Program-made: the position numbers and the translations under genes
DNA from: Neglectibacter timonensis
GTDB lineage: Bacteria; Bacillota; Clostridia; Oscillospirales; Acutalibacteraceae
Reading direction: 5' to 3'
Length of the DNA: 64,000 nucleotides
NCBI RefSeq assembly: GCF_900048895.1
Contig: NZ_LT160635.1
Coordinates: 169,439-233,438 of the forward strand
Part shown: positions 1 through 64,000 of the stretch, in pieces
Numbering within the stretch: position 1 is the first letter of the stretch
Layout: every line of letters starts with the position of its first letter
Notes under the pieces: model-generated
Seen by the model: the letters and a program-made list of their open reading frames with translations, nothing else
What the model was told of the DNA's origin: nothing
Databases searched by the model: none

Positions 1-779
1 CTCCCCCGCCGCCCGGCTACCGCCCGCCCAGACAGCAGGCGGCTCCGCGCCCCGCGGGGGTGAATCCCGCGCCGGCGCCGCAGATGAAGCTGGTGCGCCG
101 CCCCAGTGTGGCAAAATACTATATTACCGGGGTTACGGCGCTGCTCTACGCGCTGATGCTCCCCATGAACGAGCCCGCGCATTTCGCGGTGTTCGCCATT
201 GTGGAGGTGCTGATTTTCCTGCTTTCCGGGCTGGTTTTCAAGGGCAAAAAGGAGTTTGTGCCCGCAGAGGCGGAAAAGCCCAAGGAAAAGCCGAAGGAGG
301 AGCCCAAAAAGGAAGAGGAAAAACCCTCCCGCACTGGCAACCCGGAGGTGGATAAAATCATCGACGAGGGGAACGGCTACCTGAAGAAGCTGCGCGCCGC
401 CAACGACGCCATTCCCGACGAGGCCCTTTCCGACTGTATCGACAGGATGGAGCGGGCTTCCTCTGACATCTTCAAGTTTATTGCGGAGAACCCGGCGAAA
501 GCGCCGCAGATCCGGAAATTCATGAACTATTACCTGCCCACCACGCTGAAGCTGCTGGGCAGCTACCAGCGCCTTGCCAGCCAGTCGGTGAAGGGGGAGA
601 CCATCACCTCCACCATGTTCAACATCGCCGGGATGATGCACACGGTGGCCGACGCCTTTGAAAAACAGCTGGACTCCCTGTTCGGCGACGAGGCTATGGA
701 TATCTCCGCGGACATCACCGTATTCGAAACCCTTTTAAAGCAGGAGGGGTTTGTGGAGGACAAAAAGGAAGAAGGCTGA
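1..779 (+). CDS. XpaC-like membrane protein (5' partial)
   Basis: The frame is open to the first base of the window, so the gene starts upstream; the first in-frame start inside is a GTG at 60 that sits within a proline-rich stretch and is probably not the true start. After this Pro/Ala/Arg linker come two hydrophobic segments (YYITGVTALLYALML and the AHFAVFAIVEVLIFLL stretch), then an acidic/lysine-rich linker and an alpha-helical C-terminal domain of about 140 residues (conserved FMNYYLPTTLKLL). This matches the XpaC / '5-bromo-4-chloroindolyl phosphate hydrolysis' family, which habitually precedes telA, as here (gap about 108 bp). Molecular role is not established; cell-envelope or toxin-resistance association is inferred from the partner gene. 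Confidence 0.8.
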   Translation, partial: PPPPGYRPPRQQAAPRPAGVNPAPAPQMKLVRRPSVAKYYITGVTALLYALMLPMNEPAHFAVFAIVEVLIFLLSGLVFKGKKEFVPAEAEKPKEKPKEEPKKEEEKPSRTGNPEVDKIIDEGNGYLKKLRAANDAIPDEALSDCIDRMERASSDIFKFIAENPAKAPQIRKFMNYYLPTTLKLLGSYQRLASQSVKGETITSTMFNIAGMMHTVADAFEKQLDSLFGDEAMDISADITVFETLLKQEGFVEDKKEEG

Positions 780-887
780 AGCAGGGGAGAGCCCGCGGCC
801 CGTTAAAAGGGTATTTGCCGGGATTTTTACAGGAAAGAATTCGGTTACCGCCGTTACCGTTATTATGAAAAGGAAGGGAAGATCACC

Positions 888-2054
888 ATGGATGAAATTA
901 AATTGACACTGGACGCGGAACCCCCCAGGGTTCCCGCGCTCACGCTGGAGGGCGCCCAAGCGCCCAGCCTCACCCTCGCGCCGGAGGAAAAGCCGGAGGA
1001 GAAGGCGGAGCCTGTGGTGCTGGACGAGAGCATCCTCTCGCCGGAAGAGCAGAAGGTGGTCAACGAGTTTGCCGACAAGATCGACCTTACGAACAGCACC
1101 ATGGTGATGCAGTACGGCGCCGCCGCCCAGAAGAAGATCGCCTCCTTTTCCGACAGCGCTCTGGACAAGGTGAAGACCAAGGACCTGGGCGAGGTGGGGG
1201 AGGATATTTCCAACCTGGTGGTGGAGCTGAAGGGCTTCGACATCGACGAAGAGGAGAAGAAGGGCTTCTTCGGCTTCTTTAAAAATACCAGCAACAAGAT
1301 TACCGCCATGAAGGCCCGGTATGACAGCGCGGAGGTCAACGTAAACAAGATCGCCGCAGCGCTGGAAGCGCACCAGGTGCAGCTGATGAAGGACGTGGTG
1401 ATGCTGGATAAGCTTTATGAGATGAACCTGAACTATCACAAAGAGCTTTCCATGTACATCATCGCGGGCAAGAAAAAGCTGCAGCAGGAGCGGGCCACCA
1501 CCCTCAAAGAGCTGCAGGATAAGGCGCGCCAGACCGGCCTTGCGGAGGATGCCCAGGCGGCCAACGACTTTGCCCAGCAGTGCGATGGCTTTGAAAAGAA
1601 GCTGCACGACCTGGAGCTGACCCGCATGGTGAGCGTGCAGATGTCGCCCCAGATCCGCCTGGTGCAGAACAACGACAAGATCATGTCGGACAAGATACAG
1701 TCCACCCTGGTGAACACCATCCCCCTCTGGAAGAGCCAGATGGTGCTGGCCCTGGGCGTGGCCCATTCCGAGCAGGCGGTGCGCGCCCAGAGGGAGGTCT
1801 CCGACATGACCAACGCCCTGCTGCGCAAGAATGCGGAAAAGCTGAAGATGAGCACCATCGAGACCGCGAAGGAATCCGAGCGGGGCGTGGTGGATATGGA
1901 GACCCTGCGCATCACCAACCAGTCGTTGATTCAGACCTTGGACGAGGTGGTCAGGATTCAGGACGAGGGCCGCAGCAAGCGCCGTGCCGCGGAGCAGGAG
2001 ATCGGCCGCTTGGAGGGCGAACTCAAGCAGAAGCTGCTGGACATCCATACCTGA
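888..2054 (+). CDS. telA: TelA family toxic anion resistance protein
   Basis: A 388-residue soluble, almost entirely helical protein with the TelA fold: a disordered acidic N-terminus (about 1-55), then long charged helices including the GFFGFFKNTSNKITAMKARY segment near 125 and the VSVQMSPQIRLVQNNDK segment near 250, which is the best conserved part of the family. TelA/KlaA proteins are linked to tellurite and antimicrobial-peptide resistance, mechanism unknown. An AGGAAGGG ribosome site lies 12 bp upstream of ATG. Pairing with the XpaC-like gene upstream and LemA/TPM genes downstream suggests one envelope-stress unit read left to right. Confidence 0.88.
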   Translation: MDEIKLTLDAEPPRVPALTLEGAQAPSLTLAPEEKPEEKAEPVVLDESILSPEEQKVVNEFADKIDLTNSTMVMQYGAAAQKKIASFSDSALDKVKTKDLGEVGEDISNLVVELKGFDIDEEEKKGFFGFFKNTSNKITAMKARYDSAEVNVNKIAAALEAHQVQLMKDVVMLDKLYEMNLNYHKELSMYIIAGKKKLQQERATTLKELQDKARQTGLAEDAQAANDFAQQCDGFEKKLHDLELTRMVSVQMSPQIRLVQNNDKIMSDKIQSTLVNTIPLWKSQMVLALGVAHSEQAVRAQREVSDMTNALLRKNAEKLKMSTIETAKESERGVVDMETLRITNQSLIQTLDEVVRIQDEGRSKRRAAEQEIGRLEGELKQKLLDIHT

Positions 2055-2128
2055 CGGCCCGTGCGGGCTTGGGATGAGCCGGGGACAGGGGACTTGTTTT
2101 CCGGGAACCGGAAGAAAGGAACGCGTTT

Positions 2129-2686
2129 ATGAAACAGAAAAGAATCGCCGCGGCGGTGGTGATGGTGTGCATGGTGCTGCTGGCTTTGCCGCTGGGAGTG
2201 AACCGTTCCCTCACAAAGCTGCGGGAAGAGGCGGAAAATTCCTATTATTATGACAGCACGGGGTTTGCCGTCTATTCCGGTATCGATGCCAGGGAAGACG
2301 CGGCCAGCAACATGCTCACCGTGGCGAAGCGGTATACGGAGGAGAATGAAAAGCTGGAACCTCTGATCAACGAGCTGGACAGGGCGATCAAGGTTTCCCA
2401 AAACACCACCTACGGGGATTTTGGGGAGGAGGCCGAGGCCAACCTGCGTCTGGGAGACGCCGCCCAGGTACTTTTTGAGGAGCTGGAGAAGACCCAGCTC
2501 TCTGAAACAGACAAAAAGTACCCCGGCCAGCTGATGGCGCAGATGAAGTCCCAGCAGGACATGATTGTGCGCAGCAGCTATAACGACGACGCCAGGGCTT
2601 TCAATGAGAGGCTGGAACGGTTTCCCGTGAACTTCTTAAAGTATGCGGCATTTGTGAAACCGCTGGGTGTTTTTGAGGAAAATTGA
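2129..2686 (+). CDS. LemA-like membrane-anchored protein
   Basis: A 185-residue protein with one N-terminal transmembrane helix (about 6-24) followed by helical repeats. The C-terminal SSYNDDARAFNERLERFP segment and the short hydrophobic end (LKYAAFVKPLGVF) match the LemA family, where a YN-x4-YN-x4-FP motif closes the four-helix bundle. LemA proteins are exported through the single helix and commonly stand beside a TPM-domain (YgcG/Psb32-like) gene, which is exactly the next gene (62 bp away). Divergent enough that the family call rests on the C-terminal motif and the neighbour. Confidence 0.7.
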   Translation: MKQKRIAAAVVMVCMVLLALPLGVNRSLTKLREEAENSYYYDSTGFAVYSGIDAREDAASNMLTVAKRYTEENEKLEPLINELDRAIKVSQNTTYGDFGEEAEANLRLGDAAQVLFEELEKTQLSETDKKYPGQLMAQMKSQQDMIVRSSYNDDARAFNERLERFPVNFLKYAAFVKPLGVFEEN

Positions 2687-2747
2687 CCGGCTTCCCCCTT
2701 CCGGCAGGCGCCGGAGGGGGGAAAACTTTGGAAAGGGGGCCAACCCT

Positions 2748-3788
2748 ATGAAGCATAGCACAAAGTACCTTAGGAGGCTGGCATCGCTGTGCTGTACGGC
2801 GGTGCTGTTCCTGTTTTCAGCCGCTGTGCCCGCTCTGGCTGCCGTGCCGGAGCGGCCGGCCAACCTGTATGTGCTGGACAGCGCCGGCGTGCTCTCGGAG
2901 GAGACGGAGAAAAAGATCGTTTCCGCCAATGAGAAGCTGTTCCGGGAGACCGGAGCGGAGATCGTGGTGGTGGCGGTGGATTTCCTGGATGGCGAGACGC
3001 TGGAGGATTACGTCTACTCGATCTTTAACAGCTGGGGGATCGGTTCCTCCCAGAGAAACAACGGCCTGCTTCTGGTGATGGCCATTGCGGAGGACGATTA
3101 CATGGCCCAGTCGGGCTACGGCATTGTGGATTATTTCAGCGGCAGCAAGCTCAAGGGCATGCTGGACGAGTATCTGGAAACGGATTTTGCCGCCGGGAAT
3201 TACGACGAGGGCGCTTTGAAATTTTTTGAAGCGGCGGTTTCCGAAATGAATTCCTATTACCGGACCCACACCGACGAATATACGGACCAGGGGACCGGCT
3301 TTGAAAACGGCGGCGTGGTGGACCGTCCCTACTACGAATCCCAGGGGAGCGGAAACGGTTCCTCTTCCGGCATCGGCTTTGTATTTTCCCGTGTTTTCTC
3401 TGTTCTGTTCCGCGTTGTGATCATTGTGCTGGTGGTGGTGGTCTTTATCGTGATTCTGCGGGCGCTGGGCGGACGGGGCGGAAGAGGCGGCGGCTCCGGA
3501 GGCGGAGGCGGCGGGTTCTGGACCGGTATGTTCCTGGGGAACATGGTGGGGAACCGCCGCAGCCGCTGGCGCGGGCCTCCGCCCGCGGCGGCGGCTTCAC
3601 CCGCGGCGGAGGTTCCCGCGGCGGCGGCGCAGGACGCAGGTAAGGAAGGACGCTCCGTATTCTGCCGCTGGGGTGTGAGCAGGGAGTTTTCCACCTCATC
3701 CAGCAGATTCCGCAGGAATCTGTTCGCCTTCTCCCCTCAAGGGGAAGGCGAAGGACGTTCCACCTCATCCGTCACGGCGCAGCCGTGA
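2748..3788 (+). CDS. TPM-domain (YgcG-like) membrane protein, C-terminus frameshifted
   Basis: Start ATG at 2748 follows GGAAAGGGGG and gives a signal peptide (about 1-31, ending ALA). The TPM domain covers about 38-165 (LDSAGVLSEETEKKI near its start, IVVVAVDFL and NGLLLVMAI after it), then a transmembrane helix (about 205-235) and a glycine-rich tail. In the read frame the tail turns into an Ala/Pro stretch and runs into a downstream non-coding repeat until 3788. In the frame one base away the DNA at 3584-3643 encodes the family's usual end, RGGGFTRGGGSRGGGAGRR then TAA at 3641-3643. The intact gene therefore most likely ends at 3643, with an indel (or assembly error) near 3575-3590. Confidence 0.75.
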   Translation: MKHSTKYLRRLASLCCTAVLFLFSAAVPALAAVPERPANLYVLDSAGVLSEETEKKIVSANEKLFRETGAEIVVVAVDFLDGETLEDYVYSIFNSWGIGSSQRNNGLLLVMAIAEDDYMAQSGYGIVDYFSGSKLKGMLDEYLETDFAAGNYDEGALKFFEAAVSEMNSYYRTHTDEYTDQGTGFENGGVVDRPYYESQGSGNGSSSGIGFVFSRVFSVLFRVVIIVLVVVVFIVILRALGGRGGRGGGSGGGGGGFWTGMFLGNMVGNRRSRWRGPPPAAAASPAAEVPAAAAQDAGKEGRSVFCRWGVSREFSTSSSRFRRNLFAFSPQGEGEGRSTSSVTAQP

Positions 3789-3930
3789 CACCTTCCCCTC
3801 AAGGGGAAGGCTAAGGGCGCCTTTCTCCAGCCCGGAAGCAAAAGATACTCGAACGAAGTGAGAGCATCTTTTGCTGGAGGGCTGGAGCATAAGGTTCTTT
3901 GCCAAGCTTTCTGCGAAAGAAAGCGGAAGG
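3644..3930. repeat. Mosaic interspersed repeat block
   Basis: Contains several modules seen elsewhere in the window: CACCTCATCCAGCAGATTCC with its inverted partner (about 3691-3722), two copies of CTTCCCCTCAAGGGGAAGG-type palindromes (about 3731 and 3791), the CTCGAACGAAGTGAGAGCAT palindrome (about 3849-3868) and the module ending GCTTTCTGCGAAAGAAAGCGG that abuts the ribosome binding site of the next gene. Short frames here are repeat translations, not genes. Confidence 0.85.
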
Positions 3931-3938
3931 AGGAAGAG

Positions 3939-4589
3939 ATGAAGAAATATTTTTTGTTTGACCTGGACGGGACCCTGACGGATACGGGGGAGGGGATTCT
4001 CAAGAGCGTGCAGTATGCGCTGGACGCTTATGGAATCCATGGGGAGCCGGAGGAAAAGCTCCGGCGGTTCGTGGGGCCGCCCCTGCACCAGTCCTTTATG
4101 GAATACTACGGCTTTCCGGAAGAGCAGGCGTTTGAAGCGGTGGAGAAATACCGGGAACGCTATCGGGAAAAGGGCGTGTTTGAAAATTCTCTGTACCCAG
4201 GTATGGAGCGGCTGCTGCCCGCTTTGGCCCAGAGGGCAACCCTCTGCGTGGCCACCTCCAAGCCGCTGGTGTTCGCCTCCCAGATTCTGAAGATGCGCGG
4301 AGTGGACGGCTGCTTCACGGTTACGGTAGGGGCGAACCTGGACGGCACCATGACGGATAAGGCCGAGGTGATCGGAGAGGTGCTGCGGCGGCTGGGCAGT
4401 CCGGAGCCGACGGAAGCGGTCATGGTGGGAGACCGGAAGCACGACATCCTGGGGGCCAAGGCCTGCGGGCTGGAGAGTATCGGCGTGGAATACGGCTTCG
4501 CCGAGACGGGTGAACTGCGGCAGGCCGGGGCAGAGTATGTGGTCCCCACAGTGGACGCCCTGGAAGAGCTTTGTCTGAGGCTGGTGTAG
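3939..4589 (+). CDS. HAD-family phosphatase (phosphoglycolate phosphatase-like)
   Basis: A 216-residue HAD hydrolase. Motif I is DLDGTLTDT (nucleophile Asp8, acid/base Asp10), a helical C1 cap follows (about 16-80), motif II is VATSKP, and motif IV is VGDRKHDILGA with the metal-binding aspartate. Length and cap fit the Gph/PpaX-like subfamily that dephosphorylates 2-phosphoglycolate or pyrophosphate, substrate not decidable here. The ATG at 3939 is preceded by GGAGG; the longer open frame begins inside the repeat module and is rejected. An intrinsic terminator follows at 4688. Confidence 0.88.
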   Translation: MKKYFLFDLDGTLTDTGEGILKSVQYALDAYGIHGEPEEKLRRFVGPPLHQSFMEYYGFPEEQAFEAVEKYRERYREKGVFENSLYPGMERLLPALAQRATLCVATSKPLVFASQILKMRGVDGCFTVTVGANLDGTMTDKAEVIGEVLRRLGSPEPTEAVMVGDRKHDILGAKACGLESIGVEYGFAETGELRQAGAEYVVPTVDALEELCLRLV

Positions 4590-4687
4590 ATGCCGGCAGA
4601 CCTGTTCCGGAGGAAGGTTGGGGGCGCGATACGCTGCAGCAGCGGCGGAAGATCGTTTTTAGATGCCGTACCCGTTTTCGTAAAAAG

Positions 4688-4725
4688 GCCCTGACGCAGG
4701 AAAAGACTGTGTCAGGGCTTTCTGT
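4688..4725 (+). terminator. Intrinsic terminator after HAD phosphatase
   Basis: GCCCTGACGCAG pairs with CTGTGTCAGGGC (12 bp with one G-U), short loop, then a T-rich run. Confidence 0.75.
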
Positions 4726-4769
4726 CTGCTGTGCGCTTTTACAAAACCTGTTCAAGCTGAATTCTGACT

Positions 4770-4994
4770 TTATTTTTTGGGGAATTCGTTCTTTATGTCA
4801 CTGATACCGGCGATATAATTTAAGTCTACGTTATAGAATTTTGCCAGAGCGATCAGACAGTCAAGAGGAATCCGAACTTTTCCCTTTTCATAATCAGAGT
4901 AGGTCGTTTGCGCCACATGAATCCCGTGGGCAACCTCAGTCTGATTCAGGTCCTCATCTTCCCGCAGCGCTTTCATACGCTCCATCCATGTCAT
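4770..4994 (-). CDS. XRE-family HTH transcriptional regulator
   Basis: A 74-residue one-domain regulator: MKALREDEDLNQTEVAHGIHV forms helices 1-2 and AQTTYSDYEKGKVRIP the recognition helix region, followed by the usual LIALAKFYNVDLNYI. Start at 4994 is chosen because GAGGTGAGAG lies just upstream of this ATG. It is transcribed away from the cysteine hydrolase gene; a 9-bp-arm palindrome sits on the intervening plus-strand promoter (5040-5068) and is its probable operator. Confidence 0.85.
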   Translation of the reverse strand: MTWMERMKALREDEDLNQTEVAHGIHVAQTTYSDYEKGKVRIPLDCLIALAKFYNVDLNYIAGISDIKNEFPKK

Positions 4995-5039
4995 TTCTCT
5001 CACCTCTATCAGCATCTTATCTGATCGCAGTATTTTAGA

Positions 5040-5068
5040 TTGACTTTTAACGGTGTTTCCGTTAAAAT
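5040..5068 (+). promoter_or_regulatory. Sigma-A promoter with embedded palindromic operator
   Basis: TTGACT at 5040-5045, 17-bp spacer, TAAAAT at 5063-5068. The palindrome TTTTAACGG-N5-CCGTTAAAA (5045-5067) fills the spacer and touches both boxes, so a dimeric repressor bound there would block the promoter. The neighbouring XRE protein is the likely binder; the transcript would read into the cysteine hydrolase at 5263. Confidence 0.65.
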
Positions 5069-5192
5069 TAATTTAAATGGAAACGGGAAGAACAGATATG
5101 CAGGGGGTTGGTTTGAGAAAGAACTAAAACCAAAGCAGAACCCGGGCAAATAGGAGGACGAACCATGATGCGTTCCCTTTGAGGGGGACGCC

Positions 5193-5237
5193 CTTAACCG
5201 GGAGCCGGACTTCAAGGACTGGCTCCCGGTGGTTAAT
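5193..5237 (+). promoter_or_regulatory. Hairpin in the leader of the cysteine hydrolase
   Basis: TTAACCGGGAGCC and GGCTCCCGGTGGTTAA form an imperfect 13-15 bp stem with a 14-nt loop, about 25 bp before the start codon. No T-run follows, so it is not a canonical terminator; role unknown. Confidence 0.4.
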
Positions 5238-5262
5238 ATTTCATACAGGGAGGCGAAATGTG

Positions 5263-5805
5263 ATGCAGAGTAATCAGAAAAAAATCCTGATCGTGGTGGA
5301 CATGCAGAACGATTTTATCACCGGGGCGCTGGGGTCGGAGGAGGCCCGGGCCATTGTGCCCAAGGTCTGTGAGAAGATCAAGGCATTTGACGGTGAAACG
5401 CTCTTTACCCGGGATACCCACGGGCCGGAGTATCCGGAGACCCAGGAGGGGAAAAACCTGCCGGTGTCCCACTGTGTCAAGGGAACCTGGGGCTGGGAGC
5501 TGGAACCCCATATCGAGGCGCTGCGCGGTTCCGCCCCCATTGACAAGCCCGCTTTCGGCTCTGTGAGCCTGGCGGAGGCGCTGAGAGACAGGGAACGGTG
5601 CGGCGGCCTGGAAGAAATCGTGCTGGTGGGGCTGTGCACCGATATCTGCGTCATCTCCAACGCCGTTTTGCTGAAGGCCTTTCTGCCGGAGACCCGGATT
5701 ACGGTGGACGCCGCATGCTGCGCGGGGGTGACGCCGGAAAGCCACAGAACCGCCCTGGAAGCCATGAGGGCCTGTCAGATCCGGGTGGAAGAGGCGGAAT
5801 GCTGA
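5263..5805 (+). CDS. Cysteine hydrolase, isochorismatase/nicotinamidase family
   Basis: A 180-residue isochorismatase-fold hydrolase. The catalytic triad of the family is visible: Asp13 in VVDMQNDF, Lys95 in IDKPAFGS and Cys129 in VGLCTDICV, the last preceded by the cis-peptide-type Gly-Leu segment. The metal-ligand pattern of nicotinamidases (Asp51-x-His53 in DTHG and His70) is also present, so nicotinamide deamidation in NAD salvage is a fair guess, but length and lack of other NAD genes leave other amidases possible. GGAGG lies 8 bp before ATG 5263. The upstream leader holds an operator-bearing promoter and a hairpin. Confidence 0.85.
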   Translation: MQSNQKKILIVVDMQNDFITGALGSEEARAIVPKVCEKIKAFDGETLFTRDTHGPEYPETQEGKNLPVSHCVKGTWGWELEPHIEALRGSAPIDKPAFGSVSLAEALRDRERCGGLEEIVLVGLCTDICVISNAVLLKAFLPETRITVDAACCAGVTPESHRTALEAMRACQIRVEEAEC

Positions 5806-5913
5806 GGCTGCGGACGGGAGAGACTGCGATAGAATAAAGAGAGTGCTGACCGTGTTGAACTGAACCGGAGGTTTTTGACGCCAGCCAAACTTTTCGTAAA
5901 TGGGGGGAGTTCC

Positions 5914-6834
5914 ATGAAGCCGGATCAGGAGAGGCCGGAGGAATATAAAATGCGGCTGGAAATCGCCCTGAAGGCCGCAAAAATCTGTGTTTTTGAAGTG
6001 GATATCCCCCGGCAGGCCTATATCTATTTTTTCAACGCATGGGATATTTTTCACGTATCCGATGAAAAAATACTGAAGGATGTTTCCGAATTTGCGTGCT
6101 TGAATCCGGAGGATTATCAAAAGGCGATTTCTGACTATTTTTCCCACCCAGGCGACCAAGAAGCGATCGATGAGGCGTTTCGGAACATCTACAGCGGCCT
6201 TCCTGCCTCGTATGAGGCGCGGATGAGGGCGGGGGGATCCTCATATCGCTGGTGCAGGATTGACGCGACCCCGGTACTGCAGGACGGCGTTCCCGTCAGG
6301 ATGATCGGAGTGATTACCGATATCGACAAGCTCAAGCAGGAAACCTTTGCCTTGGAAAAAGCTGTCATGCTGGACAGCTTTACCGGACTTTACAACAAGA
6401 AAAGGTTTATAGAATTGTCTGAACGGATATTGACGGAGCATCAGGATCAGAGCCATGCGCTGCTTCTGCTGGACATAGATAATTTTAAGCAGATCAATGA
6501 TACTCTCGGCCACCAGGTAGGGGATCAAGTCCTCCGGCTGGTTTCAGAAATGCTGAGGGAGGCTTTCCAGGAGAGGGATATCGTCGGGAGGTTCGGCGGC
6601 GATGAATTTGTGGTTTTGTGCAGGAATCTGACAAATTGGGAATGGCTGGTTCAAAAGCTGGAAGCCATTCTTTGCTGCGGAGAGGTTAGGGGAATCGTCT
6701 GCACCAACAGTGTGGGGATCGCGCTCTTTCCCGGGGACGCGGCGAATTTTTATCAGCTGCTGGAAAATGCGGATGTAGCCTTGTATCAATCAAAGCAGCG
6801 CAAGCGCGCCTATACGTTCTATACCAAGGAATAG
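5914..6834 (+). CDS. PAS-GGDEF diguanylate cyclase
   Basis: A 306-residue cytoplasmic protein: PAS/PAC sensor (about 10-135, ending in the WCRIDATPVLQDG...GVITDID pattern), a short linker helix, and a GGDEF domain (about 145-300) with LTGLYNKK-like entry (FTGLYNKKRF), substrate loop LLLDIDNFKQINDTLGH and an intact GGDEF active site (RFGGDEFV). It should make cyclic-di-GMP from two GTP. The inhibitory I-site RxxD is not conserved (QxxD at that position), so product inhibition is probably lost. No transmembrane helix: the signal is intracellular. Start chosen for the GGGGGGAG site before ATG 5914. Confidence 0.87.
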   Translation: MKPDQERPEEYKMRLEIALKAAKICVFEVDIPRQAYIYFFNAWDIFHVSDEKILKDVSEFACLNPEDYQKAISDYFSHPGDQEAIDEAFRNIYSGLPASYEARMRAGGSSYRWCRIDATPVLQDGVPVRMIGVITDIDKLKQETFALEKAVMLDSFTGLYNKKRFIELSERILTEHQDQSHALLLLDIDNFKQINDTLGHQVGDQVLRLVSEMLREAFQERDIVGRFGGDEFVVLCRNLTNWEWLVQKLEAILCCGEVRGIVCTNSVGIALFPGDAANFYQLLENADVALYQSKQRKRAYTFYTKE

Positions 6835-7020
6835 CACCGGCTTTCCCGCCCTTCGGCAGCAGGCGCGCCGGGAGGAGAAATCAGCTCGGCAGGAGATGGA
6901 ACGGATTCTTTGGAAAGGCTTCCTTTTTTTATAAAAAATGATACAATGGCAGAAAGACAATCCCCTCTGCCGGAGAGAGGTCCGAGGGGAGGCTTTCCCG
7001 GAGAAAGGAAGAGGATTGCG

Positions 7021-8541
7021 TTGAAAAAGAAGCTGTTTTCCCTGCTGCTGGCCGTTGTAATGGTGGTTTCTGCGGCCCCTGCCGCCCTGGCGGCCACGCC
7101 GTTCCGCGATTTGGAACAGGACGCCTGGTACATTCCGGCGGTGGACTACGTCTATGAAGAAGGACTGTTTGGCGGAGTGTCCGCTACGGAATTTGCCCCC
7201 AACCAGCCCATGACCCGGGCCATGTTCGTCAAGGTGCTGGCCAACAACACCGCGAATTTTACCCCCTATGACGGCAGTACGCCCTTTACCGACGTGCGCC
7301 CCGGGGACTGGTACTGCGACGCGGTGAACTGGGCCTATCAGAACGTGATCGTCAACGGCGTCAGCGAAACCAGGTTCGACCCCGGCGCCAACGTCACCCG
7401 GGAGCAGATGGTGACCATGCTCTATAAGTACGCCGTCGGCATCGGGGCAGACACCACAATCGACAGCGACAGGTGGAAGCAGTATCGGGATTTTTCCGCT
7501 GTCTCCGGCTACGCCAGGACGCCCATGCGCTGGGCGCTGGGAAAGGGGATCATCAACGGTGTGACCGCTGATACCCTGAAGCCCAAAGCAAACGCCCTGC
7601 GGTGCGAGGTGGCGAGGATGTTCCAGAACGCCGCCTTTCTGCTGCCGCCCGGAAGCAGCACGGTATCGCCGGAGAGCAAGCCGGACCCGGCCCTGCCCAT
7701 GGTCAGGGCGCTGCGCCTGAGTCACCGGCAGCTGCGGGCCTGGGGCGCTGTGGAAACGGACAGTATGTCCGGCGACTATCAGTCCATGGTGGTCAGGTAC
7801 AAGCTCTTCCCGGAGCTGGATTTTTACCTGCCCTATACCACCCTGGACGACAGCTCCATGCCGGAGGCGGTGGTGGGTACCCTGGACCAGGTGTTCCCCC
7901 GCATTGTGGGGAGGTCTGTGGGCACGGCGGCAAACTATCTGGGAGGGAACTTTTCCCTGTTATATCACCCGTTTCCCGATTACCCTCAGGAGGGCTGGTA
8001 TGAGGTGGCGTACAGAACGGAAAACTGCCGGTTCTACATCAGCATGATGAAGCCGGACCGGTTCTCCGCCTCCGACATCATCGAAATTCAGCCCCTGAAG
8101 CCCCTGACGCCCTCTGTGCCGGAAAGCGGACCCGCCCGGATCCAGGACTATCTGGACTGCCTGGACCTGACGCTGTATGAGGCGATGCAGAAATATGGCG
8201 TGACGCCGGACGATTCCTATTACGCCTATATGGGGGACAGGATCGCCTTTGAATCCCTGCCCGGGGCGAATTATACCTGCCCGAACCTGAGGGCCAGCAA
8301 GTATTCCCGGAACTATGCCTACCTGGATGAACCCCTCTCCGGGGTGACTGCTGCGGCAGAGCTTCTGATACCGGAGCTGGTGGGAACCCCCTATGGGGAC
8401 TATGACGCGAGCCTTACCGATTACAGTGGGATTTTTCACTTCGAGCGGGACGGATATACGTATTTTGTGAAGTTCAGCCGCAATCCGGAGGAGCTGATCC
8501 CCGCCGATGCGGAGGTGTCGGTCTTTCAGAACCGCTCCTAG
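7021..8541 (+). CDS. S-layer homology (SLH) domain surface protein
   Basis: TTG start at 7021 preceded by GGAAGAGG; it opens a signal peptide LKKKLFSLLLAVVMVVSAAP...ALA. Three SLH repeats follow (about residues 25-65, 85-130, 150-195) with their hallmarks: FRDLEQDAWYIPAVDYVYEEGL, FTDVRPGDWYCDAVNWAYQN and the third WALGKGIINGVTADTLKP. The remaining 300 residues show no known domain. SLH repeats bind pyruvylated cell-wall polymers and hold the protein at the surface. It stands alone, with a strong terminator after it. Confidence 0.85.
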   Translation: MKKKLFSLLLAVVMVVSAAPAALAATPFRDLEQDAWYIPAVDYVYEEGLFGGVSATEFAPNQPMTRAMFVKVLANNTANFTPYDGSTPFTDVRPGDWYCDAVNWAYQNVIVNGVSETRFDPGANVTREQMVTMLYKYAVGIGADTTIDSDRWKQYRDFSAVSGYARTPMRWALGKGIINGVTADTLKPKANALRCEVARMFQNAAFLLPPGSSTVSPESKPDPALPMVRALRLSHRQLRAWGAVETDSMSGDYQSMVVRYKLFPELDFYLPYTTLDDSSMPEAVVGTLDQVFPRIVGRSVGTAANYLGGNFSLLYHPFPDYPQEGWYEVAYRTENCRFYISMMKPDRFSASDIIEIQPLKPLTPSVPESGPARIQDYLDCLDLTLYEAMQKYGVTPDDSYYAYMGDRIAFESLPGANYTCPNLRASKYSRNYAYLDEPLSGVTAAAELLIPELVGTPYGDYDASLTDYSGIFHFERDGYTYFVKFSRNPEELIPADAEVSVFQNRS

Positions 8542-8569
8542 GCAGCCGCAGAACCAATCGCGCCTGATG

Positions 8570-8690
8570 CAGCGCTTACGCAAGGGAAAGGCAAGGGGAA
8601 GCGTGCAAAAAGATGTTCTCGCTTCGTTCGGCCATCTTCTGGCCCGTATTCTGCCGCCGGGGAGAGGGGACGAGGCTTTCCACGATGCCT
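8570..8690. repeat. Degraded interspersed repeat copy
   Basis: AAAAAGATGTTCTCGCTTCG at 8608 and the following TTCGGCCATCTTCT match the 'AAGATGnnCGAACGAAG' palindrome module, and ATTCTGCCGC is shared with other blocks. Partial and diverged. Confidence 0.6.
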
Positions 8691-8699
8691 AACTGAATA

Positions 8700-8747
8700 G
8701 AAAAAGAGACGTTTCGGAGAAATTTTCACCCGGATCGTCTCTTTTTT
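8700..8747 (+). terminator. Intrinsic terminator (probably bidirectional)
   Basis: AAAAAGAGACG (8701-8711) pairs with CGTCTCTTTTTT (8736-8747); A-run and T-run on either side. Confidence 0.75.
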
Positions 8748-8770
8748 GTACAGCGGGGGATGGATTTGTC

Positions 8771-8807
8771 TTGACAAAATAATAAAATGATATTAAAATA
8801 ATATCAT
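8771..8807 (+). promoter_or_regulatory. SPFH operon promoter with palindromic operator
   Basis: TTGACA at 8771-8776, 17-bp spacer, TAAAAT at 8794-8799. The palindrome ATGATATT-N5-AATATCAT (8787-8807) covers the -10 box. The ribbon-helix-helix protein encoded second in this operon is the obvious candidate to bind it (autoregulation, inferred). Confidence 0.7.
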
Positions 8808-8833
8808 AACAAAATCAGAAAGAGGGAATTGGC

Positions 8834-9829
8834 ATGGAGGGCAAGGAAAAAATGGTCAACCGTTATCAGGAAAGGGAGGCAAAGGCGGCCAACGGCTTTA
8901 TGATGCTGCTTGTCACAATCCTGGTGTTCGCGGCGGCGGTATGCGGCATTGTGTTCGGGGCGATTCAGCTGGATGAGTACGGCAGCGGCCTGGGCGCGTT
9001 CCTGCTGGCGCTGGGCGTGGTGTGCATCCCCCTGGGGTGCATCCTGTGCCCCGGCTTCAAGGTGCTCAATCCCAACGAGGCGGTGGTGCTGACCCTGTTC
9101 GGCAAGTACTACGGCACCATCAAGCGGGACGGCTTCTTCTGGACCAATCCCTTCTGCGCCTGCATCAACCCGGGCTCGGAGCGCACGGTGACCACCATGG
9201 GAGCAAACGGCATGAATATCTCCTTCGGCGGCACACGGAAAATCTCGCTCAAAACCATGACGCTGAACAATGAAAAGCAGACGGTCAACGACGAGCGGGG
9301 CAACCCCATCATCATCGGCACCATCGTCATCTGGCGGGTGGTGGACACCACTAAGGCGGTGTTCAACGTGCAGAATTACCGCACGTTCCTCTCCACCCAG
9401 TGCGATTCCGCCACCCGGAACATCAGCCGCCAGTACCCCTACGACCTGATGGAGGAGGGCAGCAGCGATGAAAAGACCCTGCGCGGCAGCAGCCAGGAAA
9501 TCGCCGACATGATGAAGCAGGACCTGCAGGAGCGGGTTTCCATTGCAGGGCTGGAAATTTTGGAGGTGCGCATCACCCATCTGTCCTACGCGTCGGAAAT
9601 CGCCGCGGCCATGCTGCAGCGCCAGCAGGCCGAGGCCGTGGTAGTTGCCAGGAAGAAGATCGTGGAGGGCGCCGTGGGCATGGTGGAAATGGCCCTGGAG
9701 CAGCTGAGCCAGGATGAGGTAGTGCAGCTGGACGACGAGCGTAAGGCGGCGATGGTCAGCAACCTGCTGGTGGTGCTGTGCGGCAACAAGGACGCCCAGC
9801 CAATCGTCAACAGCGGCTCAATCTATTGA
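8834..9829 (+). CDS. SPFH/band-7 (stomatin-like) membrane protein
   Basis: A 331-residue protein with two N-terminal transmembrane helices (about 20-45 and 52-72, the latter rich in Cys/Gly), then an SPFH domain starting at [19 protein letters not shown] and running through [15 protein letters not shown] and [22 protein letters not shown], closing with the [14 protein letters not shown] coiled coil. SPFH proteins scaffold membrane microdomains and sometimes proteases; no NfeD partner is next door. Instead a small ribbon-helix-helix gene follows 15 bp later, a pairing that makes its transcription probably self-controlled. Confidence 0.88.
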
Positions 9830-9844
9830 CAGGGGCGTGGTCCT

Positions 9845-10030
9845 ATGGAGCAAAAGGACAAGGATAAAAAGCAGATTCTGCTGCGGATTTCCCCCAGCCT
9901 CTGGCAGGAACTGGCAGCTTGGGCGGAGGACGATTTTCGCTCCATCAACGGGCAGATTGAATACCTTCTGACCGAATGCGTCCGGAAGCGGAAGAAGGGA
10001 AAAGAGCAGACGCCGGATTCCAACCGGTAG
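9845..10030 (+). CDS. Arc-like ribbon-helix-helix DNA-binding protein
   Basis: A 61-residue basic protein. KQILLRISPSLWQELAAWAEDDFRSINGQIEYLLTECVRKR fits the ribbon-helix-helix fold: beta strand (ILLRIS), helix A (PSLWQELAAWAED) and helix B (SINGQIEYLLTECVR), as in Arc. Such dimers bind short palindromes through the strand. It is co-transcribed with the SPFH gene whose promoter carries a perfect 8-bp-arm palindrome. A terminator follows at 10117. Confidence 0.75.
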   Translation: MEQKDKDKKQILLRISPSLWQELAAWAEDDFRSINGQIEYLLTECVRKRKKGKEQTPDSNR

Positions 10031-10116
10031 CTGTTTGAGAAGAATAGGGACAGGCGGGATTTCTGAAAAAGGCAGGAACGCCCTTTTCAGGAATCCGGCG
10101 TCTGACGGCAGGGTGC

Positions 10117-10170
10117 GAAAACGCTCCGCAGGCCGGCTTCACCGCCGGCTTACGGAGCGTTTGTTTTTTT
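10117..10170 (+). terminator. Intrinsic terminator of the SPFH operon
   Basis: AAACGCTCCG pairs with CGGAGCGTTT, with an inner GCCGG-type stem, followed by TGTTTTTTTA. The rest of the gap (10171-10442) shows no gene; base composition turns AT-rich from about 10310 on. Confidence 0.8.
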
Positions 10171-10442
10171 ATGTACAGCCCGGGGCAAGGGGCTGGGACG
10201 CCGCCCCGGCTATTTCCCGGCAGGTTCCGGCCGTTTCCTTTTTACGGCCTCCAAGCCCAAGCGGATCAGCTCTACCGTTGCCTCGGAACGGGTTTGAAAC
10301 TATACTTTTTGATTATCTCTTTAGCACTTCGGGCAGTAAAGCGGAAAGTTTTTAAGTTCTGTATCTGCCCGTATCTGTAACCTTGTTTTACTTCCGCAAA
10401 CAGAGGGGACAGCGTACCCATTTTATTTCCTGTATTAGAATA

Positions 10443-11663
10443 TTACCTTTCTGTAATTAAATTTGACGTGCATATTTTCATATGGTTATTCACCGTTAGA
10501 ACACCCCAAGTTTTTTTGTTGGCAGGTGAAGCAGGTGGTATAAAATTAGCTTCTGCAATTATATTACTTTCAATTTTCCCTAAATTGGTTATGCTATAAC
10601 CGTTTTGAGAGCCAAATCCAAACATATTTCTTCCTACAAACGTTCCTGCTTTACTTTCAAAATTTCCTAATGTAGATATTGCAACAGCGTCAATCAGCTC
10701 TGGCTGCATATGTATATAACAAGCAAGCACAAGCATTTCTTTCTGCGGGTGCATGCATATATTTATGACTTGTGACGCTACGCGCTTTGCAAGGGGAATT
10801 ATATTTTTCTCGTTCTTTTTCACAGAAACGCTAAAAGCAGTAGAATAATTTCCCATTGCCCCTTGTCTGTAACATTTTGTCTGATTACGAATATCGGCTG
10901 CAATAACCACCTTATTTGTATTCTCTTCCAACATCATTTTTGCAATCAGATAGTCATTTACAGTAACGCTATGTTGTTTGCATAAAGTCTGTATTTCTTC
11001 TAACTCATAATTGCAAACGGTGAAAATATCCCGTTTTATTTTGCATTTTTGAATATAGGCTCTTTCAAATACGCTATATTCCCCATATGTAACCTGCTGT
11101 TTCTCTTTTTTCCGTTTCCTATTTGCGTCGCCTACAATCAATTTACTGATAAGCGGCAAGTCGCTATTTGAGGGAAGATCGTTTAAGCCTTGAATTAAGC
11201 ATTCCGGCGCAAATTGCGGCATTACCCCGTTAGCATAATGCTCTGCGAATTCCTCTGCTAGTTGTAAAAGCCCTCTGCCGTCACACAAAAGATGGTGGGC
11301 AATAAAAAATATTTGAAATTCATTTTCATTTGGATAAACCACCACTTTTAGCAGACATTCTTTCTTGACATTCCACCCACGGACAGATATTTCTTCATAA
11401 TCTTGTTGCCACAAAGCAACTTCGTCCTTTACCAACACTGGAATATTCAAACAATCTTGTATTTGATAATATAATCTGCCAGTGTCCGTTTCCTCTGCAA
11501 TTAAGCTTTGCAGAAACGGGTGTGCTTTTTGAAGCGTGTCTACGCTTTGTCTTAGCTGTCTTTCATCATAATTGCTTTCTATTTTTGCCATAATTCCAAA
11601 GTGCATATTAGGACACATAAAATGCGCACGTTCTGTATACACATAATTTTTAACCGATTTCAT
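10443..11663 (-). CDS. Condensation-domain / acetyltransferase-like protein
   Basis: A 406-residue member of the CoA-dependent acyltransferase/condensation superfamily: HHLLCDGRG (about residue 125) is the HHxxxDG active-site motif, and the two-lobed size fits PapA/alcohol-acetyltransferase-like proteins rather than a modular peptide synthetase. The second-lobe segment VAISTLGNFESKAGTFVGRNMFGFGSQNGYSITNLGKI resembles the latch region. Substrate unknown. ATG 11663 has GGAGAAAA upstream and overlaps the previous gene by 14 bp. The whole operon is markedly AT-rich compared with its surroundings, suggesting acquisition. Confidence 0.7.
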   Translation of the reverse strand: MKSVKNYVYTERAHFMCPNMHFGIMAKIESNYDERQLRQSVDTLQKAHPFLQSLIAEETDTGRLYYQIQDCLNIPVLVKDEVALWQQDYEEISVRGWNVKKECLLKVVVYPNENEFQIFFIAHHLLCDGRGLLQLAEEFAEHYANGVMPQFAPECLIQGLNDLPSNSDLPLISKLIVGDANRKRKKEKQQVTYGEYSVFERAYIQKCKIKRDIFTVCNYELEEIQTLCKQHSVTVNDYLIAKMMLEENTNKVVIAADIRNQTKCYRQGAMGNYSTAFSVSVKKNEKNIIPLAKRVASQVINICMHPQKEMLVLACYIHMQPELIDAVAISTLGNFESKAGTFVGRNMFGFGSQNGYSITNLGKIESNIIAEANFIPPASPANKKTWGVLTVNNHMKICTSNLITER

Positions 11664-11934
11664 ATTTTTTCTCCAATTCATTATTTTCTCGCAGAGCAAT
11701 ATCATTCAAAACCTTGTCCTGATGTGCTTCAATGGCTACTAAGATTAACAAAGCAGCAAATACGGCTCCTGCCAAAAACAATGAAATTGCAGAAATCCAA
11801 TGCCGCCCTGCCACCCAAAATAAAATACCAATTACAAATAATACTCCAATGATTTTCATCATGATAAGTCCCGGTTCAAGCATATTTAGTTTATATTTAT
11901 AGCGGTTATCATAGTACATATTCTTATGTTTCAT
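11650..11934 (-). CDS. Small membrane protein of the TetR/acyltransferase operon
   Basis: A 94-residue protein with two strongly hydrophobic segments (IGVLFVIGILFWVAG and ISLFLAGAVFAALLILVAI) after a basic N-terminus. Not recognised. Start 11934 is supported by GGGAGG and overlaps the TetR gene end by 11 bp; the stop overlaps the acyltransferase start, so the three genes are translationally coupled. It may anchor or assist the acyltransferase (inference from coupling only). Confidence 0.65.
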   Translation of the reverse strand: MKHKNMYYDNRYKYKLNMLEPGLIMMKIIGVLFVIGILFWVAGRHWISAISLFLAGAVFAALLILVAIEAHQDKVLNDIALRENNELEKKYEIG

Positions 11935-12475
11935 TTGCCAAACCTCCCTTGTTTTCATTGTGATATAATTTGAAACCGGCACACGCTTCTATAAGTAACT
12001 GCCTTATTTCTTCGGGTGCAATGTTTGTTGTGTTCGTAGAAACAATCGTTGCTATACCATGCGCAAATATCCATGTTTTCACAAACACTTCCGGTTCAAT
12101 CGAAACAGGAACGTGCTTTGCCAAATCGTAAAGGCTTTCAAGTCTTGTTCCACTATCTGACATACATAGAAGATGAAACAAATTTTTTTCATTTTGAGCA
12201 AGCTCCACATACTTTAGTCCCATACTTAAAAAATACGGCGTTTCTGTATCTGATGGCCGTTGCATCATGGTTTCTTGAAATAGTTTTTGCGTTTTTTTGT
12301 AAACTTCTTCCTTTAGTTCTTCCATATTGCGAAAAGCATGAAACACTGGTTGAGTAGAACATTTTAATTCACTGGCAAGCAAACGTGCGGTTACTTTTTC
12401 AAAACCATATACTTTTGTCAACTCAAATGCTTTTTCAATAATTGCTTCTTTGGGTATCTTAACTTTTGGTGGCAT
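11924..12475 (-). CDS. TetR/AcrR-family transcriptional regulator
   Basis: A 183-residue regulator with an N-terminal HTH (about 8-55: IPKEAIIEKAFELTKVYGFEKVTARLLASELKCSTQPVFHAFRN), the serine/threonine-glutamine recognition pattern of TetR proteins, and a helical ligand domain. It is first in an AT-rich operon with a small membrane protein and an acyltransferase and lies just below a consensus promoter carrying an imperfect dyad, so autoregulation with release by a small hydrophobic ligand is the simplest reading. Confidence 0.85.
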   Translation of the reverse strand: MPPKVKIPKEAIIEKAFELTKVYGFEKVTARLLASELKCSTQPVFHAFRNMEELKEEVYKKTQKLFQETMMQRPSDTETPYFLSMGLKYVELAQNEKNLFHLLCMSDSGTRLESLYDLAKHVPVSIEPEVFVKTWIFAHGIATIVSTNTTNIAPEEIRQLLIEACAGFKLYHNENKGGLANET

Positions 12476-12492
12476 AATATCCTCCTTGCTAT

Positions 12493-12543
12493 AACTAAGA
12501 TATATATCAATGTTATTATATGTCGCACAAAGTTTTTTGTCAA
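12493..12543 (-). promoter_or_regulatory. Consensus promoter and dyad of the TetR operon
   Basis: On the minus strand TTGACA (12543-12538), 17-bp spacer, TATAAT (12520-12515): a perfect sigma-A promoter. Downstream, AAC-N3-GATATATATC-N3-GTT (12493-12514) is a dyad placed between the -10 box and the ribosome site, the likely TetR operator. Confidence 0.75.
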
Positions 12544-12732
12544 TTCCTCTGGCTGAAAATTAAAAAGGAATTCGGGAACGCCAATATTCCCCGTACCGTA
12601 CGGTTTCCAGAGCCCCTGTTTGAGAAGCTGAACCGGGCGGCGGGGCGCAATGGAGTCTCTTTCAACCTGCTTGTGCTCCAATGCTGCAAATATGCCCTGG
12701 AGAACATGGAGGAAGCTCCGGAAGAAAATTAG
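12520..12732 (+). CDS. Ribbon-helix-helix protein, 5' end uncertain
   Basis: Residues from NIPRTVRFPEPLFEKLNRAAGRNGVSFNLLVLQCCKYALENME onward form a typical ribbon-helix-helix domain (strand RTVRFP, helices LFEKLNRAAGR and SFNLLVLQCCKYALEN). The only ATG (12520) lies inside the divergent AT-rich promoter and the first 15 residues look foreign, so the original start was probably lost when the AT-rich operon arrived at about 12550. Whether it is still expressed is unclear. A CCCGCCGCGA/TCGCGGCGGG hairpin follows (12733-12758). Confidence 0.55.
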   Translation: MSHKVFCQFLWLKIKKEFGNANIPRTVRFPEPLFEKLNRAAGRNGVSFNLLVLQCCKYALENMEEAPEEN

Positions 12733-12777
12733 CCCGCCGCGAAATGAATCGCGGCGGGGAAAGAGAAAGGCTTTTCT

Positions 12778-12947
12778 GTTTTCTTGCGGCTGGGGTGTAA
12801 GGGGGTTCTATCCCCGTATTCCGCCGCTGTGGGGTGAGTAAGACACTACACCTCATCCAGCAGTTTCCCGCAGGAAATCTGTTCCCCTCAAGGGGAAGGC
12901 TAAGGGCGGCCCGGAGGCCGAGGGCGCGAGGGACGGAGCATAAGGTT
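12778..12947. repeat. Interspersed repeat block
   Basis: Carries the GCGGCTGGGGTGTAAG module, CACCTCATCCAGCAG with an inverted AAATCTG partner, CCCCTCAAGGGGAAGGCTAA and a truncated GGAGCATAAGGTT module directly before the 3' end of the next (minus-strand) gene. Confidence 0.75.
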
Positions 12948-12948
12948 G

Positions 12949-14691
12949 TCAGGTTTCGGAGTCCTCTGGGGTCAACTCGATGTAGGCGGCCACCGGGATG
13001 TCTGCCGGGGAGTCTACCTGCTGAAACACCAGGAGCATGAAGTTGAAACTGGGGCCTTCCAGCTGGCTCTCCGGTACGAAGAAGCCAACCTGTACAGTTT
13101 TGGCTTCGTCTGCCCCCAAAAGGAAGTGGTTATAGTTGGTGACGCCGTCCATGTGTTCGGAGAAGTAGGAGACACCGCGGTAGAGTTTCAGAAGGGTTTC
13201 TGTGTCGGCGGCGCTTTCGTCTTGGGCCTGGACGCCCAACAGGCTGGTGATCCAATAAGTGCCCTCCTCTGCGAGCGCATCGTTGTACTGAGGTTTGGAC
13301 TGGGAATCCCAACAGGAAATTGCGCCGTGCCCCTGCAGCGCCACGTCAAACAGGACAAATTTCAGGCTGGCGTCCTGGGAAAGCGTTTCGCTCACCTGGG
13401 GATCAGCCAAATCTTCCAGAGCGATGCCCGCGTCCGTAATACTGTTGTATATCCGCATGTTGTCCACAGTGATGTCGAGGGAGCCGGACTGGACGCCCTC
13501 TGTGGTGGTCAGGGTCTCGCCCAGGCCTACGGTGGGGGCTTCGCTGTATTTTATCTGTATGGCATCCCGCTCCTGGCGGGGCGGATCGTAAACTATGGGC
13601 TCGCCGTCGTCGAGCCAGGCGGATTCCTCGGAGGGATTGCCGTAGCCGCCCTCTACAGGCACGGTGAATTCCGCTACGGGGTTGTTTCTGTCCTCCCAGG
13701 CAAAAAATTTTACCACCACGGCGGTGGCGTCCTTTTCCAGGGGAAGGTAGTACTGGATTCCGAGACCGCCGTCTTGGGCATATTTCGAGAGCTGTTCCAG
13801 CGGAACGCCGTCCTCATCATACGCCAGGGCCACCACATTGTTGCTGTCTGCGTCCAGAGTAAGCTCCGTCAGTGCCGGGGTGACCTTCACCTGTTTCAGG
13901 GTGCATCCGTTTTGAGTCTCGTTGACGTCATAGGTTCTGATCAAGCTGTCATCCTGCCGCACCTGAAGGGAAAAGACCGCGGGTTTTTGGCCGAGGTCGT
14001 AAGTTTTTTCCCGGTAGCTTCCGGATTCCAATATCATCAGCTTGGGGTTTTTTCCCACCGCGGAGCGCAGGGTCACGGTGAGGGGAAAGCTGCCGCCCAG
14101 ATCCTTCCCGGTCAAGTCCAAAATAGACACGCCCACAAAGGAGCCGCTTTCTGTGCGGGAAAGCCGCCCCTGAAGCGCACGGCTGGGCAGAAGCTCTGTC
14201 TCCCCGGATAGAAAGCCCAGGTCAGCGTCAATGAAGCGCACCTCTTCCGGCGCGCCGGAGGCCTGCAGCTCTATCCCAAGGATCAGGGTTTTCCCGTCGC
14301 AGTACACGCCGCTGACCCGGAACCCGTTCTGGGCCTCGCCTGTCACGGGCGCATAGTATTCCTCCGTTCCGCCCTGGGTGAGGATAGGGCTTTGATAGCT
14401 CTGCGAACCGCCGCCCTTGAGAAAAGCGACAATGTTCCCCAGGAAGGGAAGCTGCTCCGCCAGGGCGGGGTTGGCCGCGCTTACCCCAACCAGAATGCAT
14501 AAGCCCGCAGCGCAGGCTGCCGCGGCGATACCCACGCTGCGGAGGGCGCGGCGCAAAGGCCGGGGTTGTGGCTTCGGCATCTCCCCTAAACTCGAGTAGG
14601 CCTCTTTGAGAGCTCTGTCCACCAGGGCGGAAGAGACCGGCGCGCCGTATTCTGCCACCACTGCTTCTCTCATTTCATCGTATTCTTTCAT
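12949..14691 (-). CDS. DUF4179-type anti-sigma/ECF-partner membrane protein
   Basis: A 580-residue single-pass protein: short cytoplasmic N-terminus (about 1-48), one transmembrane helix (about 50-72, VGIAAAACAAGLCILVGVSAANPALA) and a large extracytoplasmic part. ANPALAEQLPFLGNIVAFLKG just after the helix is characteristic of the DUF4179 family. Its start overlaps the stop of the ECF sigma gene by 4 bp, so it should act as that sigma factor's membrane-bound anti-sigma factor or sensor. Confidence 0.82.
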   Translation of the reverse strand: MKEYDEMREAVVAEYGAPVSSALVDRALKEAYSSLGEMPKPQPRPLRRALRSVGIAAAACAAGLCILVGVSAANPALAEQLPFLGNIVAFLKGGGSQSYQSPILTQGGTEEYYAPVTGEAQNGFRVSGVYCDGKTLILGIELQASGAPEEVRFIDADLGFLSGETELLPSRALQGRLSRTESGSFVGVSILDLTGKDLGGSFPLTVTLRSAVGKNPKLMILESGSYREKTYDLGQKPAVFSLQVRQDDSLIRTYDVNETQNGCTLKQVKVTPALTELTLDADSNNVVALAYDEDGVPLEQLSKYAQDGGLGIQYYLPLEKDATAVVVKFFAWEDRNNPVAEFTVPVEGGYGNPSEESAWLDDGEPIVYDPPRQERDAIQIKYSEAPTVGLGETLTTTEGVQSGSLDITVDNMRIYNSITDAGIALEDLADPQVSETLSQDASLKFVLFDVALQGHGAISCWDSQSKPQYNDALAEEGTYWITSLLGVQAQDESAADTETLLKLYRGVSYFSEHMDGVTNYNHFLLGADEAKTVQVGFFVPESQLEGPSFNFMLLVFQQVDSPADIPVAAYIELTPEDSET

Positions 14692-15197
14692 GAGTTAACC
14701 GCCTCCTTGCAATAGATGCTTTTAAAATGGCTGCGCCCCCGCGCCAGCCTCTGCTTGACCGCGTTTTCACTGATGCCCAGCACCCTTCCGATTTCCCGCT
14801 GGCTCATATCTTCCACATAGAAGAGGGTGAGCACCAGCCTGTCCCCGGCGCTGGTTTCCTCCAAGGCCGTGCGTACGTCCAGTATATCGTCCCAGTTGTT
14901 CTCTTTGCTTTCCTCGGGCAGAAAGTCGCTGAGCGGTACGGTTTTTCTGCGCCGCAGAATGGTATAGCAGTGATTGATAAGAATGCGTATCAGCCAGGTT
15001 TTGAAATATTTTTCCTCCCGCAGGGTGCACAGCTTTTGAAATGCCGTGAGCACCGTTTCCTGCATGGCGTCCGCTACGTCCTCTTCGTCCTTCAGGATCG
15101 CCCTGGCCGCCGCCAGCAGGGAGAGCTTGCTCTCCTCCATCAGCTGCACAAAGGCCTCCTTGTCGCCGCTTCTGGCGCGTTTTACCAACAGATTCAC
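14688..15197 (-). CDS. ECF-type RNA polymerase sigma factor
   Basis: A 169-residue sigma-70 family protein with region 2 (about 5-75, DEEDVADAMQETVLTAFQKL and FKTWLIRILINHCY) and region 4 (about 112-160, LVLTLFYVEDMSQREIGRVLGISENAVKQRLARGR). GTG start at 15197 follows AAGGAG. Translationally coupled to the DUF4179 gene. Target promoter not visible in the upstream gap, which holds only repeat sequence and a terminator of the opposite neighbour. Confidence 0.9.
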   Translation of the reverse strand: MNLLVKRARSGDKEAFVQLMEESKLSLLAAARAILKDEEDVADAMQETVLTAFQKLCTLREEKYFKTWLIRILINHCYTILRRRKTVPLSDFLPEESKENNWDDILDVRTALEETSAGDRLVLTLFYVEDMSQREIGRVLGISENAVKQRLARGRSHFKSIYCKEAVNS

Positions 15198-15307
15198 AGC
15201 GCATCATCTCCTTTCGTTTTCCCAAGTCATCCATTAGACGCGGCTTTACCCGGGGAGGTGCCGCCGCGGATTTAAACTTTACCGGGCATTCTTCCGCGTG
15301 GAGGACG

Positions 15308-15346
15308 AAAACGGGCCTGCCGCGGACAAAACCGCGGCAGGCCCGT
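15308..15346 (-). terminator. Intrinsic terminator, minus strand
   Basis: A 15-bp perfect stem (CGGGCCTGCCGCGG arms) with a 6-nt loop, followed on the minus strand by GTTTTCG. It would end the MBL/kinase transcript coming from the right. The rest of 15198-15592 is repeat. Confidence 0.75.
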
Positions 15347-15439
15347 GGGACGCTGGACTTTAGACAAAGAATAAACGGCAGGGGAGGGCTTCTCCCAAAA
15401 GATAACCTCGCCCCCCGCTCGGGCAGCTTTCCCTTGTTC

Positions 15440-15545
15440 TCCCCGCAGCGGCAGAATACAGGCAGAAGATGGTCAAACGAAGCGAGAGCATCTTCTTGCC
15501 GCCTCATCAGCCGCCTTGCGGAATCCGGGAGCAGGCAGGGGCCGC
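15440..15545. repeat. Interspersed repeat copy
   Basis: GCAGCGGCAGAATACAGGC, GAAGATGGTCAAACGAAGCG and AGCATCTTCTTGCCGCCTCA match modules at 35990-36040 and 59610. It lies in the gap between the sigma operon and the kinase gene. Confidence 0.7.
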
Positions 15546-15592
15546 GGGAGTAAAGTTGAAAATTTGAAGCCGGAGCGGAGCGGCTCCGCGGC

Positions 15593-16111
15593 TTAAAAAA
15601 GAGGGGAAGGTTGAAAAATTTTGCGGCGGATCTGTTGGGCGGCCTGCTGGGGGGTGAGGCTGTCCACACAGATTTTTTCCGTATCCATTGCCTCGTAGAG
15701 GGGCAAACGCTCCAGGCTCCGTTCCAGGATGTCCGCCGTGCGCAGCCCGGCATCCACATCCTTCTGCAGATGCGCCCGCAGGGTCTGGGGGGAGAGGGAA
15801 AGGGTGAATTTATACACCTGCACCCCTTCCGGCGCCAGCAGGGAAAGAAGATTGTCCAGAATTTCCTGGCGGTGCATCACCCAGCAGAAAATCACGTTTT
15901 CGTAGGCGGAGCAGGCCAAAAACCGGCGGAGCAGGAACACGATGTTTTCCTGCACCATGGCCTTGGTCTCCTCTGTGACGAGAAAGGGTTCCATGTCCCA
16001 GCACCAGTCCCCGTCCAAAAATGCGCAGGGCGGCAGCAGCTTTTTCAGCTCTTGGCATACCGTGGTCTTCCCCGCGCCCATGGTTCCGTTGATGAAAATA
16101 AGACGCTTCAT
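15593..16111 (-). CDS. P-loop kinase-like ATPase (AAA_33 type)
   Basis: A 172-residue nucleotide-binding protein: Walker A GTMGAGKTT at 9-17, a DGDWCWDM segment where kinases of this group bind substrate, and a lid region LRTADILERSLERL near 125. It resembles small-molecule kinases/NTPases of the AAA_33 or shikimate-kinase-like groups; substrate unknown. It follows the MBL-fold gene by 62 bp on the same strand. Confidence 0.75.
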   Translation of the reverse strand: MKRLIFINGTMGAGKTTVCQELKKLLPPCAFLDGDWCWDMEPFLVTEETKAMVQENIVFLLRRFLACSAYENVIFCWVMHRQEILDNLLSLLAPEGVQVYKFTLSLSPQTLRAHLQKDVDAGLRTADILERSLERLPLYEAMDTEKICVDSLTPQQAAQQIRRKIFQPSPLF

Positions 16112-16173
16112 AACGACGATTTACAGCCCCATCCCCCCAGGGAGGGCTCCCCCTTTCGCTTGCTTTTGCCGTG

Positions 16174-16959
16174 TCAGAGTTCGATCCGCATGCCGTCCCC
16201 GGCGAAGCTGACCCGGTCCCCCAGGACTTCCCGAGCCAAGGCCAGCTCGCCTTCAAAATCCCGGAGGATTTCCACCCCGTGGTGAAAGAAGAGCACCCGG
16301 CCGAAAGGCACGCCGGAATGGAGCAGTTCCCGGCAGAGTTCAAAGGCCCGGTGGTGGCCTGTCTCCAGCAGCACCAGGTCTGAGCCGCCCAGATGGGGAA
16401 GCAGCTCAGAAAAATCCCGGAAATCCCCGGAATAGAGAATCTGCCTGCCCTCTGCCCGCAGCACAAAGGAAAAGCTCCTCCAGGGCTCTCCCTGCGCGGG
16501 GGTCCCCAGATGATAATTGTGGAAGGCCGAAACCGAGAGCCCGCTGCTGAGCAGCTCCCCATCCTCCACCAGATGGGGCTCCAGGGTGAAGACCGTCTCG
16601 TAATTGCCCTCGCTGCCCCGCAGCATTTTGCAGACCCCGTCGAACACATCCAGGTCCGGCAGGAACACGCGGATGGTCCTGCCCCGCAGACGCTCTTCGT
16701 TTTCCGGGGACAGGGTGCAGAGCTTCCGCAGGTTCCACAGCAGCTCCGGCAGGCCGCCGGTGTGGTCCATGTGGGTGTGGGAGATGAAAATGCTGTCGGT
16801 ACGCAGCTGGTCGATTCCCAGCAGGTAAGAGGTGTAAGAGCAGTTCTCCCCCGCGTCCAGAAAATAGAGCTTTCCGCCGGTCTCCAGGGAGACGCTGGTG
16901 TGGTGGCGTCCGGGCATGGGCTCGGTGCCGGAACAGCTGCCGAGAACGTGCAGAATCAT
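16174..16959 (-). CDS. MBL-fold metallo-hydrolase
   Basis: A 261-residue metallo-beta-lactamase fold protein. HTHMDHTGG (about residue 61) gives the HxHxDH metal motif, YSGDFRD (about 174) the bridging Asp, and FFHHGVEI (about 225) the last histidine; LLETGHH is typical of RNase Z-like and related hydrolases. Arrangement resembles the RNase Z/phosphodiesterase branch, but the exosite of true RNase Z is not evident. Probably co-transcribed with the P-loop kinase downstream. Confidence 0.83.
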   Translation of the reverse strand: MILHVLGSCSGTEPMPGRHHTSVSLETGGKLYFLDAGENCSYTSYLLGIDQLRTDSIFISHTHMDHTGGLPELLWNLRKLCTLSPENEERLRGRTIRVFLPDLDVFDGVCKMLRGSEGNYETVFTLEPHLVEDGELLSSGLSVSAFHNYHLGTPAQGEPWRSFSFVLRAEGRQILYSGDFRDFSELLPHLGGSDLVLLETGHHRAFELCRELLHSGVPFGRVLFFHHGVEILRDFEGELALAREVLGDRVSFAGDGMRIEL

Positions 16960-17033
16960 AAAAATGCCTCCGTTTTCTGATGTTGAATTTTACAAGTGAC
17001 CCGGGGAGAAAAGCGGGCAGGTTTTTTCCGGGT

Positions 17034-18389
17034 TCAGGCCCGGAGCGTAAACCTGCGCCGCCACGCCTTGCTGCGGTAGCGCAGCAGGAAGAAAACGCTG
17101 CGGCAGGCCCAATCCGCGGCCATGCCGTACCAGACGCCCTGCAGCCCCAGGTTCAGCGCGCCGCCCAGCAGGTAGCTGAAGCCCACGCGGAACACCCACA
17201 TGGACACGACGCTGACGATCATGGTGTACTTCACGTCACCGGTGGCCCGGTACACGTTGGGGAACATGAAGGCGGCGGGCCACAGGGTGGAACTGACCAC
17301 CGCGGAAAACAGCAGCACCCAGCTGGCCAAGGCCCCGGTCTCTTCCGTCAGGTGGTAGAGCTGGAGGATCAGGGGAATGGCCAGGGAGAAGACCAGGTTG
17401 ATGGCGATGTTGCAGAAGAATGCCAGGCGAAGCAGGCGCAGGGCGTAGTAGCGCACCTGTCTTTCCTCCCCCGCGCCGAAGCAGCGGGAGATGATGGGCA
17501 CCGCCGCCGTGCCGATGGCAGCCCCGGGCAGGATCTGGAAAACCCCGATGGCGTTGCCCACGGCGTTGGCTGTGATGGCCACCGTGCCGAAGGAGGAGAT
17601 CAGGCTGACCACCATGATCTTTCCGAACTGGAACATGGCGTTTTCAATGCCGTTGGGAATGCCGATGCCCAAAATACGTTTCACCGTTCCCCCTTCCAGC
17701 CGGAAGCGGAAGGGACGAGAGAAGTGGAGGGAGTATTTCTCCCGCCGCAGAAGCAGCAGCACCACCACGGCGGCCACGATCCGGGAGAGGAGGGTGGGGA
17801 TGGCCGCACCCTCGATCTCCCAGCCCAGCCCGTAAATCAAAAGGGCGTTGCCGGAGATGTTCACCGCGTTCATGAGGAAGGAGATCAGCATGGGGGTGCG
17901 GGAATCCGCCATGGTGCGGAAAATGGCCGCACCGCCGTTATACAGGGCGATGAAGGGGATGGAGAACAGGGTGATGGTCAGGTAGGTATCGGCATACCCC
18001 ATCACCTCCTGGGTGATGGAGCCGAACACCGTGCGCAGGATCACCCCCCGCAGGAAGAACAGGGCGGCGGTGACCACGGCGGAGATCAGGAAGATCAGCA
18101 GGATCAGCTGGTCTGAAACCCTTCTGGCCCGCTCCTCGTTTTTCGCCCCCAGGTACTGGCCCGCCACCACCGCGCCGCCGGTGGCCAAAGCGGTGAACAG
18201 CTGGATCAGCAGGATGCTCACCGAGTCCACCAGGGAGACGGCGGATACCGCCGCTTCCCCCACGCTGGAAATCATGACGGAGTCCGCCATGCCCACGAAC
18301 ATGGCCAGAAACTGCTCCGCCACCAGCGGCAGGATGATGCGGAAAATGTCCCTGCGGCTGAAGATCAGCCCCTCGGGCGGCTTTTTCAT
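17034..18389 (-). CDS. MATE-family efflux transporter
   Basis: A 451-residue protein of 12 transmembrane helices in two homologous halves; RDIFRIILPLVAEQFLAMFVGMADSVMISSVGEAAVSAVSLV is the classic first-helix MATE signature, and the second half opens with GIPNGIENAMFQFGKIMVVSLIS. It exports cationic drugs or metabolites using Na+ or H+. ATG 18389 has GGGGAGGGG upstream. It is divergent from a second MATE gene at 18931. Confidence 0.9.
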   Translation of the reverse strand: MKKPPEGLIFSRRDIFRIILPLVAEQFLAMFVGMADSVMISSVGEAAVSAVSLVDSVSILLIQLFTALATGGAVVAGQYLGAKNEERARRVSDQLILLIFLISAVVTAALFFLRGVILRTVFGSITQEVMGYADTYLTITLFSIPFIALYNGGAAIFRTMADSRTPMLISFLMNAVNISGNALLIYGLGWEIEGAAIPTLLSRIVAAVVVLLLLRREKYSLHFSRPFRFRLEGGTVKRILGIGIPNGIENAMFQFGKIMVVSLISSFGTVAITANAVGNAIGVFQILPGAAIGTAAVPIISRCFGAGEERQVRYYALRLLRLAFFCNIAINLVFSLAIPLILQLYHLTEETGALASWVLLFSAVVSSTLWPAAFMFPNVYRATGDVKYTMIVSVVSMWVFRVGFSYLLGGALNLGLQGVWYGMAADWACRSVFFLLRYRSKAWRRRFTLRA

Positions 18390-18597
18390 CGGAAACCCCT
18401 CCCCAAAGCAAAAGTTGCGTTTGAAACTGATTTTACTCTTTTTGGGGAAATCCGTCAAGAAAGGGAAAGGGCTTCGCTCCGCCCTGCGCCGGCAGCGTCT
18501 CTTCCGGCACGGTTTTCCGGTACAGGAATACTCAATAAAAAGAGGGCCGTTGTTTTCAGGCAGAATTCACAAAAATGGAAAATAGGCAAAAAAAAAC

Positions 18598-18626
18598 TTA
18601 CGTGTGAGGAAGAAATGACGTAAAAT
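18598..18626 (+). promoter_or_regulatory. Possible promoter of the MATE leader
   Basis: TTACGT (18598-18603), 17-bp spacer, TAAAAT (18621-18626). The -35 box is weak. It would start a structured leader at about 18633. Confidence 0.4.
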
Positions 18627-18631
18627 AAAGC

Positions 18632-18806
18632 GTCGGGGAACGGGCCTGGCCTGCATGGCCGGGGAAAAGCCGCCCGGCTTACCGCAGCCCGGAAAGGCCG
18701 CGGCGGAAACGGAACCTGAAAATGGCATGTAGATGTAAGACCAGCTGGAAACAGTGCGTGATCTATGGAAGCTGATACGCTTCGGGAATCACGCGCTGTT
18801 TTTTGT
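18632..18806 (+). ncRNA. Structured GC-rich leader ending in an intrinsic terminator
   Basis: About 120 nt of GC-rich sequence with possible hairpins (GGCC-TGCAT-GGCC; GCCGC...GCGGC) leads to a terminator: ACAGTGCGTGAT (18751-18762) pairs with ATCACGCGCTGT (18788-18799), containing an inner GAAGC/GCTTC hairpin, then TTTTTTG. It stops 125 bp before the MATE start, an arrangement seen in riboswitch or attenuator control. I do not recognise the aptamer class. Confidence 0.45.
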
Positions 18807-18930
18807 TTTGCCCGGAAAACCAGGGGCGTCTGCAGGGCCTGGAGGCGGGGAAGGCATGGGAAAGAAACGATTGCAGCCCGCCGCCGCGTCGGGTGGGTTT
18901 CCGGGAATTCATTGCAAAGGAGAAACAGAG

Positions 18931-20322
18931 ATGAATGAGACAAAAAAACACTACCTTGCGGAGGAGCCGCTGGGAAAACTGCTTTTAAAATTTTCGGTGC
19001 CCTGCGTGCTTTCCATGCTGGTAAGCGCCCTGTACAACATTGTGGACCAGATTTTTATCGGCCAGGGGGTGGGGTATTTGGGAAACGCGGCCACCAATGT
19101 GGTATACCCCTATACGGTGGCGGCCCTGGCTCTGGCGCTGCTGGCAGGGGACGGCTGCGCAGCGCTCTTGAGCCTTTCCCTGGGAAGGGGGGAAAAGGAA
19201 TCCGCCCACAGATGCGTGGGCAGCGGCATGATGCTGTGCGCGGCGGTGGGACTTGTGCTGATGGCGCTGGGCTTAGCCTTTCAGGAAGAAATCCTGACAC
19301 TGTTCGGCGTGACGGAGTCCTGCCACGGCTATGCGGCGGAATATATGACGGTAATCACCCTGGGGATCCCCTTCTATGTGTTCGCCTCCGGCATGAATTC
19401 CGTCATCCGTGCAGATGGGTCGCCGGGGTATTCCATGTTTGCCACGGTGTTGGGGGCCGTGCTCAATTTGATTCTGGATCCGGTGGCTATCTTTGCGCTG
19501 GGGATGGGGGTGTGGGGCGCGGCTGCCGCCACCATCATCGGCCAGGCGGCCTCCTGTGCGGCCACGCTTTTCTATTTCCGCAGGCCCAAATCCTTTTCCC
19601 TGCAGAGGGCCAGCTTCCGGCCCTCCGGCCTGCTCTGCCGCAGAATCGGCCAGCTGGGGATTTCCAGCTTTATCACCCAGATTGCCATCGTGGCGGTGAT
19701 GGCGGTGGCAAACAACATGATTGTGCTCTGCGGGCCGCGCTCCGTCTATGGGGCGGATATTCCCCTTTCTGTTGTGGGGATTGTCATGAAGGTGTTCGGC
19801 ATTGTCATCGCCTTTTCCGTGGGGATTGCCGTGGGCGGGCAGCCCATTGTGGGCTTCAACTACGGCGCCCGCAATTTTGAGCGGGTCCGGGGGACGTACA
19901 GCCGGATCCTCTGGGCCAATTTGGCGGTGGGGAGCCTGGCGATGCTGCTGTTCGAGGCCTGCCCCCAGGCGCTTGTGTCGCTTTTCGGGAATGAAAGCCA
20001 GCTCTACAACGAGTTTGCCTGCCTCTGCTTCCGCGTTTTCCTGGGAGGAATCCTGCTGTGCTGTATCCAGAAAGCCAGCAGCATTTTCCTGCAATCCATT
20101 GGAAAGCCGGTGAAGGCGGCCGTGCTTTCTCTGTCCCGGGACGTGGTGTTCCTGCTGCCTGGAGTGGTGCTGCTGGCACGCCTGTTCGGGGTGGAGGGGA
20201 TGCTTTGGGCCGCCCCTGCGGCGGATGCGCTGTCCGCCCTGCTCACCTTGCTTCTGGTGGGGGGAGAGCTGAAAAAGATGCGGGGGAACCGCGCCGGCGT
20301 GATAAGTACAGTTTGCGGATAA
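18931..20322 (+). CDS. MATE-family efflux transporter (second copy)
   Basis: A 463-residue, 12-helix MATE protein. LGKLLLKFSVPCVLSMLVSALYNIVDQIFIGQGVGYLGNAA is the family's first-helix signature of the DinF/MepA-like branch, and GVAVGGQPIVGFNYGARN is the conserved loop of the second half. Start 18931 has AAGGAG. It differs clearly from the neighbouring MATE on the other strand and alone has the terminator-bearing leader, so the two are probably regulated separately. Confidence 0.9.
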   Translation: MNETKKHYLAEEPLGKLLLKFSVPCVLSMLVSALYNIVDQIFIGQGVGYLGNAATNVVYPYTVAALALALLAGDGCAALLSLSLGRGEKESAHRCVGSGMMLCAAVGLVLMALGLAFQEEILTLFGVTESCHGYAAEYMTVITLGIPFYVFASGMNSVIRADGSPGYSMFATVLGAVLNLILDPVAIFALGMGVWGAAAATIIGQAASCAATLFYFRRPKSFSLQRASFRPSGLLCRRIGQLGISSFITQIAIVAVMAVANNMIVLCGPRSVYGADIPLSVVGIVMKVFGIVIAFSVGIAVGGQPIVGFNYGARNFERVRGTYSRILWANLAVGSLAMLLFEACPQALVSLFGNESQLYNEFACLCFRVFLGGILLCCIQKASSIFLQSIGKPVKAAVLSLSRDVVFLLPGVVLLARLFGVEGMLWAAPAADALSALLTLLLVGGELKKMRGNRAGVISTVCG

Positions 20323-20374
20323 GCCCTTTTGGGAACAGGGGCGGAGCGCCGCTTTTCAATTTTGGAAGGGCTGG

Positions 20375-22918
20375 TCACTGGGGAGGGAGGTCCTTCAGGC
20401 TGGACTCGTCCGCCGCAACCTTGACCCTGCCGCTGGCCAGCAGGGAGAGAAAGGCCTCTACCAGGCGGGGATCGAACTGCTTTCCGGCTTCCTCCCGGAG
20501 GATTTCCATCACCCGCTTCAGGGGGATGCCGGGCTTGTAGCAGCGCTTGGAGACCATGGCGTCGAAGGAATCCGCCACACAGAGGATTCTGGCGGTGAGG
20601 GGGATGTTTTCCCCGGCGATCCCCCTGGGGTAGCCTCCGCCGTCGTACCGCTCGTGGTGGCCGGTCACCGCGGGGATGACGTAGTCCAGGGAGGGAAGGT
20701 GCTTGATGATGCCGATGGAGGCCTCCACGTGGCCCTTGACCACGCCGAATTCCTCCTCCGTCAGCCGGCCCGGCTTATTGAGGATGCTTTCCGGAATCCC
20801 AATTTTTCCCACGTCATGCAGCAGCGCCGCCTGCCGCAGCATTTCGATGGTGTCCTGGTTCATGCCCAGGGCCTCCCCCAGGGAGGTGGCATAGTAGGCC
20901 ACGTTGTTGGAATGGCGGAAGGTGTAATGGTCCTTGGTGTCGATGGCCGCCGTCAGGGCGAACACCGTGGATTCGTATTCCTGATAGATGTACTTCGGCG
21001 CGCCGGATTCCTCCAGTTTTTTGACGCCGTTTACGGTGGTGTCGAAGACCCGGATGGCGTTTTTCCCGCTGCGCTTGGCATGGTAGACGGAGAGGTCCAC
21101 ATTGTCCAGCAGTTCCTTGGGGGTGGAAGCCCCGTAGGGGTAGGCGCTGATTCCCGCGCTGATGGTCAGGCGCTTGATGGAGTATTCCCCGCCGCTTTCG
21201 TTCAGGCTGTAGATCTGGCGGCTGATGGATTCCGTCAGCTTTTTGGCGGCCAGCACGTCGTAATGGGGCAGCAGGATTGCAAATTCCTTGCCGCTGTACC
21301 TGGCCGCCACGCCGTTTTCCCCAATGCTGGCGGTGATGACCCTGGCGATGCGCTGCAGGGCCCTGTCGCCCTCCGCCATGCCGTACAGCTGGTTGTAGAG
21401 CTTGAAGTCGTCCACGTTGATCAGCACCAGCACCAGGGAGGATTTTTTGCAGGAGAGGAAGAGCTCCTCCATCTTGGCGTTGAAATGTTTCCTGTTGTAG
21501 AGCCCGGTCAGCTCGTCGGTGACGGCTTCCCGGTAGGCCTGCTCGTAGAGCATGGAGTTTTTGATGGCGATGGACGCCACGGAGGCCAGGGCCGCCAGAA
21601 AGGCCACGTCGTCCGCGCTGATACGGCTTTTCCCGTTTTTATGGGAGAGCAGGATGATGCCCACCAGCTCCCCCTGGTCCTTCAGGGGCTGGATGTATTC
21701 CACTCCCAGGCCGGCAAGCAGCTTTTTTTCGGAATCCCACATGGCCTTATAGGCCACGCTGTAGCGGAACTCCTTCAGGAACAGGCCATCGTCCCCTTCC
21801 TGAAGCCGGGCTACAATGGGGCTGTCTGCCCGCAGGAAAAAGGAATTGTCCGCAAGGGGCTTGTCCGTATGGACGGTGGAAAAGGGCGCGTCCCTGTGGT
21901 CCTGCATGCAGATGTAGACGGAATCCGCCTCGGTGGAGGCTTTGACGGCCCTGGTGATCTCCTCGTAGATGTCCCGGATCCGCAGACTTTTGGAAACCGT
22001 GAGGCTGAACTGCTGCAGGCATTCCTGCTTCATGCGGTCCTCCTTGATGAACACGGCGTTGAGGAATTTCTTCCACACAAGCATGAACAGCAGGGAGACG
22101 ATGAGGAACAGGCAGCCCAGCACCAGGGTGGAATTGCTGCCGCCTAGCCGGGGGAAATACGCCTTCAGGAAGGAGAGGAACCGCGGGCTCAGGTTATAGA
22201 ACAGGATGACCGAGGCGATCAGCGAGGCGCCGTAGCACACAGCTTCGCTGGTGAGCATCTTCAGCCGGAACAGCCGCCGTTTTGTCAGGGCGTAGAACAT
22301 GAGCCCCGCGTTGAGCAGGCAGCAGAGGATGTCGATGGGGAAGCCCTTCAGGGCGGGGATCAGCAGGGCCAGGTTGCCGCTGAACATCAGCACAATGCCC
22401 GCCAGGGTGGGCTCGATCTGCTTGCGGAAAACAGGGTCCTTTTTGCAGTTGGTCACAATGATGTAGATCATGTGGAACATGATGCCCGCCGCAATGGCAA
22501 ACAGCACGCCCACGGTCCAGCTCATCTCATAGACAAAAACGGCGTTTCCGTCTACCAGGACCAGGTCCGGCCATTTCAGGAAAATGCCGGTGGGGATATT
22601 GGCCACAAACCCGGCGGTGAGCAGCAGGAACCAGAACTTGCAGAAGCCCGGCCTGCGCTGCCCGGAAAAGGCGTTGACAAAGTAGAACAGCGCGTAGGCC
22701 AGATAGAGCAGGCCGCCCAGGGAGACATGGTACCAGAACTGATAGGAGGGCCAAAGCTGAATCCGCATAAAGAAGGAGCCGCCCGTCCACACCATGGAGG
22801 CCAGGATCACAAAGAGGTAGGAGGTGACGATCCGGTTTTTCTTGGCCGCCAGGAAGACCAGGAACAGGAAGGTGTAGCAGGCAAGGGCGATCACCGGGAT
22901 ATAATCGAAAGCGCCCAT
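20375..22918 (-). CDS. 7TM-GAF-GGDEF-HD-GYP cyclic-di-GMP phosphodiesterase
   Basis: An 847-residue membrane sensor: about seven transmembrane helices (1-230, HisKA_7TM-like), one more hydrophobic segment near 270-290, a GAF domain (about 310-460), a GGDEF domain (about 470-625) and an HD-GYP domain (about 650-830). The GGDEF site is degenerate (YSGKEFA), so that domain probably senses GTP or is structural. HD-GYP is intact: LLHDVGKIGIP and GHHERYDGGGYPRG. Net activity should be cyclic-di-GMP breakdown. Its ATG shares one base with the stop of the GH3 gene (TGATG), so it is tightly coupled to GH3 and the methyltransferase-like gene. Confidence 0.88.
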   Translation of the reverse strand: MGAFDYIPVIALACYTFLFLVFLAAKKNRIVTSYLFVILASMVWTGGSFFMRIQLWPSYQFWYHVSLGGLLYLAYALFYFVNAFSGQRRPGFCKFWFLLLTAGFVANIPTGIFLKWPDLVLVDGNAVFVYEMSWTVGVLFAIAAGIMFHMIYIIVTNCKKDPVFRKQIEPTLAGIVLMFSGNLALLIPALKGFPIDILCCLLNAGLMFYALTKRRLFRLKMLTSEAVCYGASLIASVILFYNLSPRFLSFLKAYFPRLGGSNSTLVLGCLFLIVSLLFMLVWKKFLNAVFIKEDRMKQECLQQFSLTVSKSLRIRDIYEEITRAVKASTEADSVYICMQDHRDAPFSTVHTDKPLADNSFFLRADSPIVARLQEGDDGLFLKEFRYSVAYKAMWDSEKKLLAGLGVEYIQPLKDQGELVGIILLSHKNGKSRISADDVAFLAALASVASIAIKNSMLYEQAYREAVTDELTGLYNRKHFNAKMEELFLSCKKSSLVLVLINVDDFKLYNQLYGMAEGDRALQRIARVITASIGENGVAARYSGKEFAILLPHYDVLAAKKLTESISRQIYSLNESGGEYSIKRLTISAGISAYPYGASTPKELLDNVDLSVYHAKRSGKNAIRVFDTTVNGVKKLEESGAPKYIYQEYESTVFALTAAIDTKDHYTFRHSNNVAYYATSLGEALGMNQDTIEMLRQAALLHDVGKIGIPESILNKPGRLTEEEFGVVKGHVEASIGIIKHLPSLDYVIPAVTGHHERYDGGGYPRGIAGENIPLTARILCVADSFDAMVSKRCYKPGIPLKRVMEILREEAGKQFDPRLVEAFLSLLASGRVKVAADESSLKDLPPQ

Positions 22919-24531
22919 CAGGAACCCCTCCTTTCGCAGAACCCCTGGGAAGAGAGCAGGTTCTCCATCTCGTGGGGGGAGGGATTCATGCGGGGCGGCT
23001 CCCCGTACCGCTCCCGGCAGGCGGCGAAAGCGCCGCAGCGGAGGATGGTCACCTGCAGGGGATCGATGCCCAGGATCTTTTTCAAATCCCTGTAATCCTG
23101 GTCGATATAACGGAAATAGGTGCTCAGCTGCTCCCGCAGGATTTCCGCCGTCACGGCGGAGGAAACCAGGGAATCCGGGGACATCTCCACATAGAGGTGC
23201 ATATAGGGGCGGTTCTCCTTGCTGAACTCCTTGCGGGCCGTCCAGTCCGTCACCGGGAGGCCGGACAGCTCGACGACGGTTTTGATCCCCTGCTCGGAGA
23301 TCCTGGTGAAGCCGCCGATGTCGATGATGGTGGGGATCCTGTCCACATACTCGAACCTGGGGATGCGGGCGCCGTCTTCCCGGCTCTCCAGTCCCGCGCA
23401 GCGGTAGACGTCCCCCACCCGGTAACGGGCGAAAGCCCCTCCCTTAAACACGGTGACGGCCAGCTCGTATTTTTCCCCGGGGACCACCTGGTCCATCAGA
23501 TAGGTCCGGGGCTGGAAGGAGGGGTCGGAAAGGCTTTTCATCATATCCTGCTCCGGAATGAATTCGTAAAAGCAGGTGTCGGGGAAGAAATAGATGCCGT
23601 TGCGTGTCCAGGTTTCCGTGCCCACCAGGGAGGGCTCGGTGCCGGCAAAGAGTTCCATGGGCCGTACGCCCCAGAGCTCCTCCAGGTCGTCCCGGTAGCA
23701 GCGGTTGTCCGTCCCGGCCACCATGAAGCCCTTGAGCTCAAAGAGGTCCTTGGGCATAAGGGCGCGGCCCTCCCTCCTGCAGCGGTACTTGCCGCGAAGG
23801 ATTTTCACGGCCATTTTCGGGCTGCATTTGAGCAGGGATTTCAGCCCGCCGCCGGAACTCATGGAGCCCAGGCTCATGCTTACGGCGTAGGCCACGCTGC
23901 CCAGGCCGAAAAAGTAATCCAGCCCCTGCTTCATGGCCAGTTTGAAACCCGCCTTGTTCCGCTGGCTGAAGGTCATGTCCACTGCCTCCTCCACGGGGGG
24001 CAGGAAATCGATGCTCACAGCCTCGGAAAGGGTGACTGGAAGCAGGCCTGTGGCGTAGGGAAGGGGTGCCAGGCCGTAGAGGATTTTATCGTGAGGGCGG
24101 GTTTTGAACTGGCCCTTGGCCCGGCTGGTGCACAGCAGCTCGCAGGCCACCACATTGTCCCGGAAGGTATCCAGCATGCCCCGGGTATAGGGGGCCAGCT
24201 TGACGGGGTGCCTGCCGCCTTCCCAGGTGGTCTGAATCCAGATCAGAGGCTTCTCCGGCAGCATGTCGTCCCGCTTCAAAAGCAGCACGTCGGCGTAATC
24301 CTCATAGGTAGTGAGGGGCACCATCCGGCGGAATTCCTCCACGGTTTTCGGCTGTTTCCCCTTGAGGATACTTCTGCCCAGCTGGGAGTCCGCCCAAAGG
24401 CCGATCTGCTCCAGCAGGAGACGGTTTTGTATCTTCATATACCCGGGAAGGTCCAGGTCCAGGAACCCGCAGTACTGCTCCCAGATTTCCCGGTACTGCT
24501 TCTTTTTCAGCATCTCGTCCACAGGCTTCAC
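22918..24531 (-). CDS. GH3-family acyl-adenylating protein
   Basis: A 537-residue protein of the GH3 (auxin-responsive promoter) family, relatives of plant acyl-acid amido synthetases. Features: FRRMVPLTTYEDYADVL near 70, WEGGRHPVKLAPYT near 105, SLGSMSSGGGLKSLL, VAGTDNRCYRDDLEELWG, FAGTEPSLVGTETW and the strand YRVGDVYRC before the hinge. Family members adenylate a carboxylate and may transfer it to an amine; bacterial substrates are mostly unknown. It sits between an ICMT-like gene and an HD-GYP gene with gaps of 4 bp and a 1-bp overlap. Confidence 0.8.
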   Translation of the reverse strand: MKPVDEMLKKKQYREIWEQYCGFLDLDLPGYMKIQNRLLLEQIGLWADSQLGRSILKGKQPKTVEEFRRMVPLTTYEDYADVLLLKRDDMLPEKPLIWIQTTWEGGRHPVKLAPYTRGMLDTFRDNVVACELLCTSRAKGQFKTRPHDKILYGLAPLPYATGLLPVTLSEAVSIDFLPPVEEAVDMTFSQRNKAGFKLAMKQGLDYFFGLGSVAYAVSMSLGSMSSGGGLKSLLKCSPKMAVKILRGKYRCRREGRALMPKDLFELKGFMVAGTDNRCYRDDLEELWGVRPMELFAGTEPSLVGTETWTRNGIYFFPDTCFYEFIPEQDMMKSLSDPSFQPRTYLMDQVVPGEKYELAVTVFKGGAFARYRVGDVYRCAGLESREDGARIPRFEYVDRIPTIIDIGGFTRISEQGIKTVVELSGLPVTDWTARKEFSKENRPYMHLYVEMSPDSLVSSAVTAEILREQLSTYFRYIDQDYRDLKKILGIDPLQVTILRCGAFAACRERYGEPPRMNPSPHEMENLLSSQGFCERRGS

Positions 24532-24535
24532 AAGG

Positions 24536-25096
24536 CTACCCCTTTCTCAAGGTGCGCAGGCAGCGCACCACACTGGAAGGCCGCGGGATCAGGAACGGGG
24601 CCTCCCTCCGATACTCCTCATAGTCGCAGAAGGTTTTGGGAAAGGTCCAGACATCCTGAAAAACCGCATACAGGAGGTCAAGGACCGTGCCGGTAACCGC
24701 CAGCACCAGCAGCGGCGCGCCGCCCAAAGCCGCGTACAGCGAAAAATAGAACCCCGCGTACCACAACACCCCGGGGTGGCGGCAAAGGGCGTACATCCCT
24801 GTGCGGCATACCCTTCTGCCCCGGCTCTCCCGCACATAGGTTTCCTCAAAGGGCAGGGCGAAGAAAAGAGTGTAGCAAAGCAGCAGCAGAAAACACAGGG
24901 CGAGAATCCCGCCCGGGACCAGACGGGCGGGATTCCGGTTTTGGCCCTTCCAGCAGGCGGCCGCAGTCAGCAGCAGCAGACCCGCGCAGGATAGGGCAAA
25001 TGCGCCGTGCAGCTTCCTGCTTTTCCACCGCACCTGATTAAAATCATAAAGCAGAAAAAAGAGGTAGCAGACCGCGGTGCCAACCCCAAAAATCAT
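24536..25096 (-). CDS. ICMT-like integral membrane methyltransferase
   Basis: A 186-residue protein with five or so membrane helices. The C-terminal part GMYALCRHPGVLWYAGFY followed by YEEYRREAPFLIPRP follows the isoprenylcysteine carboxyl methyltransferase / phospholipid N-methyltransferase pattern (RHP, then E/Y-x2-Y and IPR at the end). It may methylate a lipidic carboxylate or simply share the fold. ATG 25096 is preceded by GAGGAGC; it is the first gene of the three-gene operon and has a good promoter 40 bp upstream. Confidence 0.65.
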   Translation of the reverse strand: MIFGVGTAVCYLFFLLYDFNQVRWKSRKLHGAFALSCAGLLLLTAAACWKGQNRNPARLVPGGILALCFLLLLCYTLFFALPFEETYVRESRGRRVCRTGMYALCRHPGVLWYAGFYFSLYAALGGAPLLVLAVTGTVLDLLYAVFQDVWTFPKTFCDYEEYRREAPFLIPRPSSVVRCLRTLRKG

Positions 25097-25132
25097 AGCG
25101 CCCTGCTCCTCCGTTTTTTCAAATTCAGAAAC

Positions 25133-25161
25133 ATTATATGTCATATTGGGAGTGGATTCAA
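25133..25161 (-). promoter_or_regulatory. Promoter of the ICMT-GH3-HD-GYP operon
   Basis: Minus strand: TTGAAT (25161-25156), 17-bp spacer, TATAAT (25138-25133). The remaining gap to 25465 is AT-rich then GC-rich; a weak TATAGT (25411-25416) with TTCTTT 17 bp upstream may serve the ABC gene. Confidence 0.7.
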
Positions 25162-25465
25162 GCGAATTCGCAAAATAATCAAGAAAAATTCGGGATCATC
25201 TATACAATTTCACCAAATAGTAATTTAAGCAGTTTTTATACTGGCGGATTATCCTGCATTCAGGCAGAGGCGTCCGGAAGAACGGCGGATGCCGCACGGA
25301 GAGGCAGGGCACGGAAAAGGAGCGGGGGAAAATTCCGGGAAGAAGCCCTGTAGGTCGAAATTGTCAAAGAAAAAACTGCATCGTCCATTCTTTTTATATG
25401 CTTTGCGCGGTATAGTGTGAAGATAGAACGGCCGGAGGGGCCGGATTGTGGGGAGGAATTTTACT

Positions 25466-27226
25466 ATGGGATTTACTGCGCGCCTGATCCTTATGGCCAA
25501 GCGCCATTGGGGGACTCTGGCCGTTGCCTGCCTGGGAATCATCGGGGCGGCTCTTTTAAACCTGGTGACGCCGGAAATTGTACGGCGGCTGACGGCTTCG
25601 CTGGAACTGCCCGGCGGGGCCAACACCCAGCTGCTGGTGCTGTTTTCCCTGATTTTGGTGGGGGCGTACCTGCTGCGGGCGGTCTGCCGGTTTATCAGCC
25701 TGGCCATCAGCCACCTGGCGGCCTGGCGGTTTGTGCCGGAGCTGACGCTTACCGTGTACGACAAGCTGCAGAGCCTGTCCATGCGGTATTTTCACGACAA
25801 GCAGACCGGCGAGCTGATGAGCCGGATGATCAACGACACCCGGCAGATTGAGATCTTGGTGGCCCATGCCCTGCCGGACCTGGTGAGCAACGTGCTCATC
25901 GTGGTGAGCGTTGCGGTCATGCTGTTCTGCATCAACTGGCAGCTGGCCCTGCTGACGCTGATCCCGGTGCCCCTGGTAGTGCTGGTGGGCGGGCAGTTTT
26001 CCAAGCGGGTGGCGCCGCTGTTCCGCATCAACCAGCAGGTGCTGGGGGAATTAAACGGCGTGCTGCAGGACAATCTCTCAGGCATGAAGGAAATTCAGAC
26101 CTTCGGCCAGGAGGGGACTGAGCACGAAAAGATGGTGAAGCGCTGCAAGCGCTATTCCGAGGTGAACATCCGGGCGAATTTCGCCAACGCCTTTTTCAAC
26201 CCCGCCGTGGAGTTCCTCACCTCCCTGGGCACGGTGATCGTGGTGGGGCTGGGAGGCTTTATGGCGTCCCGGCAGGCGATGCCGGTCTCCGACGTGGTCG
26301 GCTTTCTGATGTACCTGAGCCTGTTTTACCAGCCCCTGGCCATCCTGGCCCGGCTGGTGGAGGACGTGCAGATGGCCTATGCCAGCGCGGTGCGGGTGTT
26401 CGACGTGCTGGACGCCGAGTCCGAGGTGAAGGAGGAGCCGGACGCAGGGGAGCTGAAGGCGGAGCGGGGAGAGGTCTCCTTCGAGCAGGTGAGCTTCCGC
26501 TATGAGGAGAAGGAGCCCGTGCTGGAGGACGTGAGCTTTACGGCGGCCCCCGGGCGGATGCTGGCCATCGTGGGGCCCACCGGGGAGGGGAAATCCACGC
26601 TGATTTCCCTGCTGGAACGGTTTTACGACCCCCTGCAGGGGACAATCCGGATTGACGGACAGGACATCCGCGGCGTGACCCTGGCGTCCCTGCGCAGCCA
26701 GATTTCCCTGGTGCTGCAGGATACCTTCCTGTTCAACGGCACCATCGCCCAGAACATCTCCTACGGCATGCCGGACGCCTCTGTGGAGCAGATTGTGCAG
26801 GCGGCCGTCACCGCCAGGGCGGACGGTTTTATCCAAGGGATGCCGGACGGCTACAACACGGTGGTGGGGGAACGGGGCGTGCGCCTTTCCGGCGGGCAGA
26901 AGCAGAGGCTTGCCATTGCCAGGGCGGTGCTGCGGCAGACCCCCATCCTGGTGCTGGACGAGGCCACCTCGGCGGTGGATACGGAGACGGAGTGCGAAAT
27001 TCAGGCGGCCATTGAGCAGCTTTCCGGCACCCGCACCATCATCGTCATCGCCCACCGGCTTTCCACGGTGATGCGGGCCGACCAGATTTTGGTGCTCCAC
27101 CATGGGCGGATAGCCGAACAGGGCACTCACCAGGAGCTGCTGGAGAAAAACGGCGTCTACGCCCGCCTCTGCCATGTGCAGCAGCTGCAGGAGCAGACCC
27201 TGCAGTTTTTGGGCGGGAGCCTATAA
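25466..27226 (+). CDS. ABC transporter, exporter type (permease-ATPase fusion)
   Basis: A 586-residue half-transporter: six transmembrane helices (about 1-305) and a nucleotide-binding domain (about 335-580) with Walker A GPTGEGKST (Glu where Ser/Ala is commoner), Q-loop SLVLQDTFLF, signature LSGGQKQR, Walker B ILVLDEATSAVD and H-loop IIVIAHRLST. It belongs to the MsbA/MdlB/LmrA-like multidrug or lipid exporters and would act as a homodimer since no partner half-transporter is adjacent. GGGGAGG precedes ATG 25466. Confidence 0.9.
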   Translation: MGFTARLILMAKRHWGTLAVACLGIIGAALLNLVTPEIVRRLTASLELPGGANTQLLVLFSLILVGAYLLRAVCRFISLAISHLAAWRFVPELTLTVYDKLQSLSMRYFHDKQTGELMSRMINDTRQIEILVAHALPDLVSNVLIVVSVAVMLFCINWQLALLTLIPVPLVVLVGGQFSKRVAPLFRINQQVLGELNGVLQDNLSGMKEIQTFGQEGTEHEKMVKRCKRYSEVNIRANFANAFFNPAVEFLTSLGTVIVVGLGGFMASRQAMPVSDVVGFLMYLSLFYQPLAILARLVEDVQMAYASAVRVFDVLDAESEVKEEPDAGELKAERGEVSFEQVSFRYEEKEPVLEDVSFTAAPGRMLAIVGPTGEGKSTLISLLERFYDPLQGTIRIDGQDIRGVTLASLRSQISLVLQDTFLFNGTIAQNISYGMPDASVEQIVQAAVTARADGFIQGMPDGYNTVVGERGVRLSGGQKQRLAIARAVLRQTPILVLDEATSAVDTETECEIQAAIEQLSGTRTIIVIAHRLSTVMRADQILVLHHGRIAEQGTHQELLEKNGVYARLCHVQQLQEQTLQFLGGSL

Positions 27227-27231
27227 AAAGA

Positions 27232-27580
27232 TCTCCGAACAGAGTGAGGAGATCTTCTGGATACCGGGGAGGAGGAGGTTAAGGCCAAGACAGGCTTCCC
27301 CTTGAGGGGAAGGCAAAGGGCTTTCCACCTCATCCGTCGCGGCGCAGCCAGCAGATTTTCTACGAAAATCTGCTACACCTCTCCCCTCAAGGGGAAGGCA
27401 AAGGTCAAAGGCTTCCCCTTGAGGGGAAGCTGCCGCCGTAGGCGGCTGATGAGGTGGAACGCCCTTGCTCTTCTCCAGCCAGGAAGCAAAAGACGCTCGA
27501 ACGAAGCGAGATCGGCTTTTGCTGGAAGGCTGGAGCTCAGAGTTCTTTGCCAAGCTTTCTGCGAAAGAAAGCGGGAGAAA
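27232..27580. repeat. Large mosaic interspersed repeat block
   Basis: Contains AAGATCTCCGAACAGAGTGA with its GGAGATCTT partner (27233-27256), four CCCCTTGAGGGGAAG/CCCCTCAAGGGGAAG modules (about 27298, 27382, 27415), CACCTCATCCGTCGCGGCGC, an AGCAGATTTTC/GAAAATCTGCT hairpin (27350-27372), the CTCGAACGAAGCGAGA palindrome and the GCTTTCTGCGAAAGAAAGC module. No gene in the 378-bp gap. Confidence 0.85.
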
Positions 27581-27604
27581 AATAAATAAGGAGGAATCGT
27601 TGTT

Positions 27605-28453
27605 ATGATTACCAAAATTGCCCATACCGCCATGAAGGTGACGGACATGGAACGTGCGGTTGCTTTTTACTGCGGAGAGGTGGGGTTCCGAAAGGCTTTT
27701 GAGCTGCCCGACGCCCAGGGGAATCCCTGGATTGTGTATCTGAAAATCTGTGACGGCGCCTTTCTGGAACTGTTCTACGGCGGAGAAAAAGACCGGGATC
27801 CCGCCTATGCGTCCGATAGGGTGGGATACCACCACTGGTGCGTTTCCGTGGGAGATTTGACGCCCTTTGCCGCGAAGGCCTTTGAAAAGGGCTGGATCGG
27901 ATCCCCGGAGCCGCAGCTGGGAAAGGACGGGAACCGCAGCATCTGGATTCACGACCCGGACGGGAACGCGCTGGAGCTGGTGCAGTACGCGCCCGGCTCC
28001 CCGCAGATGCAGTCCAATCAAGGACCCTATGAGTACGGGAGAGAGGGGCTGACCGGGATCGCCCACGTGGCCTTCACGGTTTCCGATATGGAGCAGGCGC
28101 TTGCTTTCTACCGGGAAAAGCTGGGCTTTGCGCTGATCGAGTCCCTGAAGGACGAGGAGGGGAAGCCCTGGCTCAACTATCTGCGCGTCGCTGACGGAAC
28201 CTATCTGGAACTGTTTTACGGCGGCAGGGATAGGGTGGAGGAAAAGGACAGCTCCGCGGGCTTTATGCACATGTGCCTGGAATGCGGGGATATCCAGGAG
28301 ACGGTGGAGGCGCTGCGCGGAAAAGGCGCGCCCATCGACGTAGAGCCAAAGCAGGGCGGCGACAAAAACTGGCAGGCCTGGACCCACGATCCGGACGGGA
28401 ACAAAATCGAGCTGATGAAGATTTCCCCGGAATCCCCCCAGGCGAAGGCATAA
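27605..28453 (+). CDS. Tandem VOC (glyoxalase/dioxygenase-fold) protein
   Basis: A 282-residue protein of two vicinal-oxygen-chelate domains (about 1-130 and 147-275), each opening with a KIAHTAMKVTDMERAVAFY or GIAHVAFTVSDMEQALAFY strand, carrying FLELFYGG/YLELFYGG and ending in HDPDGNALELVQY/HDPDGNKIELMKI. His and Glu at the expected metal-binding spots are present in both halves (H8/E79-type pattern). Fusion of two domains gives a complete active site in glyoxalase I or extradiol dioxygenase relatives. It is 48 bp upstream of a TIM-barrel isomerase, so a sugar or hydroxy-acid pathway is likely. Confidence 0.82.
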   Translation: MITKIAHTAMKVTDMERAVAFYCGEVGFRKAFELPDAQGNPWIVYLKICDGAFLELFYGGEKDRDPAYASDRVGYHHWCVSVGDLTPFAAKAFEKGWIGSPEPQLGKDGNRSIWIHDPDGNALELVQYAPGSPQMQSNQGPYEYGREGLTGIAHVAFTVSDMEQALAFYREKLGFALIESLKDEEGKPWLNYLRVADGTYLELFYGGRDRVEEKDSSAGFMHMCLECGDIQETVEALRGKGAPIDVEPKQGGDKNWQAWTHDPDGNKIELMKISPESPQAKA

Positions 28454-28501
28454 GGGGAAAGGCCCGCCAAAAAACCAACAAAGAAAAAAGGAGTGAGCCA
28501 A

Positions 28502-29347
28502 TTGTATCAATCCATCAATTTCGGCGTCATTGGAGTTCAGGAGACAGACCTGGAAAAGAAAATGCAGCTGGCAAAGCGCCACGGTTTTACCCATATGGAA
28601 GCCGGCGCGGACGAGGTGACGGCCTGCGGCGTGGAGAAGGTGAAAGCGCTTTTGCAGCAGTACGGCATGGAAATCACCTGTTTCAACGTGCCCTTCCATC
28701 CCGTTCAGGTATCGGAGGAGGAGTTTGCGTCCCGGATGGAAGCCCTTCCCGCGCAGGCCAAGGCCATGAGCCAGGTGGGCTGCAGCCGCAGCATCATCTG
28801 GATTATCCCCGGCAGCGACACCCTGCCCTATGAGGAGAATTACGCGCTGCACGTCAGGCGGCTCTCCCAGGTGGCCAGGGTATACGGGGAGTACGGCATC
28901 CGCCTGGGGCTGGAATTCATCGGCCCGTACACGGCGCGGAAAAATTCCAAATACCCCTTCCTGTACACAGCGGAGAAGATGCTGGAGCTGGCCCGGGACT
29001 GCGGTGAAAACGTGGGCCTGCTTTTTGACAGCTGGCACTGGTTCACAGGGGCGGATAACCGGGACGTCTTCGCCCATATCGGAGATCCGGGCGCCATTGT
29101 CAACGTACATATCAACGATGCGCCGGAGGGCCCTCTGGAAGAGCTGGTGGATTCCACCCGGGGCCTGCCCGGCGAGACGGGACGGATCGACATCCAGTTT
29201 GTCCTGAACGGCCTGCGGCAGCTGGGCTATGACGGCCCCGTGGTGGCCGAGCCCTTCAGCCCTCTGCTCAGCGCCCTTTCCGACGACGAGGAAAAGACCG
29301 CGCTGGTCAAAAAACATATGGACCTGGTCTGGAACGGTTCTGTTTAA
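28502..29347 (+). CDS. Sugar phosphate isomerase/epimerase-like TIM barrel
   Basis: A 281-residue xylose-isomerase-like TIM barrel (AP_endonuc_2 family): LGLEFIGPYTARK carries the first metal-binding Glu, VGLLFDSWHWFTGA the Asp/His pair, VNVHINDAPEG the His/Asp pair and VVAEPFSPL the final Glu. Start taken as TTG 28502, eight bases after AAAGGAG; a GTG at 28493 overlaps that ribosome site. It probably forms an operon with the double-VOC gene, an arrangement seen in inositol, hydroxypyruvate or aromatic-acid catabolism; the exact substrate is unknown. Confidence 0.83.
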   Translation: MYQSINFGVIGVQETDLEKKMQLAKRHGFTHMEAGADEVTACGVEKVKALLQQYGMEITCFNVPFHPVQVSEEEFASRMEALPAQAKAMSQVGCSRSIIWIIPGSDTLPYEENYALHVRRLSQVARVYGEYGIRLGLEFIGPYTARKNSKYPFLYTAEKMLELARDCGENVGLLFDSWHWFTGADNRDVFAHIGDPGAIVNVHINDAPEGPLEELVDSTRGLPGETGRIDIQFVLNGLRQLGYDGPVVAEPFSPLLSALSDDEEKTALVKKHMDLVWNGSV

Positions 29348-29404
29348 GCCGCTCCGTCTTTCTGAAAAAAGACGGCCAAAGACTTTTTATGATGCGGAAC
29401 CGCT

Positions 29405-29445
29405 TGCTCTGAGAATATCTCCGAACTGCGTGAGGAGATATTCTA
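29405..29445. repeat. Single palindromic repeat module
   Basis: GAATATCTCC-N11-GGAGATATTC (29411-29441), a copy of the GAAGATCTCCGAACAGAGTGA-type module found at 27232, 35845, 36058, 59629 and 59789. Confidence 0.7.
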
Positions 29446-29502
29446 TGCTCGTCTCATTGGTTTTTGGCATTGCTCCCGGGGCATTGGCGGCTGCCGGCGG
29501 AA

Positions 29503-29542
29503 GGAAGGGGAATCCTCTTTGAGGATTCCCCTTCCTTGTTTT
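29503..29542 (+). terminator. Strong intrinsic terminator
   Basis: A 15-bp perfect stem GGAAGGGGAATCCTC/GAGGATTCCCCTTCC with a 3-nt loop and TTGTTTT. The following 29543-29738 is very AT-rich and holds no gene I can support. Confidence 0.85.
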
Positions 29543-29738
29543 CCGAACAGTCCAATCATATAACAAAACAAAATAACATAACAAATATCATAACAAAAGT
29601 ACTTGCGTTATTTCGTTTTTTCTTATGTTGCTTCTTGAAATTCTTATAAAAATTAAGAAAAATAGAAATAACACGGGAAATTTTGTAAGACTTCTTATGA
29701 AATTTCTTATGAAAAATTTTTTATAAGCGGTACAGGCT

Positions 29739-29784
29739 GCCCCCGCTCACACGAAAGGAGCGGGGGCATGCTGCAATTTGACGG
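29739..29784. repeat. Left boundary repeat of the XRE island
   Basis: Palindrome GCCCCCGCTC-N9-GAGCGGGGGC followed by ATGCTGC-N4-TGACGG. The same arrangement recurs in the same orientation at 33656-33701. Possible attachment-site-like direct repeats. Confidence 0.65.
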
Positions 29785-29800
29785 CTCACCAACCGGCGTC

Positions 29801-30037
29801 TCATAGAAAAAAATCTCCGATATCAACGCCCAAAACCTGCGCCAAACCGTACAGCTCTATATCGGTGACAGTTCTCCTCTTTTCCTCAATCCGGGAGATG
29901 GACCCCCGGCAGATGTAAACGGCGTATGTTTCCAGTTTTTCTGACAGAAGCTTTTGGCTCATCTTTTTGGCCATACGAAGCTCCCTTACTTTATCCCCCA
30001 CCATATTGCTGGCTTTCCCGTCGATAATTCTCGCCAC
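29801..30037 (-). CDS. XRE-family HTH regulator (island, first)
   Basis: A 78-residue one-domain repressor: VGDKVRELRMAKKMSQKLLSEKLETY then CRGSISRIEEKRRTVTDIELYGLAQVLGVDIGDFF, the usual five-helix XRE fold. GTG start 30037 is preceded by AAAGGAG. Palindromes built on TGTCCTAT/AGGACA lie in its upstream region (30058-30076 and 30108-30124), likely its operators. Confidence 0.8.
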   Translation of the reverse strand: MARIIDGKASNMVGDKVRELRMAKKMSQKLLSEKLETYAVYICRGSISRIEEKRRTVTDIELYGLAQVLGVDIGDFFL

Positions 30038-30057
30038 GACTATCTTTCTCCTTTAAA

Positions 30058-30124
30058 TTGTCTTGACATAGGACAATTCCAAGGCTATACTTTTTTTCAG
30101 GAAAGTATGTCCTGTAATAGGACA
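30058..30124 (+). promoter_or_regulatory. Consensus promoter flanked by two palindromes
   Basis: Plus strand TTGACA (30063-30068), 17-bp spacer, TATACT (30086-30091). TTGTC-N9-GACAA (30058-30076) covers the -35 box; TGTCCT-N5-AGGACA (30108-30124) lies at about +10. No plus-strand gene follows, so it drives a short RNA or the matching minus-strand control of the XRE gene. The rest of 30038-30365 holds a minus-strand terminator and no gene. Confidence 0.6.
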
Positions 30125-30154
30125 AATAGAGGCAGAAAATTTACGCTGGGCGCA

Positions 30155-30183
30155 GAAAAAAAGCCTCCATATTTTGGAGGCTT
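30155..30183 (-). terminator. Intrinsic terminator, minus strand
   Basis: AAGCCTCC pairs with GGAGGCTT across a 7-nt loop; on the minus strand a run of seven or more T follows. It ends the transcript of the double-HTH gene (30366-30926). Confidence 0.75.
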
Positions 30184-30365
30184 CCAATCTTGGGAGAATC
30201 CCTGTTCCATACGGAGGGACGCGATCCGCTTTCCGGCAGACTCTAACCCTATTTCCCGTAGCAATCACCTTGCTTGATGACGGTATTGAGGTCTATTGTG
30301 AGCTTCACGGAGGATGCCGAAATGTTCACCGGACGGATTCTCTGTACTGGGAACAGCTCATTTTA

Positions 30366-30926
30366 TCAGTTCTTTATTCTGCCCCGGAGTGATTTTGCCA
30401 TTCCTTCTACAGCGGTCAACACGATTTGCTGAGCTTCAAGGGGGAGCTCTTTCAACAGATAATCCAAATAATTTGTTTTTTGATAGTTTCCCGCAATCAG
30501 GCTGTCCATGAAGACTGCGTCAGCCGAGACCTCCAGGGCATTCAGCAGCTTGAGGCAGGTTTCCAGTTTTGGGATTTTTATACCGCTTTCAATAAAACCC
30601 AAATAGGTATCACTGATTCCAACCTTGGCGGCAAGCTCCTTTTTATTCAGGCCGCGCTGCAGACGGAAGTTTTGCAGGCGTTCTCCCAATCTGTCTAGGC
30701 CCAAAAGCCCGGCGCTTTTCTGCGAATAGAAAGCCTCATCGCGCCCAACTAAATAATCAATGGTTACATCAAAAAAATCCGACAGGACGATCAATCCTTC
30801 GATATCCGGCTCTCTGGTTTTGGTTTCGTAGGTATATATCCTTGCCTTGCTGATACCGGTAAGCTCCGCCAATTTTTCTTGGCTTAATCCCCGTGATTCC
30901 CTCAGGCTTCTCAAATTTTTCACCAT
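30366..30926 (-). CDS. Regulator with two tandem XRE HTH domains
   Basis: A 186-residue protein with two complete XRE domains in one chain: residues 1-62 (LRSLRESRGLSQEKLAELTGISKARIYTYETKTREP...FFDVTIDYLVGR) and about 78-145 (LQNFRLQRGLNKKELAAKVGISDTYLGFIESGIKIP...LEVSADAVF), then a short helical tail. Single-chain double-HTH repressors may bind asymmetric or half-site operators as a monomer. The upstream gap carries a perfect 10-bp-arm palindrome (31004-31032) overlapping a TTGACA on its strand. Confidence 0.82.
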   Translation of the reverse strand: MVKNLRSLRESRGLSQEKLAELTGISKARIYTYETKTREPDIEGLIVLSDFFDVTIDYLVGRDEAFYSQKSAGLLGLDRLGERLQNFRLQRGLNKKELAAKVGISDTYLGFIESGIKIPKLETCLKLLNALEVSADAVFMDSLIAGNYQKTNYLDYLLKELPLEAQQIVLTAVEGMAKSLRGRIKN

Positions 30927-31003
30927 TTCACTGTGCTCCCAAAGTGATCAAAATGCTGACAAAAAAAGCATATCTTCTTTACAAAAAATTGTCTACAAGC
31001 AAA

Positions 31004-31051
31004 ATGATGTCAACTGATACAATTGACATCATCAAATTGAAGGTATAAAAT
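31004..31051. promoter_or_regulatory. Palindrome with back-to-back -35 boxes
   Basis: ATGATGTCAA (31004-31013) and TTGACATCAT (31023-31032) are exact inverted repeats with a 9-nt spacer. Each arm contains TTGACA, one on each strand. On the plus strand TAAAAT follows after 17 bp (31046-31051). The minus-strand box would serve the double-HTH gene; its -10 box is not clear. Confidence 0.55.
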
Positions 31052-31052
31052 A

Positions 31053-31376
31053 TTATTTGTTATCCTTGCATCTTACTTCACGCAACAGAGAAATAGCGGC
31101 TCTTTTCGCCTCCCTGTTATTGAGATGGCGCAATTGAGAAGCCAATATCTCGTCCTCATCATTGATAGGCTCCCGTACTGGTGAGCGGCCTACAAGAAAA
31201 TCTATAGTCACGTGGAAATAGTCGGACAGGCGTATCAGCATTTCAATTTTTGGTTCATTTACTCCGGTTTCGTATTGCTGAATGGTAGACGGGACAACAT
31301 CCATTTCTAACGCAAGCTCCATGATAGTGAGTCCTTTTTCTATTCGGAGCATCCGCAAGTTTTCCATATCTATCAT
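31053..31376 (-). CDS. XRE-family HTH regulator (island, third)
   Basis: A 107-residue protein: HTH at about 4-60 (LRMLRIEKGLTIMELALEMDVVPSTIQQYETGVNEPKIEMLIRLSDYFHVTIDFLVG) and a charged 45-residue tail. It is divergent from the 31486 gene and has its own sigma-A promoter; ATCATGT direct repeats lie between the two and are the probable operator. Organisation is like a phage- or ICE-type repressor facing the gene it controls. Confidence 0.82.
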   Translation of the reverse strand: MIDMENLRMLRIEKGLTIMELALEMDVVPSTIQQYETGVNEPKIEMLIRLSDYFHVTIDFLVGRSPVREPINDEDEILASQLRHLNNREAKRAAISLLREVRCKDNK

Positions 31377-31406
31377 CCTCTTACAGCGTTTTTTTCTTTT
31401 GTTAAT

Positions 31407-31468
31407 ATTTTACCTTTATTTTTTTGTCCATTCAATCATGTATCATGTTATTAATTGTAAATCATGTT
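31407..31468 (-). promoter_or_regulatory. XRE promoter and ATCATGT repeats
   Basis: Minus strand TTGAAT (31435-31430), 17-bp spacer, TAAAAT (31412-31407). Upstream of it three copies of ATCATGT occur at about 31436, 31443 and 31462, in the space shared with the divergent 31486 gene. Confidence 0.55.
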
Positions 31469-31485
31469 TTTTGAGGAGATAAATA

Positions 31486-32064
31486 TTGATATCAGCACAA
31501 ATGGCAACCGATATTTCTAAACTAATTAGGATTGAATTATCCTATCAGTTACAGAATAAACTGTCTCATTTAAATCTAACTCCCGAACAATTTTCGCGCA
31601 GGTACGAAATACCAATGGAAATTGTCTCCTCGGTTTTAAAACAAGAAACAGTTTCTGTTGCTGAAATGGGGCGGATTTGTTCATGGATCGGCGTTTCAAT
31701 AGATTCTCTCAAATATCCGCCGAGCGCTGATAAGGGCTATCGTACAATGAAAAAATTACTGAAACGTTCTGCAGCTAAATGCAGTGATTTTTATGAGTTC
31801 GCAATGAGCCGTTACCCATATATCGATTCATCTCTACCTAAAAATGAATATGAACGAAATATTGCCTGGATAGATTTTGAAAACAAATATAAAGGAAGAA
31901 CGCCAAACAGATTGAAAAAATGGACGGTAAAGCTCTGTGCTCATTTCTTGCCAAGGCACATTGCCGTTGGTCTGGTTTCGGGTTTGGTGAAACAGGAGCT
32001 TCCGATGGATTTGAAACGCACGAAGCGAAATATAAAATCCTGCCGTTCGAAAAAGGAAAAATAA
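31486..32064 (+). CDS. Unrecognised protein with N-terminal HTH-like domain
   Basis: A 192-residue basic protein starting at TTG 31486 after GAGGAG. Residues about 20-65 (LNLTPEQFSRRYEIPMEIVSSVLKQETVSVAEMGRICSWIGVSIDSL) look like a divergent XRE-type HTH. The remaining 125 residues (YEFAMSRYPYIDSSLP, IAWIDFENKYKGRTPNRLKKW, HFLPRHIAVGLVSGLVKQ) match no family known to me. Low GC, first plus-strand gene of the island, and its end overlaps no other supported start; the next gene follows 36 bp later. Confidence 0.6.
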   Translation: MISAQMATDISKLIRIELSYQLQNKLSHLNLTPEQFSRRYEIPMEIVSSVLKQETVSVAEMGRICSWIGVSIDSLKYPPSADKGYRTMKKLLKRSAAKCSDFYEFAMSRYPYIDSSLPKNEYERNIAWIDFENKYKGRTPNRLKKWTVKLCAHFLPRHIAVGLVSGLVKQELPMDLKRTKRNIKSCRSKKEK

Positions 32065-32099
32065 TCGATTTTTCGGAAAGGAATGGTCGTGATGTGGTT

Positions 32100-33584
32100 A
32101 TGGAGAAAAAGCTGATAGAAAGAATCACAAGAAGTCATTCTGAATTATGGCGGTACGACTGCAACCACTTGAAGGTATCAAGTGGGCTGGCCGCATCGGA
32201 GTACGAATTCCGAGGGATGGCCGTTCTTTCAGAAGAAGCTGCGGAGAAGGAAGCCCCTGCGGTGAAGAGGTTGGTCAAAACCTGTTACGAAAGAGACTAT
32301 TTCCAAACCCGGGCGGCAAAAAAGTGTATTTATATGGCTGGGACCCCGGTAGCGGCAGATTTGCGCAGGCGGATTGGCATGAAGTATTTTCGGAATCCCG
32401 CAGGGCGGGGCAGCCGCTATGATCCTCTGAAACGTCAAGCTGCTGACAACGAATACCTGATCTTTCCGGATACCCTTCCGGAGAACGCTCGCGGCGTCCC
32501 CTTGGCGTTAGTTTCTGACGGTGCTGTAATAGGAGACGGACTTTGGCGCGTTGCCGATCCCACCCTGTGGGACTGCGGGATTCTGGCCTCCGAAATGTTT
32601 GCTGAATGGATGAAGACTGTGGGGAGTTTGGGTCTTTACGACTGCGTTTGCCAATTTCCTTTTCCTCCGCAACGAGAAGGGGACTGCGAGGTGATGGAAC
32701 GATTTCTAAACCCTTTGCGCAGATATTGGGAAACCGGACAAGAGATGGGGCTGTCTGAAGCGCTGGAAACTCTGAACGGATATGTGGATTCTCTGTATCG
32801 GGAAAGGTGCCCTATAGACATACAGGGAGAACCCAGCTTGCCGGAAAGCCGAATTCTCTATTTGCTGGCGTTGAGGGATAAGCGGGGCTCTGCGGCCAAA
32901 ATCGCCAGGGAAGGCGAAGCTTATAACAGCCGCAATGTTCTGGCCCACCCGGATGTGCCGCGAATCTCCCTGCCGACTTTGCTTACCATATTGAATAGCA
33001 AAGAGCCGGTACAGCCTGAGAAATTGGGTGAAAATCTGCTTTCACGGGCGCAGGATCCTTACGGTAGCCTAAAAACGCTGGTGAAAAAAGGCTATTTGCG
33101 CCGGGTGGAAACGGAGCGGACAACGGTGGATAAGAACGGCAAAAAGCGGAATACAGCATATGAGTCTGATGTGGAGTATACGGGTTTCTTTGTGGAGTGG
33201 ATCAAGTTCTATCTGCCGGAGGATCCGGAGCAAAGGAGCAGAGCATGGGAACTTGCCCTGCTTCCCAGTAAAGAGAGAAACCCGCAGTTCCCGGGTGGCA
33301 GTGAATACAAGACCTTGAAAATTCTGTGGAGCGCAGAAAAGCCGCTTATGAAAAAAGAGATTAAGGCGGAAAGAGGAATGCCTGAAACAATAGACAGGCT
33401 GCTGGAAAAGGGGCTTGTGGAAGAGAGGAAAGGCCAATACCGGCGCTACCGGCCTCTGCTTTCAGAAGTGGACTTTCACGCCGCCGTCATCCGGGAAATC
33501 CTTTCCAGAATGGACGAAAGAAAGAATGCCGTGATTTCTATGGTTGGTCAACAGATAGGGGAAACATGGCTTTCAAACGTATGA
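32100..33584 (+). CDS. Unrecognised protein with C-terminal winged-helix regions
   Basis: A 494-residue soluble protein, start at ATG 32100 (a GTG at 32094 is closer to the AAAGGA site and equally possible; the open frame runs back to 31920 but that part overlaps the upstream gene). The N-terminal half (about 1-230) has several Cys/Trp and no family I know. Residues about 300-370 (YGSLKTLVKKGYLRRVETERTTVDKNGKKRNTAY) and 415-460 (EYKTLKILWSAEKPLMKKEIKAERGMPETIDRLLEKGLVEERKGQYRRY) look like two winged-helix DNA-binding segments with beta-wings. Only large gene of the XRE island. Confidence 0.65.
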   Translation: MEKKLIERITRSHSELWRYDCNHLKVSSGLAASEYEFRGMAVLSEEAAEKEAPAVKRLVKTCYERDYFQTRAAKKCIYMAGTPVAADLRRRIGMKYFRNPAGRGSRYDPLKRQAADNEYLIFPDTLPENARGVPLALVSDGAVIGDGLWRVADPTLWDCGILASEMFAEWMKTVGSLGLYDCVCQFPFPPQREGDCEVMERFLNPLRRYWETGQEMGLSEALETLNGYVDSLYRERCPIDIQGEPSLPESRILYLLALRDKRGSAAKIAREGEAYNSRNVLAHPDVPRISLPTLLTILNSKEPVQPEKLGENLLSRAQDPYGSLKTLVKKGYLRRVETERTTVDKNGKKRNTAYESDVEYTGFFVEWIKFYLPEDPEQRSRAWELALLPSKERNPQFPGGSEYKTLKILWSAEKPLMKKEIKAERGMPETIDRLLEKGLVEERKGQYRRYRPLLSEVDFHAAVIREILSRMDERKNAVISMVGQQIGETWLSNV

Positions 33585-33655
33585 CTGCAGAGGCGGTGCG
33601 GCCTCATAGGAGACAGGCTTTCAAACAATGCCTACAGCAGAATGGAGAAGAAAGC

Positions 33656-33701
33656 GCCCCCGCTCCTTTCGTGCGAGCGGGGGCATGCTGCGGCCTGACG
33701 G
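33656..33701. repeat. Right boundary repeat of the XRE island
   Basis: GCCCCCGCTC-N9-GAGCGGGGGC followed by ATGCTGC-N4-TGACGG, as at 29739-29784. The 9-nt loop is the reverse complement of the left copy's loop (one mismatch), while the ATGCTGC flank keeps the same orientation. Confidence 0.65.
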
Positions 33702-33738
33702 TCGCTACAGGTTTCACTTGGGACGGTCTGCGCCGGAA

Positions 33739-34533
33739 TCAGGAATCCCGCAATTCAATGGGGAACAGGATTCCCGTCTCCAGCTCCTCGGCGCTCTCCA
33801 CGGAATCCTCATCCCTGAGGTAGCGCTCCACAGCAGGGCCGCAGACCCGGTACTCCGGATGGCTGCCCAGCCACCCTGCCAGGGAATCGTAGGCATATTT
33901 CAAGGTTTCATAAGGGCCCGTATGGGTGACGGCGGCATACCGGCCCGCCGGAATCACGCGGATACCGGCGCCGTCCACGTTCACCTGGGCTTGGGCCTCC
34001 ACGTCCATAGACTCATAGGAAAACTCGCTGCCGTGGTACATTTGTTGCGTGAAGCCTGAGCGGGGAATGTTCCGTCTCTTCATCTCCTCCTTCAGCTCCC
34101 GGAACAGCTCGTGGGTCTGACTCACGTCGATGGTGCGGCGCAGGGAAAAGACCCTGTATTCCGGGCAGTCCATAAGGACGACAGGATAGTGCTCCATGGT
34201 AAGTTCCTCCATTCTGATCACGTCTTCCTCCATGCGGCGGATGCTTCGGCGCATCTCGGTCAGCTCCCGGTGGGCCTGGAGCCTGCGGGCGTGAAGCCTG
34301 CGGGCCAGCTCCGCCTCCGGCAGGCCGAGCAGCTCGGGGATACAGGAGAGGGGAAAGCCGTAGCCTTTCAGCTTCTCGATTTTTGCGAGCACCGCAAGCT
34401 GCCGCTCGTCGTAATAGCGGTAGCCGTTTTCTTCCCCGATGCGGGCGGGATGCAGCAGGCCGATTGAGTCGTAATGCCGGAGCATTCTGGCGGAGATATG
34501 GCCCAGCCTGGAAAATTCGCCGATGGTGAGCAT
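33739..34533 (-). CDS. MerR-family regulator with GyrI-like effector domain
   Basis: A 264-residue BmrR/BltR-type regulator: winged HTH (about 1-70, TIGEFSRLGHISARMLRHYDSIGLLHPARIGEENGYRYY), a dimerising coiled coil (about 75-115) and a GyrI-like ligand domain (about 120-264, with GIRVIPAGRYAAVTHTGPYETL). Such proteins bind drugs or lipophilic cations and unwind promoters with long spacers. Start 34533 has AAAGGAAA. Its own promoter has the diagnostic 19-bp spacer (34583-34613). Confidence 0.87.
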   Translation of the reverse strand: MLTIGEFSRLGHISARMLRHYDSIGLLHPARIGEENGYRYYDERQLAVLAKIEKLKGYGFPLSCIPELLGLPEAELARRLHARRLQAHRELTEMRRSIRRMEEDVIRMEELTMEHYPVVLMDCPEYRVFSLRRTIDVSQTHELFRELKEEMKRRNIPRSGFTQQMYHGSEFSYESMDVEAQAQVNVDGAGIRVIPAGRYAAVTHTGPYETLKYAYDSLAGWLGSHPEYRVCGPAVERYLRDEDSVESAEELETGILFPIELRDS

Positions 34534-34582
34534 GATCGTTTCCTTTCTTTCCGATTTTTGATGGAGGACCGGTCCTGCTAAG

Positions 34583-34613
34583 AGCATACACCTTCTCACT
34601 GTGGCAAGGTCAA
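34583..34613 (-). promoter_or_regulatory. MerR-type autoregulated promoter
   Basis: Minus strand TTGACC (34613-34608), 19-bp spacer, TATGCT (34588-34583). The spacer carries ACCTT...AAGGT arms, the MerR operator layout. Confidence 0.7.
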
Positions 34614-34774
34614 GCGTTTTTTCAATTTTCTATATAAATGTTTCCGCTCTCTTTTTTTACAAAAGCCCCCCGCCGCGTTCCGCAGGATGAGAACAAGGCG
34701 CCGGGAAAGCCCGTCCCCTGGATTACGTGCCGGGCACAAAATCAGACAAAGACAAATTGCCGCAGACAGCAGGA

Positions 34775-34809
34775 AAGGGAACAGGCATTTCGTTTGCCTG
34801 TTCCCTTTT
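34775..34809. terminator. Bidirectional intrinsic terminator
   Basis: AAAGGGAACAGGCA pairs with TGCCTGTTCCCTTT; A-run and T-run on either side. It serves the CotJC-type gene on the minus strand. Confidence 0.75.
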
Positions 34810-34861
34810 CTTCCTGCCGGTCAAAAGAACGGCCGGTGTGATGAGCACGGGGTTCAGCCCG

Positions 34862-35530
34862 TCAGATTTTGAACTCGGGGGGCTGTGTCTTGGCCGGGTC
34901 GAAGTTCTGGCCGCCGGGGCGGGACAGATCGAAATAGATGCGGGAATCCACGGTTTCTCCCCAATGCTTCTGAGACTGGGATTTATCCTGTACCTTATTG
35001 AAGGCCTCCCGGAACATGGTATTATGGGCCTCCTCCCGGTTCAGCAGGAAATCGATGGTCTCCCGCACGCCTTTATCGTCGATCTGCCGGTACAGGTACT
35101 GGTAGACCACCTTGGCGCGCTGCTCGGCGGCGATATCGGAGAGGATGTCTGCCGCGGCGTCTCCGGTTTCGTTGACATAGGCGGCGGTCCACAGGTAGCC
35201 GCTGGCATTGGAGAGCATGGGCGTCAGCCCTGTGAGCACGTGGGCCTCCACATTGCCGATGGTGGCGTTCATGGCGTCCAGGTCATGACCGTTGAGCATA
35301 TTGACGCAGGCGCTCACCATTTCCAGATGGCAGAGCTCCTCGGCTGCCACGTCGAGAAACAGGTCCTTGATCTCCGGGTCTTTAATGCGCATGCTCTGGG
35401 ACAGGTACTGCAGGGCGCTTTTCAGCTCGCCCTGAGGGCCGCCCAGCTGCTCCTGCAGCAGCGCAGCGTAATTGGGGTTCGGCCTATCCACTCGCACAGG
35501 ATGCAGGTATTCCTTTTCATGCTTGAACAT
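34862..35530 (-). CDS. cotJC: Manganese catalase family protein, CotJC type
   Basis: A 222-residue di-manganese catalase-fold protein. Ferritin-like helices carry GGPQGELKSALQYLSQSM (first Glu), FLDVAAEELCHLEMV (ExxH) and NREEAHNTMF (second ExxH), and MLSNASGYLWTAAYVNETGD is the family signature. CotJC is a spore-coat component in Bacillales and Clostridia, so the host probably sporulates, though vegetative catalases share the fold. cotJA/cotJB are not adjacent. AGGAGG precedes ATG 35530; an inverted GAAAGAAAGCGG repeat lies upstream. Confidence 0.88.
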   Translation of the reverse strand: MFKHEKEYLHPVRVDRPNPNYAALLQEQLGGPQGELKSALQYLSQSMRIKDPEIKDLFLDVAAEELCHLEMVSACVNMLNGHDLDAMNATIGNVEAHVLTGLTPMLSNASGYLWTAAYVNETGDAAADILSDIAAEQRAKVVYQYLYRQIDDKGVRETIDFLLNREEAHNTMFREAFNKVQDKSQSQKHWGETVDSRIYFDLSRPGGQNFDPAKTQPPEFKI

Positions 35531-35579
35531 AGAGAAAACCTCCTTTGGTGTTTCTCCTAGGATTTGCAAAAAAAGAAAT

Positions 35580-36115
35580 TTTATTCCCGCTTTCTTTCGC
35601 CGCTTTCTTTCGCAGAAAGCTTGGCAAAGAACCTTATGCTCCAGCCCTTCAGCAAAAGATGCTCTCACTTCGTTCGGGCCGGAAGAAGCCCGGTACTTTC
35701 CGCAGGAAAGGCGGCGCTGCGTGCCGGTGGCACGTGTCCAGCGCTGTTCTCCGCTGTCGCGTCGGTCGGTCTTACCGGTCCCCACCGGGGACCAAGACCC
35801 GTAGCGGAGCGGAGACCGCTTCGCGTTCGGGGGGTTCTTCCCGAAGATCTCCGAACAGAGTGAGGAGATCTTTTGCTTCCGGGCTGGAGAAAGGGCTTTT
35901 GCCTTCCCCTTGAGGGGAGAGGGGAAACAGATTCCCTGCGGGAATCTGCTGGATGAGGTGGAAAGCTTCCCGCTTACACTGCAGCGGCAGAATGCGGGCG
36001 GAAGATGGTCGAACTTCGTTCGAGCATCTTTTTGCCACCTCATCAGTCACCTCGGTGAAGATATCTGAACAGAGTGAGGATATCTTTTTGACAGCTTCCC
36101 CTCAAGGGGAAGCCT
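35580..36115. repeat. Largest mosaic interspersed repeat block
   Basis: From left to right: inverted GCTTTCTTTCGCAGAAAGC module, inverted GAGCATCTTTTGCT module, a GGTCCCCACCGGGGACCAAG hairpin (about 35777), GAAGATCTCCGAACAGAGTG (35844), CCCCTTGAGGGGAGAGGGG, CAGATTCCCTGCGGGAATCT (35929-35948), GATGAGGTGGAAAGCTTCCC, the CGAACTTCGTTCG palindrome, a second GAAGATATCTGAACAGAGTG (36057) and CTTCCCCTCAAGGGGAAG. Bases 35918-35982 are almost identical to 59683-59747. No gene in the 612-bp gap. Confidence 0.88.
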
Positions 36116-36142
36116 ACCTTCTCCTGTGCGGCGGCTAGGGGA

Positions 36143-36391
36143 CTATTTCAGGATCAGCCGGGTTTCCCCGGGGTTCAGGGCGGGGAGCTTTGTGCGGATA
36201 CGGGGATGGGTGAGCTCCTGCCTGACCATGTCCCGCAGCAGGGTACCCCGGTTGTAGCCGTGGACAACGCGCAGCTCGGTCACGCTTTCCGGGCTGTGGG
36301 AAAGCCAGTTGAGCAGCAGCTCCCTGGCCTGCTCCGCCGAGGTGCCGTGCAGATCCACCGTCATGACGGAGCCGTTCCGGCTAAAACGCAT
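36143..36391 (-). CDS. Smr-domain protein
   Basis: An 82-residue stand-alone Smr domain as found at the C-terminus of MutS2: MTVDLHGTSAEQARELLLNWL contains the DLHG motif and LRVVHGYNRGTLLRDMV the HGxGxG-like loop (HGYNRG). Smr domains nick or cleave DNA or RNA; solo versions are poorly understood and Clostridial ones often have altered loops, as here. Start ATG 36391 with GGAGAG upstream. Confidence 0.8.
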   Translation of the reverse strand: MRFSRNGSVMTVDLHGTSAEQARELLLNWLSHSPESVTELRVVHGYNRGTLLRDMVRQELTHPRIRTKLPALNPGETRLILK

Positions 36392-36588
36392 GCGGATCTC
36401 TCCTTTTTTCCAAAATAGCCGCTGCCCCCAGGGGACGCCGTTTTTCTCCGGAACAGACGGCAGTGCTTTTCTTTGGTCTGATTATAGCACGGCGCGCCGG
36501 GAAAGGCCAGCCACAGGATGGGCGCGGGGAGGAAACCCTGTGGGAAAAGGAAAAATAGGAAATTCCAGAGAAAACAACAAAAAACCTC

Positions 36589-36619
36589 TTGACATAAACT
36601 TCACTTTAGGTTCTATGAT
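36589..36619 (+). promoter_or_regulatory. MerR-type long-spacer promoter before DUF362 gene
   Basis: TTGACA (36589-36594), 19-bp spacer, TATGAT (36614-36619). The spacer contains AAACTTCACTTTAGGTT, a weak dyad of the AACTT...AGGTT kind seen at promoters bound by NmlR/AdhR-like MerR proteins. Nothing else is visible in the 324-bp gap. Confidence 0.6.
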
Positions 36620-36715
36620 AGAAGGGACAGCAGCCGGGAGGACGGTTCTGCTGGCAGTGGGCACGGCCCGCGTGGAAAGTCAGAACAAATTCAGAAGAAG
36701 GAAGGTTCGAAACAG

Positions 36716-37582
36716 ATGGAAAAGGCAAAGGTTTACTTTACGAAGGCGCTTACGCCGGAAGCGGTAATCAAGCTGTACGACGTGCTGGGCGCGGAGCTGC
36801 CCGGCAAGGTGGCGGTGAAGGTGCATTCTGGCGAGGTGGGAAACCAGAACTTCATCCGTCCCGCGTTTTTCAAGCCTGTGATCGACCATGTGAAAGGCGT
36901 CATCGTGGAGTGCAACACAGCCTATGAGGGGAAGCGCAGCACCACGGAGGATCACTGGGAAACCATGAAGCTGCACGGCTGGACGGATGTGGCGGAAGTG
37001 GACATCATGGACGCCGAAGGCGACATGACCCTGCCTGTGCCGGAAGGAAAGCGCATTCAGGAAAACTATGTGGGGGCGCATTTGGAGAGATATGATTCCA
37101 TGCTGGTGCTCTCCCATTTCAAGGGCCACCCCATGGGCGGCTTCGGTGGGGCGCTGAAGAACATCTCCATCGGCATTGCCTCCGCCTACGGAAAGGCCGT
37201 GATCCACGGCGCGGGCAAGGCGGAGGAGATTTGGACCGCGGATCACGATTCCTTCCTGGAGTCCATGGCGGACGCGGATCAGTCCATTGTGAAGCATTTC
37301 AAGGGCAACATGGCCTTTATCAACGTGATGTGCAATATGTCTGTGGACTGCGACTGCTGCGCGGTGGCGGAGGATCCCAAAGCGGCGGACATCGGCATCC
37401 TTTCCTCTCTGGACCCCGTGGCTCTGGACCAGGCCTGCCTGGACCTGGTATACCAGGCGGACGACCCCGGCAAGGCGGATCTGATCGAGCGCATCGAATC
37501 CCGCAACGGCGTGCATACGGTGGAGGCCGCCGCGGCGCTGGGCGTGGGCAGCAGGGAGTACGAGCTGGTTTCTTTGGACTGA
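36716..37582 (+). CDS. DUF362-domain protein
   Basis: A 288-residue DUF362 protein: KVAVKVHSGEVGNQNFIRP opens it, LSHFKGHPMGGFGGALKNISIGIAS is the family hallmark, and a CNMSVDCDCC cluster (about 203-212) is the CxxxxxCxCC pattern that could bind an Fe-S cluster. The usual downstream 4Fe-4S ferredoxin repeats are absent, so this is the short form. Function in electron transfer is inferred. Its promoter has a 19-bp spacer, suggesting MerR-type activation. A terminator follows at 37688. Confidence 0.85.
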   Translation: MEKAKVYFTKALTPEAVIKLYDVLGAELPGKVAVKVHSGEVGNQNFIRPAFFKPVIDHVKGVIVECNTAYEGKRSTTEDHWETMKLHGWTDVAEVDIMDAEGDMTLPVPEGKRIQENYVGAHLERYDSMLVLSHFKGHPMGGFGGALKNISIGIASAYGKAVIHGAGKAEEIWTADHDSFLESMADADQSIVKHFKGNMAFINVMCNMSVDCDCCAVAEDPKAADIGILSSLDPVALDQACLDLVYQADDPGKADLIERIESRNGVHTVEAAAALGVGSREYELVSLD

Positions 37583-37687
37583 AACAAGCCGGCTTCACTT
37601 GCGCCCGGTGAGCTTCCGGATGCTTTTCTGTCCTGACCGCAGGCGGAGGCCTGAGAGCTGGGGGAAGCTGTTTTAAAGGACAATGAA

Positions 37688-37733
37688 AAATCCCGGCGGA
37701 ACCCTTTACGGGGGTTCCGCCGGGATTCTTTTC
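37688..37733 (+). terminator. Intrinsic terminator after DUF362 gene
   Basis: A 16-bp stem AATCCCGGCGGAACCC/GGGTTCCGCCGGGATT, then TCTTTTCG. Confidence 0.85.
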
Positions 37734-37770
37734 GTCTGCAAGGGGGGACTGTTTCCTGTGCCGCAGTGGG

Positions 37771-39720
37771 TCAGGCGTACAGGCTCTCCAGCAGCTGGTA
37801 GGTAGAGGTCATGGAAGACGTGACGGTGCAGGAGAGGGAGCTGCACAGGACAAAGGACTGTCCTTCTATGGACTTCTCCGATTTCAGGCCGCCCCGGGCC
37901 GTAAAGTGCTTGCCCTCCGAATACATGATTTCATAGGTGTCGCCGGCGTCGCTGCCGTCTTCCGCCAGATAACGCCCGTTCCGGAAGTCGTCCAGCAGGC
38001 ACTGCTCCAGCTGTTTCCGGAAATCGGATTCATTCTTCAGGCCCGAAAACTCCACGGTGTCGGAGCCTGGGTTCGTGGAGACAGCCTGCTTTTCGCCGCC
38101 GTTTTCCGGCTCTTCGTTGGCGTAGTGGGTCACCCAGGAGGCGGCGTCCACGGCGTTGACCGGGAAGAGGCCTCTGATATACTCATCGCTGGTGAGCACC
38201 TTATCGGTCAGCTGTTTTCCTTCCAGATAGAGGGCTTTCGCCTCGTCTCCGGCATTGGAGAAGAGCACATAGGACCGGTCGGTGGTATTGTCGGAATTTG
38301 AAAGCTCATAGCAAAGGGTATAGCGGTACAAGGACGGTTCCGGCAGACTGTTGCGGCCGATCAGGTAGGGGAACTGCCTTGTGCGCTCATAGGCGATGAA
38401 TTTCTCGTTGGCCTGGCGCACCTGGTCGATCAGCTCCGGATTCTGCACGGCGGCACGGATGGTTTCATAGACGCGGTCCCGCTCCGGCTTGGCAGCCTCC
38501 TGCTCCGTCAGTACCGGGGTTTCAGCCATATAAGAATAGACGTTGTTATTGAAAGCGCCGGCGTTTTCAATCTGCAGGGACGGGGGCACATAGGTGTCCA
38601 TGCCGAAAGCGCCCAGGCTCACCGTGAGGGTGAAGGCCAGGAACACGGCCAGCACGCCGCAGTAAGGGATGCTGTGACGGAACAGCTGCTTCAGGCTCTT
38701 CCAGTAGAGCAGCTCCGTCACCAGATAGGCCAGCGCGGAGAAGAGCAGCGCGCCCAGGTAGTAGGAGAGGGTGCTGTTGGTCAGCTGGAACAGCAGATAG
38801 CCGAAGCAGAGCCCGCCTGCCGCGCAGGAAAAGATGCGGATAACCACCTTGGAGGGGCCGAAGGAGACGGAGCTTTCCGCGCTCTCGCTTTTGCGGCGGC
38901 GGTACATGGCCGCGGCGCCCAGCAGAAGGGCGGCGGTCAGGGCGACCCACCACAGGGAGAAAAGCCACTGGAAGGTGTAGAAGCTGGACTGCACGTAGGC
39001 GGCTGCCAGCGGGCTCAGCGCGCCCACAAGGTACGGGGAATAGTTGAGATAGATGCCGGGAATGGTATTGTTGATGACCGCTGTGCCCACAAAAATCAGC
39101 GCGGGCCAGGTGACGGAAATCAGCACGATGGAGACCAGCGTATCCATGGTGGAGCCGCTGCACACCGCCACAAACACGGTGAAGGAGAACACCGCCGCCG
39201 TCATGACCAGGAGCTGCGTCAGGATGGAGAACAGCAGGGTCAAAACCTCCGGTGCGAGCACCCCGAAGCAGGCTGCCACAATCCCCTGCAGCAGGACGGC
39301 CAGCAGCAGCGGCGCGTAGAGGCAGAGGTAGCCCGAGAGGAACCTGCCGTAAAACAGGGCCGTCCGGCTGACGGGCATGGCGTGGAACAGGTCCACCTCC
39401 CGCTTTCTGTGCAGGAAGCCGAAATTGGTCAGGGTAAAGATCAGGGCGAAGAGGATCATGGCGGAAACGCCCAGGATAGTGGTGGCCGCCCGGGTGGAGA
39501 TGACCACGTTGTTCACCGTGATTTCATAGAGCTGGGCCTCCGACATCCCTTCATAGTAATAGTTGTTTCTGCCGGAAAGGGTGAACAGCAGAAGGACCGG
39601 ATAGGACAGCAGCAGGATGGCGGCATAGACGGCCGTGATGCCGGCGGAACGCCGCAGCTGCCAGCGGAACACGCCCAGAATCTGCCTGCCGGGGCTAACC
39701 GACGATGTTGTTGATGTCAT
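37771..39720 (-). CDS. ABC-2 type transporter permease
   Basis: A 649-residue membrane protein with about 12 hydrophobic segments; the first half contains FGFLHRKREVDLFHAMPVSRTALFYGRFLSGYL, the coupling region found in YtrC/YtrD-like ABC-2 permeases, and the C-terminal 200 residues are mostly extracytoplasmic with a beta-rich look. Start 39720 (GGAGGCGGC upstream) overlaps the ATPase gene by 26 bp. With the ATPase and the YtrA-like regulator it forms a peptide-antibiotic-type transport operon. Confidence 0.82.
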   Translation of the reverse strand: MTSTTSSVSPGRQILGVFRWQLRRSAGITAVYAAILLLSYPVLLLFTLSGRNNYYYEGMSEAQLYEITVNNVVISTRAATTILGVSAMILFALIFTLTNFGFLHRKREVDLFHAMPVSRTALFYGRFLSGYLCLYAPLLLAVLLQGIVAACFGVLAPEVLTLLFSILTQLLVMTAAVFSFTVFVAVCSGSTMDTLVSIVLISVTWPALIFVGTAVINNTIPGIYLNYSPYLVGALSPLAAAYVQSSFYTFQWLFSLWWVALTAALLLGAAAMYRRRKSESAESSVSFGPSKVVIRIFSCAAGGLCFGYLLFQLTNSTLSYYLGALLFSALAYLVTELLYWKSLKQLFRHSIPYCGVLAVFLAFTLTVSLGAFGMDTYVPPSLQIENAGAFNNNVYSYMAETPVLTEQEAAKPERDRVYETIRAAVQNPELIDQVRQANEKFIAYERTRQFPYLIGRNSLPEPSLYRYTLCYELSNSDNTTDRSYVLFSNAGDEAKALYLEGKQLTDKVLTSDEYIRGLFPVNAVDAASWVTHYANEEPENGGEKQAVSTNPGSDTVEFSGLKNESDFRKQLEQCLLDDFRNGRYLAEDGSDAGDTYEIMYSEGKHFTARGGLKSEKSIEGQSFVLCSSLSCTVTSSMTSTYQLLESLYA

Positions 39721-40597
39721 AACCTGCCGCCTCCATTTCACTGATAAATACCTCTTCCAGAGAGAGGGGAACCGCCTCCTGGAACTGAGGGCCGAATTGC
39801 TCTAAAGCGCCGAGAATTTCTTCCAGTTCGCCCCGGGCCACAAAGGAGAGCACAGAGCCGGAACGCTCCCAGCTGACAATGTCGATTTTTTCCTTCATTT
39901 TGGGGAGTTCCGGCATATCCAGGAACACGGCCTGGATGCGGTGGATGCCCAGGCGAAGGGAATCCAGCTCCTTCTCCAGCAGCACGCCGCCCCGGTGCAG
40001 CAGGGCGATGGTGTCGCAGAAATCCTCCAGCTCCCGCAAGTTGTGGGAGGCGATGAGCACCGTCATTCCCCGGTCCGCCACCTCGCCGGCGATGAGCTTT
40101 TTCAAAAGCTGCCGCACCACCGGGTCCAGCCCGTCGAAAATTTCATCCAGCAGGAAATAATCGGGCCGGGTGGACAGGGCCGCGATCAGGGCGGCCTGGC
40201 GCTGCATGCCCTTGCTCATATCCTTGAGCTTATCCTTCCTGTTGATGGGGAACATGGCGCACAGCCGGTCGAAGGTCTTGTCGTCCCAGCCGGGGTAGAA
40301 ATCCCGCAGGAGGCTTTTCAGATCCTCCAGGGTGGACTGGGGCGGGAAATAGGGATAATCTGAAATAAAAAACAGCCGGGACTTGATTTCTGTGTGCTCA
40401 TAGGGCGGGCTGCCCTCAAAAAACACGTTCCCGCCGTCGGGACGGTACACCCCCGCCAGGGTGCGCAGCAGCGTGGATTTTCCCGCGCCGTTGGAACCCA
40501 CCAAACCGAAAATACTGCCTGTGGGAATCTCAAAGGAGACGCCGTTAAGGGCTGTAAACGAGCCGAATTTTTTGGTGAGCGTTTTGATTTCAATCAT
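39695..40597 (-). CDS. ABC transporter ATPase (YtrB-like)
   Basis: A 300-residue ATPase: Walker A GSNGAGKST (about 36-44), signature variant MSKGMQRQ (in place of LSGGQ), Walker B YFLLDEIFDGLDP, H-loop IASHNLREL. The SKGM signature is typical of YtrB/BcrA-like ABC-2 partners. It overlaps the GntR gene by 8 bp upstream and the permease downstream. Confidence 0.88.
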   Translation of the reverse strand: MIEIKTLTKKFGSFTALNGVSFEIPTGSIFGLVGSNGAGKSTLLRTLAGVYRPDGGNVFFEGSPPYEHTEIKSRLFFISDYPYFPPQSTLEDLKSLLRDFYPGWDDKTFDRLCAMFPINRKDKLKDMSKGMQRQAALIAALSTRPDYFLLDEIFDGLDPVVRQLLKKLIAGEVADRGMTVLIASHNLRELEDFCDTIALLHRGGVLLEKELDSLRLGIHRIQAVFLDMPELPKMKEKIDIVSWERSGSVLSFVARGELEEILGALEQFGPQFQEAVPLSLEEVFISEMEAAGYDINNIVG

Positions 40598-40976
40598 GCT
40601 TTTCACTCTCCTTCCTCCTGCTGTCTTCCGCCTGTACGGCGCTGAGGAGCTCCCCGAGGGCCACTCCACAGTCCAGCGCCTCCCGGGCGCTGACGCGGAC
40701 CTTTTGAACCGCCTCTTCCCGCTGTTTGTCCACAGCGTTCTGTTCCCCGGTGAGAAAAGAACCCTTTCCCGGCAGGGAGCAGATGACCCCGTCCCGCTCC
40801 AGAAGGCCGTAGGCCTTCTGCACCGTGTTGGGGTTGACGCCCAGCTCCTGGGCCACGGAACGTACCGACGGAAGCTGTCCATCCCCGCCGAAAGCCCCTG
40901 CCGCCGCCATTTTCACAATGCCGCGGTAGATTTGGTCATAGATCGGCAGCCCGCTTTTGTAATCGATGCGGAGCAC
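40590..40976 (-). CDS. GntR-family regulator, YtrA type
   Basis: A 128-residue short GntR protein: winged HTH (about 8-75, LPIYDQIYRGIVKMAAAGAFGGDGQLPSVRSVAQELGVNPNTVQKAYGLLERDGVI) and only a short helical dimerisation tail, the YtrA subfamily. GTG start 40976 follows GGAGGTGAT. First gene of the ABC operon, under a promoter with a TACTA...TAGTA operator. Confidence 0.88.
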   Translation of the reverse strand: MLRIDYKSGLPIYDQIYRGIVKMAAAGAFGGDGQLPSVRSVAQELGVNPNTVQKAYGLLERDGVICSLPGKGSFLTGEQNAVDKQREEAVQKVRVSAREALDCGVALGELLSAVQAEDSRRKESEKHD

Positions 40977-41022
40977 AGTATCACCTCCACTGAATCCTGT
41001 TGCTGTATTATATATTCTAACC

Positions 41023-41076
41023 GTACTATTATATTTAGTACAGTTAGAGTATAGCACCCGCCCACGCAGGTGTCAA
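41023..41076 (-). promoter_or_regulatory. Promoter and operator of the YtrA-like ABC operon
   Basis: Minus strand TTGACA (41076-41071), 17-bp spacer, TATACT (41053-41048). Immediately downstream, GTACTA-N7-TAGTAC (41023-41041) is an exact inverted repeat of the kind bound by YtrA-type GntR repressors, at about +7 to +25. Confidence 0.8.
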
Positions 41077-41149
41077 GGAAAAATTTACGAAAAAAATGGA
41101 GGCCGTTTCAGAGGCGAAACGGCCTGTGCCGGGCCCTGGAGGTTCGGGG

Positions 41150-41506
41150 TCAGGGGCGGGGGTTCCCTTTGGGGCGGCGGGGGGAGGTGAGGCGGAAGCT
41201 TTCCTCCGTCATGCGCAGCAGCTCCTCCTCCGGCACGTCGGATTCCAGGTACACGGTGTTCCAGTGGGTTTTGTTCATGTGGTATCCGGGCCGCACGCCG
41301 GTATAGGCGCTGCGGAGCAGGTCCGCCTCCATGGGGCTGCATTTCAGATTCACCGCGTCCCGGCCGTCCACCTTCATCACCAGGGCAAACCATTTCCGGC
41401 TGTCCCAATGGCGGGCCACCCAGCTTTGGAAGTCCTCGGGGAAGGGCTGGTCCACCACGGCGCCGGGGAGTCCGGCGCAATAGTTCAGGTAAGCTTCCCT
41501 CGTCAT
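41150..41506 (-). CDS. MmcQ/YjbR-family protein
   Basis: A 118-residue CyaY-like fold protein: PGAVVDQPFPEDFQSWVARH, KWFALVMKVDGRDAVNLKCSP, GVRPGYHMNKTHWNTVYLESDVPEEELLRMTEESFRLT are the successive family motifs. Thought to bind DNA; function unknown. Single gene, probably separate from the ABC operon because of the intervening promoter. Confidence 0.83.
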   Translation of the reverse strand: MTREAYLNYCAGLPGAVVDQPFPEDFQSWVARHWDSRKWFALVMKVDGRDAVNLKCSPMEADLLRSAYTGVRPGYHMNKTHWNTVYLESDVPEEELLRMTEESFRLTSPRRPKGNPRP

Positions 41507-41738
41507 AAGCAGGTCTCCTCACTATATAATCTCGTATAATGTATTTGCGGTATTTTTGATAAGGACATCGTAGAAAAACTTGTTATCCCGTAATGGATAT
41601 GGGATAATGAACGCAATAGATGTGAATGAACTAGATAGCGAACCATTCGGACACGCTGCATATCTAACGAGGTTGTATTGCCGTAAGAATCAGAGGGTAA
41701 CCCTGTCTGTATATCTTTGCATGGGAGGGCTCTTGTTG

Positions 41739-42022
41739 TTTTACTGTAGCATCGACATTGCTAAGCGCAATCACGAAGCTTCAGTTATTGACGCCGAAGG
41801 GAAACCGCTGCTAGACAGCGTGACCATAATCAACACTCAAAAGGGTTGCACAAAGCTGTTTTCACCGAATGAACCGGCAGCCACGTCCCGAAGTTCTTTC
41901 TCTTTTTTCTCTCTAAACCGGCCATGACTGGCTTTGTTCAACAAATTGGTCAACTTGCGGGTGGAGGCAGCAAGCATATTCTCCAGCGTTGGACATTGCA
42001 CCAATAGTCCTTTTGAGGTCAC
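41739..42022. pseudogene. IS110-family transposase remnants in opposite orientations
   Basis: Plus strand 41739-41861 encodes FYCSIDIAKRNHEASVIDAEGKPLLDS and TQKGCTKLF, the first catalytic (DEDD) segment of an IS110 transposase. Minus strand about 42010-41865 encodes CPTLENMLAASTRKLTNLLNKASHGRFREKKEKELRDVA, a middle IS110 segment. They meet head to head near 41862, so the element is deleted and internally inverted. The frame reported at 41580-41927 is not a working gene. The surrounding 41507-42101 holds nothing else. Confidence 0.7.
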
Positions 42023-42101
42023 GCCTTAGAGAGAACAGGCCGTATGAAGCAACGCCGTCGAAGAAAAAACCAAGAATGACAAATAAAAGTGAGGAAACAT
42101 T

Positions 42102-43013
42102 ATGAACCTTAGCGCCATTTCAACGACTTGGGCTTTACTCGAAAAAACTGCAAAAATACTAATACTCACTGAATCAGATCGACTCCCCCTGGCCGAGAAG
42201 ATAAGAATAGACAATTTGATTTACGTGGCAGAAGTAAAGATCATTGACATAGGCATTAACAATACCTATGAACAGGAAATGATGACCCTGACGGAGGAGG
42301 ATTTGTTAATTATCCTACTAACCACAGATGGTTTTATGAGCAAAGGGTATCGCGACAAATTCTCCCCGTTCTCTAAGCCTCCCGGATTTGCGGGAAAATA
42401 CATCTTTATTCGCTTGGACATTCCGGAAGGGTCTTTGCTGTCCGGGCTTAATACCGACATCGGCAAGGTGGAATCCATCATCCATGAATATCAAGCATTT
42501 GGCAGCGGAAAAAAAGTTCGGGTCACTACTGATAAAGGCACCGATATCACTACGCAAATTGCTTATCAGGAATTACTGCCTTACCATGCCCGTCTGTTGG
42601 GTGGGCATGCATTTCTTCCTCCGGCGGAAATATCAGAAGAGTTGGACCACTCCTCAACCAATGGAACAATCGTGGTGGATATTACGGTAGGGGAAATCAG
42701 GTTTGGATCTGATTTAATTGATTCGCTTGGCATAGTCGACCGCGAAGTTCGAATCACGGTGCAAGACGGACTTGTTGTAGATATTGACGGCGGTGACATA
42801 GGGCAACGTTTCAAAACCGGCTTAAACAGGCTAGATAAGAATTTACAGGTAGTGGTGGAATTGGGACATGGATTATCAGACCTTTCTCCTACGGGCATAA
42901 TTGGGGTTGATGAAAGCATGAACGGAACCTGCCATTTTGGTATTGGTGATAGAAATCCTTATCATATTGATGTTGTTATCTCAAATCCTAAATTTGAAAT
43001 TATCAGCGAATAA
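42102..43013 (+). CDS. M29 aminopeptidase/NicX-like protein
   Basis: A 303-residue protein matching the aminopeptidase M29 (AmpS/PepS, also 2,5-dihydroxypyridine dioxygenase-like) fold in its C-terminal part: GKKVRVTTDKGTDITTQI, GHAFLPPAEIS, NGTIVVDITVGEI, VVVELGHGLSDLSPTGIIGVDESMNGTCHFGIGD and YHIDVVISNPKFEI. Metal-ligand positions of M29 (Glu in ELG, Glu in VDES, His in CHFGIG, His-x-Asp near HID) are kept. Shorter than the usual 370-410 residues at the N-terminus. Low GC and next to IS110 debris, so probably acquired. Confidence 0.68.
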   Translation: MNLSAISTTWALLEKTAKILILTESDRLPLAEKIRIDNLIYVAEVKIIDIGINNTYEQEMMTLTEEDLLIILLTTDGFMSKGYRDKFSPFSKPPGFAGKYIFIRLDIPEGSLLSGLNTDIGKVESIIHEYQAFGSGKKVRVTTDKGTDITTQIAYQELLPYHARLLGGHAFLPPAEISEELDHSSTNGTIVVDITVGEIRFGSDLIDSLGIVDREVRITVQDGLVVDIDGGDIGQRFKTGLNRLDKNLQVVVELGHGLSDLSPTGIIGVDESMNGTCHFGIGDRNPYHIDVVISNPKFEIISE

Positions 43014-43162
43014 TTCTCTCGTTTTCCCCTTGACATTGCTTTACAGGTTTTTATAGATAGTCTTTCTGTTTTGAGATACCGGAAATTTCACTTCCGCTCC
43101 CTTAAAATTCTGCCGGGGTGGAAAGCACGGATGCCCTGTTCCCCGAGGAGAAAACCGGAGGG

Positions 43163-43708
43163 TCAGGGCGGCGGAGAGGCCGTGTTTTCCGAGCCGGAGG
43201 AAGGGAGGGCTTCCAGGTAGGCGGAAATTTCCCTGCGGCTGCGGAGGATCACGGTCTTTTCCCGGTAGGGCTCCACCCTTTTTTTGGTCCCGTCCCGTCC
43301 TGCGTCATAATCCCCCGCCCAGCGGAACATGGCTTTCAGCATGTTCCAGCCGGGGCGGTAAAGGCAGGGCTCCAGCCCCAGGTTCTGCCGGAGCCAGCGG
43401 GTGAAAATCCTTTTGTACCGCACCCCAAGGGGGAGCTCCAGCAGAAGGATGGCGTCCGCCTGGCGGAGCCCTTCTTCAAAGCAGGCACGCCCTGTGTCCT
43501 CCATCACATAATGGGGCTGGCGGAGGATCTCCGCAAAGAGTGCGTCCCGCTCCGCTTCCGGGCGTTTCCGGTTCCCCGAGGGCGCGCCGGGGTCGGGGAC
43601 GTAGACCACCTCGTCCAGAGAGTGGCAGGGGATGCCTGTGCGCGCCGCGATCTGCCGGGCCAGCGTGGATTTCCCGCTGGCCACGGAGCCTGTGAGATAG
43701 AGCTTCAT
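43163..43708 (-). CDS. P-loop kinase-like (DNA topology modulation/FlaR-like) protein
   Basis: A 181-residue adenylate-kinase-like protein: Walker A GSVASGKST at 7-15, IPCHSLDEVVYVPDPG following, lid region with TRWLRQNLG, and EKTVILRSRREISAYLEAL at the end. The family is often labelled 'DNA topology modulation protein' but acts presumably as a small-molecule or nucleotide kinase. Start 43708 has GGGGGACCGG upstream, weak. A minus-strand terminator of the preceding gene lies at 43811-43852, so it has its own transcript. Confidence 0.75.
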   Translation of the reverse strand: MKLYLTGSVASGKSTLARQIAARTGIPCHSLDEVVYVPDPGAPSGNRKRPEAERDALFAEILRQPHYVMEDTGRACFEEGLRQADAILLLELPLGVRYKRIFTRWLRQNLGLEPCLYRPGWNMLKAMFRWAGDYDAGRDGTKKRVEPYREKTVILRSRREISAYLEALPSSGSENTASPPP

Positions 43709-43810
43709 CCGGTCCCCCCTCTTTTCTTGGCTTTGGCGCCGTCCTTCCCGGAGGCTGGGTTTTTGCATTGTCATGCCTCCAGTATAACAGACCGGCGGCC
43801 TTTTGGACAG

Positions 43811-43852
43811 AAAAAAAGAAAAATCGGAGAAACCCTCAAAAGGGTTCTCCGA
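43811..43852 (-). terminator. Intrinsic terminator, minus strand
   Basis: ATCGGAGAACCC pairs with GGGTTTCTCCGAT around TTTTGA, then TTTTCTTTTTTTC on the minus strand. Confidence 0.8.
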
Positions 43853-43886
43853 TGAGGAAAAAGCATTCCGTACGGCGCGGACCGCG

Positions 43887-44210
43887 TCAGAATTTCCTGG
43901 TAAACCAATAGGCCAGCTCCCGGACGGTTTCCAGAGGGCCGGGATACTCAGAGTTTTCCTCATGGAATACGCCGGCCCCGTTGGTCCACAGCGTCATGGT
44001 GGCCCGTCTCAGCTCCTGCCGGACGGCGTCGTAGGACTTCCCCTCATTCTGGGACATCAGCTTTGCGTAAAAATCCTCCGGCTGGCCGTGCTGGGCTGCT
44101 TCGATGGTATACCTGGCGCATTTTCCCTGCTCCCCCGCAGGCAGCCGGAGCGTGTGACAGAGCTCGTCTATCGTCTCAAAATCTTCCGGCGACTTGTATC
44201 CCTTCTTCAT
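43887..44210 (-). CDS. Hypothetical protein
   Basis: A 107-residue acidic, soluble protein (KSPEDFETIDELCHTLRLPAGEQGKCARYTIEAAQHGQPEDFYAKLMSQ...LETVRELAYWFTRKF). Not recognised. Strong GGGAGG site before ATG 44210 and a clean terminator make it a real gene. Upstream 44211-44494 is AT-rich, with a GCCCCCGCTC...GCGGGGGC hairpin at 44403-44424. Confidence 0.65.
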   Translation of the reverse strand: MKKGYKSPEDFETIDELCHTLRLPAGEQGKCARYTIEAAQHGQPEDFYAKLMSQNEGKSYDAVRQELRRATMTLWTNGAGVFHEENSEYPGPLETVRELAYWFTRKF

Positions 44211-44494
44211 CGAGATACCTCCCAAAATAGATTCCATTCCTATTAGTAGAAAATGGTACTTCTATTTTAGTGAACTGATTCCACAAAGAAAGAAATGTGA
44301 CATCATTTTTTCTATTAATTTGTAATTTTTTGTCAAAATAATGTGAGGAGAGGCGGTTTTCTGTAGTTTAAGAAGGGAAAATGGGGAAAAAGGTAAAAAA
44401 GAGCCCCCGCTCAGGTGCGGGGGCATGGGGAAGGAAAAGCGCCTGCGGCACGGCCGCCATGGGAGGGAAAACATCATGGGGCCGGGACTGCCCG

Positions 44495-47206
44495 TCAGGG
44501 GGAAAGAAACCTGCGCAGCTCCTCTTCCGGCATGGGCCTGGCGTAAAAATAGCCCTGGATGTAATGCACGCAGGATTTGGCGATGGCCTGCTGCTCGGCC
44601 CGGGTTTCCACGCCTTCCGCCACAACCGACAGGCCGTTGATGGCAGCCATTTTGACAATGGATTTCAACAGCGCATCCTGCTTGGGGCTGGTCAGAATCT
44701 GCCTGGTCAGGGAGCGGTCGATTTTGATGATGTCCGCGGGGAGGTTGGACAGGTAGTTGAGGCTGGAATACCCCACGCCGAAGTCGTCCAGCGCAATATG
44801 TACGCCGGCCTGCCGGAGTTTTTCCAGGGCCTGCGCCGCCTGGTCGATGGACTGGATCAGGACGCTCTCGGTGATTTCCAGCGTCACAAGCCGGGGGTCG
44901 ATGCCGGTAGAGCGGATCAGGTTCAGCAGGTGGCCGGCGCTGTTTCCCACCAAAAGCTGCTGCACGGAGAGGTTGACGCCCATGCGTGTGAGGCCCAGCG
45001 CTTCGCCGTGTTCGCGCATGAACAGGCAGGCCCTGCGGAGCACGTAATCGCCCAGCTCTTCCACAATGCCGTTGCGCTCCGCCAGGGAGATGACCTGGCC
45101 AGCGGAGAAAAAGCCGCCCTTTCCGTCGGGCAGGCGCGACAGCGCCTCAGCCGCAGTGTACCGGTTCTCACAAAGCCGCATAATCGGCTGGTACCAGACC
45201 TCCAGCGTCCCGTCCTGAATGGCCTCCTTCAGCCGGCGGAGGATATCGGCCTCCGTATGGATCATTTCATCCAGCTGGCCGTTATAGACGGTAACCACCC
45301 GGTCAGATTCCTTGGCAAAGCGCAGGGCGGATTGGATGTGGTCCAGCAGCTCGCTGGGCGTTTTGCCGTGTTCCGGATACATACAGGCGGAGATGCGGAC
45401 CTGCAGGGTGAAGGAGAGGGCGCCGGCTACCACCGGTTCGGCAAACAGGCTTTGCAACCGGTCGGCAAAAGAAGCCGACCCTTCCCCAGACAGGGAGACG
45501 CCCAAAAACACGTCGCCGTTGATGCGGTACAGGTACGAGCCGAAGGGGCGCGAGAGGCGGCGCAGGACCTCATGCAGAATCTCATCCCCGATTTCGGCGC
45601 TGAACAGCTCGTTGTACTGGCTGAAGGAGCAGATATCCACACAGAAAAGGCTGAACTGCCTCTTCTTATCATAAGAGATCAGCATGTTCGTGTCCCGGAG
45701 AAATTTCAGCCGGTTGCCCACGGAAAAGACCGGGTCGGAATAGGCCAGCTGTTCCACCTGCCTGCGGTAACGGTTGAAGGTTTTGGACAGCTCCATCATC
45801 TCCAGGTCCGTATATTCGTCAAAGACCACGTCGCTCTTTCCCTCGATGAGCTGCCGGCACTTTTCCGTGAGCATCCGGACGGGGGATTCCGCCGCCACCT
45901 GCCGGTAGTAGGCGCGGATCAATTCTGAAATCTGGTCCGCCGCCCCGCCCTGGTCCGGCGTGCAGCAGAGGTACTGGTACCGCGCCATCAGAAAGCTCTT
46001 TTCCCCGCCGATGCGCACCTGCAGCAGAAGCTCCAAAGAGAGGCCCTTGGCAAAGTCGTCCCGCTTCTGCTCGTCCATCTCCTCCCGCAGCGCCACCAGA
46101 TAGCTGCTCTCGTCCAGCCTGCCCGCCAGGAACGGGCTGCGGATGTAGTCGTTCAGCCGGGGCCGGATGCTTTGCAGATACTCCTCCTCTTTGTCCGGGC
46201 CGATCAGCCGGACTGCCTGGGCGTAGCCCTCCAGGGAGAAGAAAAACAGCGTGACCGGAACGCCGCCCTCGTGAAGCCAGCCGTCCAGGGCGGCGGTAAA
46301 GCCCTTGCGGCTGCAGAGGCCGGTGGCCTGGTCCATGCGGCCCGCCTCTGCCAGCAGGCGGTTTTGCCGGAGGGTTCTGCGCAGCAGGAAGAGAAGCGAC
46401 AGCAGCAGAACCTGGATCAGGATGCAGAGCAGGGCCAGGCCCAGCCGCTGCCCGACGCTGAGCCACCCGGACCGGGGCTGGATGCTGAGCGTCCATTGGG
46501 TGGGCAGGTTGAAGGCCGTTTTCTGGGCCTGGGAAAAATCGGCGCCTGCCTGGGAGCTTGCTACAATTTCCTTGTTTCCGTTCTGCGGCTCCACCCGCCA
46601 GAGCTCATAATCATACCCCTGGGCGGACAGGTTTTCCAGGCCCAGCTGCCCCAGTACATAGTCCCGGTCCAGCGCCACGGCCACCTGGCCCAGGTATGCG
46701 CCCTCCTCCACAATGGGCTGCAAAAACAGGAACACCTCCTGCCCCTCGGGGTCGTTCTGCAGCACCACGGGACCCTCCACCACCAGCTCCTTGACCACCT
46801 TGGACATGGTGTAGATATAGGAAAAATCCCGCAGCTCTTTTCCGTCGAGGCTTCCGTATTTGTCCTGGGGCAGTATCAGCCCCAGGATGTCCCCCTCAAA
46901 CAGGGCGACCATACAGACCTCGGGCCGCTGCAGCAGGGGGACGGCAGCGGTTTCAAACCAAGCGGAGGCATCCGCCTGGGCAGACTGCGCCGTATGCACG
47001 GTCTGCGCCAGGGCGGTGGCCTCATTGACGGTTCCCTGCAGCTGCAGGACAATTTTCTCCCTGTAATAGAACAGGATGTTTTCCGCTTCCCTCTGCCGTT
47101 CGTCCACGATGGCGCCGCGGACCAAAAGAATGGACGTCAAGCTGACTGCAAAGACCAGCAGAACAGCGAAAATGTATGCGGATGCCCGCTGAATCCGTTT
47201 TTTCAT
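44495..47206 (-). CDS. Membrane GGDEF-GGDEF-EAL cyclic-di-GMP phosphodiesterase
   Basis: A 903-residue protein: transmembrane helix (about 5-28), extracytoplasmic sensor (about 30-250), second helix (about 262-284), two degenerate GGDEF domains (about 300-430, site replaced by GRLDESSYLV; about 485-620, site RINGDVFLGV) and an EAL domain (about 640-895). The EAL domain looks active: AAEALSRL, MGVNLSVQQL, LEITESVLI, LDDFGVGYSSL, IKIDRS, AEGVET and QGYFYARPM. Net role: cyclic-di-GMP hydrolysis controlled by an external signal. Last gene of the five-gene operon; starts 8 bp after the cyclase gene. Confidence 0.88.
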   Translation of the reverse strand: MKKRIQRASAYIFAVLLVFAVSLTSILLVRGAIVDERQREAENILFYYREKIVLQLQGTVNEATALAQTVHTAQSAQADASAWFETAAVPLLQRPEVCMVALFEGDILGLILPQDKYGSLDGKELRDFSYIYTMSKVVKELVVEGPVVLQNDPEGQEVFLFLQPIVEEGAYLGQVAVALDRDYVLGQLGLENLSAQGYDYELWRVEPQNGNKEIVASSQAGADFSQAQKTAFNLPTQWTLSIQPRSGWLSVGQRLGLALLCILIQVLLLSLLFLLRRTLRQNRLLAEAGRMDQATGLCSRKGFTAALDGWLHEGGVPVTLFFFSLEGYAQAVRLIGPDKEEEYLQSIRPRLNDYIRSPFLAGRLDESSYLVALREEMDEQKRDDFAKGLSLELLLQVRIGGEKSFLMARYQYLCCTPDQGGAADQISELIRAYYRQVAAESPVRMLTEKCRQLIEGKSDVVFDEYTDLEMMELSKTFNRYRRQVEQLAYSDPVFSVGNRLKFLRDTNMLISYDKKRQFSLFCVDICSFSQYNELFSAEIGDEILHEVLRRLSRPFGSYLYRINGDVFLGVSLSGEGSASFADRLQSLFAEPVVAGALSFTLQVRISACMYPEHGKTPSELLDHIQSALRFAKESDRVVTVYNGQLDEMIHTEADILRRLKEAIQDGTLEVWYQPIMRLCENRYTAAEALSRLPDGKGGFFSAGQVISLAERNGIVEELGDYVLRRACLFMREHGEALGLTRMGVNLSVQQLLVGNSAGHLLNLIRSTGIDPRLVTLEITESVLIQSIDQAAQALEKLRQAGVHIALDDFGVGYSSLNYLSNLPADIIKIDRSLTRQILTSPKQDALLKSIVKMAAINGLSVVAEGVETRAEQQAIAKSCVHYIQGYFYARPMPEEELRRFLSP

Positions 47207-47213
47207 ATGCGCC

Positions 47214-48770
47214 TCATTTCCGCTGGATATGGTAATACCCTTTTCCGTTTTGCTTGACATAGTAGAGCGCCTCGTCCGCGTCGGCAATCAGCTGGGAAAG
47301 CGTCATGCCCGGGCGGAAGATGGAAACCCCGATGCTGCACTGGACCGGGATGCTCTGCCCGCCGGACTGAACGTTTGTCTGGAGCCGGAGCACCAGTTCG
47401 TCCAGCACGCCGCGCAGCTCGGCTTCGTCGTCCAGGCCGGTCAGCAGCAGAACGAATTCGTCCCCGCCGTACCGTCCCACCACGCCGTCGTATTTTTTCT
47501 CGTACTCCCGGAGAATGTACCCGATGCTTTTCAGGGCGATATCGCCGCCGGCATGGCCGCGGCTGTCGTTGAGGTGCTTCAGGTTATCCATGTCCACAAA
47601 GCACAGGGCCTTTGTCAAAGACGGCTCGGCTTTTTTCAGCAGGGCGTCCGCCTGGTTTAAGAAGACGGACCGGGTGACCGTGCCGGTGAGGCTGTCGGTA
47701 AGGCCGTCGCTGGTCAGGCGCAGGACCTCCTGAAAATCTGCGGTCTCCGGCCGTTCATCCCGGTAAATCCTGTTTTCCAGCTCCTCGATGGAGTGCACCA
47801 GCAGGTCCACCACCTTCATCTGGACGGAGAGGTACCGGCGCACCAGCCACAAAAGGCCGACGCACAGGAACAGGGTAAGCCCCATGACCAGCACCAGGGC
47901 CGGGAGGATTTCCTCATAACAGGACCAGAAATTTACAGAGCACAAAATATCCCAGCCCGTATTTTCCACCCGCTGGTAGGTGGTGTAGTACAGGCTTCCG
48001 CTGCGCAGGCTCCAGAAAGCGCCGGGCTGGGCGGCCAGAAGACGCTCCTCCAGCTGGTCCGCCGTGACGCCGAACAGCACGCTGCTTTTCAGCACGTCCG
48101 TGATGGAATCCCCATAGGGAAGCCCTTCCGTGGAGGACATGACCTGCCCCTGGGTGCCGATCAGCGTCGCCTCGGAGCCGCCATCCCCGGCGGACTTCTG
48201 CAGGATGTCCACCACTTCGTCAAAGTAGATGGCGCAGAACAGGCACCCGGTGATCCCGCCCCGTTCGTCCAGCAGCGGGACTGCCACGGTGTAGTTCAGC
48301 GTCGCGCCGTCCGCGCCCGCGGCAAAGCTGTCCGTCACCTGCAGCTGCCCGGTGGAGAAAAGCCGCTGCATGTAATCCCGGCTGGCAAGGCTGGCGGGCT
48401 CCGCGCCGTCGGAATAGACGATGATATCGGAATCCACATAGCAGAGCATCATGTACCCGAAATAGGGGCTCATCTGGTCCAGCTTTTTCACCTTGTCGAT
48501 GGGAGGAAGCCCCGGATCGTAGAACTCCGGAAGGCTGGCCAGGGATTCCAGCAGGCTCACCGTGCCCTCCACCCGCTGGGTGACCTGCGCACGGCTTGCC
48601 GCCAGGGACACCTCGGCGTTGGCCCGCATCCGGCTCACGGAGAGGACCGCGCCGCCCAGCAACACCACAAGCATGACCAGCCCGCAGAATAAGATGCTGT
48701 AACGGGTGATGGGGGCAAATGAGATATCCCATTTCCCGTCTGCTTTCTTTTGGTTTTCTTTTGTCTTCAT
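47214..48770 (-). CDS. Cache-GGDEF membrane diguanylate cyclase
   Basis: A 518-residue protein: transmembrane helix (about 22-45), double-Cache extracytoplasmic sensor (about 48-290, with FGYMMLCYVDSDIIVYSDG and YTTYQRVENTGWDILCSV), second helix (about 300-322), linker coiled coil and GGDEF domain (about 355-515) with LTDSLTGTVTR, FVDMDNLKHLNDSRGH and an intact RYGGDEFVLLL site. I-site RxxD absent. It makes cyclic-di-GMP, opposite to the EAL protein encoded immediately downstream, so the pair sets a local level from external cues. GGAGACCTCC lies before ATG 48770. Confidence 0.9.
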   Translation of the reverse strand: MKTKENQKKADGKWDISFAPITRYSILFCGLVMLVVLLGGAVLSVSRMRANAEVSLAASRAQVTQRVEGTVSLLESLASLPEFYDPGLPPIDKVKKLDQMSPYFGYMMLCYVDSDIIVYSDGAEPASLASRDYMQRLFSTGQLQVTDSFAAGADGATLNYTVAVPLLDERGGITGCLFCAIYFDEVVDILQKSAGDGGSEATLIGTQGQVMSSTEGLPYGDSITDVLKSSVLFGVTADQLEERLLAAQPGAFWSLRSGSLYYTTYQRVENTGWDILCSVNFWSCYEEILPALVLVMGLTLFLCVGLLWLVRRYLSVQMKVVDLLVHSIEELENRIYRDERPETADFQEVLRLTSDGLTDSLTGTVTRSVFLNQADALLKKAEPSLTKALCFVDMDNLKHLNDSRGHAGGDIALKSIGYILREYEKKYDGVVGRYGGDEFVLLLTGLDDEAELRGVLDELVLRLQTNVQSGGQSIPVQCSIGVSIFRPGMTLSQLIADADEALYYVKQNGKGYYHIQRK

Positions 48771-48828
48771 GTGGAGGTCTCCTTCCAGGATACGGACCGC
48801 CGGTCCAAAGGGCCGGAATGGCCGAAGG

Positions 48829-50298
48829 CTATTTCCAGAGGGACGCGCCGTCATAGACGTTCATGGCGGTGTCCCAATAGCCCAGCCTCCGGCATTCCGA
48901 GACGATGAGGCGGCGGATCTGTTCAAATATGGCGGCTGTTTTCCCGGCGAACAGGCCGCCGTCGGGCAGTTGTTCCACGGCTTCGCGGCATGCCCGGTAA
49001 ATTTCCAGGTTCTGGGGGTTTATGTCACGGCATACCAGTTTCGGAATACTTCTGCCGATGCTGAAATTCCTGGCCAATATCCCATAGATTTCCCGCAGCG
49101 CGTCGTAGCCGATGTGTTCTGTGATAAAGTCCAGCAGGGTGCGGGGGATCAGCTGATGTTCGTAAGGCTGTTCCTCCTGCCGGCGGAGCGCCGCCTGAAG
49201 GCGCCTTGTGTCTTCGGGCGTTATCAAGGCGGCCGCGTGGGCTGCGGCAGGCTCCACCGTCAGGGTCAGCAGCTCCAGACTGTCCAGGTACCGCCGCACA
49301 TGGCAGGCGATGGATTCGGGGGAAATCCGGATCCTCTGAAGCGCCGTCAGATCCATCTCCACTGAAATGCCCCGCCGGGGCGCCGCCGTCACCACACCCC
49401 AGTCCCGCAGCATCTTCACCGCTTTGACGGAGGTATCCCGGCTCACGCCGTAGGTTTTCTGAAGCTGGTCATGGGTGGGCAAATGGTCGCCGGGCTGGTA
49501 ACGGCCGATGGCGATGAGGCCCAGCAGGTCCAGGCACATGGTGGAATACCGCTCTTGGGCCAGGCTGAGCTGTTCTCCCAATTCCTCCGCCTCTGCCAGC
49601 ATGGGACAGGGGGAGAGAAGCTGATGGAACTGCTGCCCTTCCGCCTGCTCCGCAATGATCCGGTATTGGCGGAAGACGGCGTCCAGCTGCACCTGCTCCG
49701 GCACGCCGCCTGCCTTCGCCGCCTGCAGCAGCGCTTCGATATGGGAACGGTATTGCGCCCGGTCTTCCAGGGAACTCCGGGGCGGCTCCTTTCCCCGAAA
49801 GCCCAGGCTGTCCACAACCCGCAGGAGCAGCTCGTTCTCATTTCTGGCGATGAAAAAGCGCCCCAGCCTGCTGGAGAGCCGCCAGAAATCCTCGGGACGG
49901 CTTGGGTCCATCTGAGCGAGAATCCTCTCGGGCGTGCGCCAGTCTCCGCCGGTACACAGCCGCAGCCCCCGCAGGTAGATGGGGCGGCAGAGCAGGTCCG
50001 CCGTACGCATCAAATCGTCCACCTGGGCCGGGTCCGCCCTTCTCGCGTTCTGCAGCGCCTGCCCCTGGGGCAGGGGGGAGGCGGAGAGGACAACGGGCCG
50101 TTTCCTGGGCATTATCTCCAAAAACCCGTTCTGCTCCAGCAGCTCCAGCGCCCGGCGAACCGTCCGTTCCGAGGTCCCCAGTTCCCTGCACAGCACGGAC
50201 CTGCCGGGAAGCCTGGCGCCCACAGGAAGGAGGCCGGATTCGATTTTGTTTTTGAGCTGCCGGTAGGCCCGCTCATATTGAATCACGCCGCTTTTCAT
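48829..50298 (-). CDS. Regulator with two GntR winged-helix domains
   Basis: A 489-residue protein with a GntR-type HTH at the N-terminus (about 5-70, YRQLKNKIESGLLPVGARLPGRSVLCRELGTSERTVRRALELLEQNGFLEI) and a second one in the middle (about 250-315, LLGLIAIGRYQPGDHLPTHDQLQKTYGVSRDTSVKAVKMLRDWGVVTA), each followed by a helical region (about 85-245 and 330-485). This is an internal duplication of a FadR/HutC-like layout. It sits in the operon between the solute-binding lipoprotein and the diguanylate cyclase and probably regulates that operon or a metabolic target. Confidence 0.78.
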   Translation of the reverse strand: MKSGVIQYERAYRQLKNKIESGLLPVGARLPGRSVLCRELGTSERTVRRALELLEQNGFLEIMPRKRPVVLSASPLPQGQALQNARRADPAQVDDLMRTADLLCRPIYLRGLRLCTGGDWRTPERILAQMDPSRPEDFWRLSSRLGRFFIARNENELLLRVVDSLGFRGKEPPRSSLEDRAQYRSHIEALLQAAKAGGVPEQVQLDAVFRQYRIIAEQAEGQQFHQLLSPCPMLAEAEELGEQLSLAQERYSTMCLDLLGLIAIGRYQPGDHLPTHDQLQKTYGVSRDTSVKAVKMLRDWGVVTAAPRRGISVEMDLTALQRIRISPESIACHVRRYLDSLELLTLTVEPAAAHAAALITPEDTRRLQAALRRQEEQPYEHQLIPRTLLDFITEHIGYDALREIYGILARNFSIGRSIPKLVCRDINPQNLEIYRACREAVEQLPDGGLFAGKTAAIFEQIRRLIVSECRRLGYWDTAMNVYDGASLWK

Positions 50299-50312
50299 TC
50301 CCGTACCCGCTT

Positions 50313-51662
50313 TCAGTCTTCTTTGTTTCCGCTTTCCTCATCGGACGCACGCCCCTGTTCCAGGGCGGTGTTGCAGCTTTCGTCGATGGCCGCCGCCGCC
50401 TCCTCCGGCGATTTTTCCCCGGTGAGCAGATCGTTGATGTTCCGGTAAAACACATCCCGGACGCCCTGCCAGTTGAGGCTGCCGCGGATATTGTCCACGG
50501 TATCGGCGGTGTTTTCCCCGTAGGCTTTCAGCATCCAGATCTCATCCTGGTACTGCTGGGTGACGGATTTGCTCACCGGAAGGGTGCCCAGCGTATACTT
50601 CATCGCCTCCCCGTCCGACAGGAGGAAGCTGAGAAAGTCCTTGGCAACCTGTATTTTTGTTTCATCCCCGTTGTCAAACACGCAGAAGCCGTTGCTGGAA
50701 GTGGTGCAGAAACCCGCGCCCGAAGGGTCGGGGAAGTTGGCGGTGAACACGTCTACCCCCTTGTTTCTGGCGTCCCACAGGTTGGTCAGGTTTCCCACGC
50801 ACATGGCCAGCTGCTGGTTGTAGAACAGGTTGACGCAGTCCAGCAGTTCCAGGTTCTCCGCCCCTTTGGGAGTGATCCCCTGTTGGTCCATCTCCTTGAT
50901 CCAGGCAAGGGCCTGTATCCCCTCCGGCGTGTTCACCGAAAAATTTCCGTTTTCATCGTAGAGAGGGCAGCCGTAGGCCCGCAGCAGGGTCATGATGTGG
51001 CTGTCCCCCTGGCTGTTGGCGGCGTACATCATAAAAGCGAAGGTGTTTTCATCGGTCAGGGATTCCTTGAGCCTTTGGCAGATGAGGTTGAATTCCTCCG
51101 TGGACCAGTGGGCCACGGAATCGTCCTGGGGAATGTATTCCTCCAGGCCTGCGGCCTGCATCATGGTCCGGTTTACCATCAGCGTATTTTGCAGCTGGTG
51201 GTAGGGCAGGGTATATACCTTCCCGCCGACGGTGTTCTGCTTCCAGATGGATTCATCCACGTCGCTGCGCAGCTCCGGGGTGATCATGTCGTCCAGGGGG
51301 ACCAGCCATCCCCGCTTCACATACAGCGGCACGTTCCAGGAGCCTGCGAAGAAGATATCGGCGGCCTCCGGCGTTCCGTACTTGTCGGCCAGCTGCGCCT
51401 GTTCGTCCAGATAGTCGTAACGGCTGATGGAAAATTCCACGTCGTACTTGTCATACTGCGCCTGGAAACGTTCCGCCGCAGCCGTGAGCATGTCGTAAAC
51501 CTCGGCCTCGCCCGCCCCGGGGATGTTCCCAAGCCCAATGGGCGGCGTTTTGACGGTGAGCGTCACCTTCTCCGGCTCCGCCGGTTCCTGCGCCCGGCAG
51601 CCCGCCGGGGAGAGGCAGAGCGCCGCCGCCAGCAGGGCGCAGAGCAGGTTTCTTTTCCTCAT
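50313..51662 (-). CDS. Extracellular solute-binding lipoprotein (family 1)
   Basis: A 449-residue ABC-type sugar-binding protein. Signal peptide with lipobox LSPAGC (Cys22), then the family-1 fold: QAQYDKYDVEFSISRYDYLDEQAQLADKYGTPEAADIFFAGSWNVPLYVKRGWLVPLDDM, GGKVYTLPYHQLQNTLMVNRTMMQAAGL, DPSGAGFCTTSSNGFCVF and the DFLSFLLSDGEAMKYTLG end typical of carbohydrate binders. No permease is present; its ATG overlaps the stop of the hybrid kinase gene (ATGA), so it is better seen as a periplasm-side sensor feeding that kinase. Confidence 0.87.
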   Translation of the reverse strand: MRKRNLLCALLAAALCLSPAGCRAQEPAEPEKVTLTVKTPPIGLGNIPGAGEAEVYDMLTAAAERFQAQYDKYDVEFSISRYDYLDEQAQLADKYGTPEAADIFFAGSWNVPLYVKRGWLVPLDDMITPELRSDVDESIWKQNTVGGKVYTLPYHQLQNTLMVNRTMMQAAGLEEYIPQDDSVAHWSTEEFNLICQRLKESLTDENTFAFMMYAANSQGDSHIMTLLRAYGCPLYDENGNFSVNTPEGIQALAWIKEMDQQGITPKGAENLELLDCVNLFYNQQLAMCVGNLTNLWDARNKGVDVFTANFPDPSGAGFCTTSSNGFCVFDNGDETKIQVAKDFLSFLLSDGEAMKYTLGTLPVSKSVTQQYQDEIWMLKAYGENTADTVDNIRGSLNWQGVRDVFYRNINDLLTGEKSPEEAAAAIDESCNTALEQGRASDEESGNKED

Positions 51663-53794
51663 GAAATTCCCTCCCGTTCCTTGATTGTCGCAATCTTTTT
51701 CAGCAGCAGCTTGATGTCCAGCGGCTTGGTGGCCACGTCGTCCATGCCGGAGGCAAGGGCTTTTTCCACGTCCTCGCTGAAGGCGTTGGCGGTCATGGCG
51801 ATGATGGGGACCGTGGACGCGTCCGGCCGGGACAGCGCACGGATGCGCCGCGCCGCCTCGTTGCCGTCCATCACCGGCATCTGGACGTCCATCAAAATCA
51901 GGTCAAACCAGGAAGGCGCGCTGGCTTCAAATGCTTCCAGGGCCTCCTGCCCGTTCCGGGCCTCCGTCAACTGGCAGCCCTGCTCTTCCAGAATGGACAC
52001 CACGATCATCCGGTTGATCTCATTGTCCTCCACGGCCAGGATGCGTTTTCCATTCAGGGACCAGGCCGCGTCCGGGGAATCCTCCGCCGGGCCCTTCTCT
52101 CCGGAGGGCGCCGCCGCGGGGAAGGGGATGGAAACGGTGAACACCGTCCCCTTTCCCAGCTGGCTTTCCACCGAGATGGAGCCGCCCATCTTCTCCGCCA
52201 GGGTCTTGCTCAAGGTTGTGCCCAGCCCGGTGCCGTTCTGGGAGGCGACGCGCCGCTCCTGCTCAAATGGCGTCCAGATGCGCTGCAGAAATTCCGGGCT
52301 CATGCCGCAGCCCGTATCGGCCACCTGAAATACGGTGCGGACCAGGCCGCCGGCCGGCTCTTGGTTCACGGTGAGGGAAACCTCACCGCCCTCGGGCGTG
52401 AATTTCACCGCGTTGCCCAGCAGGTTCGTGAGAATCTGCTTGACGCGCAGGGCGTCCCCCTCCACCAGGGGCTGCTTCAGGCCGCCGCAGTCCAGCCGGA
52501 ACTGCAGGCCCTTGTTTTCCACCTGGTTTTCCAGCAGAACCTGCACCTCTTCCATCAGAAGCTTCAAATCCATCTCTTTGGGATAGAGCTCCAGCTGCCC
52601 GCTCTCAATTTTCGACATGTCCAGAACGTCGGTGATGACGCTCTGTAAAAACGACGCGGATACCTCCGCTTTTTTTAAGTATCCCTTTAGCTTTTTGGGA
52701 TCGTCCAGACTCTGGCGCATGAGGTACTGCAGCCCTACAATGCCGTTGAGGGGCGTGCGGATTTCATGGCTCATGTTGGCTAAGAAGGCGGATTTTGCCT
52801 GCTCCGAGGCCCGGGCGACCTTTGCCGCGTTCACCGTGTGGTAGATGAAATAAGTGACCAGCAGAATCAGCGCGCCCAGCACAAGGAAAAAGGGGAGGGA
52901 ACGGGAGATCAGCGTCTTCACCTGATCCTCCGTCACCTGGGTGGAGACCCGCACCACCAGATACCACTCGTTCCCGGCATGATGGTCCAGGGATTGGAAC
53001 AGGGCGTAATAGGAGCTTCCGTCCAGGCTGTATTCCACGAACAGGCTTTCCCCCTGCTCCACCGCCTGGAGGCAGGCTTCCAGCGAGCCTCCGTTTTTGA
53101 ACTGGGCGCGGGCCAGGGGTGTCAGAAAATTGTTGTCCGGGGTGCTGTACTGCTGGCTCGCCGTAATGATGTCGCCGGATTTTTGCATGACGACGGCGAT
53201 TCCCTGTCCGTCAAAGCTCTCCAGCCGCATTTGATCGGCAATTTCCTCGATGGACACCAAACCCACCGCGCCGTTGATCTCTTTCTCCCCGCAGAGGACC
53301 GGTTCGGCCAGACGCACGCCGTAAACCAGGAACTCGCCCCATTTTTCCCGGCTGACCTCGTCGTACCGGATGGCGAAACGGCCGTCCGCACGCTGGAATT
53401 CATCCGCCCAGGGCATATCCTGAAGGGAGCTTTTCAAATAGGAGCTGTTGTACGCCTCGCCGTCCGTGGTGATGAGGTAGAGCGTGTGAAAGGAGGTGGT
53501 TTTGGCCTCCACCCCCAGGTTATAGAGTACGTCCTCAAACCGGCTCTCCCTGGCGGCATTAATCCGGTTGAGGATCACCTGCAGGTACTCGGTCTTGCTG
53601 TCCATCTGGTTGATGATATTCAGGTGGTCGTGATCCGCAATCTGTTCCATAAAGGACAGCGTCGTGGAATATACCGCCTGCTCGACGCTTTGATAGTACA
53701 GCCAGTAGCCGCCGCCCAGGACGCAGAAGGAGACCAGCAGAATCAGCGCCCATACCCGCAGGCTGCGCCTGTTTGCCTTCAAAGTCCTGCTCAT
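51659..53794 (-). CDS. Hybrid sensor histidine kinase
   Basis: A 711-residue protein: transmembrane helix (about 12-33), Cache-like extracytoplasmic sensor (about 35-290), second helix (about 298-320), HisKA domain with phospho-acceptor in LANMSHEIRTPLNGIVG (about 345-360), HATPase with N-box TNLLGNAVKFTPEGG and G-boxes VADTGCGMSP and GTGLGTTLSKTL, and a C-terminal receiver domain (about 580-700) with LILMDVQMPVMDG. No HPt or DNA-binding partner is adjacent, so the phosphate output is unknown. First gene of the five-gene operon; GGGAGGCAGG precedes ATG 53794. Confidence 0.9.
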   Translation of the reverse strand: MSRTLKANRRSLRVWALILLVSFCVLGGGYWLYYQSVEQAVYSTTLSFMEQIADHDHLNIINQMDSKTEYLQVILNRINAARESRFEDVLYNLGVEAKTTSFHTLYLITTDGEAYNSSYLKSSLQDMPWADEFQRADGRFAIRYDEVSREKWGEFLVYGVRLAEPVLCGEKEINGAVGLVSIEEIADQMRLESFDGQGIAVVMQKSGDIITASQQYSTPDNNFLTPLARAQFKNGGSLEACLQAVEQGESLFVEYSLDGSSYYALFQSLDHHAGNEWYLVVRVSTQVTEDQVKTLISRSLPFFLVLGALILLVTYFIYHTVNAAKVARASEQAKSAFLANMSHEIRTPLNGIVGLQYLMRQSLDDPKKLKGYLKKAEVSASFLQSVITDVLDMSKIESGQLELYPKEMDLKLLMEEVQVLLENQVENKGLQFRLDCGGLKQPLVEGDALRVKQILTNLLGNAVKFTPEGGEVSLTVNQEPAGGLVRTVFQVADTGCGMSPEFLQRIWTPFEQERRVASQNGTGLGTTLSKTLAEKMGGSISVESQLGKGTVFTVSIPFPAAAPSGEKGPAEDSPDAAWSLNGKRILAVEDNEINRMIVVSILEEQGCQLTEARNGQEALEAFEASAPSWFDLILMDVQMPVMDGNEAARRIRALSRPDASTVPIIAMTANAFSEDVEKALASGMDDVATKPLDIKLLLKKIATIKEREGIS

Positions 53795-53936
53795 TTTCCT
53801 GCCTCCCCTCCTGTATGCCGCCTGTGCAAAGTAAAAAGTGCAATCTGGGAACCTATACAGACTAATTAACCCAAAAACCCCTGTCCCGCAGGCATATCCC
53901 AGAATTTTCAAAACTGGGTACTTCTGCAGTCTATTT

Positions 53937-53965
53937 ATTATAACATCTGTACTGCTGTTTGGCAA
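53937..53965 (-). promoter_or_regulatory. Promoter of the hybrid kinase/cyclic-di-GMP operon
   Basis: Minus strand TTGCCA (53965-53960), 17-bp spacer, TATAAT (53942-53937), giving a 5' leader of about 135 nt. The gap 53795-54114 holds no gene. Confidence 0.7.
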
Positions 53966-54114
53966 GATTGAGGAAAGCGATATTTATGCCTGCAGGGCCA
54001 AAAGCGGTCTGGACAGCAAAGACCGGCCCAAACGGGCTGGCCTTCCAGGAGGAGGCCAAGAGTCTGTGCCGGGTTTTGCCAAAGGCTTCTCCCGTTGGGA
54101 TCTTTTCCCGGGGC

Positions 54115-54339
54115 CTATGCGTTAACCTGCTTTTTCTCCGTTCTTCCCAAAAGATAATCCAACGAGACTTCAAAGACATCCGCAATTTTCAGCAGGATTT
54201 CCACTTTGGGTTCCCGCGTCATCAGCTCATAATTTTGATACGTCTTCTCGGTGATATCGCAATAGATTGCAACCTCCCGCTGGGTGAACCCTTTCTCTTT
54301 TCTGCATTGTTTTAACCGTTCTGCCAATATTTCTCTCAT
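54115..54339 (-). CDS. XRE-family HTH regulator
   Basis: A 74-residue repressor: LAERLKQCRKEKGFTQREVAIYCDITEKTYQNYELMTREPKVEILLKIADVFEVSLDYLLGR. Divergent from the small zinc-ribbon membrane protein gene at 54440 whose promoter carries two palindromes; it very likely controls that gene. Confidence 0.85.
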   Translation of the reverse strand: MREILAERLKQCRKEKGFTQREVAIYCDITEKTYQNYELMTREPKVEILLKIADVFEVSLDYLLGRTEKKQVNA

Positions 54340-54355
54340 ATTCCATCACCTACAA

Positions 54356-54415
54356 TTGTTCTTGACTTAACAAGTATAGGAAGATAGAATGAAGGGTATA
54401 CCAACGATTGTTGGT
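54356..54415 (+). promoter_or_regulatory. Promoter with two palindromes before the zinc-ribbon gene
   Basis: TTGACT (54362-54367), 17-bp spacer, TAGAAT (54385-54390). TTGTT-N8-AACAA (54356-54373) overlaps the -35 box; ACCAAC-N4-GTTGGT (54400-54415) lies at about +5 to +20. Confidence 0.65.
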
Positions 54416-54439
54416 GAATTTGTTTAAAGGACAAAAACT

Positions 54440-54739
54440 ATGGCAAACTTTTGCTTAAAATGCTGGAACGAGATGAATGGTACGGACTGTTCTCCCCGAA
54501 AATACCGGATGTCTGAGGAGTTGGAGCTATGTGAGGGGTGCGGCAAATGGACGAATGTGGTTCTGGGGGAACGCGGGTATTCCTATGGGAATAAACTGAA
54601 GTTCCTTCTGGTTCCTTTCAGGGCTGCTGGGGCAGTTTTATATGTCTTATGGAGAATCCTCCTTTTGCCCTATTTGATCTGCAGGCAGTACAGGAAAAAG
54701 AAGAAGGGACGGGGTCAAAAACAGCCGCCGCCTGTTTGA
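54440..54739 (+). CDS. Small zinc-ribbon membrane protein
   Basis: A 99-residue protein. FCLKCWNEMNG and LCEGCGKWTNVVLGE supply two CxxC knuckles of a zinc ribbon; a hydrophobic stretch (about 55-80, LKFLLVPFRAAGAVLYVLWRILLLPYLI) is one or two membrane passes; the tail is very basic. Similar small proteins occur beside XRE genes in Clostridial accessory DNA; function unknown. Terminator at 54769. Confidence 0.7.
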   Translation: MANFCLKCWNEMNGTDCSPRKYRMSEELELCEGCGKWTNVVLGERGYSYGNKLKFLLVPFRAAGAVLYVLWRILLLPYLICRQYRKKKKGRGQKQPPPV

Positions 54740-54768
54740 CGGCGCCGCGCCGCCCGGAACGGCGTGAA

Positions 54769-54811
54769 AAAGCTCCATGGGAAGAGAACCTTCCCATGGA
54801 GCTTTTTGTTT
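54769..54811. terminator. Bidirectional intrinsic terminator
   Basis: AAAGCTCCATGGGAAG pairs with CTTCCCATGGAGCTTT, then TTGTTTT; A-run on the other side serves the minus-strand isomerase gene. Confidence 0.85.
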
Positions 54812-54883
54812 TCCATTTGATTGTCTGAAAGGACCCCGCAGGCCCGCGGAGCCCTTCCTGCGGCGGGACTTTGCCTTTCAGGC

Positions 54884-56362
54884 TCAGGCGAAGGGGTTTT
54901 CGCTCTTGTAGAGCATACCCTTGGGCTGGTTGAAGCCGATGTCCTGAACGCCCAGGAACTTGAACACCTCGAACAGGGCCTTGCCGTGATGGCCGAAGGC
55001 CACGGCGCCGTGGTGGGGGTAGTTCTTCTCGATGAGCACATGGCGGTAGAAGCGGCCCATTTCAGGGATGGCGAACACGCCGATGCCGCCGAAGGAGCGG
55101 GTGGGAACCGGCAGGACCTCGCCCTGGGCCACATAGGCCCGCAGCTCGCAGTCCGCGGTGCTCTGGAGGCGGAAGAAGGTGATGTCGCCGGGGACGATGT
55201 CGCCCTCCAGGGTGCCCTGGGTGACCTCCTCAGGCAGGTTGCGCGCCATGATCATCTGATACTTCATGGTGGGGGCGCACAGCTTCTTGGAGCAGGTGTT
55301 GCCGCAGTGGAAGCCCATGAAGGTGTCGGTGAGGCTGTAATCGTATTTGCCCTTGATGTCGGCTTCGTACATGTCCTTGGGGACCGTGTTGTTGATGTCC
55401 AGCAGGGTGACCATGTCGCCGCTGACGCAGGCGCCGATAAACTCGGAAAGGGTGCCATAGATGTCCACCTCGCAGGAGACGGGGATGCCCCGGCCCGTGA
55501 GACGGGAGTTGACGTAGCAGGGCACAAAGCCGAACTGGGTCTGGAAGGCGGGCCAGCATTTGCTGGTGAGGGCCACATACTTGCGGTAGCCCCTGTGCTC
55601 CTCCACCCAATCCAGCAGGGTGAGCTCATACTGGGCCAGCTTGCTGAGGATTTCGGGCTTCTTGTTGCCCTCGCCCAGCTCCTGCTCCATCTCCTTCACC
55701 ACGCCGGGGATGCGCTCGTCGCCGGCGTGCTTGTTGAAGGCCTCGAACAGGTCCAGCTCGGAATTTTCCTCGATTTCCACGCCCAGGTCGTACAGGCGCT
55801 TGATGGGCGCGTTGCAGGCCAGGAAGTTCAGCGGCCGGGGGCCGAAGCTGATGATCTTCAAATCCTTCAGGCCCACAAGGGCGCGGGCGATGGGGATGAA
55901 CTCGTGGATTCTGTCGGCGCAGTCCTCTGCGTCGCCCACGGGGTTTTCCGGTATGTAGGCCTTGATTTCCCGGAGCTTCAGGTTATAGCTGGCGTTGAGC
56001 ATGCCGCAGTAGGCGTCGCCGCGGCCACCCACCAGGTCGTCGCCGGATTCCTCCGCGGCGGCAATGAACATGGCGGGACCGTCAAAATGCTTGGCCAGCA
56101 GGGTTTCGGAGATTTCCGGGCCGAAGTTGCCCAGGTACACCACCAGCGCGTTGCAGCCGGCGTTCTTCACGTCTTCCAGCGCCTGCACCATATGGATTTC
56201 GCTTTCCACAATGCAGACGGGGCACTCGTACACGCCCTCGCTGCCGTATTTTTCGGTATAGGCCTTCATCAGGGCTTTTCTCCGGTTGACGGAGAGGGTT
56301 TCCGGGAAACAGTCGCGGGAAACGGCGACGACGCCGACCTTGACTTCAGGGGTATTGTTCAT
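54884..56362 (-). CDS. L-fucose/L-arabinose isomerase-like protein
   Basis: A 492-residue member of the FucI/AraA-like superfamily: VGVVAVSRDCFPETLSVNRRKAL at the start, ALVVYLGNFGPE (N1 domain), LKIISFGPRPLNFLACNAPI, VPCYVNSRLTGRGIPVSCEVDIYG carrying a catalytic acidic residue, MGFHCGNTCSKKLC and the C-terminal NYPHHGAVAFGHHGKAL with metal-binding histidines. It interconverts an aldose and ketose; the true substrate is open, as many gut homologues act on other deoxy- or pentose sugars. GGAGGAC precedes ATG 56362. Confidence 0.87.
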   Translation of the reverse strand: MNNTPEVKVGVVAVSRDCFPETLSVNRRKALMKAYTEKYGSEGVYECPVCIVESEIHMVQALEDVKNAGCNALVVYLGNFGPEISETLLAKHFDGPAMFIAAAEESGDDLVGGRGDAYCGMLNASYNLKLREIKAYIPENPVGDAEDCADRIHEFIPIARALVGLKDLKIISFGPRPLNFLACNAPIKRLYDLGVEIEENSELDLFEAFNKHAGDERIPGVVKEMEQELGEGNKKPEILSKLAQYELTLLDWVEEHRGYRKYVALTSKCWPAFQTQFGFVPCYVNSRLTGRGIPVSCEVDIYGTLSEFIGACVSGDMVTLLDINNTVPKDMYEADIKGKYDYSLTDTFMGFHCGNTCSKKLCAPTMKYQMIMARNLPEEVTQGTLEGDIVPGDITFFRLQSTADCELRAYVAQGEVLPVPTRSFGGIGVFAIPEMGRFYRHVLIEKNYPHHGAVAFGHHGKALFEVFKFLGVQDIGFNQPKGMLYKSENPFA

Positions 56363-56387
56363 CTTTTCAAGTCCTCCGTTTCGTAAA

Positions 56388-56440
56388 ATTGTACGAACAA
56401 TTTGTGCTTTCATCATAGCGCAAAACCGCAAAAAAAGCAA
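56388..56440 (-). promoter_or_regulatory. Promoter and operator of the isomerase gene
   Basis: Minus strand TTGCTT (56440-56435), 17-bp spacer, TATGAT (56417-56412). ATTGT-N4-ACAAT (56388-56401) is an inverted repeat at about +4, suiting a sugar-responsive repressor that is not encoded nearby. Confidence 0.6.
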
Positions 56441-56645
56441 GAGCTTTTTCGGGAAAAGGGGGACAAAACCCATAGCGGAAAAAGGGCGGCACAGGGCGGC
56501 GTGCCAGGCTTCTTCCAATCTGAAGCCCGCGGCTGTGTGAGGATTCGGCTGAAACTCGAGCGCCGCGCCGTTTTTTGTGGAAACCGGGGCCGGGCTGTGC
56601 TATACTGAAGCCAAAAAGGGGCTATGGAAAGGTAGGAAGTGAAAC

Positions 56646-57227
56646 ATGGGAAATCTTATGGTTCTGGAAGCGACGCTGCAGGATTCCCTGCGCGGAATTT
56701 TGGGGGACGCCGCTGCGGTGCTGGTGGTATTCGGCGCTGTGTTCTCCCTGCTCAACTGCTTTTTGGGATACCGGCTTGTCAAGCTCTGGTCCGCGCTGTG
56801 CGGGTTTGCGGTGGGCTGGGTTGCGGCGTTTGCCGTGTCCATGCATTTTCTGGCGAACGCGGGCGTCAGCGCGGTCATCGGGATTGCGGCGGGGCTTCTG
56901 CTGGGAGGAATCGCCTTTTTCCTCTACAAGGCGGGCGTCTTTGTGCTGTGCGTATTCCTGGTGTTTTTCCTGTGCGTGGGGCTGATCCCCATCCAGTGGC
57001 TGGCCATTGTGCTGGGCCTGGCGCTGGGCATCGCCGTGGGCGTGTTGGCCATGAAGTTTATGCGCGAGGTGCTGATTTTCACCACGGCCATCAGCGGCGG
57101 AATGAACGCCGCAAACGCCCTGCTTCCGGTTTTCGGCCTGCAAAATGCGGCAGCCGCACTGATCGTGGGCCTGGCGCTGGCGGTTCTGGGCATTGTGGTG
57201 CAGTGGAAGACCACGGCAAAGGCGTGA
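56646..57227 (+). CDS. DUF4203-like multi-pass membrane protein
   Basis: A 193-residue protein with about seven short hydrophobic helices from residue 20 to 188; GYRLVKLWSALCGFAVGWVAAF and GIAAGLLLGGIAFFLYKAGVFVLCV match the DUF4203 (TMEM198/TM7SF3-like) repeat, in which glycine-rich helices alternate. Function unknown. No partner gene; ATG 56646 is preceded by GGAAAGGTAGG. Confidence 0.72.
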   Translation: MGNLMVLEATLQDSLRGILGDAAAVLVVFGAVFSLLNCFLGYRLVKLWSALCGFAVGWVAAFAVSMHFLANAGVSAVIGIAAGLLLGGIAFFLYKAGVFVLCVFLVFFLCVGLIPIQWLAIVLGLALGIAVGVLAMKFMREVLIFTTAISGGMNAANALLPVFGLQNAAAALIVGLALAVLGIVVQWKTTAKA

Positions 57228-57322
57228 AGCAGGACAGGGGATTTTTCTGCAGCCGGAAATTTTGTGAAAAATGCAGAGACGGAGGCCCGGCGGGGCCCAA
57301 CGGGTCTTTGTGGAATTTGCCC

Positions 57323-57352
57323 ATGACATTTTTTTGGGAAAAGTGATATACT
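57323..57352 (+). promoter_or_regulatory. Promoter of the carD-like gene
   Basis: ATGACA (57323-57328), 18-bp spacer, TATACT (57347-57352). Confidence 0.55.
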
Positions 57353-57364
57353 AATAATAGAGTC

Positions 57365-57424
57365 AACAACGTGCGGTTTGCTTCGCGGAACACAAATTCT
57401 GTTGCGGCGGCCGTACGTTTTTTG
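57365..57424 (+). promoter_or_regulatory. Terminator-like hairpin in the carD leader
   Basis: AACGTGCGG pairs with CCGTACGTT (one G-U) around a long loop and is followed by TTTTTGTTTTTG, about 50 bp before the start codon. Could attenuate carD transcription. Confidence 0.45.
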
Positions 57425-57473
57425 TTTTTGAAGCTGCCGCGCTGAGCGGCCATGTGAAAGAGAGGGAAAGCCC

Positions 57474-58010
57474 ATGTTCAGCAACGGAGATGCGGTGTTA
57501 TACGGCGCGGAGGGCGTTTGCAGGCTGGAGGGAAGCACCCAGCGGGAAATCGGCGGAAAGAAGCTGGAGTATTATGTGCTCAAGCCCGTATACCGGGCGG
57601 GGTCCACGGTGTTTGTGCCCAAGGGGAACGAGACGCTTACCGCAAAGATGCGCAGGGTGCTGTCCCCGGAGGAAATTCACAAGCTGATTCAGGAGATACC
57701 GGAGGAGAAGGAGCTTTGGATTGAGAACGAGGGCGAGAGAAGGGCTGAGTACGGAAGGATTGTGTCCGGCGGCGACCGCCGGGAGCTGATCCGCGTTATC
57801 AAGGCGCTGTACCAGCGCAGGCAGAAACAGCAGGAACTGGGCAAGAAGTTCCACCTTTCCGACGAACGCTTTCTGAAGGAGGCGGAGGAGAAACTGCACG
57901 GGGAATTTGCCCTGGTGCTGAACATCCAGCCGGACCAGGTGACCGCCTTCATCCGCCGGGAAATCGGCGCAGAGGAAGAAACGGAATGGGGCGAATCTGC
58001 AATTTCGTAG
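57474..58010 (+). CDS. carD: CarD/CdnL-family transcription factor
   Basis: A 178-residue CarD-like protein. The N-terminal RNA-polymerase-binding Tudor-like domain spans 1-60 (FSNGDAVLYGAEGVCRLEG, LEYYVLKPVYRAGSTVFVPKGNE), and the C-terminal helical DNA-binding domain about 65-165 (LIRVIKALYQRRQKQQELGKKFHLSDERFLKEAEEKLHGEFALVLNI). CarD proteins contact the polymerase beta subunit and stabilise open complexes; Clostridial paralogues are common and some are stress-specific. GAGAGGGAAAG precedes ATG 57474. Confidence 0.88.
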   Translation: MFSNGDAVLYGAEGVCRLEGSTQREIGGKKLEYYVLKPVYRAGSTVFVPKGNETLTAKMRRVLSPEEIHKLIQEIPEEKELWIENEGERRAEYGRIVSGGDRRELIRVIKALYQRRQKQQELGKKFHLSDERFLKEAEEKLHGEFALVLNIQPDQVTAFIRREIGAEEETEWGESAIS

Positions 58011-58177
58011 GGTTAAGCCGTGGGGTGCTGCGTGCCGGTGGGCCGCGGCAGTCTCCGCGGCTTAAAAATCTTTGGCCGGCTTTTTTCTAGAAAGACGGAG
58101 CGACATAAAATTTCCTTGATAAGCCCCGAAAAACTGGCATACTATAGTAGGACAGCAACATGCAAAATGACGCAGGA

Positions 58178-58206
58178 CCACCCGGCATTGCGGCGGGTGG
58201 TTTTCT
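58178..58206 (+). terminator. Intrinsic terminator
   Basis: ACCACCCG pairs with CGGGTGGT, then TTTCTT. A second copy of the same sequence with the same flank lies at 59522-59548. Confidence 0.65.
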
Positions 58207-58290
58207 TATCGCTTAAAACGGCGAAAAAGATGGCCGGGCGGAGGGGAGAGAAGGCTTTCTACTAGGAAGCCGGAGGTGACCTGGGCTTCC
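58194..58290. repeat. Duplicated block, copy 1
   Basis: 58194-58248 matches 59538-59592 at 54 of 55 bases; 58254-58290 matches 60111-60162 (end of the YesM-like kinase gene and its 3' flank) apart from small indels. In copy 2 the two halves are separated by a 520-bp interspersed repeat block. Confidence 0.75.
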
Positions 58291-58377
58291 CTTTATTCAG
58301 GCCGATAGGATTGGGGTATCCTGGATTCTTGTGTCCACCACCCAGCTGATAACCTTTCAGGAAACAAAGAGGAATTG

Positions 58378-58413
58378 AAAAGTGCGTTTCCAGGGCATGG
58401 AAACGCACTTTTT
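58378..58413. terminator. Perfect hairpin with A- and T-runs
   Basis: AAAAGTGCGTTTCCA-N5-TGGAAACGCACTTTT, 15-bp perfect stem, works in both directions. Confidence 0.65.
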
Positions 58414-58520
58414 CCGTATTCGTCAATCCATCGGCGCAGCCTGCTCCCGCTGATTCCCAGCTCTCTGGCGGTCTCGCCTACTGATTTGCCTGCTTCCTGT
58501 GCTGTTTTTACAGCAGCCAC
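58398..58520 (-). pseudogene. IS3-family OrfA fragment
   Basis: AVKTAQEAGKSVGETARELGISGSRLRRWIDEYGKSAFP is the HTH part of an IS3 OrfA. The N-terminal start and everything after residue 45 are missing, the latter running into a hairpin. Not functional. Confidence 0.6.
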
Positions 58521-58685
58521 ATGAAACTACTTGCCGCATACCGCTCACTTCATAAACTGGGCTTCCTTTCCAACTTTCTTTTTCCGTTCTGTCCAGTTTA
58601 TGATACCATGACCACAGGGAGTATTTTGTCACGGTCTGTTTTTACTGGTTCAGTTCAACTTGCCGGGAGCAGCTCCTTTTTCGTT

Positions 58686-59240
58686 TTACTGTACGCAGCC
58701 ATTTGCGAGCAGGTTTTGATAGATGTTTTCTATAGGAAGCGTATTTCCATCAGAAATGATATGTAGGACATATTCTGAGCCTACTTGGAAGATGTGAATC
58801 ACATAACCATTAGGAAGTTGTTCCTTCTCTAATTTGAGTTTTTTTATAGCATTATTGCCTAAATAATAGCCATTATACTCTATGACAAAAGTTGACTCAT
58901 TTTCAAACGAATCCCTTTGCACACCTACGGTTTTTATCCATGACATTTGTATGAGCGGAAGCTCAGCCATACACTCCTCACGGATTTCGGAAACAAACCA
59001 AAATCCGATAATGTTTTTTGTAAGTTTGACAAGAACTGTATTCTGATCGTTCTTTACAGCTTTTACAATTCGTATGCTTTCTCCGCTGCTATTAATATCT
59101 TCGTCGATTATGCTTAGATTTCCGCAAGTAAGCCCATTTAGTGATAGAGAAATATTATAACTATTGGCTTTCAGAAAAAAAACAACAACAATTAATACGG
59201 CAACTCCACACACTATAACTTTTATGACTTTGTTTTTCAT
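58686..59240 (-). CDS. Hypothetical membrane-anchored protein
   Basis: A 184-residue protein with one N-terminal membrane helix (about 5-23, VIKVIVCGVAVLIVVVFFLKA) and an extracytoplasmic domain of about 160 residues with strand-rich segments (YVIHIFQVGSEYVLHIISDGN). Not recognised. GGAGGG lies before ATG 59240. Its GC content is far below that of the neighbours and it lies between the duplicated blocks, next to an IS3 scrap, so it is probably acquired. Upstream 59241-59520 is AT-rich without a gene. Confidence 0.6.
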   Translation of the reverse strand: MKNKVIKVIVCGVAVLIVVVFFLKANSYNISLSLNGLTCGNLSIIDEDINSSGESIRIVKAVKNDQNTVLVKLTKNIIGFWFVSEIREECMAELPLIQMSWIKTVGVQRDSFENESTFVIEYNGYYLGNNAIKKLKLEKEQLPNGYVIHIFQVGSEYVLHIISDGNTLPIENIYQNLLANGCVQ

Positions 59241-59537
59241 TACTGCTTCCCTCCAATCCAATTTAGCATATTTGCTTTATGAGCAATAAATTTTAAACAG
59301 AGTAAAATCTAAAAGCACAAACTAGTTTTTTGTACAAAATATCATAAAATTTGTATATGTCAATGCTTGTCAAATATTTAATTTATTATGCAGAAAAGTC
59401 ATGAGTCTGTCAAGGGCTGACACTATATAAGATTGAATTGGAGGAATACAAAACGGCTTGCAGAAAAGCAAAAGTAGAGCGGCAATAGAGCAATTGGAAA
59501 GATAAAGAAGAAAACACAAAAACCACCCGCCGCAGGA

Positions 59538-59592
59538 CGGGTGGTTTTCTTATCGCTTAAAACGGCGGAAAAGATGGCCGGGCGGAGGGGAG
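59538..59592. repeat. Duplicated block, copy 2 (left half)
   Basis: Matches 58194-58248 at 54 of 55 positions, including the CGGGTGGTTTTCTTATCGCT terminator tail. Confidence 0.8.
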
Positions 59593-60110
59593 GCTGTCTT
59601 CTTGCCGTCTCATCAGCCGCCTGCGGCGAAGATCTCTGAACAAAGTGAGGAGACCTTTTTGATAGGCTTCCCCTTGAGGGGAGAGGGGAAACAGATTCCC
59701 TGCGGGAATCTGCTGGATGAGGTGGAAAGCTTCCCGCTTACACCGCAGCGGCAGAGTACAAGTTAGCGACACCTCATCAGCCGCCTTGGCGAAGATATCT
59801 GAACAAAGTGAGGAGATCTTTTTGGCAGACTTCCCCTCAAGGGGAAGCCTTTGGTCTCCGCTGCCGCTACGGGTCTTGGTCCCCTGTGGGGACCGTCCAA
59901 GACCGGTCTTCGCTGTCGCTACGGTCGGTGATGGACGCATGCCACAGGCATGCATCACCCGAGACGGCAGTCGAGAACGGTTCTGCGTGCCACTGGCACG
60001 CAGAACCCCTCGAACGCAAAGCGTTCGCCTTTTCTTCAAAAAGTACCGGGATTCTTCCGGCTGGGTGGAAATTTGGACGCAACATCAACGCGACTTAAAA
60101 GTCTTTGGCC
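59593..60110. repeat. Mosaic interspersed repeat block
   Basis: Modules: GCCGTCTCATCAGCCGCC, GAAGATCTCTGAACAAAGTG (59630), CCCCTTGAGGGGAGAGGGG, CAGATTCCCTGCGGGAATCT (59694-59713), GATGAGGTGGAAAGCTTCCC, GAAGATATCTGAACAAAGTG (59790), CTTCCCCTCAAGGGGAAG, CGGGTCTTGGTCCCC/GGGGACCGTCC hairpin, CATGCCACAGGCATG and GTGCCACTGGCAC palindromes, CGAACGCAAAGCGTTCG. No gene. Confidence 0.85.
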
Positions 60111-60119
60111 GGCTTTCTA

Positions 60120-61919
60120 CTAGGAAGTCGGAGGTTTGGCGCCGGAGGTGTCCTGGGCTTCCATGGTCAGCCTCACAATGAGGCCGTGGGGCTCTTTGGG
60201 CAGCAGAGACACGCCGCAGCCTTCCCCGTAGGTGATGCGGATGCGCTCCCGCACGTTGGAGATGCCGTAGCCCTCCCCGGAGGAGGAGGCCTCTTTCTCC
60301 ATCTCCCTGAGCCGGTCCTCGTCCATGCCCACGCCGTCATCCTGAATTTCCACCAGCAGCATCCCCTCCTCCACTCTGGCGCTGATCTCAATGTGAAGGA
60401 TCCCCAGGGTGGGGTGCATCCCGTGTTCCAGGGCGTTTTCCACAAAGGGCTGCAGGATGATTTTGGGCACAAAACAGCTTTTCGCCTCAGGCGAAATCTC
60501 ATACCGCATCTGGAATTTCCCCCGATAGCGGATGGCGCAGACCTGCACATAGGCGCTGACATGGTCGATTTCCTCCTGCAGGGTGATCGTCTCCCTGCCC
60601 TTGGAGAGGGAAATGCGGTAAAAGCGGACCAGCGCCTGGGCCATCTCCCGGATCAGCCCCACGTCCCCCCGGTCGCAGAGCCGCACGATGGAGGAGAGGG
60701 AATTGTAGAGGAAATGGGGCCGTATTTGGGACTGCAGCATGGTCAGGTGCTCCTGCTGGGAACGAATCTCCGTCTGGAACACGTCGTGAATCAGGCGGTT
60801 GATATGGTCCGCCATGCTGTTGTAGCCGTCTGCCAGCATGCCGATTTCATCAGAAGACTTCACCTGAATCCTGCAGCCGTAGTCCCCCTGCTGAAAGCGG
60901 TAGAGGCTGTCGCGCACCGCGAGGATCCTGCGGGTGAACCAGCCGGAAAAGCAGACGGAAAGCACCAGCGCCAGGGCCAGGGAAAGCAGGAGCATCAGGA
61001 AGAACTGGTACAGCACTGCGGAAAAGGATTCCATGGCGTCGTAGGGGATGATCCAGACCTGCTGCCAGCCGTTTTCCATCCTGCCGGAGAGCACGGCCTT
61101 CCCGTCCGCCACGGCGGCCGTGTCCCCGCCGTTCAGGCTGATGCCCTCCGGCAGCTCCGGGGGAGCCTGTTCCGGCGTCATGAAAATCAGCTCTCCCTGC
61201 CCGTCGAAAAGGTAGAGCTCCTGTTCCGAAACCACAATGTCCTCCAGCCTCACGCTGATGCGCAGGACGCCCCTGGAGGAGGAAAAGGGGGACGCGGGCA
61301 GAGCCTTGATGAAGGAAACGCTCCCCCGCTGCGCGTCCTGGGAGGTCTGCCGCCACCCCGTGGCGCCGTTTCTCGCGTCCACATACCAGTTGGACTGAAT
61401 CACCGTCATGGCGTCCTGCTGAAAGCGCTTGGCCCGGTACAGGGCGATGGAGACCTGCCCCAGGGCGTCCTTGTGGTTTTGACTGCCGGATGTGGAAAGC
61501 AGCCCCTCCACATCCACGGGGATGATCTCCTGGATGTCCGCGTTGTTGCTGACAATGGACAGGGCCGCGGGGATTCCCATGCCCCGCAGCAGGGTTTCCA
61601 GATGGGAGAGCATGTCCCGGGCGATCCGGTATTCGTCATAGGGGGATAGGTTGGAGCCCGCCAGGTACTGCTCCACGTCCCCCAGATTTCCCACCAGGTC
61701 CGCCAGAGTCTCCACCTTGGCGGCGTTGTTGTCCGCCGAATGGATTCCCTCGTCCACGGCAGACTGAAAAGCGGAAATGGCCTTTCCCTCCACAAAGGAG
61801 CGGGTGGTGGATAAGGCCCAGCTGCTGAGCAGCCCCCAGACCACCAGGGCAATGGCCAAAAAGCACAGCAGCAGCTTTGCCCGGATGCTGGGGGCTTTCA
61901 GAAATCCTTTATGCCCCAT
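60120..61919 (-). CDS. YesM-like sensor histidine kinase
   Basis: A 599-residue kinase: transmembrane helix (about 14-34), large extracytoplasmic sensor (about 36-300), second helix (about 303-325), HAMP (about 325-378, with FQQGDYGCRIQVKSSDEIGMLADGYNSMADHI), His_kinase domain with phospho-histidine in LQSQIRPHFLYNSLSSI (about 400) and HATPase (about 485-590: IILQPFVENALEHGM, IQDDGVGMDEDRL, GYGISNVRERI). Its start overlaps the response regulator gene by 11 bp. Likely senses a carbohydrate together with the binding protein encoded first in the operon. The last codons are mirrored in the duplicated block at 58254-58290. Confidence 0.9.
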   Translation of the reverse strand: MGHKGFLKAPSIRAKLLLCFLAIALVVWGLLSSWALSTTRSFVEGKAISAFQSAVDEGIHSADNNAAKVETLADLVGNLGDVEQYLAGSNLSPYDEYRIARDMLSHLETLLRGMGIPAALSIVSNNADIQEIIPVDVEGLLSTSGSQNHKDALGQVSIALYRAKRFQQDAMTVIQSNWYVDARNGATGWRQTSQDAQRGSVSFIKALPASPFSSSRGVLRISVRLEDIVVSEQELYLFDGQGELIFMTPEQAPPELPEGISLNGGDTAAVADGKAVLSGRMENGWQQVWIIPYDAMESFSAVLYQFFLMLLLSLALALVLSVCFSGWFTRRILAVRDSLYRFQQGDYGCRIQVKSSDEIGMLADGYNSMADHINRLIHDVFQTEIRSQQEHLTMLQSQIRPHFLYNSLSSIVRLCDRGDVGLIREMAQALVRFYRISLSKGRETITLQEEIDHVSAYVQVCAIRYRGKFQMRYEISPEAKSCFVPKIILQPFVENALEHGMHPTLGILHIEISARVEEGMLLVEIQDDGVGMDEDRLREMEKEASSSGEGYGISNVRERIRITYGEGCGVSLLPKEPHGLIVRLTMEAQDTSGAKPPTS

Positions 61920-62649
61920 GCCGGTACTCCCTGGGGGTGAGCCCGTATTCCTGCCGGAACACCCGGGCAAAGGAATCGCTGCTGGTATACCCTGTCAGAT
62001 GGGCGATTTCCCCCACGCCCATCTGTTTCTTTTCCCGCAGCAGATGGGCCGCGTAGCTGAGCCTGGTTTTCTGCAGATAGGCTGAAAAATTCATGCCCAG
62101 CACTTCCTGTACAATTTTCCCCAGATGGTTTGCCGAATAGCGCAGCTCCCCCGCGATATCCGCCAGGGTGATCCGTTCCGACAGGTGGGCGAACACGTAC
62201 TGGCACACCTGGTCTGTGAGCAGTTCCTCCCTGGACTTCTGCACGGCCGGGCTCTCCTCCCCGCGGCCCTTGGCGCCCAGCCTGCTCACGGCGCGCAGCA
62301 GCGCGGTGAGCAGCTCGTCGTCCTGAACGGGCTTGAGCAGGTACCACACCGCGCTCAGGGCCAGCGCCTGCCGGGCATATTCAAAATCGTCGTACCCGCT
62401 GACAAACAGGATTTCCGCGTCGGGGTACTTCTCCTTGACGATGCCCGCCAGGTCAATGCCGCTCAGCTGCGGCATGTTCACGTCGGTGATCAGGATGTCC
62501 ACGGGCACATCCTGAATCACCTGCAGGGCGTGAATCCCGCTCTCCGCCGTATGAATCTCCATCGGCGGCAGCAGCAGCCGCGGAATCTGATCCCGCAGGC
62601 CCTCCAAATCCAGCCATTCGTCATCCACAATAAGGACGTGCAGCATCAT
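61909..62649 (-). CDS. AraC-type response regulator (YesN-like)
   Basis: A 246-residue regulator: receiver domain (about 1-122) with VDDEWLDLEGL, phospho-acceptor Asp in ILITDVNMPQLSG and LLKPVQDDEL, then an AraC DNA-binding domain (about 145-243) with ITLADIAGELRYSANHLGKIVQEVLGMNFSAYL and VGEIAHLTGYTSSDSFARVFRQEYGLTPREYR. Its ATG overlaps the stop of the solute-binding gene (ATGA). Partner of the YesM-like kinase; expected to activate sugar uptake genes. Confidence 0.9.
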   Translation of the reverse strand: MMLHVLIVDDEWLDLEGLRDQIPRLLLPPMEIHTAESGIHALQVIQDVPVDILITDVNMPQLSGIDLAGIVKEKYPDAEILFVSGYDDFEYARQALALSAVWYLLKPVQDDELLTALLRAVSRLGAKGRGEESPAVQKSREELLTDQVCQYVFAHLSERITLADIAGELRYSANHLGKIVQEVLGMNFSAYLQKTRLSYAAHLLREKKQMGVGEIAHLTGYTSSDSFARVFRQEYGLTPREYRHGA

Positions 62650-64000
62650 TCCCTCTCCTCTCCAATACCGCTCTCCCCAGAAGAATTGGCGTACTGCCAG
62701 TTGTAATGGGAGAGCACAAATTGAAATCCGGCCTGGTCCACCTGATGGTTCAGCTCCGTCAGGTAATAGAGGGCCTCGCTCTCCTCCTTGGCCCCCACAA
62801 TGCGGGGCAGATAGGATTCCACCAGCTGCCCGCACAGAATTTTCGCCGTATTCTCCAGCCCGTCGCAGGTGGGGGAGATGTTCTGCAGCCGGGAGATGTC
62901 GCAGCTGTGCCGGTCCAGCACCTCCGCCTTCCAAACCGTCTTCCGGTCCTTGCGCGCTTCCGGCAGCTGGGCGTTCCCGGCAAGCCGGGCCCTGTTCACA
63001 AAATCCAGATTCTTCACGATGTTCCAGGCGGACAGGCCCTTTTCCTCCCGCTCCTCCGGCGCGGCGGCATACCACGCCCTGTTGAAGACGGGCATGCCCC
63101 CGTCGTCCAGCTCCTCCCAGTACAGGCCCTGGGGCCCGAATTCCAGCAGCACCTGCCCCTCCGGGGAGGCCAGCCAGTCCAGCATGCGGTAAATCCGCTC
63201 CGGGTCCGCCGCCCCCGCGCTGACGGCGATCTCCGTCTTTCCCATAGGGCTGTATCCGGAAGACCAGACCGGGCCCTTCACCTGGGAATTGGCCCGCAGC
63301 GGCTCAATCACGCGGTACCCCTGGGCGGAACCCTCCCCGCCCCATTCCGTCAGCGCATCCAAAATGGAGCCGGTCACGTCCGCGGAGCAGACCACGGCAA
63401 ACCTGCCGGTGGCCAGGGTTTCGTACACCTGCTCGCCCTGCTCCAAAAAGCAGCCTGGGCTGAGCGCGGCCTGCTGGTACAGCCTGCGGAGAAACAGCAT
63501 GGTCTCCCTGAAGGCCGGGTCCCTGCCGATAAAATCGAACCGGTCCGTTTCCGGGTCGAGCCACACGTTCATCTCGCAGTATTCCGGCACCCGGCCTCCG
63601 CCAAAGGACACATAGAGCTGCGAGTAGTCGAAAGCCGCGTCCAGCTGCAGGTGCACAAAGTCGCCGCCGGAAAGCCCCGGCATGGTTCCCCGCAGGCCGG
63701 AAAGGTATTTCTCCAAATCCTCCAGGGTGCGCAGGGGCGGGCTGCCCATCTCCCTGTAAATCTCCTCGTTTATGACCCACCCGCCGCTGCCGTCCGGCGA
63801 CGTGGAGGACTGGTTGAGCAGGGTGTAGATGCTGCCGTTATACCGGGACAGCTCCAGGGTGTCCTTCCCCGCCATAGCCGCGTACCCGCCGTATTTCTGA
63901 ATGGAAGGTCCCAGGTTCCAAAGCTTGCGTTCCCGCACCAGCCAGGAGAATACGTGGTCCCTCTGCAGCTCCAGGATGTCCGGCAGGGAGTCGGAGGCCA
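62646..64000 (-). CDS. Solute-binding protein, start beyond the window (5' partial)
   Basis: At least 450 residues open to the right edge of the window; the true start and any signal peptide lie outside. GKDTLELSRYNGSIYTLLNQ, WVINEEIYREMGSPPLRTLEDLEKYL, FIGRDPAFRETMLFLRRLYQQAAL, FAVVCSADVTGSI, IAVSAGAADPERIYRMLDWLASPEGQVLLEFGPQGLYWEELDDG are typical of LipO/YtcQ-like extracellular solute-binding proteins in Clostridia and Paenibacilli. Translationally coupled to a YesN/YesM two-component pair downstream, which points to a sensing rather than a purely transport role or to co-regulation. Confidence 0.82.
   Translation of the reverse strand, partial: ASDSLPDILELQRDHVFSWLVRERKLWNLGPSIQKYGGYAAMAGKDTLELSRYNGSIYTLLNQSSTSPDGSGGWVINEEIYREMGSPPLRTLEDLEKYLSGLRGTMPGLSGGDFVHLQLDAAFDYSQLYVSFGGGRVPEYCEMNVWLDPETDRFDFIGRDPAFRETMLFLRRLYQQAALSPGCFLEQGEQVYETLATGRFAVVCSADVTGSILDALTEWGGEGSAQGYRVIEPLRANSQVKGPVWSSGYSPMGKTEIAVSAGAADPERIYRMLDWLASPEGQVLLEFGPQGLYWEELDDGGMPVFNRAWYAAAPEEREEKGLSAWNIVKNLDFVNRARLAGNAQLPEARKDRKTVWKAEVLDRHSCDISRLQNISPTCDGLENTAKILCGQLVESYLPRIVGAKEESEALYYLTELNHQVDQAGFQFVLSHYNWQYANSSGESGIGEERE

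Follow-up and report, generated by a model that had tools for sequence, protein, structure and literature searches.

A recurrent clostridial gene cassette with an orphan solute-binding lipoprotein, a hybrid kinase, two cyclic-di-GMP enzymes and a tandem GntR regulator

Five adjacent minus-strand genes of Neglectibacter timonensis, located in the window (the whole stretch of 64,000 nucleotides analyzed), were found to recur together in other Clostridia. It is reasonably probable that they constitute a horizontally spread, self-regulated sensory cassette, in which a solute-binding lipoprotein (SBP) and a hybrid histidine kinase (HHK) would make up a three-component sensor, a diguanylate cyclase (DGC) and a cyclic-di-GMP (c-di-GMP) phosphodiesterase (PDE) would act through sensors of their own, and a tandem GntR protein would regulate the operon that encodes it. 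The five genes and the families named in the original prediction were all present by Pfam search, and the ATGA overlap of the kinase and SBP genes was confirmed (spacing −4, then 14, 58 and 7 bp). Likewise, neither a permease nor a transporter ATPase was detected by Pfam among the five genes (0/5), and a literature search of shallow depth yielded no described system of this composition. Gene boundaries (Table 1) were set with starts supported by orthologues; a TTG-started HHK ORF of 768 aa reaching position 53965 was rejected as too long, the supported start being the ATG of a 711-aa protein.

Table 1. Genes and predicted signals of the cassette, in positions of the window.
Feature	Position	Strand	Basis
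Hybrid histidine kinase (HHK)	51659..53794	-	Pfam; start from orthologues; motifs; sensor model
Orphan solute-binding lipoprotein (SBP)	50313..51662	-	Pfam SBP_bac_1 / SBP_bac_8; lipoprotein Cys
Tandem GntR regulator	48829..50298	-	Pfam; AlphaFold; Foldseek; hhalign of halves
Diguanylate cyclase (DGC)	47214..48770	-	Pfam; sensor-region comparison; motif check
c-di-GMP phosphodiesterase (PDE)	44495..47206	-	Pfam; sensor-region comparison; motif check
Promoter-like site TTGCCA-17-TATAAT, TG before −10	53937..53965	-	Promoter scan; equivalents in orthologues
Element copy 1, 6 nt after −10 box, over expected transcription start	53909..53931	-	Comparison of orthologous upstream regions
Element copy 2, in leader	53840..53862	-	Comparison of orthologous upstream regions; matrix scan
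Terminator-like hairpin, 8 GC pairs, T-rich tail after	44403..44424	-	Terminator scan

A single strong promoter-like site precedes the five genes and a terminator-like hairpin follows them, 70 bp past the last stop codon. The promoter scan is weak alone, returning 7 sites for the 11.1-kb region where shuffles average 3.4, and the terminator scan gave 20 sites of this type versus 13.2 in shuffles. The promoter, as originally placed, matches 11 of 12 consensus positions and has counterparts at the equivalent place in most of the orthologous loci inspected; at L067, no promoter-like site was found in the 75 bases scanned.

All five genes were present together at five other loci (L060, L061, L062, L063 and L065), which chance alone does not explain, and a fortuitous grouping in a single strain was rejected. 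Preservation of gene order outside this strain, on which the original prediction had staked its case, was observed in three other genomes, the order being different in two more. The five genes are thus kept together elsewhere, but not as a conserved trait of the window's own family. An SBP match at E ≤ 1e-20 was obtained in 7 of 397 genomes of this family, two of them with close SBPs (the window's own and that of G184, 60%), and a further family survey added none (4 of 297 genomes matched). Among genomes of the same genus, a tandem GntR at E ≤ 1e-10 was found in 0 of 28. The remaining holders are spread over several NCBI families, i.e., Lachnospiraceae, Anaerovoracaceae and Clostridiaceae, and include Lactonifactor longoviformis DSM 17459 and Cuneatibacter caecimuris DSM 29486, in which the kinase is frameshifted.

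The cassette stands in several unrelated genomic sites, its tested flanking genes varying between genomes, and a plasmid search gave one weak record. The module of the window is closer to that of Cuneatibacter (72–82% identity) than RpoB is (66%), which suggests horizontal transfer among Clostridia; for CE91-St43, the values are 71–76% and 68%. This argument fails for some hosts, namely Soleaferrea (module 75–84%, RpoB 77%), and Emergencia and Lactonifactor (module 45–67%, RpoB 65–67%). The broken kinase of L060 and the broken SBP of L070 would reflect either decay of the cassette in some hosts or assembly errors.

The most constant part of the cassette is the HHK–SBP pair, which is kept across L060–L069, with the kinase broken in L060 and L069; in L062, both genes were recovered by tblastn, as the longest-ORF annotation had masked them under antisense frames. 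At L066, L067 and L069, as in the remoter pairs L049–L052, it stands with none of the other three genes in its vicinity. A cysteine follows a signal-like stretch in 10 of 10 SBP sequences compared. In the close SBP group, none of 16 distinct loci had a permease-like gene within 5 kb, and 15 of 16 had a kinase gene (17 rows, L048 and L068 being the same locus and L053 left out; a few loci are truncated by contig ends), whereas the distant SBP relatives had a permease at 63 of 65 loci and a kinase at 1 of 65. Permeases were detected with a profile derived from 32 seed hits, which superseded an earlier, too insensitive strict pattern (19 of 65 among the distant loci). A transport operon of the ABC sugar importer type was therefore rejected, and the regular proximity of homologues to ABC permeases, named in the original prediction as evidence against it, was not seen. 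These neighborhoods support a tie of the close SBP group to hybrid kinases instead of permeases.

The SBP gene adjoins that of a kinase with an extracytoplasmic dCache-fold sensor, followed by HisKA, HATPase_c and a C-terminal receiver, and with intact kinase motifs; no Hpt domain was found in it by Pfam. The sensor domain occupies about residues 35–300 of the protein. Its model (pLDDT 84.2) had its best PDB matches among sensor domains of Cache-type chemoreceptors. The dCache domain has invariant residues of its own and may bind a ligand directly. No response regulator is encoded alongside, the sole receiver detected by Pfam among the five genes being that of the kinase.

Each of the two c-di-GMP enzymes has a membrane sensor region of its own at the N-terminus. 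That of the DGC is dCache_1-like, scoring below the Pfam cut-off, and shows high conservation (77% mean column identity), and that of the PDE has no Pfam match. The GGDEF motif is intact in the window DGC and present in 8 of 8 DGCs compared, and the RxxD I-site pattern was not found in the motif check. The PDE combines a degenerate GGDEF domain with an EAL domain whose motifs are intact; the EAL patterns are complete in five of eight PDEs (window, L060, L061, L062 and L070), those of L063, L064 and L065 having one or more misses. By motif content, the window DGC and PDE are predicted to be active enzymes. Since both have their own sensors and neither has a receiver domain by Pfam, there is no sign of control by phosphotransfer from the kinase. 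The original prediction of a signaling unit is partly supported, namely as regards conservation in other genomes, the SBP–kinase tie and intact motifs. Profile comparisons detected no relation between the sensors of HHK and DGC or between those of DGC and PDE (probability about 2% in both cases); a sensor subfamily common to either couple has no support, and neither has the use of one SBP by all three proteins.

The tandem GntR protein contains two successive units, each of a wHTH and an all-helical FCD-like domain, in one 489-aa chain. Its N- and C-terminal halves align at an hhalign E of 7e-22 and, judged from sequence and model, it is a fused duplication of the wHTH-plus-helical unit. The FadR/FCD layout, an N-terminal GntR wHTH and then an all-helical domain, was recognized with Pfam, AlphaFold and Foldseek, the Pfam FCD score being under the curated cut-off (16.9 versus 24.3 bits). 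The best Foldseek matches (e.g., 6az6, 9jpj, 6ep3 and 2di3) are regulators that we take to be of FadR/FCD type, with TM-scores by target length of about 0.3–0.5 only. The likeness to these regulators lies in the order of domains, whereas each matched chain has one unit of about 200–270 residues and the protein described here has two homologous halves, departing from the single wHTH unit per chain of that subfamily.

HHK or GGDEF/EAL genes were located within 6 kb of 44 of the 51 tandem GntR genes in the retrieved loci, which are no census, most genomes having been chosen as cassette holders. The same counting method gave 0 of 29 for control positions, which were places where an 11-base sequence matched in related genomes (the L215 match, a cassette promoter, was excluded, and L221 and L228 contributed one of two each; mean flank 10.1 kb, versus 11.1 kb for the tandem GntRs). 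Without the cassette loci, the count was 36 of 43, and 9 of 12 when counting was confined to the window's genome plus those of the family search; the tandem GntRs of L196 and L210 had no kinase or c-di-GMP gene within this distance. A relative at E 4.5e-190 or better was found in 12 of 12 searched genomes holding a close SBP (G470 is the genome also labelled G184, and several matches are partial pieces). The genomes of the distant HHK–SBP pairs (G049, G204, G263 and G444) were outside the set in which a tandem GntR was matched.

Comparison of orthologous upstream regions revealed a conserved element just downstream of the −10 box at the cassette promoters. When each locus was left out in turn, 10 of 11 cassette loci, L070 not included, scored within the top two of the control scores. 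Training of the matrix used 13 cassette sites chosen by eye, the weak L062a site and the L197 site being excluded. In eight further operons outside the training set, the best match again follows the −10 box and exceeds all 441 control upstream regions in six, in a test that was not blind, the start points having been picked after earlier inspection (that of L198 inside an ORF). The two best-scoring controls, at 15.7 and 12.4, are themselves upstream regions of other tandem GntR genes (L027 and L197). No match was obtained at the matrix threshold used for L195 and L196, which hold tandem GntRs of the same subfamily, and the element is absent from the L067 kinase–SBP pair. The element after the −10 box makes the tandem GntR, in which Pfam detected no receiver, likelier an autoregulator of the cassette than the output of the kinase, and it probably controls the cassette itself; the original prediction had made it the transcriptional arm of the unit.

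In the proposed mechanism, the ligand-loaded SBP would dock on the dCache domain of the kinase and alter its activity. The phosphoryl group would then pass from the kinase receiver to a stand-alone Hpt protein, for which the genome has three places, and on to a response regulator whose gene lies elsewhere. The DGC and PDE would each respond through an outer sensor of its own, possibly to the same solute, and set the level of c-di-GMP, which would act via effectors such as the one c-di-GMP-I riboswitch of the genome, located ahead of the ORF of an S-layer-domain (SLH) protein. The tandem GntR would bind the start-site element and repress its own operon until some signal releases the repression. 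A bolder proposal, which we consider speculative and unlikely, is that tandem GntRs are a distinct class of fused asymmetric FCD-like pairs for kinase/c-di-GMP cassettes, binding the start-site element, answering the output of the cassette (c-di-GMP or a kinase-linked signal) and closing a feedback loop in a mobile module.

Other explanations of the SBP were weighed. It could feed an importer encoded elsewhere, with the signaling genes regulating uptake as CuaDSR does for CuaABC, an importer operon of Ruminiclostridium cellulolyticum (PMC10384115); the permease counts (0/16 versus 63/65) and the persistence of the kinase–SBP pair in loci whose tested flanks differ make this very unlikely. Alternatively, the operon might be shared and the actions separate, the kinase dCache domain, DGC and PDE sensing independently and the SBP only buffering or scavenging. 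Each membrane enzyme indeed has a conserved outer region of its own, strikingly so in the DGC, and a neighboring sbp and kinase need not work together: for the AgtS and AruS pairings, PMC11113362 reports no interaction. This reading is nevertheless unlikely, the kinase–SBP pair being the most constant part and standing without the other three genes nearby at the loci listed above.

The element, for its part, might not be bound by the tandem GntR but belong to an extended promoter or form a structure in the leader RNA, which we regard as somewhat unlikely. It falls inside the transcribed leader or at its beginning, and several copies can form a stem of 4–6 bp by eye; however, the candidate arms pair in two different registers (also by eye), for which a conserved stem was dropped, and a known leader RNA was rejected on finding no Rfam match in the four sources searched. 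Moreover, this tandem-GntR subfamily occurs in every genome in which a cassette promoter was seen to carry the element, although for L064, L066 and L069 its gene does not share the locus. Finally, the tandem GntR could be the output regulator of a distant regulon, being a DNA-binding protein that accompanies the cassette in L060–L063, L065, L068 and L070. This is decidedly unlikely: only two copies of the core AGGTDCCMAGA were counted in the genome (3.67 Mb), one in copy 2 of the window operon and one inside a putative ORF, with the reservation that a search for a single exact core overlooks variant forms, the window's copy 1 among them. Autoregulation of a sensory cassette is the preferred reading, against which it counts that this core is no commoner genome-wide than a reversed control.

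Among known systems, LuxP–LuxQ and TorT–TorS are SBP–kinase couples in which, as in the cassette, the genes of the binding protein and the sensor kinase lie close together. We know of no cyclase/phosphodiesterase pair or tandem GntR adjacent to them. A class of binding proteins and sensor kinases encoded close together is treated in PMC11113362, and in CuaDSR a lipoprotein SBP gene likewise adjoins a membrane sensor kinase gene, the SBP binding the kinase and sharpening sensing (PMC10384115). By contrast, CuaS combines HAMP and kinase domains and has an AraC-type response regulator beside it, the system regulates an importer, and the available text describes no c-di-GMP enzyme or tandem GntR. 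STM1987 with ArtI resembles the cassette in that a dCache_1 c-di-GMP enzyme also needs a binding protein (PMC8846402), and further SBP-activated cyclases and phosphodiesterases are cited in PMC11113362; in the accessible parts of both sources, these units include no hybrid kinase or GntR.

The cassette brings together an SBP, a kinase, a cyclase, a phosphodiesterase, a regulator and a predicted operator in one compact unit, present in named strains. To our knowledge, the outside signals that set c-di-GMP in such Clostridia have been little worked out. The tandem GntR architecture goes along with hybrid kinases and c-di-GMP enzymes and might be used as a lead to further signaling cassettes.

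Five genes, all on the minus strand, occupy positions 44495-53794 and are spaced, in transcription order, by -4, 14, 58 and 7 bp. Orthologues place the start of the kinase at an ATG (53794), and not at the TTG at 53965. The site at the single good promoter of the original prediction is promoter-like, fitting 11 of 12 positions. The H-box, N-box and receiver motifs of the kinase were all present, as were the GGDEF and EAL motifs; the cyclase carries no RxxD pattern, and in the phosphodiesterase NGDVF stands in place of GGDEF. Immediately upstream of the operon promoter, and on its strand, is a gene for a 74-aa HTH_3 regulator; two more GGDEF domains are encoded in the window outside the cassette.

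Features of the cassette and its surroundings in the window
Feature	Position	Strand	Transcription order	Domains
Hybrid histidine kinase (HHK)	51659-53794	-	1	HisKA, HATPase_c, receiver; weak dCache_1 match
SBP_bac_1/8 lipoprotein (SBP)	50313-51662	-	2	
Tandem GntR protein	48829-50298	-	3	two GntR wHTH domains
Cyclase (DGC)	47214-48770	-	4	dCache-GGDEF
Phosphodiesterase (PDE)	44495-47206	-	5	GGDEF-EAL
Promoter-like site	53937-53965			
Element copies	53909-53931, 53840-53862			
Terminator-like hairpin	44403-44424			
HTH_3 regulator gene	54115-54339	-		HTH_3
Other GGDEF domain	6367-6807	+		GGDEF
Other GGDEF domain	21059-21526	-		GGDEF

The SBP scan of genome contigs yielded 76 loci, 11 of them at 58-83% identity and the next at 29% or less. 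The order HHK-SBP-GntR-DGC-PDE was also observed in Cuneatibacter caecimuris (L060, with a frameshifted kinase), Candidatus Soleaferrea massiliensis (L061) and CE91-St43 (L062), so that the gene order is not confined to this strain. The order was DGC-PDE-HHK-SBP-GntR in Emergencia timonensis (L063), HHK-SBP-DGC-PDE-GntR in Lactonifactor longoviformis (L065) and DGC-PDE-HHK-SBP in L064. The tandem GntR is divergent from HHK-SBP in L068, and HHK-SBP stands without the other three genes nearby in L066, L067 and L069. In L070, GntR-DGC-PDE comes after a broken SBP; a kinase-like frame can be seen to begin there, with no kinase match at the search threshold used. The retention of content while order changed argues for a functional unit, and the tested flanking genes vary from genome to genome. 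The broken genes (kinase in L060 and L069, SBP/kinase in L070) reflect either gene decay in those genomes or faulty assembly.

Three of the hosts belong to the NCBI families Lachnospiraceae, Anaerovoracaceae and Clostridiaceae. Within the window's own family, an SBP match (E<=1e-20) was detected in 7 of 397 genomes, adjoined in all seven by a kinase or kinase-like match, and the tandem GntR (E<=1e-10) in none of 28 same-genus genomes. Cassette proteins are 72-82% identical to those of the window in Cuneatibacter (RpoB, 66%) and 71-76% in CE91-St43 (RpoB, 68%), and this excess over RpoB suggests horizontal transfer, as judged from sequence identity. The signal was not seen for all hosts: the corresponding values are 75-84% vs 77% in Soleaferrea and 45-67% vs 65-67% in Emergencia and Lactonifactor.

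The binding lipoprotein was then considered with respect to transporters, using a permease profile custom-built from 32 seeds and applied to linked genes. A permease was found within 5 kb of 63 of the 65 distant SBPs (22-29% identity), the other two stopping 102 and 249 bp short of a contig end; a kinase was near one of the 65. In the group of the window's SBP, regular placement beside ABC permeases, the arrangement that would have spoken against the original prediction, was not observed: the same profile found no permease within 5 kb at any of the 16 distinct loci of this group (the window, L048-L052 and L060-L070), some of which are truncated as well (L069 retains 791 bp of flank on one side). 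A kinase was near 15 of these 16, the exception being L070.

The AlphaFold model of the tandem GntR (8 sequences, mean pLDDT 74.8) predicts two consecutive units, each a wHTH plus an all-helical part. In the PDB it most resembles GntR regulators of one unit, several of them of the FadR/FCD kind; these alignments span about 225 columns, with E no better than 2.6e-5 and a TM by target of mostly 0.3-0.5. The profiles of the N- and C-halves match each other over 221 columns (E 7e-22), and their helical parts alone at E 5.6e-6. A relative at E 4.5e-190 or better was present in all 12 searched genomes with a close SBP. Among 51 tandem-GntR ORFs in the fetched loci, a hybrid kinase was located within 6 kb of 38, a GGDEF/EAL gene of 26 and either of 44; with cassette loci removed, the values were 32, 19 and 36 of 43. 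Either gene type lay within 6 kb of 9 of 12 tandem GntRs in the window's genome and family-search genomes, cassette loci removed, and of none of 29 control positions by the same method. The HisKA background was 493 matches in 12 genomes, or roughly one every 113 kb.

Downstream of the cassette -10 box is a 23-base element of approximate sequence CTGTATAGGTTCC[CA]AGA, with two copies in the window. When a matrix built from 13 cassette sites was applied to eight additional operons (L197-L204) whose tandem GntRs belong to the cassette's subfamily, the best match always followed a -10-like sequence. Six of the eight outscored all 441 control upstream regions, and the other two had one and five controls at or above their scores; this test was non-blind, the operon starts having been picked after earlier element searches there. 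On leave-one-out, at most one control reached the score in 10 of 11 cassette loci (L067 has 26), and two other tandem GntRs of the subfamily (L195, L196) gave no match at the matrix threshold used. The core AGGTDCCMAGA has two occurrences in the window's genome and, across 12 genomes, is not more frequent than its reversed control; the signal is thus the element's place, not its number. Its location at the transcription start suggests repression, and the tandem GntR would be its binder. The top-scoring control region (L027, 10446) precedes a tandem GntR gene from a different subfamily. A weak match at 11505 of L067 follows a -10-like box before a chemoreceptor (MCP) gene adjoining the HHK-SBP pair.

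Additionally, a second recurrent module (L200-L204) comprises a GGDEF gene, a tandem GntR, a hybrid kinase, a 621- to 655-aa gene and another kinase; in L200 these include a REC-HD_5-GGDEF protein and an SBP whose C-terminal domain is of the 5'-nucleotidase type. This module carries a variant of the cassette element. In L049, HHK-SBP is followed by a REC-HD_5 protein, probably an HD-GYP, and the arrangement of L052 looks similar. In L197 the element lies between a tandem GntR and a 1620-aa CheB-CheR-PAS hybrid kinase, with an SBP_bac_5 gene further on. A dense cluster in the window's genome (C13:172000-191500) encodes a PAS kinase, a stand-alone Hpt, a REC-GGDEF-EAL protein, a tandem GntR, a PAS-GGDEF protein and a hybrid kinase with two receivers.

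With moderate confidence, the cassette is best explained as a self-regulated sensory unit in which the SBP would activate the kinase and the tandem GntR would act on the element. A clostridial parallel to such SBP-kinase activation, CuaD-CuaS, appears in passages of PMC10384115, but sbp and kinase genes that lie side by side need not be linked in function, according to PMC11113362. It is improbable that the genes act independently despite sharing an operon. The non-blind element test, the uneven transfer evidence and a tandem GntR in L210 that has neither a kinase nor a c-di-GMP gene within 6 kb weigh slightly against the first of these readings and in favour of the second. The window kinase has a receiver and lacks an Hpt; the genome holds three Hpt places (frames of 123-160 aa), through which its signal might be relayed to a distant regulator. 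The cyclase and phosphodiesterase have their own sensor regions and no receiver domain. Outside the window, a c-di-GMP-I riboswitch (C9:104659-104746; L267, L268) precedes by about 330 bases an ORF encoding a 2063-aa protein with three SLH stretches; the product may be a surface protein under c-di-GMP control, and is a plausible effector.

SBP-coupled kinases are already known as a class, and a dependence of c-di-GMP signalling on a binding protein is described for STM1987 and ArtI in passages of PMC8846402. Searches of open-licence PMC papers turned up no combination of SBP-kinase and c-di-GMP enzymes with a tandem GntR and its element, in agreement with the original statement that no described system of this composition is known. 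The tandem GntR inside the cassette is possibly a distinct regulator class, and what appears to be new here is its joining, together with its element, to known SBP-kinase and c-di-GMP parts.
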